IMG/VR virus record: IMGVR_UViG_3300009502_000230
Location: 1-21,371 of that record
DNA: 21,371 bases
Source of the DNA: a virus
Reading direction: 5' to 3' (one strand)
In this document: piece by piece, positions 1 through 21,371 of the stretch
Position numbering within the stretch: position 1 is the stretch's first letter
Layout of the letters: each line of letters starts with the position of its first letter
Notes under the pieces: model-generated
Databases searched by the model: none
Told to the model about the DNA's origin: nothing
Seen by the model: only the letters and a program-made list of their open reading frames with translations
Position numbers and translations under genes: made by a program

Positions 1-35
1 AAACTGATTGATCCTGTCCATCAGCGAACCCAACG

Positions 36-1427
36 ATGCTTGAAACCCCCTTCCCCTATCAGAACATCGGCGCCCGCTGGATCGCACCGATGCCGCAGGC
101 CATGCTTGCGGACGATATGGGTTTGGGGAAGTCCTGCCAGGCCATCCGTGGCGCTGATACCGTGGGCGCTGACAACATCCTGGTGATCTGCCCTGCAGCT
201 GTGCGGGTGAACTGGGAGAGGGAATTTGAAAAATTTTCTCCGATGGGCCGACCGTGCAGCGTCATCTTCACAGGCTCTGATCCGATTCCTGCTCATGGTG
301 TGGTGATCATCAGCTATGACCTGGCCGTGGTGCTGGCCCACAAGCTGAAGGCTAAAACATGGGACCTTCTTATTTTAGATGAGTGCCATTTCCTAAAAGA
401 GCGAACCGCCAAGCGGACCAAGGCTATCTATGGCCACGGCAAGCGGTTCCCCGGCATCGATCAATCTGCCAAGCGGGTGTGGCGCCTGTCTGGCACCCCT
501 GCCCCCAACAACGCCAGCGAACTGTGGACCCACCTGAAGTCAGCAGGCATGACCACTGAGTCCTATTGGGATTTCACCTTTCGCTACTGCAGCGGGTTCG
601 ACAACGACTACGGCTACAAAATCACAGGCCACAAGAACACTGAGGAACTGAAGGCCATCCTGGCCCCGTTCATGCTCCGCAGAACTAAGGAGGAAGTCAT
701 GGCGGAATTGCCGCCCATTCGCTATCAGGAAATCACGGTGGAGCGTTCCAGCGTCTGCCTGGACCCTGATTTCTACGAACAGATCCAGGGGCAGCGCATC
801 ACGGTGGAGCAGTTCAACGAGGAACTGAAGCTGAAGGACAACACCCTGCGCACGGCCCTGGCCATGGTTTCAAAGACCAACGGCACCAAGGGCATGGACA
901 GCCCCAACGAGTTCCGCCTTGGGGTCCTGGAGTCCATGGCCGCCAGCCTGGTGACCCTGCGCCGTTACATCGCCCTGGCCAAGCTGCCCGCCATCATGTC
1001 GATCATCAAGGATGAACTGGAGACCGGGGCCATCGACAAGATTGTCCTTTTTGGGGTCCACCAGACCACCATCGAAGGGGCCCGCCGTGCCCTGGCCAAG
1101 TTCGGGGCCGTGACCCTCTACGGCCTGACCCCTGCAGCCAAGCGCCAGGCCAACATCGACCGCTTTATGAAGGATCCCAAGTGCCGGGTGTTCATCGGCA
1201 ACATCGCCGCAGCTGGCGTGGGCATCACCTTGACCTCAGCTTGTGAAGTGGCCTTCCTGGAGCAGTCCTGGGTCCCCAGCGACAATGCCCAGGCCGCCAT
1301 GCGCTGCCACCGGATCGGCCAGGATCGCCCCGTGCGGGTCAGGATCTTCAGCCTGAACAAGTCCGTGGATGAGCAAGTCCAAGCCACCCTGATGCGTAAA
1401 GCCAGGGAACTGACCAAGATTTTATAG
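36..1427 (+). CDS. SNF2-family DEAD-like helicase (phage replication/recombination type)
   Basis: This is a 463-residue superfamily 2 ATPase of the SNF2 type, of the short form common in phage replication modules. Motif I, MGLGKS, is at residues 28-33. Motif II, DECH, is at 115-118 and motif III, SGTP, at 152-155. The SNF2-typical MLRRTK is at 213-218, motif V (AAAGVGITLT) at 391-400 and motif VI (RCHRIGQ) at 423-429. Both RecA-like lobes are therefore complete. Family members translocate on duplex DNA and remodel protein-DNA complexes or branched DNA; the exact role here is inferred. The ATG at 36 has no clear Shine-Dalgarno sequence, but an in-frame stop at 9-11 excludes a longer start and no other start codon lies between. 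The N-terminus (FPYQNIGARWI) matches the usual family start. It is the first gene of the + strand early block in this window. Confidence 0.92.
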   Translation: MLETPFPYQNIGARWIAPMPQAMLADDMGLGKSCQAIRGADTVGADNILVICPAAVRVNWEREFEKFSPMGRPCSVIFTGSDPIPAHGVVIISYDLAVVLAHKLKAKTWDLLILDECHFLKERTAKRTKAIYGHGKRFPGIDQSAKRVWRLSGTPAPNNASELWTHLKSAGMTTESYWDFTFRYCSGFDNDYGYKITGHKNTEELKAILAPFMLRRTKEEVMAELPPIRYQEITVERSSVCLDPDFYEQIQGQRITVEQFNEELKLKDNTLRTALAMVSKTNGTKGMDSPNEFRLGVLESMAASLVTLRRYIALAKLPAIMSIIKDELETGAIDKIVLFGVHQTTIEGARRALAKFGAVTLYGLTPAAKRQANIDRFMKDPKCRVFIGNIAAAGVGITLTSACEVAFLEQSWVPSDNAQAAMRCHRIGQDRPVRVRIFSLNKSVDEQVQATLMRKARELTKIL

Positions 1428-1439
1428 GCCTGCATTTTT

Positions 1440-1476
1440 CTAACAAAAAGTGTGGCGATAATCTATATTGCACACT
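1440..1476 (+). promoter_or_regulatory. Putative sigma70-like promoter with palindromic operator
   Basis: The gap between the helicase stop and the next gene is AT-rich, unlike its surroundings. CTAACA (1440-1445, 4 of 6 matches to the -35 consensus) is followed after 18 bp by TATATT (1464-1469, 5 of 6 to the -10 consensus). A perfect 6-bp inverted repeat, AGTGTG (1449-1454) and CACACT (1471-1476), surrounds the -10 hexamer, as a repressor operator would. The stretch AGTGTGGCGATAAT (1449-1462) recurs with small changes at 3820. The promoter is inferred from sequence only. Confidence 0.45.
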
Positions 1477-1503
1477 AAACTAACCACACCAACAAGGAGA
1501 CCC

Positions 1504-2067
1504 ATGGTCACCATCACCTTCAACCTGAACCAGCTGGACATGGAAGAGGTCATCGCCCTCCAGGCCCTGCTTACCGCCTACGATCGTGCGGCCCTGGGTA
1601 ACCAGATCAAGGCAGGCAATTTCTCCGAAGATCCCATGGAGAAGGAAGCCACCCGGCGCCCCATCCCCAGCCAACTGCCCGTGGCTGTGGAGCCTGTCTG
1701 CCCCGTGATCGATACCAACTCCCCCGCCGAGGATGAGGCTATGGACGCCCTGCCGGTCCAGGAAGAAGCCCCTGCCAAGAAGAAAGCGGGCCGCCCCAAG
1801 AAGAGTGAGGCCGCCCAGTCGGACCCAGTTGCGCCCACTGCGGTTTCCGAGACCTCCGCAGCGGGCGCTATTGCCTCGCCTGTCACCGACTCTCAGGCGC
1901 CCACCCAGGACCAGCTGCGGGGTGCTCTGAAGGCGCTGACTGAGAAGGCCGGTGACCTTCAGCCTGGGATCAGCCTGCTGGCTGAGTTTGGCTGCAGCCG
2001 GGTCCCTGACCTCTGCGCCCTGCCCGTGGCCCGCCAGAACGAATTCCTGGCCCGCTGCAATGGCTGA
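1504..2067 (+). CDS. Acidic/low-complexity protein with AT-hook-like motif
   Basis: This 187-residue protein has no family I recognise. Its N-terminal 40 residues look helical (MEEVIALQALLTAYDRAALG). The middle, about 60-135, is Pro/Ala/Glu-rich and probably disordered. It contains a basic AT-hook-like stretch, KKKAGRPKK, at 92-100, which suggests minor-groove DNA contact. The last 55 residues resemble a small helical tail (QDQLRGALKALTEKAG, then LLAEFGCSRVPDLCALP). The ATG at 1504 is chosen because AAGGAGA precedes it at good spacing; an upstream in-frame TTG at 1468 lies inside the putative promoter. It overlaps the exonuclease start by 8 nt, so the two are probably translationally coupled. 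A DNA-binding accessory to the recombination genes is a guess. Confidence 0.75.
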   Translation: MVTITFNLNQLDMEEVIALQALLTAYDRAALGNQIKAGNFSEDPMEKEATRRPIPSQLPVAVEPVCPVIDTNSPAEDEAMDALPVQEEAPAKKKAGRPKKSEAAQSDPVAPTAVSETSAAGAIASPVTDSQAPTQDQLRGALKALTEKAGDLQPGISLLAEFGCSRVPDLCALPVARQNEFLARCNG

Positions 2068-3190
2068 TCATGCCAAGCTGTCGCCCAGCGCAGCTGAACG
2101 CTGGTTCACCTGCCCCGGATCCATGGTGCTCAGTGCGGGCATCCCCAACCGGAGCAGCGCCCACGCCGAAGAAGGCACCTTCGCCCATGGCGTGGCAGAG
2201 CAGATCCTGAAGGGTGGCCAGCCCACCTGTGAACCTGAAATGCTGCGCCACGTGAAGGTCTATACCGACTACGTGGATGAACTGTTCCGGGATGGCGATG
2301 TCCGGGCCATTGAAAAGCGGGTGGAAGTCCTGCCCGGAGTCTGGGGCACGGCGGACGCCATTGTCTGGCAGGAAAAGACCCGCACCCTGCACATCGTGGA
2401 TCTGAAATACGGAACCGGCGTAGCCGTGGAAGTGTCCAACAATCTCCAGCTGAAAATCTACGCCCTGGCCGCCCTGAAGACCATGAAGCTGAACGCCAAG
2501 CTGGTGGTGGCCACCATCGTGCAGCCCCGCCTGCCCCACCCGGATGGCCTGATCCGCAGCAAAGAGTTTGACGTTGTGGATCTGATCGAATTCCATGCCG
2601 ACCTGGTGGAAGCAGTCGAAGAGGTAGAGGACTGTGCCAAGGTTCGGTCCACGTTCTCTGAGGATGCCTGGGCCGGCATGTTCCTGCGCCCCTCCGAGAA
2701 GGCTTGCCGCTGGTGCTTGGCCGCCCCCACCTGCCCGAAGCTGAAGGACAAGGCCCAGCAGATGGCCAAGCTGGTCTTCGCCCCCACGGCCAACCAGGTC
2801 TGTGACTACGCCAAGCTGTCTGAGGCCCTGGACTTCGCCCCGATCATCGAAGGCTGGGCCAAGAACGTCCGGGAATTCGCCTACGCCGAAGCCGAGCGTG
2901 GGGCCGTGATCCCTGGCTACAAGCTGGTGGAGAAGCGGGCCACCCGGAAGTGGAAGGAAGATGTCAGCCCCGATGCCCTGGCGGAAGCCACTGGCATTGA
3001 CGCCGACGAACTGGTGGAAACCAAGCTGATCAGCCCTGCCTCAGTGGAAAAGCTGCTGCCCAAGGCCGAACGCGCCGTGCTGGAAACCCTGACCTCCAAA
3101 GAATCCAGCGGACACACGCTGGTCCACGAATCAGACAAGCGTGACCCCATCCGTGTGGATGCCAAGGCCGCCTTCGCTGCGTTCGTTTAA
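2060..3190 (+). CDS. DUF2800 family Cas4/RecB-like exonuclease
   Basis: This is a 376-residue PD-(D/E)XK nuclease of the DUF2800 family, a Cas4/AddB-like fold common in phage recombination modules. Visible catalytic elements are His43 in FAHG, Asp99 in GTAD, Asp114-Leu-Lys116 in VDLKYG and the following Q130xxxY134 motif. Cys18 together with Cys216, Cys219 and Cys225 (CRWC and PTC) fits the four ligands of an iron-sulfur cluster, as in Cas4 and AddB. The expected role is 5'-3' or end resection feeding recombination or replication; this follows from the family, not from data here. The ATG at 2060 begins at MADHAKLSPSAAERW, the usual family N-terminus; a longer open frame back to 1952 runs through the preceding gene and is discarded. 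The gene partners the ssDNA-binding gene downstream. Confidence 0.9.
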   Translation: MADHAKLSPSAAERWFTCPGSMVLSAGIPNRSSAHAEEGTFAHGVAEQILKGGQPTCEPEMLRHVKVYTDYVDELFRDGDVRAIEKRVEVLPGVWGTADAIVWQEKTRTLHIVDLKYGTGVAVEVSNNLQLKIYALAALKTMKLNAKLVVATIVQPRLPHPDGLIRSKEFDVVDLIEFHADLVEAVEEVEDCAKVRSTFSEDAWAGMFLRPSEKACRWCLAAPTCPKLKDKAQQMAKLVFAPTANQVCDYAKLSEALDFAPIIEGWAKNVREFAYAEAERGAVIPGYKLVEKRATRKWKEDVSPDALAEATGIDADELVETKLISPASVEKLLPKAERAVLETLTSKESSGHTLVHESDKRDPIRVDAKAAFAAFV

Positions 3191-3196
3191 CCGCCA

Positions 3197-3213
3197 GTAG
3201 ACCGGCTGTCTAC
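3197..3213 (+). other. Small intergenic hairpin
   Basis: GTAGAC (3197-3202) and GTCTAC (3208-3213) form a 6-bp stem with a 5-nt loop, in the 58-bp gap between the exonuclease and the ssDNA-binding protein. No T-tract follows, so it is not a clear terminator. It could be an mRNA processing or stabilising element. It is a weak call. Confidence 0.3.
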
Positions 3214-3248
3214 CGAGTTCCCCACCCCTCATTAAGGAGTCCGCCACC

Positions 3249-3815
3249 ATGGCCGACAACGTTGTAACGCCGCCTTTCCGCGCCACCTTCATCAGCATCC
3301 TTCGGGCCAAGGCCCAGAAGCTGCCTGATGGCACCATGGGCGCTGCCAAGTATTCCATCCGGGCCGCCTTCCCCCCGACCGCCGACCTGAAGGCGCTGCA
3401 GGAACAGGCCAAGTCATCCGCCTTCGCCAAGTGGGGCGACAAGATGCCCAAGGCCCTGCGCAGCCCCTTCCGCACCAACGACGAACTGGACAACCCCATC
3501 CCCGGCATCGGCGATGACTGGATCATCGTCACCTTCAGCGCCAGTGAGGATCGCAAGCCCGGCGTGGTCGATGCCAACCTGCAGGACATCATGGACGAAG
3601 CGGAAATCTACTCGGGTGCTTGGTTCCGTGCTGAGGTCCGGGGCTTCGCCTATGACAACGCCGGGAACCGTGGCGTGTCCTTCGGCCTGCAGAACGTCAT
3701 GAAGGTCAAGGACGATGAGCCCCTGGGCGCTGGCCGTGCCCCCGCCAACAAGGCCTTCGCCGCCTTTGCCCCCACGGGAACCAGCGGCAAGTCTGCGGCT
3801 GATATCTTCGGCTAG
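3249..3815 (+). CDS. DUF2815 family ssDNA-binding protein
   Basis: This 188-residue protein matches the DUF2815 family, an OB-fold ssDNA-binding protein (T7 gp2.5-like role) that regularly follows DUF2800 in phage replication modules. The start (TPPFRATFISILRAKA), the central GAAKYSIRAAFPPTADLKAL and the segment EIYSGAWFRAEVRGFAYDN are typical. The C-terminus is a flexible Ala/Gly-rich tail ending SAADIFG, reminiscent of SSB tails that recruit partners. Start ATG 3249 has AAGGAG upstream. It should coat single strands generated by the exonuclease and the helicases and assist the polymerase encoded downstream. The family call is confident; the partner interactions are inferred from gene order. 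Confidence 0.9.
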   Translation: MADNVVTPPFRATFISILRAKAQKLPDGTMGAAKYSIRAAFPPTADLKALQEQAKSSAFAKWGDKMPKALRSPFRTNDELDNPIPGIGDDWIIVTFSASEDRKPGVVDANLQDIMDEAEIYSGAWFRAEVRGFAYDNAGNRGVSFGLQNVMKVKDDEPLGAGRAPANKAFAAFAPTGTSGKSAADIFG

Positions 3816-3819
3816 GTTT

Positions 3820-3835
3820 AGTGTAGCGATTATAG
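3820..3835 (+). promoter_or_regulatory. Recurring intergenic motif AGTGTAGCGATTAT
   Basis: It lies directly behind the ssDNA-binding gene. It matches AGTGTGGCGATAAT at 1449-1462 in 12 of 14 positions. Its 3' part, TGTAGCGATTATAG (3822-3835), matches TGTGGTGATTATAG at 15890-15903 in 12 of 14. It could contain a -10 element, but I see no good -35. A regulator-binding site or a non-sigma70 promoter is an inference. Confidence 0.35.
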
Positions 3836-3864
3836 CCTTTGGCCCACTCAGGTGGGCCTTAGGC
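3835..3864 (+). other. Strong 5'-leader hairpin upstream of a small gene
   Basis: GGCCCAC (3841-3847) pairs with GTGGGCC (3852-3858) over a TCAG tetraloop. A symmetric TT/TT internal loop then leads to a further 4-bp stem, GCCT (3835-3838) with AGGC (3861-3864). No T-run follows, so it is a poor terminator. It sits 16 nt ahead of the ATG at 3881 and just before the Shine-Dalgarno sequence, suggesting mRNA stabilisation, processing or translational control. Confidence 0.5.
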
Positions 3865-3880
3865 GGTAAAGGAGCACCAC

Positions 3881-4054
3881 ATGGCGACTGATAAAAAGAA
3901 GGCCATCAAGATCCTGACTGCCCTGGAAGCCGACATTCAGAAGGTGGGCACGCAGTTCCACGCTGAAGGCCTGATCAACGATGACCGGCTGAAGCTGTGG
4001 CATCGCCAGGCCCGGATGCTCATTTCCGTGATCGAAACGATGGTGTATCAGTGA
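3881..4054 (+). CDS. Small hypothetical protein (57 aa)
   Basis: This is a 57-residue open frame starting at an ATG preceded by AAAGGAG at 6 nt, a strong Shine-Dalgarno. It begins MATDKKKAIKILTALEADI and ends ISVIETMVYQ. It is charged, looks entirely helical, and has no Cys and no membrane segment. I recognise no family. It overlaps the next gene by 4 nt (GTGA), a typical phage operon coupling, which supports it being real. Its position between the ssDNA-binding protein and a nuclease suggests an accessory of the replication module, without further evidence. Confidence 0.65.
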   Translation: MATDKKKAIKILTALEADIQKVGTQFHAEGLINDDRLKLWHRQARMLISVIETMVYQ

Positions 4055-4293
4055 CCCCCGATGAAGAGTCCCAACACCAACTGAACCGCATTCTTGCCCG
4101 CGAATGGGCGGTCAAGAAGTTTTGCGATTTCCAATATCTGCATCACTCACATTTGTCCCGTAAAGAAGTCGCAGACATCGAAGCCAGCATCGACTTCCGG
4201 GCTATCAGAGAGCAGGCCCTCGCAAGGATCCAGGCTCCATGGGTCCCTATGTCTCAGGCAGATATGTGGGAGGACCAGTTCAATGGCGACTGA
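4051..4293 (+). CDS. Small hypothetical protein (80 aa)
   Basis: This is an 80-residue reading frame opening with GTG at 4051, which overlaps the preceding stop (GTGA). No other start fits better: the frame is open upstream to 3997, but that start would overlap the previous gene by about 57 nt. The protein is helical and charged, with VKKFCDFQYLHHSHLSRKEV in the first half and an acidic, Trp-containing end (MSQADMWEDQFNGD). I recognise no family. Its stop lies inside the start region of the nuclease gene (11-nt overlap). Codon use is less GC-rich than in the genes before and after, as in the nuclease that follows. Confidence 0.6.
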   Translation: MTPDEESQHQLNRILAREWAVKKFCDFQYLHHSHLSRKEVADIEASIDFRAIREQALARIQAPWVPMSQADMWEDQFNGD

Positions 4294-4960
4294 CACGATC
4301 AAAGCTATACAAACCCGCTACAAGGGGTATCACTTCCGCAGCCGCACAGAAGCGCGTGTTGCTGTGCTACTGGATTCCTTAGGTGTCCGCTGGGGCTATG
4401 AAGTAGAAGGCTACCTTCTTTCCAATGGCGTTCGCTACTTACCTGACTTCTATCTTTCCGATTGGGACTGCCACCTAGAAGTGAAAGGCGCTATGCCTAC
4501 GTTTGAAGAAGTAGAAAAGTGCTACTTACTTGGGATGGCTCGGGGTCGTCCGTGTTTCCTTCTGCATGGTGATCTGTTCGTTCCAGAATTCTCTAACGAT
4601 TCAAAGGGCGTTTATATCATCGATCCCAGGGATGGGGTGTGTGTTACTTGTGCCTCCCCGGTTGTTGACGGTAAATGCATAGGCAAAAAAGGGAAAACGG
4701 ATTGCCTGTGCGCCCCATTCCTGTATGGGTTTTATGAGTCCCCTTCTGGCGGGGCTGTGCAGCTTGACCATCTGTATGTCGAAGACGTTATTGCTGGGCC
4801 AGCAGGGTGGTCGGATGCAATTAAGCTAACCAGCGGTGGCCCAGCGATACCTTGCCGTAACTTCGGCGCGGGTCGAACATTTCGAAGTAACAGAATTCGT
4901 GAAGCGTTTGCGGCAGCCCGTTCAGCCCGTTTTGAATTCGGCGAAAGCGGCCGAACATGA
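4283..4960 (+). CDS. PD-(D/E)XK nuclease-like phage protein
   Basis: This 225-residue protein has an N-terminal PD-(D/E)XK nuclease signature: Glu23 in FRSRTEAR, Asp55 in RYLPDFYL and Glu66-Val-Lys68 in HLEVKG. This arrangement (YKGYHFRSRTEAR, then VRWGYEVEGY) is widespread in small phage endonucleases of unknown substrate. The second half carries several cysteines (CVTC, then a Cys in DGKC and a CLC), possibly a zinc site. ATG 4283 is used because GGGAGG lies 9 nt upstream and the nuclease domain starts right after it. GC content is clearly lower than in the neighbours: two 60-nt lines counted by hand gave about 48-52%, against about 70% in the polymerase gene. This suggests later acquisition. 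It overlaps the polymerase start by ATGA. Confidence 0.78.
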   Translation: MATDTIKAIQTRYKGYHFRSRTEARVAVLLDSLGVRWGYEVEGYLLSNGVRYLPDFYLSDWDCHLEVKGAMPTFEEVEKCYLLGMARGRPCFLLHGDLFVPEFSNDSKGVYIIDPRDGVCVTCASPVVDGKCIGKKGKTDCLCAPFLYGFYESPSGGAVQLDHLYVEDVIAGPAGWSDAIKLTSGGPAIPCRNFGAGRTFRSNRIREAFAAARSARFEFGESGRT

Positions 4961-6954
4961 CCATCCTCCACATCGACTTTGAAACCTTCAGCCGCTGTGA
5001 ACTGAAGGACGCCGGGCTGGCCAACTATGCAGCGGATCCCTCCACAGGGGTCCACTGCATGGCCTACGCCTTCGATGACGCAGAGGTCGAACTGTGGACC
5101 CCTGGCCAGCGAATGGAACGGCGCCTGGATACCCCATGGTTCTTGGGCCACGTTGCCCAAGGTGGCCTGGTCTACGCCCACAATGCACCCTTCGAACTGG
5201 CGATCTGGAACCAGGTCTGTGTCCCCAAATACGGCTGGCCCGAACTGAAACCCGAGCAGTGCCGCTGCACCATGGCCATGGCCTATGCGATGGCCCTGCC
5301 TGGCGCCCTGGCTGCTGCAGCCCCTGCCCTGGGCATCCCCCAGCGCAAGGACGTGGCAGGCGGCCGGGTGATGATGCAGCTGGCGAAGCCCAAGGCAGAC
5401 GGTTCCTTCTGGACCCCTGAAGAAGCCCCCGACAAGTTCCAGCAGCTTTACGAATACTGCAAGCAGGACGTGGTGGTGGAACGGGCCATGCACCAGCGCC
5501 TTCGGGAACTGCCCGAGGATGAGCAGGCGCTGTGGTGCCTGGACTACAAGATCAATCAGCGGGGGGTGCTGGTGGACCTGCCCGCCATCAACAAGGCCCT
5601 GCGCCTGGTGGATGCTGAGAAGGCCAGGCTGAACGCTGAAATGCTGAAGGTCACGGGTGGCGTGGTCGGGTCCTGCACTGAGGTCCAGTTGCTGGTGAAG
5701 TGGATCCGGCTGCAGGGTGTGGAGGTCAAGGGCCTGGCCAAGGCCGATGTCCTGGACGCCCTGGATGGGGACCTGCCTGCCAACGTCCGGGCCGCCCTGC
5801 ACCTGCGCAAGGAAGCCGCCAAGTCATCGACCGCCAAGCTGGTGGCCATGAAGGACCGGGCCTCAGCTGATGGCCGGGTCCGTGGCGTCCACCAGTTCCA
5901 CGGCGCCAGCACCGGCCGCTGGGCTGGCCGTGGGATCCAAGTGCAGAACCTGCCCCGGCCCCGCCCCACCACCAAGCCGAAAGATGTGCAGGTGATGATC
6001 GACCTGTTCAATAATCCCGAAAAACTAGACATGTTCTACGGGCCCAACATGGACGCCCTGGCCGACTGCGTGCGGGGCATGATCATCCCAGCCTCAGGCC
6101 ACGACTTTGTAGCCGTGGACTTCAGCGCCATCGAAGCCCGGGGCCTGGCCTGGCTGGCGGGCGAAGAAAGTGTCCTGGAAATCTTCAGGGGCCACGGCAA
6201 GATTTACGAGCACGCCGCAGCGGGGATCTACCGCTGCCCCATGGCTGAGGTCACCAAGGACCAACGCCAGATCGGCAAGGTGGCCGTGCTGGCCCTGGGC
6301 TACGGCGGGGGCATCGGTGCCTTCCAGTCCATGGCCCGGAACTACAACGTGAAGGTGGCCGACGAAGAGGCAGACAGCATCAAGAAAGCCTGGCGCCTGG
6401 CCCACCCCAACATCGTGGCCTACTGGTTCGCCCTGGAACACGCTGCCATCGACGCCCTGCGGTCTGGGGAAACCACCACGGCCGGGCCCGCTGGGCGGGA
6501 AGTCGCCTTCAAGATGAAGGGCAGCTTCCTGTGGTGCCGCCTGCCCTCGGGCCGCCTGCTCTGCTACCCCTATCCTGAGATTCGGTCCCTGGAGACCCCC
6601 TGGGGTGAGAAGGATTCCCTGTCATACATGACCGTGGTTTCCAACGTGAAGGCCAAGGTGCTGGACGATCCGGCATCCTCGGGGACCTGGAAGCGGGTGG
6701 CCACCTACGGCGGATCCCTGGCCGAGAACGTCACCCAGGCGATGTCCAGGGATCTTCTTGCGTCTGCACTGTATAGATTTTCGATGCGCGGTGCTATTAT
6801 CGTTATGCACTGTCACGACGAATTGGTAATCGAGGTGGAACATGGGTCCTTCACGACCAAGCAAGCCGAAGAGTGGATGTGCGAACCCCCCGCATGGGCC
6901 GAAGGATTGCCCCTTGCCGCAGAAGCCTGGGTCGGCCCCCGCTACCGGAAATGA
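4957..6954 (+). CDS. Family A DNA polymerase with 3'-5' exonuclease domain
   Basis: This is a 665-residue replicative polymerase. The exonuclease domain occupies about 1-180, with DFET at 7-10, HNAPFE at 75-80 and YCKQDVV at 167-173, giving Exo I, II and III. The polymerase domain shows motif A (VAVDFSAIEARGLA, catalytic Asp388), motif B (QRQIGKVAVLALGYGGG, about 437-452) and motif C (MHCHDELVIEV, His620-Asp621-Glu622). All catalytic residues are present, so proofreading and synthesis should be intact. It lacks the 5' nuclease domain of bacterial Pol I, as usual for phage enzymes. The ATG at 4957 overlaps the previous stop by ATGA. It is the core of the replication module, with the primase-helicase two genes downstream. 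Confidence 0.95.
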   Translation: MTILHIDFETFSRCELKDAGLANYAADPSTGVHCMAYAFDDAEVELWTPGQRMERRLDTPWFLGHVAQGGLVYAHNAPFELAIWNQVCVPKYGWPELKPEQCRCTMAMAYAMALPGALAAAAPALGIPQRKDVAGGRVMMQLAKPKADGSFWTPEEAPDKFQQLYEYCKQDVVVERAMHQRLRELPEDEQALWCLDYKINQRGVLVDLPAINKALRLVDAEKARLNAEMLKVTGGVVGSCTEVQLLVKWIRLQGVEVKGLAKADVLDALDGDLPANVRAALHLRKEAAKSSTAKLVAMKDRASADGRVRGVHQFHGASTGRWAGRGIQVQNLPRPRPTTKPKDVQVMIDLFNNPEKLDMFYGPNMDALADCVRGMIIPASGHDFVAVDFSAIEARGLAWLAGEESVLEIFRGHGKIYEHAAAGIYRCPMAEVTKDQRQIGKVAVLALGYGGGIGAFQSMARNYNVKVADEEADSIKKAWRLAHPNIVAYWFALEHAAIDALRSGETTTAGPAGREVAFKMKGSFLWCRLPSGRLLCYPYPEIRSLETPWGEKDSLSYMTVVSNVKAKVLDDPASSGTWKRVATYGGSLAENVTQAMSRDLLASALYRFSMRGAIIVMHCHDELVIEVEHGSFTTKQAEEWMCEPPAWAEGLPLAAEAWVGPRYRK

Positions 6955-6967
6955 AAGGTGGCGTCCA

Positions 6968-7495
6968 GTGGTCGGGTTCGAAGGTTTCTATGAGGTCAGT
7001 GACATGGGCCGTGTGCGGTCCTTGGATCGGATGACCGTTATCCAAGGCCGGTGGGGGGTCATGAAACGATTCCAGCGTGGGTGCCTGCTGAAGCCGCTGC
7101 TCCACACCGGGGGCTATAAGCGGGTCACCTTTTGGAAAGGGGGCCAGTTCCGTAACGCGTTCATCCACATCCTGGTGCTTGAAGCATTTGTAGGGCCCCG
7201 GCCGTTTCACATGGAAGCGTGTCACGGCGATGGAAGCAAGGATAACAACCGGCTTTCTAACCTGCGTTGGGCAACGGCCAAAGAGAACCAGGCTGATCGA
7301 GAAGCCCACGGCACGGGACGAATCGGTAAGGGTTCGCTGATCCGCAGTCGGATAAATCCTGAGTTGGCGAAGCAGATGCGAGAGCACCACATCGCCGCCG
7401 GTCTTTCTATCACTGAACTGGCCAAGCGCTTCCAGTTACCCCGAACCACTGTGGCCGATGTCATCAACGGCAGAACTTGGAAGCGAATCGCATGA
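6968..7495 (+). CDS. HNH homing-type endonuclease (NUMOD4-HNH-HTH)
   Basis: With the GTG start at 6968 the protein has 175 residues. It begins in a NUMOD4 DNA-binding motif (VGFEGFYEVSDMGRVRSL, 2-19). An HNH nuclease core follows, with His68 in FIHILVLEAF, then CHGDGSKDNNRLSNLRWATAKEN at about 85-107. A C-terminal HTH, LSITELAKRF...TVADVINGRTW, ends it. Such free-standing endonucleases cut related genomes and spread by recombination. The start is uncertain. GTG 6968 has AAAGGTGG upstream at good spacing, but the conserved Trp of NUMOD4 lies just before it (codon 6959). An ATG in the same frame at 6842 would overlap the polymerase by 113 nt. The gene separates polymerase and primase, a usual homing-gene position, and its stop overlaps the next ATG. 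Confidence 0.82.
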   Translation: MVGFEGFYEVSDMGRVRSLDRMTVIQGRWGVMKRFQRGCLLKPLLHTGGYKRVTFWKGGQFRNAFIHILVLEAFVGPRPFHMEACHGDGSKDNNRLSNLRWATAKENQADREAHGTGRIGKGSLIRSRINPELAKQMREHHIAAGLSITELAKRFQLPRTTVADVINGRTWKRIA

Positions 7496-9672
7496 GCATG
7501 GTGGACCACGCCCTAACCCTGGCTTCCAGGGGATTTTCGGTCTTTCCCTGCGTCCCCAACGGGAAGCTGCCAGTCATCCAGGACTTCCCCAACCGCGCCA
7601 CTCGGGATCCCAAGCAGATCACCAAGTGGTGGAAGAACGATCCAGAACGAAACATCGGCATCAGCACCAGCTGCTTCGGCGAAGACCAGGCGCTGGTGGT
7701 GGTGGACATCGACGTGAAAGGCGGCAAGCGTGGCGACCAAACCCTGCTCGGACTTGAACTGGATGGCTGTGACTTTCCCGGCACCTTTGAACAGGCGACC
7801 CCAACGGGTGGGCGGCACTTGGTCTACGTCACTGACCAGCCCTGCAAACAGGGAGTCGATGTCCTTGGCTCCGGTCTGGATGTGCGGGCCCGGGGTGGCT
7901 ACATCCTGGGGCCGGGCAGCCAGATCGATGGGAAGTTCTACAGCCAGATCAACGGCCACGGAACGCTGGTTCCCTGCCCTGCTTGGCTTGTTGATCGTCT
8001 GGGTGTTGATCGCCGTGACCGGACTGCTGCTCGGCCTGCTCTGGATGGCGTTGACCCCATTCGTGCGAGGGACCGGGCGCTGACCTGGCTGGCCACAGCC
8101 CCGGTGGCAGTTCAGGACCAGGGTGGGGACCTCACCACCTACAAGGTGGCGGCCCAGCTGAAGGACTTCGGGTGCGACCAGGACATGACCCTGGGCCTGA
8201 TGTCCTTCTGGAATGAGTTGTGCTGCCCGCCTTGGGATCAGGATGATCTGGCCGACAAGGTGGCCCACGCCTTCAAGTATGGCGCCCAGCCCCAGGGATC
8301 AGCCGCCCCGGAAGCCATCTTCGCCCCCTTCGTTGAACCCGAGGCTGAAGAGGACGAACCCAAGGCCAAGCACCCCTTCGCTGCCATCAACGATGAATAC
8401 GCCTACGTGAAGATGGGCGCCTTCGTCCTGCATGAGACCACCGATTGCAAGGGCGCCTTCACCACCCAGCACTTGAACCTTGCCGAGTTCCATAGCTGGC
8501 ACGCTAACGTGCCATGGGCCACAGGGAACCAGAAGCCCCGCCCCATATCGATGGCATGGATGGAGTGGTCCAGTCGGCGCCAATACGAAGGCGTGGTCTT
8601 CCAGCCCCAGAAGGATGCCGGGCCCCGCTGGTATAACCTCTGGCGCGGCTTCCGGGTCCAGCCTTCAGAATCAGCGATCCACCCCAGCGTGGCCGCCTTC
8701 ATGGAACACGCCCTGGAGAACGTATGCAACGGGGATCAGGAGTTGTTCCACTGGCTGCTGGGCTACTTCGCCCACCTGATCCAGCGCCCCTGGGAAAAGC
8801 CGCTGGTCGCACTGGTCTTCAAAGGGAAGAAGGGCACGGGCAAGAACGCACTGGTGGAGCGTGTCGGCCACCTGCTCGGGTCCCACTTCCTGGTCGCGGA
8901 CGATGACCGCTACCTGCTGGGCAACTTCAATTCCCACCTGGAAGCCAACCTGTTCTTTGTCCTGGATGAGGCCGCCTGGGCCGGTGACAAGAAAGCGGAA
9001 GGCCGCCTGAAGGGTCTGATTACCGGGGCCCAGCACAACATCGAACGCAAGGGCAAGGAACCCTATGCCATCGATAACCTAACCAGGGTGGCCATCATCG
9101 GGAATGAGGACTGGCTTGTCCCTGCCAGCCAGGATGAACGCCGCTTCGCCGTGTTCAATCTGGGCGAAGGCCGGATGCAGGACCGGAAGTTCTTCATCGA
9201 CATGCGGGAAGGCATGGAGCAGGGCGGCTATGCCTGTCTGCTGCGCTGCCTGCTGGACTTCGATCTGTCCACGGTGGACGTGAACGATGCCCCGAAGACC
9301 CAGGCCCTGACCGAACAGAAGCTGGCCAGCATGACCCCCATCCAAGAGTGGTGGTATGACTGCCTGCGTTCAGGCCAGATCGCTGGCGGGGACTTCGGCG
9401 GCCAGTGGCCCGACTCCATCCCCACCAACCGGATGCGTGAAGCCTACCGCAGCTGGTCCAAGGGCCGGAACATCCACGGCCGCCTGGAGACTGAAGACAA
9501 GTTCGGTGGCGTGTTGGCCAAGATGGCCCCTCACATCACGAAGAAGAAACGTGCGAAGAAGGCCGGGGAACCACCCGGTGATACGAGCTACGCCTACCTC
9601 ACCCCTGGCATTGAACGCCTGCGCTCCGACTGGGAGCACTTCATCGGAGGAACCATCGAATGGCCGGAATGA
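7492..9672 (+). CDS. Bifunctional primase-polymerase / SF3-type helicase (DUF5906-like)
   Basis: This 726-residue protein joins an N-terminal PrimPol (archaeo-eukaryotic primase) domain to a D5/VapE-like helicase. Asp72-x-Asp74 in VVDIDVKGG, His109 in GGRHLVY and GLDVRARGGYILGPGS (128-143) form the primase core. Residues about 190-265 resemble a PriCT linker. The helicase has Walker A FKGKKGTGKNA (443-453), Walker B LFFVLDEA (487-494), a polar residue in RVAIIGNED (532-540) and Arg-finger-like ERRF (549-552). All key residues are intact. It should unwind the template and prime it for the family A polymerase. The ATG at 7492 overlaps the HNH stop by ATGA; a second in-frame ATG at 7498 is possible. 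The stop is overlapped by the following HTH gene. Confidence 0.92.
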   Translation: MSMVDHALTLASRGFSVFPCVPNGKLPVIQDFPNRATRDPKQITKWWKNDPERNIGISTSCFGEDQALVVVDIDVKGGKRGDQTLLGLELDGCDFPGTFEQATPTGGRHLVYVTDQPCKQGVDVLGSGLDVRARGGYILGPGSQIDGKFYSQINGHGTLVPCPAWLVDRLGVDRRDRTAARPALDGVDPIRARDRALTWLATAPVAVQDQGGDLTTYKVAAQLKDFGCDQDMTLGLMSFWNELCCPPWDQDDLADKVAHAFKYGAQPQGSAAPEAIFAPFVEPEAEEDEPKAKHPFAAINDEYAYVKMGAFVLHETTDCKGAFTTQHLNLAEFHSWHANVPWATGNQKPRPISMAWMEWSSRRQYEGVVFQPQKDAGPRWYNLWRGFRVQPSESAIHPSVAAFMEHALENVCNGDQELFHWLLGYFAHLIQRPWEKPLVALVFKGKKGTGKNALVERVGHLLGSHFLVADDDRYLLGNFNSHLEANLFFVLDEAAWAGDKKAEGRLKGLITGAQHNIERKGKEPYAIDNLTRVAIIGNEDWLVPASQDERRFAVFNLGEGRMQDRKFFIDMREGMEQGGYACLLRCLLDFDLSTVDVNDAPKTQALTEQKLASMTPIQEWWYDCLRSGQIAGGDFGGQWPDSIPTNRMREAYRSWSKGRNIHGRLETEDKFGGVLAKMAPHITKKKRAKKAGEPPGDTSYAYLTPGIERLRSDWEHFIGGTIEWPE

Positions 9673-9854
9673 ACCTCACCCCCACTGAACTGGCTGCCCG
9701 TTGGCATCGGTCCCTCAGCACGCTTGCCAACGAGCGTGTGGATGGCACCGGCTGCCCCTATATCAAATTCGGACGGAAGGTGCTCTACCCTCTTGAAGAG
9801 GTAGAGAAGTTCGAAAAGAAACTGCTGCGGACCAGCACCAGTTCCAAAGCGTGA
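9660..9854 (+). CDS. Excisionase-like small HTH protein
   Basis: This 64-residue protein has an HTH_17/excisionase (winged MerR-like) pattern. LTPTELAARWHRSLSTLANERVDG is the helix-turn-helix, GCPYIKFGRKVLYPLEEVEKFEKK the wing and following helix. Such proteins either repress promoters or act as Xis to direct excision. The position less than 500 nt from the att core and close to the integrase favours an Xis or integration-control role; this is inferred. ATG 9660 has GGAGG at 9646-9650, 9 nt away, whereas the alternative ATG 9669 is too far from it. It overlaps the primase-helicase end by 13 nt. Confidence 0.8.
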   Translation: MAGMNLTPTELAARWHRSLSTLANERVDGTGCPYIKFGRKVLYPLEEVEKFEKKLLRTSTSSKA

Positions 9855-9858
9855 CGCT

Positions 9859-10029
9859 GTGAGTGTGTGCGATGCCAAGTCCACATACCCTAGCTTCACC
9901 AGGGCCCAGTCCATCGCCAAGCGGCGGATGCGCGATGACCACACGGTGGTCCTGCGTGTCTACCGCTGCAACGAGTGCGGCCTGTGGCACCTGACCAGCA
10001 GGCCGGATCGGTTCGCCCGGGAACGCTAA
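9859..10029 (+). CDS. Small zinc-ribbon-like protein (56 aa)
   Basis: This is a 56-residue frame with a GTG start 4 nt after the HTH stop. Cys4 (SVCDAKSTYPSF) with Cys37 and Cys40 in YRCNECGLWHLTSRP, and His44, could bind zinc. I know this pattern (a first Cys, a basic helix, then YRCxxCGxWHLT) as a recurrent small phage protein without a defined function. There is no clear Shine-Dalgarno, so it is probably read by coupling to the preceding gene; GTG 9865 is an alternative start. It is the last gene before the early terminator and the left arm sites of the att region. It may bind nucleic acid, but that is inference. Confidence 0.75.
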   Translation: MSVCDAKSTYPSFTRAQSIAKRRMRDDHTVVLRVYRCNECGLWHLTSRPDRFARER

Positions 10030-10042
10030 AGGCAAAAATTCT

Positions 10043-10060
10043 TGCGACCCAGGTGCGACC
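10043..10060 (+). repeat. Left pair of TGCGACC arm-type repeats
   Basis: TGCGACC occurs at 10043-10049 and 10054-10060, 11 bp apart, about one helical turn. An identical pair with the same spacing lies on the other side of the att core at 10273-10290. This layout fits arm-type binding sites for the integrase N-terminal domain. Only two other copies were noticed, both inside the primase gene (8173 on +, 8805 on -). Confidence 0.6.
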
Positions 10061-10100
10061 AACGCCACCCAATCCCACGAACCTATGCCGTAAAAATCCA

Positions 10101-10131
10101 GGAGCCACCTATATGGTGGCTCCCTTCTTTT
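10101..10131. terminator. Bidirectional rho-independent terminator beside att core
   Basis: GGAGCCACC (10101-10109) and GGTGGCTCC (10115-10123) form a perfect 9-bp stem with a TATAT loop. On the + strand CTTCTTTT follows (10124-10131), ending the early operon. On the - strand the same stem is followed by TGGATTTTTA (complement of 10091-10100), so it also works in reverse. It touches the last base of the tRNA fragment at 10131. In a lysogen it would lie directly downstream of the rebuilt tRNA gene and could end its transcript. Confidence 0.85.
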
Positions 10132-10177
10132 GGTGGTCCCTCCCGGACTCGAACCGGGGACCCTCTGATTAAGAGTC
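10131..10177 (-). other. attP core: 3' part of a tRNA-Lys(CTT) gene
   Basis: Read on the - strand, the segment holds the 3' portion of a tRNA. It contains the anticodon loop CTCTTAA (10175-10169) with anticodon CTT, the 3' anticodon-stem arm TCAGA (10168-10164), a 5-nt variable loop GGGTC, and a T stem CCCGG/CCGGG around TTCGAGT. The acceptor 3' strand AGGGACC, discriminator A and encoded CCA end at 10131. The 5' anticodon arm does not pair properly (ACCGA where TCTGA is expected) and no D arm or 5' acceptor follows. It is therefore a fragment of about 45 nt, not a working tRNA. Phage genes lie on both sides, so this is best read as attP. Integration would regenerate a complete tRNA-Lys with phage DNA left of the core downstream. 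Confidence 0.85.
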
Positions 10178-10211
10178 GGTATTGACAGGATACTTCAAGA
10201 TACCGATACTT
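10176..10211 (+). promoter_or_regulatory. Integrase promoter with inverted and direct repeats
   Basis: TTGACA (10182-10187, perfect -35) and GATACT (10205-10210, 5 of 6 to -10) are separated by 17 bp. The promoter lies directly beside the att core and drives the integrase, whose ATG is 58 nt downstream. A 7-bp inverted repeat, TCGGTAT (10176-10182) and ATACCGA (10200-10206), overlaps both hexamers. GATACTT is repeated directly at 10189-10195 and 10205-10211. These repeats could bind Xis, the integrase or a repressor and shut off transcription. Confidence 0.7.
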
Positions 10212-10267
10212 ACTTCATGTTGTCTTTTCAGTAGGTTAGCATTTAGGACAACACTGGAGGATCGGGT

Positions 10268-11473
10268 ATGGATGCGACCAATGTGCGACCAGTTGAGCCC
10301 ATCGAACTGAACGAAGCCAACATCAAGAAAGCCAAGCCTGGTGACGTGCTGAGGGATGCAAAGATCAGCGGCCTGCACATGCGTTGCTTCGCTGGGCGGA
10401 AGTCATTCTATCTCTACTACCGCACCAAGGCCGGGGTGGAGAGGAAGCCCAAGCTGGGGGACCACGGCACCATCACCCTGGCCCAAGCCCGGACCATCGC
10501 CGGGGAATTCTGGACTGAGATAGGCGCTGGCCGTGACCCCAGCCAGGCCCGGAAGGAAGCCAAGGCAGAGCCCACCCTGGAGCAGCTGTGGGATGAGTTC
10601 TGGAAGCGCCACGCTTCGAAGAAGAAGACCAGCGCCGAGGACAAGCGGGTGTGGGAAAAGTTCTTCCGGGCCCCTGCCCCCAAGCCTGGTGAAGACCCCC
10701 TGCCCCAGGCCCCCTTCAATACCCTGGCCCTGTCCAAGCTGTCCCATCTGGACTACACCCAGATGGCGGACCTTCACGAAGCCATCACCAAAGAGAACGG
10801 GCCCATCCAGGCCAACCGGGTGCTGGCCATGCTGTCCACCATGTTCAACTTCGGCATGAAGCCTCTGGAGTGGGTCAGCAAGAACCCCACGGAAGGGGTC
10901 AAGCGGAACAAGGAAACCAAGCGGAAGCGCTACATGAAGGGTGAAGAGGCTGCGGCCATCGCTGCGGTCCTGCATGAGAAGACCAAGGACAAGCACAACA
11001 CGGGCAGCGTGGCCTTCCTCTACCTGCTGATCCTGACCGGGGCCCGCAAGGGGGAAATCGCCAAGGCCAAGTGGACCCAGCTGCACGGGAACAAGCTGGT
11101 GTTGTCTGAGCACAAGACAGACCAGGACGGTGAAGACCGAATCATCCAGCTGCCCCCGGCCGCCATGGAGGTCATCGGCCAACTGCCCCGCACCAGCGGC
11201 ACCATCACCGGCATCCAGTCCCCGGTGAAGCTGTGGCAGGCCGTGCGGGTGGAAGCCAAGTGCCCGGATCTGCGGATGCACGATCTTCGCCACAGCTTCG
11301 CCAGCGCAGCCATCAGCGCCGGGAAGACCCTGGCCCAGATCGGGGAACTGCTGGGTCACGCCAGCCAGTCCACCACCAAGCGCTATACCCATCTGCTGGA
11401 TGAGGCCGCAGCGGAAGCAGCCTCAGACGCAGCGGATCAAATTACAGCCAAGATGGGCCGGATGTCGCTCTGA
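10268..11473 (+). CDS. int: Tyrosine integrase with DUF4102 N-terminal domain
   Basis: This 401-residue phage integrase starts at an ATG with GGAGG 7 nt upstream. Residues 1-95 are the DUF4102 arm-binding domain (GDVLRDAKISGLHMRC, then SFYLYYRTKAGVERKPKLG). About 100-215 is the core-binding SAM-like domain. The catalytic domain has Arg260 (LTGARKGEI), Lys283 (EHKTD), His338-x-x-Arg341 (MHDLRHSF), His364 (LLGHAS) and the nucleophile Tyr373 (TTKRYTHLLDE), so all the usual residues are present. It would recombine the adjacent tRNA-Lys-derived core with the host gene. Unusually, two TGCGACC repeats lie inside its first codons (10273-10290). The gene converges with the - strand lysis genes. Confidence 0.95.
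   Translation: MDATNVRPVEPIELNEANIKKAKPGDVLRDAKISGLHMRCFAGRKSFYLYYRTKAGVERKPKLGDHGTITLAQARTIAGEFWTEIGAGRDPSQARKEAKAEPTLEQLWDEFWKRHASKKKTSAEDKRVWEKFFRAPAPKPGEDPLPQAPFNTLALSKLSHLDYTQMADLHEAITKENGPIQANRVLAMLSTMFNFGMKPLEWVSKNPTEGVKRNKETKRKRYMKGEEAAAIAAVLHEKTKDKHNTGSVAFLYLLILTGARKGEIAKAKWTQLHGNKLVLSEHKTDQDGEDRIIQLPPAAMEVIGQLPRTSGTITGIQSPVKLWQAVRVEAKCPDLRMHDLRHSFASAAISAGKTLAQIGELLGHASQSTTKRYTHLLDEAAAEAASDAADQITAKMGRMSL
10273..10290 (+). repeat. Right pair of TGCGACC arm-type repeats
   Basis: TGCGACC occurs at 10273-10279 and 10284-10290, again 11 bp apart and in the same orientation as the left pair at 10043-10060. This pair overlaps codons 2-8 of the integrase. Integrase bound here could repress its own synthesis. 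Confidence 0.6.
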
Positions 11474-11480
11474 TAGATCC

Positions 11481-11545
11481 GCCAGTTCGATCGTCTGGGG
11501 TGCCCATTCAAGGGCGCACAGGCTTTCGGAACTGGCAGACCGATC
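11481..11545. other. Interleaved inverted repeats between convergent genes
   Basis: GCCAGTTC (11481-11488) can pair with GAACTGGC (11529-11536). The directly adjacent GATCGTCTG (11489-11497) can pair with CAGACCGATC (11536-11545) with one bulge. The order A-B-A'-B' is not nested; it allows two alternative hairpins or an H-type pseudoknot. It separates the integrase (+) from the last lysis gene (-), so it may serve as a convergent terminator, though no clear T-tract is seen. Confidence 0.4.
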
Positions 11546-11825
11546 AGTCCCCCCCTTTCCATCCGTGCTGTGCGGCCTGGATCTGGAGCCGCTTCAGTTC
11601 CAAACTAAGCCGATTGTCAGTCAGGGTCAGCCGTTCCAACTCCTGATGGAAGATGGTCTGCTGTTCCTTGTAAGCGATGGATCGTTCATTCATGGCCACC
11701 ATCTGTTCCCGCATGGTCATGGTGGAGTAGCACAGCCACCCGAGCAGCCCGGCGCTTAACCACATGACAATGCGGTCCATGGCGATAGGGAAGGTTAGTT
11801 CGCGTCGATCAGACACTGGCGGCAT
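11544..11825 (-). CDS. Membrane-anchored coiled-coil protein, candidate i-spanin
   Basis: This 93-residue protein has one hydrophobic segment (IVMWLSAGLLGWLCY, about residues 18-32) followed by a charged helical region rich in Glu, Gln and Lys (NERSIAYKEQQTIFHQELERL...), likely a coiled coil. Size, topology and position as the last gene after endolysin and holin fit the inner-membrane subunit of a spanin pair (Rz-like), which would join inner and outer membranes at lysis. I found no lipobox protein (o-spanin) in or beside it. The ATG at 11825 is preferred because GGAG lies 5 nt upstream; ATG 11828 overlaps the holin stop and is only 2 nt from it. The function is inferred, as I recognise no family by sequence. 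Confidence 0.6.
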   Translation of the reverse strand: MPPVSDRRELTFPIAMDRIVMWLSAGLLGWLCYSTMTMREQMVAMNERSIAYKEQQTIFHQELERLTLTDNRLSLELKRLQIQAAQHGWKGGD

Positions 11826-12367
11826 CATTTCTCCACAGGGACGGACTGGTGCAGTAGTTCGTCCTTGCGGCTGGAACTGGAACTGGACCCGAAGTAGTAG
11901 TTGAGCACCTGGGTGGACCCAGCAGCCAAGGCGCCCAGAAGGATCAGCAGGGCTTCCCCACCTTCCTTCTTCACCCCGAACTTCAGCATGAAGCAGAGGA
12001 TGGTGAAAAACCCCACGGTGTAGGCAACCCCCAGCACCTTAGGGGTCCAGTCCCTGACCTGGATTTCCCTCTGCCTGGCTGAGTCACGATCCTTGAAAGC
12101 CAGTTCTTCCAGCTTCTCAACGGACTCGTAACCCATGGCCTGGCACTTCAACTGGAAGTCCTGTTCGGCCAGCTTCAGGGCCACGATCTGTTCCGGCCCC
12201 AGGGTTCCTGTCTTGATCGCATCCTGGATCGACTGCGGGGATGCGTCCTTGACCCCTAGAGCGTTCCCGATGAGCACGCCTGCTGCCCCGCCTAGAGGCC
12301 CGCCCAACGCCGTGCCCAGCATTGGAGCCACCTTGGCCACCCATGGTTTTAGATCGTCCCAGGTCAT
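11825..12367 (-). CDS. Holin, GTA-type 3-TM family
   Basis: This 180-residue protein matches the phage/GTA holin family with three membrane segments. The first is glycine-rich (about 17-38, GTALGGPLGGAAGVLIGNALG). A charged helical middle follows (LAEQDFQLKCQAMGYESVEKLEELAFKDRDSARQR). Then come two C-terminal membrane segments, at about 110-130 and 138-158, and the typical NYYFGSSSSSS-Arg-Lys tail. It would permeabilise the inner membrane and release the enzyme encoded just upstream on the same strand. Start ATG 12367 has GGAG 6 nt upstream, 3 nt after the endolysin stop. Its stop overlaps the putative spanin gene. The family call rests on the middle helix and the YYFGSSS signature. Confidence 0.85.
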   Translation of the reverse strand: MTWDDLKPWVAKVAPMLGTALGGPLGGAAGVLIGNALGVKDASPQSIQDAIKTGTLGPEQIVALKLAEQDFQLKCQAMGYESVEKLEELAFKDRDSARQREIQVRDWTPKVLGVAYTVGFFTILCFMLKFGVKKEGGEALLILLGALAAGSTQVLNYYFGSSSSSSRKDELLHQSVPVEK

Positions 12368-12370
12368 GGG

Positions 12371-12748
12371 TCACTCCGTCACGGTGATGGTGGTTGGATT
12401 CAGGAACTTCACAGCCTCACGGCCAGGTCGGGGAATCACGATGCAGCCCTTGGACTCCTGGCCATACTTGGCCTTGTCCATGGCAGGCCCGTGGATGTAG
12501 AAGGATCCACGCCCAAACATTTCGTTGATGTGGTCGGGTCTGAGGTAGGCCACCATCGGGCCAAGCCCAGGATGCTGGGCTTCCCATGGCTGCACCCAAT
12601 ACAGCCCTTTGGGTAGCGGGCCTGTGCAGACCACATCCTCGTAGCCTGGATTGTTCTTGCCGTCCCCACGCCCCGACCACCCAGTGGTGATGAGCGTGCC
12701 ATCGTCGGACGTGATGTGGCCTGTGGTCTGAGAGTAGTTGAGATTCAT
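12371..12748 (-). CDS. DUF2778 (Tlde1-like) L,D-transpeptidase-fold enzyme, probable endolysin
   Basis: This 125-residue protein resembles DUF2778, the domain of the type VI effector Tlde1. Matching elements are YSQTTGHITSDDGTLITTG near the N-terminus, GWSGRGDGKNNP (23-34), CTGPLPKGLYWV (41-52), EMFGRGSFYIHG with His86, and ESKGCIVIPRPGR with the probable nucleophile Cys102. Known members cut or exchange stem peptides in peptidoglycan. Position directly before the holin makes it the likely endolysin; it has no signal peptide, so release should depend on the holin. The second of two adjacent ATGs (12748) is chosen because GAGG lies 5 nt upstream. A longer open frame up to 12985 runs antisense-free through the preceding gene but has no family similarity there. 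Confidence 0.8.
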   Translation of the reverse strand: MNLNYSQTTGHITSDDGTLITTGWSGRGDGKNNPGYEDVVCTGPLPKGLYWVQPWEAQHPGLGPMVAYLRPDHINEMFGRGSFYIHGPAMDKAKYGQESKGCIVIPRPGREAVKFLNPTTITVTE

Positions 12749-13305
12749 CATGCCCTCACAATTCCAGGTGACTGAATGAGATTGACGCTGACAGCAGCGC
12801 CCACAGCATCTACCCACCCAACCTGCTGGAGAAGCTGGCCGGTGGTGGTGGTCGGGGTCAGAGTCGTTCCCCCCGATGCCGTTAAGAAAATAGGCTTGCC
12901 GATGTCTGCGGCTACGAAGCTGCCCACGGGGATGGCCGAATTGATGCCAGTCAAATAGACCGTGGCCGTGGCCCCAGCAGCGCACCCTGCCAGGACAAAT
13001 CCATGGACTGGCTTTGTCGCGTCTGCGTTGTCTGCGGGCCTAGCCTTCCGTGTCCCGGAGGCGTCGTGTAAGTTGATCCACTGCCCCGCTGTGAGGGTGG
13101 ATGATGCTAGAACCTGGATGGTTGGAAGCGCTGCCCTGCTTGTGTCACTCGGGTGGACATGCGCTCCGTCCGCCCACAGCCCGCTGGCCCCAACTGCTGC
13201 TGTTCCGTTCATAATCGGCAAGGCCGCGCTTGGGGTGGGTAGCGCGGTGGAGGACTCAACGAGGTAGGCGCCGGTCTCAGATAGGGCCAAAACTTTAGTC
13301 ACCAT
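12748..13305 (-). CDS. Tail fibre/decoration-like structural protein
   Basis: This 185-residue protein is rich in Ala, Gly, Thr and Val with a beta-strand pattern. A segment GTAAVGASGLWADGAHVHPSDTSRAA (about 35-60) is typical of phage tail-fibre and appendage proteins. The second half (TAGQWINLHDASGTRKARPADNADATKPVHGFVLAG, then VYLTGINSAIPVGSFVAADIGKPIFLTASGG) looks like a beta-sandwich found in phage virion proteins. Start ATG 13305 has GGAGGG 5 nt upstream. It lies between a fibre gene and the endolysin in the late operon. It is probably a virion appendage component, perhaps an adaptor or decoration; the exact role is unknown. Confidence 0.65.
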   Translation of the reverse strand: MVTKVLALSETGAYLVESSTALPTPSAALPIMNGTAAVGASGLWADGAHVHPSDTSRAALPTIQVLASSTLTAGQWINLHDASGTRKARPADNADATKPVHGFVLAGCAAGATATVYLTGINSAIPVGSFVAADIGKPIFLTASGGTTLTPTTTTGQLLQQVGWVDAVGAAVSVNLIQSPGIVRA

Positions 13306-13315
13306 GGCGGCCCTC

Positions 13316-13873
13316 CTACACGAAGTAAACGGCGGTGATCTGCCAATAGACGCCTGTATATGCGAGTAATGGAAGGTTGGAAATGGAGGATGAGCTTTGG
13401 AGAACAGAACCGCTTATGGCGGCGTTAGTGGACCCGCCACCCCAAGCAGAAGACGCTGAATTTGCGTTGCTGGCGAAGGGCAGGCCAGTGATGGTGGACC
13501 CCGCGATGCAGACCCCACCGAATCCATACATGGCGACAGTCACCTGTCTGCCGATGCGGGTGTAGGTGGCGAAGATGACAGCGGGAGCCGTGGTCCAGGT
13601 GGCGAATCCGGGGGTCCAGGTCCCCTCTTGGTATGCCGTGAGGTTTGTTGCCCCCAGGTTGATACCGTTGGTGAAGGTCTTCACACCATCGAAGGTCTGA
13701 GCAGCGGTGGATACATACCCAGCAACACCAGCCGCAGCCGCAGCCATAGAGATAGCTGGTGTGGCCCCACCAGAGGAAACCACTGGGGCGGTCCCGGTAA
13801 CAGATGAGACGCTGGTGTCGGCTACTTCGGCAAGTAGCCCGCCAGCACCGAGGGTTAAGAACTTCTGCGCCAT
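13316..13873 (-). CDS. Short tail fibre protein sharing tailspike C-terminal domain
   Basis: This 185-residue protein starts with a fibre-like N-terminus (MAQKFLTLGAGGLLAEVADT, then VSSGGATPAISMAAAAAGVAGYV and TFDGVKTFTNGI). Residues 81-185 (from YQEGTWTPGF) are a domain that also ends the neighbouring tailspike. Shared elements are GTWTPGF, YTRIGRQ, AGSTITGLP, ISGSV and a final Y-W-Q-x-T-x-x-YF. The domain is probably a C-terminal trimerising or receptor-binding tip. Start ATG 13873 has GGAG 6 nt upstream. The gene lies 9 nt after the tailspike stop. It may be a duplicated tip used as an alternative or accessory receptor-binding protein; this is inferred. Confidence 0.75.
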   Translation of the reverse strand: MAQKFLTLGAGGLLAEVADTSVSSVTGTAPVVSSGGATPAISMAAAAAGVAGYVSTAAQTFDGVKTFTNGINLGATNLTAYQEGTWTPGFATWTTAPAVIFATYTRIGRQVTVAMYGFGGVCIAGSTITGLPFASNANSASSAWGGGSTNAAISGSVLQSSSSISNLPLLAYTGVYWQITAVYFV

Positions 13874-13882
13874 CTAGTTCTC

Positions 13883-15841
13883 CTAGATGAAGTAGGTGAC
13901 AGTCATCTGCCAGTATTGACCGGTCAGCGTGTTAGCCGGGATGTTGGAGATGGCCGTGGCGTTGGGTGTGACTGAACCCGAGATCCTCTTGGTGGTATCC
14001 CCACAGCCCCCGGAAGCCGCTGCCCCTTGGGTGCTGTTCGCAGCCACAGGAAGACCCGTGATCGTTGATCCAGCGGTTGCCACTCCATCCGAGCAGTAAA
14101 TGGTGGCTGTGATCTGCCTACCGATCCGAGTGTATTGGGCCGAGATGACCGATGGGTTGGGGCTGAACCCAGTGAACCCAGGAGTCCAGGTTCCTTGCGC
14201 GTAGGAGAGGCCCTTGTCGGTGATGTCAGAACAAGCCGTGATGACATACCCGGCTAGGACAGCATCGGAGTGGTCAGCCTCCAGTTTCCTAACGATGGCC
14301 CGGTCACTCTTGCAATTTGAAATAGTTCCCGTCCCGCCAAGGGTCAGGTTGAACATCTTGTTTGGCTGATTGCCTGCCCCGGAGTCGGGCGTTCTCACGT
14401 TATTGATACTTACTGCGTTACCTTGGACGTTGATCCCGCACCCACAGGTGGCATTGGGGACGTTGATGATGGCAACGTCCGATAGCGACTGGATCTGGTT
14501 TAGGTTGATAACATAAGCTGCTGCTGCGGTATAAGGCATACCCTCAACATTCAATCCCTGGATATGGGTGTAAGACCCACCAAAATAGCAGCAGGCGTCA
14601 GCCGTAATATTCCGCATCTGGGAGGCACCAGTGTCCATGTAGTAGGCATACGATCCCGCACGGCAGTCAGTTACTTCCAGGTTGTCGAAGCTGTTGTAGA
14701 TCAACCCATTCGCAGACCACCAACCGTAAGCGGTGACGCCACCCGATACGGTGATTCCCCGAAAGGAACACATGTAGATGACACCGTAGAGCCGGACACC
14801 CGTGGACACGTTGCTGATGAAGATGTCGTGGAAAACTGACTGACTGACTGCCGAGTTGGTTGCGGTGGTCAGGATATTGATTCCAGAACCAGGAGTAGAG
14901 CCAGCACCACAGACAAGCCCAAACCCACCAATGTCCATCCCGACCATCGCAAAGTTATCTGGGCAGGCTACAGAGATGGCGTAGACTGCGGCAGAGTTGG
15001 TGTAGAGCTCGATGATCGTAGTTTGGTTGCCGTCACCGATCATACGGAGCCTGCCGACGATGCTCAGGGTTCCGGTAATCTTGTATGTTCCCGCTGGAAG
15101 CCTAAGCGTGACTCCATTGGCGACGCAGTAGTTAATCGCGGCCTGGATCCCCAGGGTGCTGTCCACCACGCCGGTAGGGTCAACCATGGGGCCGGAAACA
15201 CCATTCGCATAGAAGTCCAGGACACTGATGTGTTCCTTGTTCTTGGCGTGCTGAGTTGTCCCGATGGCCCCAGTGGCAGGCTGCTTGACTGCTACCAGGG
15301 CATCACCGTTGGTGATGACTGTGGGATCAATCAGCGCAGCGGGCGTGGTTCCGGTAGCTGGATAGGTGGTGAGCTTCGCCCCGGTAGCATCAAAGCCGAG
15401 CATCTGTGAAGGGGTGGATGGGGGCAAAGTTGGGTCCACCCCCGTAACGCTGGCGTCTAGCACAATGGCCCTGCCAAGCTGTTCCTGCTGCTGCTGGTTC
15501 TGCATAGTCAGCAAATCCAACGTGGCTTCAAGGCTGGCAGCTGGTAGTGGGTCATTCTCAACAAAGTGGGTCAGCTGCGTGTAGGGGGCATCACGAAGGA
15601 TGCTGACTTTGACCCCTGATGCAGGGGCCACTGAGAACGTGATAGTCCCACCCGCCGTAACTCCTGTCCCGGCGACTGTGAAATCACTGTTCAGGACCGG
15701 GTAAGTGGATAGATTTGTAGTCGTGTCGGTAAGGATCACTTCCAGGTGGGTAGGGTCCAGGAAGTAAAACGGGACGGTAAAGGCAGCGGTGGAGCCGTTG
15801 CCGTTGTAGTCCGCACGGTAGGTGGAATTCTGGACTGTCAT
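13883..15841 (-). CDS. Tailspike with T7 gp17-like N-terminus and pectate-lyase-like beta-helix
   Basis: This 652-residue tailspike begins with a T7 gp17-like head-binding domain (TYRADYNGNGSTAAFTVPFYFLDPTHLEVIL, then FVENDPLPAASLEATLDLLTMQNQQQQEQ). After a linker comes a beta-helix region, about 200-540, that starts like pectate-lyase superfamily spikes (ISVLDFYANG, then DSTLGIQAAINYCVANGVTLRLPAGTYKITGTLSI). The last 105 residues form a tip domain shared with the next gene. It would attach to the short tail and bind or degrade a surface polysaccharide. ATG 15841 is used because GGGAG lies 5 nt upstream; ATG 15859, six codons earlier, has no Shine-Dalgarno. It has its own promoter in front. 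Confidence 0.88.
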   Translation of the reverse strand: MTVQNSTYRADYNGNGSTAAFTVPFYFLDPTHLEVILTDTTTNLSTYPVLNSDFTVAGTGVTAGGTITFSVAPASGVKVSILRDAPYTQLTHFVENDPLPAASLEATLDLLTMQNQQQQEQLGRAIVLDASVTGVDPTLPPSTPSQMLGFDATGAKLTTYPATGTTPAALIDPTVITNGDALVAVKQPATGAIGTTQHAKNKEHISVLDFYANGVSGPMVDPTGVVDSTLGIQAAINYCVANGVTLRLPAGTYKITGTLSIVGRLRMIGDGNQTTIIELYTNSAAVYAISVACPDNFAMVGMDIGGFGLVCGAGSTPGSGINILTTATNSAVSQSVFHDIFISNVSTGVRLYGVIYMCSFRGITVSGGVTAYGWWSANGLIYNSFDNLEVTDCRAGSYAYYMDTGASQMRNITADACCYFGGSYTHIQGLNVEGMPYTAAAAYVINLNQIQSLSDVAIINVPNATCGCGINVQGNAVSINNVRTPDSGAGNQPNKMFNLTLGGTGTISNCKSDRAIVRKLEADHSDAVLAGYVITACSDITDKGLSYAQGTWTPGFTGFSPNPSVISAQYTRIGRQITATIYCSDGVATAGSTITGLPVAANSTQGAAASGGCGDTTKRISGSVTPNATAISNIPANTLTGQYWQMTVTYFI

Positions 15842-15896
15842 GGGGTCTCCCAAGGACATCCAGGCTTATCCACGGTTGGGGCCCGACGATGTGGTG

Positions 15897-15925
15897 ATTA
15901 TAGGTTGATGCGGCTGTTATCTCAA
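15897..15925 (-). promoter_or_regulatory. Sigma70-type promoter for tailspike and lysis genes
   Basis: On the - strand TTGAGA (complement of 15920-15925, 5 of 6 to -35) is followed after exactly 17 bp by a perfect TATAAT (complement of 15897-15902). It lies in the largest gap of the late block, 80 nt between the ejection protein stop and the tailspike start, with its -35 overlapping that stop codon. Transcription should begin near 15890. On the + strand the same spot reads TGTGGTGATTATAG, similar to the motif at 3822-3835. Confidence 0.7.
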
Positions 15926-18900
15926 TGACTGGGTGGCGCGGAAAGGCGCTTGTTTACTTCGCCCACGATCCGGTGGACCTCGGCTTGCCTCTGCTCAATG
16001 GATAGGGCAGCTGCTTTCCCGGCCAAGTTGGACCGTTCGAAGGCCACCTTGAAGGCCCGTTCCTTCACCAGGTCTGGCATGTAGTCCCACCCGGGGCTGT
16101 TCACCATCTGGTGCAGCACGTTGTAGGCCATGTGGCCCGAGGCATCGCCGAAGGCATCCCGCTGTTCAGGGGTCAGTTCGATCTTGCCCATGCCGGTGCC
16201 ACCGGAAGGCAGGTTCAGGTTCTTGGGGGCCTTCTCTGCGCCTACGCCAAGGCGGGCCGCTTCCTGCCTCACCTTGTCATCGGACTGACCCTTCATGGTC
16301 ACCGGGGAAATCCACCCCACCCTGGGGTCATCCACGATCGGTTCCCCGTAGGGGTCACGCTGCGGGGGCAGCATTTCCCGAAGGCCGGGGATCCGGGACT
16401 GAACGGCGTCCCTGATGCTGGCGATTTCCCGCTTGAACGGGTCCATGAGCGTGGCGGACTGGCCGATGATGTTGGGCACGGCACCGGCCGCCAGCTTCTG
16501 GATGAAGGCTGATCCCTTGCGATCGGGCTGGCTCATGGCGTCCACGAAGGTGGTCAGGCCCGCCATGAAGGTTTGTTCGGTGACACTCTTGCTGAAGGCC
16601 ACGGACAGCATCTTCACAGCCTTGTCCTGCTCATCGTTGGTCATGTGCTTGAAGACTTCCACCATGTCGGCGGACATCCCAATGGCCGTGCCCACGGGGT
16701 GGAAGTTCTGGTAGGAATACCATGTGTTGTTGATCTTCACGCTGTAGGGCTGCCAGCCGGAAGCCAGCAGGACATGGCGCTTGGCGGGGTCGGGTTCCCC
16801 GGATCCAGAGACATTCCCGGCCATGGCGAGGCTGGCCACCAGGGCGGAAATGCCCGTGCCCATGGCCAGTTCGGCTGCGGCCTGGTGGGCGGGCACGCCA
16901 CCTTCCTTCCAGGCTGCCTGCCACTCAGGGACCAGCGGAGCCACGGGTGTGAGGCGGGCCATTTCCTTGAAGATGTTGGCGGGCGTGCCGATGAACGGGA
17001 AGATGAACTTCAGGATGGGGATGTCTGCCTGGAAACCCAGGGGGTTCAATCGGGTCTTATTCACGAAGTCAGAGAACCGCTGCGTGGTCTCGCCCATGGG
17101 GGCATGGAAGCTGGCCCGTTCCCCGAACGCCTGGATTTGTTCGATGTTGGCCTCAGGCGGATTGGCGGCCAGTTCAGCCACCCGCTGCCTGAATTCGTTG
17201 GTCAGGGGATTCAGGTTCTCAGCCGAGGCCTGGCGAACGGCCAAGGCGTAGGCTTCGCCCCGTTCGTTGATGACCCGGAACAAAGCACCATCAGCACCCA
17301 GCAGGCGGAAGGGTGTTCGGATTACGTCACCCTTCATGCCTTCGATGGCCCCTGCGCGATGGCTGGATTCCATCGCCGTGTCAGCACTCTGCTCGGGGTG
17401 GCCCACATCCATGAGAACTTCACGGGCAGCAGCCAGGCCATCCTTGACCCCCATCAGATTGCCGATGATCCGGCCCAGAGGTTCGGCCAGGCTCATCCGT
17501 TCCTTGGGGGCGTCCACAAGGCCAGTCTCGGAAGCCAGCTGGTGGATGTTGCTGAAGGCCGTGGCCACCATGTCCACCAGGGGGTGGATCGCCGTGAAGG
17601 TCAGGTTACCCATGAACTTCTTTGCGTGGGTGATGGGCCCGGAAACCAGCCCAGCCTTCCACCCTTCCACGATCTTGTCCCACGTTCCGGCCTTGTTGGC
17701 GTTCCGGGCGGCCCTGGCCAGCTGCTCGGGGGAGTCAATGTCCTTGGCCATTTCCAGCAACTTGGCCGGATCCCCGCCATAGAGTTCCACCAGCTTCTGG
17801 ACGCTTTCACCCTGGGTCTTCAGTTCCTTGATATGCTTCAGGTAGTTCAGGGCCCGGCCCAGTTCGGACGATGCCCCGGTGAAGTCAGCCTGGATCATGG
17901 CCAGCCGATGGATGGCGGCCAGGGCGTCCATCTTCATGGAGTCCGTGACCACGTTGCCGCCTTCGTTCACCACCTGGATGGCGGCTGCGGCTTCCTTCGT
18001 GGCCTGCATCAGCATGTCGCCCCGGATCTTCAGTTCCACAGCGTTGGCCGTGTCCCCAGCCTTCCGGCCTTCCATGACCTTGTTCAGTTCCTGGCCGGTC
18101 ATCGCCGCATACTGCTCGGCTGCCTGGGCCTCAGTCTCAGCCCAGGTCTGCGTGCCGCCCCGGGCCTTGTCGATTTCAGGCTGGTAGACCTCAGCCATGC
18201 GGGTTTCAAGGGCCCGCAGATCGTCGGGCCCTTCGATGTATTTCATGTTCAGCTGGTGAGACAGCTTGGTTTCGGGCAGGGCCGCCCAAGGCTGATACAG
18301 CACCTGCTCTGCCTGGGCCGGGGTGCCTGGGAAGGCATCGGCTGCGGCCTGGTTGGAAGCCAGGGGCTGCAGAGAGGGGGGCACGGCCGGGGCCTCGCCA
18401 GCCGCCTTCATAGGCGTGGGGTCGAAGGCCTGCCTGCGGGCGATTTCCTCAGGGGTCCAGTGGGTGGCATCCGTGACGTTCTTGATGATCCGGGGGTCGA
18501 AGATATTCCAGGCGGGCTTGCCATCCTTGCCGAGGTCGAAGGCCACGCCGTTGAAGCCCATCGACTTTAGGTGGTCGCTGAGGGTGCCCCCACCACCGTA
18601 GCGATTCGTTTCACTCTTCAGGCTGTCTACCAGAGCCGCCAGCACTCGGGCGCCATTCACCGGCTTATCTGACTCCAACCCGAAGGCCAGCAGTTCCTGG
18701 GGTGAATAGATCCGATCCGACCGGGCATCGAAGGTCACCAGCTTGGACGTGTCCACGTAGATGGCCTGGGTCTGCCCTTGGCCGCCCTGGTAGGTGGTGG
18801 CATCGGCATGGTCCCGGGCCACGTAGATCCCATCCCCGGCCTTGCCCGTTTGGCCAATCGACATCCAGGGGGATCCGTTGGTTCCTTCGTTCCCATGGAA

Positions 18901-20190
18901 GCTGAAGTAGGGGGGCCGGGGGCCAGCGGCGATGTCTACGCCATTCAGGTTGATGACCGGAACGTTCCTGCGCTGGTAATCCTGCAGCTTCGGATTGGCC
19001 TCTAGCTCTGTGGTTTTACCTGTGAAGCGTTCTGGCGCAGGGCCCAGCTGATCGGATCCTCCCCAGGTTCGGGTGGTCGGGTCCCAAGTCGGACGCACAT
19101 CTCGTTGAACGGTTCCTGTGTCGGATCCGGGTATTTCTCCGGGTCCGGGTGCGTGATCTTGAACAGGGGTTTCTTGGACATGCGTTGCCTCACCTTCCAG
19201 TGTAGGTGCTTGGGCGTTGGGGTCAACGATCCGCTGCCACAATTCAGGCGTGGGTTCACCCCCCACCAGTTCGTGTTCCAGCATGGGGTCCTGCTTCGCT
19301 GCGGCCATGGCCTGAAGAGGTTCTACGCCAGTCTTGGCGTAGACGGTCCTCAACTTCCCGGCGATGCCGTGGGCGGCCTTCATGCCCCCCATGAGGATGG
19401 CTGCGTTCATAAAATCCTCTGGCTCGGGCAGGCGGCCTTCCAGGGCAGCAGGGGCCACGGTCATCACGCCGACCTCAGACCCTACGCCAGCCGCGCCAGC
19501 CACCAGCTTGCTGCCTGTGGCCCCCATGACCCCCTTGGTGACCACCGACCCGGTGCCCGCAGTCAGGGCGCCGACCGTGGCGTCGATCGCCGTGTGCTTG
19601 ATGCCGATGCCGACCCGGCCCAGGAAGTCCCCGGAACTGGTCACCTGGTCCAGGCTGTAGGCCGTAGTCAGCGCTTCCCGAATGGCCGTGGGCACGGCGA
19701 AGGCAGCTGCCCCACCTGCAGCGATGGCACCCGGGCCCGTGGGCAGACTCAGCGCCCCCACACCCAGGGCGCCTGCGGTCATGGCAGGCAGATCGCCGAT
19801 CATCTGGCCTGCACTGGCGGTCAGCTTTTCATACCACTTGGCGTGCTGAGGATCGAGCACCACATCAGGCAGGCGGCCCCGAGTGAGCAGGCCCCCCGAG
19901 GATCCTTCCAGCCCGGACACGAAAGCATCCCCCACACCTGACCCGACCCGCTGGGGCTTCACAGGTTCAGCGGCCATCTGGGCGCTATCCATGGCGCCCT
20001 TCAGGCCGCCGACGAAGCCCCCGGACATGAAGCCCAGGCCAGTCCGCATGACAGGGTTGAACAGCTTGCCCGCCATGGCCCAACGAGGATCGGGCTTCCC
20101 TTGACCCAGCTGGTTCGGGACCAGAATGGGGTCAGGGTTGCTGTCCTGCGGGGCAGCGGGGATCAGGATGGGGTCTTCGTTGCCACTCAC
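15922..20190 (-). CDS. Large polyvalent ejection protein with ADP-ribosyltransferase-like domain
   Basis: This 1422-residue virion protein is of the polyvalent type injected with phage DNA. Residues about 130-170 and 200-250 are Gly/Ala-rich and hydrophobic, fit for membrane insertion. Residues about 428-572 resemble an ART-PolyVal ADP-ribosyltransferase: FSFHGN with His432, GDGIYVARDHADATTY (453-468), SMGFNGVAFDLG (543-554) and NIFDPRIIKNV (562-572). A long helical part follows, about 650-840. The segment VSGPITHAKKFMGNL (about 849-863) and the hydrophobic stretches near 1058-1078 and 1105-1125 are typical of large podovirus ejection proteins. The GTG start at 20190 has AGAGG 5 nt upstream and overlaps the preceding stop (GTGA). 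Roles in DNA transfer or host modification are inferred. No other catalytic domain is evident. Confidence 0.75.
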   Translation of the reverse strand: MSGNEDPILIPAAPQDSNPDPILVPNQLGQGKPDPRWAMAGKLFNPVMRTGLGFMSGGFVGGLKGAMDSAQMAAEPVKPQRVGSGVGDAFVSGLEGSSGGLLTRGRLPDVVLDPQHAKWYEKLTASAGQMIGDLPAMTAGALGVGALSLPTGPGAIAAGGAAAFAVPTAIREALTTAYSLDQVTSSGDFLGRVGIGIKHTAIDATVGALTAGTGSVVTKGVMGATGSKLVAGAAGVGSEVGVMTVAPAALEGRLPEPEDFMNAAILMGGMKAAHGIAGKLRTVYAKTGVEPLQAMAAAKQDPMLEHELVGGEPTPELWQRIVDPNAQAPTLEGEATHVQETPVQDHAPGPGEIPGSDTGTVQRDVRPTWDPTTRTWGGSDQLGPAPERFTGKTTELEANPKLQDYQRRNVPVINLNGVDIAAGPRPPYFSFHGNEGTNGSPWMSIGQTGKAGDGIYVARDHADATTYQGGQGQTQAIYVDTSKLVTFDARSDRIYSPQELLAFGLESDKPVNGARVLAALVDSLKSETNRYGGGGTLSDHLKSMGFNGVAFDLGKDGKPAWNIFDPRIIKNVTDATHWTPEEIARRQAFDPTPMKAAGEAPAVPPSLQPLASNQAAADAFPGTPAQAEQVLYQPWAALPETKLSHQLNMKYIEGPDDLRALETRMAEVYQPEIDKARGGTQTWAETEAQAAEQYAAMTGQELNKVMEGRKAGDTANAVELKIRGDMLMQATKEAAAAIQVVNEGGNVVTDSMKMDALAAIHRLAMIQADFTGASSELGRALNYLKHIKELKTQGESVQKLVELYGGDPAKLLEMAKDIDSPEQLARAARNANKAGTWDKIVEGWKAGLVSGPITHAKKFMGNLTFTAIHPLVDMVATAFSNIHQLASETGLVDAPKERMSLAEPLGRIIGNLMGVKDGLAAAREVLMDVGHPEQSADTAMESSHRAGAIEGMKGDVIRTPFRLLGADGALFRVINERGEAYALAVRQASAENLNPLTNEFRQRVAELAANPPEANIEQIQAFGERASFHAPMGETTQRFSDFVNKTRLNPLGFQADIPILKFIFPFIGTPANIFKEMARLTPVAPLVPEWQAAWKEGGVPAHQAAAELAMGTGISALVASLAMAGNVSGSGEPDPAKRHVLLASGWQPYSVKINNTWYSYQNFHPVGTAIGMSADMVEVFKHMTNDEQDKAVKMLSVAFSKSVTEQTFMAGLTTFVDAMSQPDRKGSAFIQKLAAGAVPNIIGQSATLMDPFKREIASIRDAVQSRIPGLREMLPPQRDPYGEPIVDDPRVGWISPVTMKGQSDDKVRQEAARLGVGAEKAPKNLNLPSGGTGMGKIELTPEQRDAFGDASGHMAYNVLHQMVNSPGWDYMPDLVKERAFKVAFERSNLAGKAAALSIEQRQAEVHRIVGEVNKRLSAPPSH

Positions 20191-21371
20191 TTGGACCTCT
20201 GCCGCACGTTGCCCTTGTCATCCAGGTAGGCTTCCCCGGGCTTGGCGTTGTCCCTGCCCTTGGGAAGTTGAGCCTTCTGCTTGTCCACAGCTGGGGCCAA
20301 GGCTGGCGCCCCGTTGTGCATGAAGGAAGACAGCCGATCTTTGCCGCCCAGGAATTCTCGGCTGCTGGGGTCGATCAGAACGCTGGGGTCTTCGCCCTTG
20401 GCCCGCTTGTCAGCCACCTTGGTCTGAAGATCGTTCCACCAGGTGTAGTAAGCGTTGACCGCCACTTCAGGCTGGACTGAGCCCTCAAGGCTCCGGGTGA
20501 ACCCTGCGTAGGCCGTGTCCTGCAGCACCTTCATACGGCGGCCAAAACCTGCACTGTCTCCATCCTTGGACTGTTCGAAGACCCCCATCAAGGCGTTCCG
20601 TTCCTGGAAGCTGATGCTGCCCGCCATGTAGGAATCCTGGATGGGCTTGAAGCTGAATGTCTTGGTGGGGTCATCGGCCGCAGCGTGGATCATTCCATCC
20701 AGGCGCCGGACCTCTTCAGGGTGCTGCTTGCTTTCGTGGTCAGCCCGCAGTTCCCGCTGCCTGCGTTCGTAGGTGCCGATCATGTGCTGGATCTGGGCAG
20801 AGGTCAGGGTTGTGTCCTCTGCCACGGCCTGGACATCGAACTTGCCGAACTTGGTAGGGTTGAAAATCTGGCCATCCAGTTCCTTCATGCGGGTTTCCTG
20901 GACCTTCTTTTCCTGATACTCCTGCTCAGACCTGGCCTTCTCAGCCATGCCCAGCTTCAGGTGAGCCAGCCGCACGGCCTCACCGAACAGGTGGTCCTGC
21001 TGCTCGGAAGACAGATTCTTCAGCAGGGGAATGGTGGGGATGTCCACCTTGGCCGTGGGCGCCGGTTCCTCGGGCGGGGCGTCCTGGGCCGTGGGTGCAG
21101 GGGTTTCCACAGGCACCATCCCCGCCTTGGTCATCACCGCGCCGATGTAATCCTTGGTGTCGGTCGGAAGGTAGCTGGCCCAGTTGGTCCCATACTGCGC
21201 GGTCAGATCGCCCAACTTCAGCGTGCCCATGTGATAGGCGCCCAAGGCCATGGTGTAGTCCCCGCCGAACTTGTTCAGCAGGGTGCCCATGGCCTGGGTC
21301 TGGTCCTTGAGGCTTTCAGCGTTGGGCCCGGCCACGTCCGCCTGGGCCATGGCGATGTTGGGGTTCACGTT
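20187..21371 (-). CDS. Virion protein with lytic transglycosylase (SLT) end, 5' part outside window
   Basis: At least 394 codons are visible; the frame stays open to the window edge, so the N-terminus is missing. The first about 85 visible residues match the second half of a Slt-type lytic transglycosylase domain. These are AMGTLLNKFGGDYTMALGAYHMG, then YLPTDTKDYIGAVMTKAG, where A-x-x-AYN-like and TxxYV-like motifs are expected; the catalytic Glu would lie outside. A Pro/Ala-rich linker follows, then about 270 residues of charged helices without a recognised family. A transglycosylase joined to a long helical tail, next to a large ejection protein, suggests an injected protein that opens peptidoglycan for DNA entry. 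Its stop overlaps the GTG of the next gene. Confidence 0.75.
   Translation of the reverse strand, partial: NVNPNIAMAQADVAGPNAESLKDQTQAMGTLLNKFGGDYTMALGAYHMGTLKLGDLTAQYGTNWASYLPTDTKDYIGAVMTKAGMVPVETPAPTAQDAPPEEPAPTAKVDIPTIPLLKNLSSEQQDHLFGEAVRLAHLKLGMAEKARSEQEYQEKKVQETRMKELDGQIFNPTKFGKFDVQAVAEDTTLTSAQIQHMIGTYERRQRELRADHESKQHPEEVRRLDGMIHAAADDPTKTFSFKPIQDSYMAGSISFQERNALMGVFEQSKDGDSAGFGRRMKVLQDTAYAGFTRSLEGSVQPEVAVNAYYTWWNDLQTKVADKRAKGEDPSVLIDPSSREFLGGKDRLSSFMHNGAPALAPAVDKQKAQLPKGRDNAKPGEAYLDDKGNVRQRSK

Follow-up and report, generated by a model that had tools for sequence, protein, structure and literature searches.

Among the described systems closest to the locus reported here are gp16 of phage T7 and the injected multidomain proteins known as polyvalent proteins. 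T7 gp16 carries a peptidoglycan hydrolase at its N-terminus; a review (PMC8954989) also describes the move of this domain to another gene in other phages, and assigns T7 gp16 a cytoplasmic C-terminal domain and a periplasmic N-terminal one. For polyvalent proteins, PMC5512222 already documents ADP-ribosyltransferase (ART) and GNAT domains in injected multidomain proteins, domain accretion, and an H-Y-D site for the ARTs. A survey puts ARTs in 30% of myoviruses versus 3% of siphoviruses and podoviruses (PMC9503650). The literature we covered—mainly titles and the openings of abstracts, with subscription papers thinly represented—contained no description of a cargo slot in a gp16-like protein. 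T7 gp16 is not known to have such a slot.

Here we analyse an ejection protein gene in a 21,371-base virus record (the window, meaning the whole stretch of DNA under analysis, itself a fragment of a genome). Sequence comparison indicates that a conserved scaffold accepts several cargoes at a single site, interchangeably, and that the predicted ART in this protein is one of them. This cargo slot is the main point of our report, and it was missed in an earlier sequence-only reading of the window. That reading had correctly located the gene itself, an open reading frame (ORF) at 15922–20190 on the minus strand, with 1422 aa, a GTG start and a 4-nt overlap with the stop of the upstream gene. The gene, its parts and its neighbours are as follows.

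20187..21371, minus strand: upstream gene, the end of a lytic tail/transglycosylase-type protein, cut by the contig end (phrog_28504, E 4.3e-07)
15922..20190, minus strand: predicted gp16-like ejection (internal virion) protein (phrog_6651; tblastn relatives)
19300..19968, minus strand: N-terminal scaffold, residues about 75–297, kept in relatives with and without cargo
18259..19302, minus strand: cargo slot, residues 297–644, 348 aa here versus 57–86 aa in empty relatives
15925..18258, minus strand: C-terminal scaffold, residues 645–1422, from sequence comparison with relatives
16264..17028, minus strand: phrog_6651 match within the C-terminal scaffold, residues 1055–1309 (PHROGs)
13883..15859, minus strand: tail fibre/spike gene that follows the ejection gene after 62 nt (strong PHROGs matches)
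10268..11473, plus strand: tyrosine integrase, adjoining the point where gene direction switches

By homology, the product of 15922–20190 is a predicted T7 gp16-like ejection protein: phrog_6651 (internal virion protein) matches residues 1055–1309 with E 1.2e-33, and tblastn finds 94 phage records down to 2e-35, related mostly in the C-terminal part, at least 28 of which are annotated "internal virion protein" (28 of the 40 listed). The protein had been called giant, which is too strong a word for 1422 aa when PMC8954989 gives 609–1337 aa for gp16-like proteins and relatives of the present protein reach 2687 aa. Its gene is flanked by a putative peptidoglycan hydrolase gene and a tail fibre gene, as a gp16-like neighbourhood would lead one to expect. 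Pfam finds no match in the contig-end-cut upstream gene, whose resemblance to lytic tail proteins comes from PHROGs alone; among the relatives (numbered with L), the gene preceding the ejection gene encodes an SLT transglycosylase domain in L004 (60.7 bits, Pfam), while its counterpart in L002 matches nothing in Pfam at E<=0.01. The tail fibre/spike gene matches the T7 fibre N-terminus under the Pfam cut-off and has strong PHROGs matches. The other half of the window encodes an SNF2-type helicase, an exonuclease, an ssDNA-binding protein, DNA polymerase A, a primase-polymerase and the tyrosine integrase; since an integrase is present the phage, taken to be a podovirus, is probably temperate.

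The slot was bounded by an N-side anchor, LPEPEDF...YAKTG, and by a C-side anchor at residue 645. Orthologues were gathered in three scans, which left 51 distinct loci with a related ORF after 13 loci had been removed as copies; the slot table holds 35 loci and the window (36 sequences), and outside it stand L048 (a fragment), L052–L066 (with a match only behind the slot) and L015 (without an ORF match). Slot length in these 36 sequences is bimodal—16 are empty (57–86 aa), 19 are loaded (159–1603 aa), and one, L050, is cut by the contig end. The boundaries are unsure in L044, whose N part aligns poorly.

Loaded and empty slots occur in close relatives. Of 760 aligned C-scaffold residues, 718 are common to L009 (202 aa slot) and L010 (79 aa), as are 195 of 220 in the N scaffold; in their DNA, 424 bp in L009 stand against 55 in L010, between flanks that are 79% and 90% identical. 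C-scaffold residues are likewise shared at 537 of 741 positions between L031 (470 aa slot) and L029 (79 aa), at 567 of 761 between L021 (190 aa) and L024 (84 aa), and at 461 of 740 between L004 and L003. A quick tree was built from the scaffolds of 34 rows, with L014 and L050 left out as incomplete, and 16 of its 31 inner branches are starred. On this tree the loaded or empty state needs at least 14 changes, the maximum possible being 16 given 16 empty rows. ART presence needs at least seven changes on the same tree, with eight rows coded as ART, two of them weak (L018 and L043). The comparison shows that the slot gains, loses and exchanges predicted enzyme modules; contigs are taken as given here, so some of the gains and losses could be assembly errors. 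The contigs of L009 and L014 have 99.99% identity across 9188 bp and then diverge abruptly at the slot end except for a 163-bp stretch, a break that reflects either recombination or chimeric assembly and that we do not count as evidence.

Of the 20 slots that are loaded or cut off, Pfam covered 19 (all except L014, whose cargo reads like that of L009), and PHROGs and NCBIfam covered 10. The Pfam family ART-PolyVal scores above its cut-off in the slots of L004, L006, L031 and L050 and falls short of it in those of the window, L038 and L043, with DUF3990 matching weakly in L018. GGDEF is above its cut-off in L031 (36.1 versus 23.8 bits), and GNAT is below its own in L004, L018, L020 and L043; a SPOR match in L038 lies just over the cut-off (21.3 versus 21), inside the ART stretch of that locus. 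At E<=0.1, eight of the 19 slots have no Pfam match (L002, L008, L009, L012, L036, L040, L044 and L045), and for two of these PHROGs does give a ParB-like match, L045 (E 8.7e-06) and, weakly, L036. HExxH motifs, identified by eye only, are present in L036, L038, L040 and L044, and the cargoes of L008, L009, L012, L021 and L047 belong to no clear family.

The kinds of cargo include ART, GNAT-like, GGDEF and ParB-like domains. Two slots hold two effectors each—L031, with GGDEF and ART above their cut-offs, and L004, with a GNAT-like match below and an ART above—and the slot of the window holds one recognised effector, the ART. In L031 (6312–7721) the GGDEF domain (36.1 bits) comes before the ART (90.4 bits) within the slot, and it is possible that this GGDEF is an injected cyclic-dinucleotide enzyme. 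The ejection proteins of L036 (1445–9505) and L038 (1916–9634) measure 2687 and 2573 aa, of which about 1,500–1,600 aa are cargo; phrog_9880 (unknown function) matches part of the cargo, and the HExxH motif is found near the cargo end.

The cargo of the window, with the residues that align with an ART active site, lies at the following positions; codon coordinates were computed from residue numbers.

18415..18987, minus strand: predicted ART (ADP-ribosyltransferase-like) module, residues 402–592 (Pfam, profile comparison, motifs; predicted model)
18895..18897, minus strand: codon of H432 (FHG, predicted strand 1)
18823..18825, minus strand: codon of Y456 (GIY, predicted strand 2)
18496..18498, minus strand: codon of D565 (FDP, two residues past a predicted strand)

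The sequence-only reading, which proposed a profile search against ART-PolyVal as a check, is borne out in its observation and partly in its interpretation. ART-PolyVal (PF18760) is the sole Pfam match in the whole protein up to E 1, at residues 431–576 (E 0.0024) and over profile positions 10–137 of 140; the whole protein scores 19.1 bits and the slot 18.8, short of the curated cut-off of 31.2, and the module was therefore tested by profile comparison. The window family (n=3) aligned by hhalign to four cargo ARTs (L031, L050, L004 and L006) scores 52.9 with probability 95, versus 19.3 for the best of 200 column shuffles and 13.5 and 10.5 for reversed profiles. Against nine ARTs, its own family excluded, the window module alone scores 43.0 (best of 30 shuffles 18.5); the L002 slot scores 35.0 (best shuffle 15.6) and the L004 slot 103.0 (15.8). 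Six non-ART cargoes of the slot (L020, L021, L008, L047, L040 and L045) score 10.1–17.1, two of these negatives, L040 (17.1 versus 14.8) and L008 (12.7 versus 12.4), slightly exceeding their own 30 shuffles. By the same profile L009 (20.2 versus 16.7), L018 (27.4 versus 23.1) and L043 (19.6 versus 15.5) are weakly ART-like. The L012 cargo was rejected as an ART, scoring 8.7, under its own shuffles. The ART-type domain that the earlier reading had seen in the ejection protein thus stands on profile and motifs, which support a divergent ART-like domain at residues about 402–592; support from the fold is less firm.

The family of this module so far consists of L002 (55% identical over the module) and the bacterial locus L069 (39%). 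No relative of the module itself was found at E<=1 in 50,697 phage records; scans of viral contigs and of MAG contigs, both of which need short shared peptides, returned one contig each, again that of L002 and that of L069. One of 396 genomes drawn from the phylum of the L069 MAG has a module relative, and it is the same MAG. The N-terminal motif of the module, YQ.RN...GV.I...PRPPYFSFHG, was found in L002 and L069 only. NCBIfam and PHROGs give no match in the slot of the window, and no PDB relative of the module is significant by sequence; a match to I-MsoI (E 0.00013) was taken as chance, the fused dimer adding up two weak matches.

The FHG...GIY...FDP pattern recognised earlier is present as H432, Y456 and D565, which align with the H-Y-D of ART-PolyVal (H and Y lying within strands in the model), so that the site reads H-Y-D and not H-Y-E-like as first proposed. 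In a 12-row alignment the window retains HG, G-Y, the A..Y helix, GF-G and FDP..IK. One could suppose that the module is a degenerate ART, binding nucleotide or protein or acting as structural filler without catalysis; its low Pfam score would fit, as would the L069 sequence, which as aligned retains H and has neither Y nor D, and several other cargo ARTs in the 12-row alignment, in which W stands in place of the Y or the D has been replaced. However, H, Y and D are all kept in both the window and L002. The module is also better conserved between these two (55% identity) than the left linker (25%), the right linker (46%) and most of the C scaffold (41–46%), which we read as constraint on the module itself, although identity is higher in the N scaffold (66%) and at the C-terminal end (60%). 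Relatives free of cargo exist, so the module is not needed for ejection as such; on balance, we regard a non-catalytic module as unlikely.

Structure prediction, another check suggested by the sequence-only reading, gave a model that matches ARTs from an alignment that contained ARTs. A prediction from the three closest sequences reached pLDDT 40 and was not used; with the 12-row alignment, the best of five models reached a moderate pLDDT of 72.4 and pTM 0.67 (the others 54–60), and since other ARTs are among the 12 rows the model could lean towards ARTs. Foldseek with this model gives no PDB match at E<=0.001, and the best 50 of its 212 PDB matches are ARTs or ART-like almost throughout. Against viral models, 26 matches fall within E<=0.001, and several of them carry the name PolyVal ADP-ribosyltransferase; Burkholderia phage Bp-AMP4 is one row of these structure matches. 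VIA-align 2, which compared the 769 chains ranked highest by Foldseek, puts residues 1418–1600 of 9k3a_B first (Z 8.1, rmsd 4.3, 135 aligned) and then ARTs at Z about 6–7; Z of about 6–8 can reflect a mere common arrangement.

The chain 9k3a_B, from the cyanophage A4 pre-ejectosome, corresponds to A4L_27 of Anabaena phage A-4L, with a match over all 1717 residues. Its ART-like stretch contains the sequence SLYHGT...GSGTYFS, and comparison of residues 1380–1620 with the nine ARTs gives a score of 34.0, versus 16.3 for the best of 30 shuffles. The A4 structure paper (PNAS 2025) places the pre-ejectosome in the capsid in its title, given in PMC12810830; from this structure and the ART-like stretch together, it is very probable that a virion has already revealed such a stretch inside the ejection protein of a podovirus. 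In the A4L_27 gene itself (L084, 20116–25269), a ParB-like stretch is visible by eye just ahead of the ART-like one; Pfam on A4L_27 names neither. An ART-PolyVal domain (71.6 bits) also occurs at the C-terminal end of a portal protein (L073, 1–1881).

ARTs with non-protein substrates exist as well, KptA and DarT being the cases for comparison. The predicted ART of the window could in the same way act on nucleic acid or a small molecule, or merely cleave NAD+, an account that differs from our best explanation in substrate alone. The best solved-structure match of the ART profile is KptA, though weak and not significant (E 0.072), and the fusion to a macro domain in L069, with its SIR2 gene, speaks for ADP-ribose chemistry on any substrate; PMC5512222 groups the ARTs of polyvalent proteins with protein-modifying ARTs, and we consider a non-protein substrate doubtful. 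The L069 gene (1160–3147, uncultured Holophagaceae MAG) encodes the module relative fused to the macro domain (137 bits), with the SIR2 gene adjoining—perhaps a system for ADP-ribose sensing or reversal in which the ART has been retired.

The target of a delivered ART might also be a competitor. The ejection protein would then be a polymorphic toxin, carrying an antibacterial ART with its immunity protein encoded adjacent, as in Bxa, an ART fused to a virion component that is toxic to bacteria and comes with two immunity proteins (PMC11699363). The phage has an integrase and the cargoes are polymorphic, both of which suit a toxin, and downstream ORFs compared for 12 loci include some without counterparts: ORFs of 83, 224 and 203 aa after the L002 ejection gene (about 12486–13160) and one of 115 aa after that of L043, so a cargo-linked gene may exist there. 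In the window, however, the tail fibre gene begins 62 nt after the ejection gene and the upstream neighbour overlaps it, and no free gene for immunity was seen directly beside the ejection gene; as the record covers only a fragment of the genome, immunity may be encoded elsewhere. L004, L006 and L018 have a long ORF (859, 776 and 737 aa) 13–89 nt downstream, and the 131-aa ORF after the loaded L031 has a 33%-identical counterpart after the empty L029. A toxin aimed at competitors seems improbable to us.

The explanation that we prefer, and hold to be likely as a whole, is a gp16-like scaffold with an exchangeable slot and a divergent H-Y-D ART delivered to the host cytoplasm. By homology and the A4 precedent, the ejection protein would be packaged in the phage head and ejected together with the DNA, carrying the ART into the cytoplasm. 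There, going by its family, the ART would use NAD+ and attach ADP-ribose to a host target ahead of phage gene expression, and this modification would disarm defence or redirect host metabolism; host-protein modification or counter-defence by the predicted ART is plausible. Cargo turnover would be quick because hosts and host defences change quickly. ARTs use NAD+, GNATs acetyl-CoA and GGDEF enzymes GTP, and from this chemistry of its cargoes the slot is predicted to face the cytoplasm after ejection. Hydropathy gives one stretch above threshold in the window protein (residues 1105–1123) and a second in several relatives, within the N scaffold before the slot, so the membrane side of the slot is not fixed by sequence.

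Beyond this one protein, there is in our judgement an even chance that gp16-like ejection proteins of a wide podovirus group are natural protein-delivery vehicles with a single internal port for unrelated enzymes. Such a port would take anything between zero and about 1,600 residues, apparently with ejection unharmed. If this is true, phages swap their first-strike effectors faster than the injection machine, and the part of an ejected protein that reaches the cytoplasm can be traced by following the cargo. Close relatives with empty and loaded slots are matched pairs for the effect of cargo in the first minutes of infection. A search for new effectors might also start from the slot, given the eight of 19 slots unmatched by Pfam.

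Compared with known systems, the module of the window shares with ART-PolyVal a near-full profile coverage, H-Y-D and the motif order HG / G-Y / A..Y / GF-G / FDP..IK, and differs in its score under the curated cut-off and in its own N-terminal motif. The C-terminal scaffold matches phage proteins named T7 gp16 or internal virion protein D; the hydrolase lies at the N-terminus of gp16 itself, whereas the window has such a putative domain in the upstream gene. A4L_27 likewise has an ART-like stretch inside a podovirus ejection protein, but near the C-terminus, at residues 1418–1600 of 1717. T4 Alt, to which the sequence-only reading likened the domain, holds as an analogy of delivery only, both ARTs being carried by the virion; Alt has an R-S-E site and belongs to another clade, as PMC5512222 describes, and the window has H-Y-D. 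Bxa, a MuF-ART of a Bacteroides prophage, is also an ART fused to a virion component, with a MuF carrier, a C-terminal ART and adjacent immunity genes (PMC11699363); none of these was seen in the window, and the ejection protein has no Pfam match to a MuF domain up to E 1. The polyvalent proteins (PMC5512222) have an overlapping repertoire of ART, GNAT-like and ParB-like domains and HExxH motifs (the last by eye here), mixed in one protein that is presumably injected; in contrast, the cargoes described here share one fixed position, a slot in a gp16-like scaffold that close relatives have either loaded or empty.
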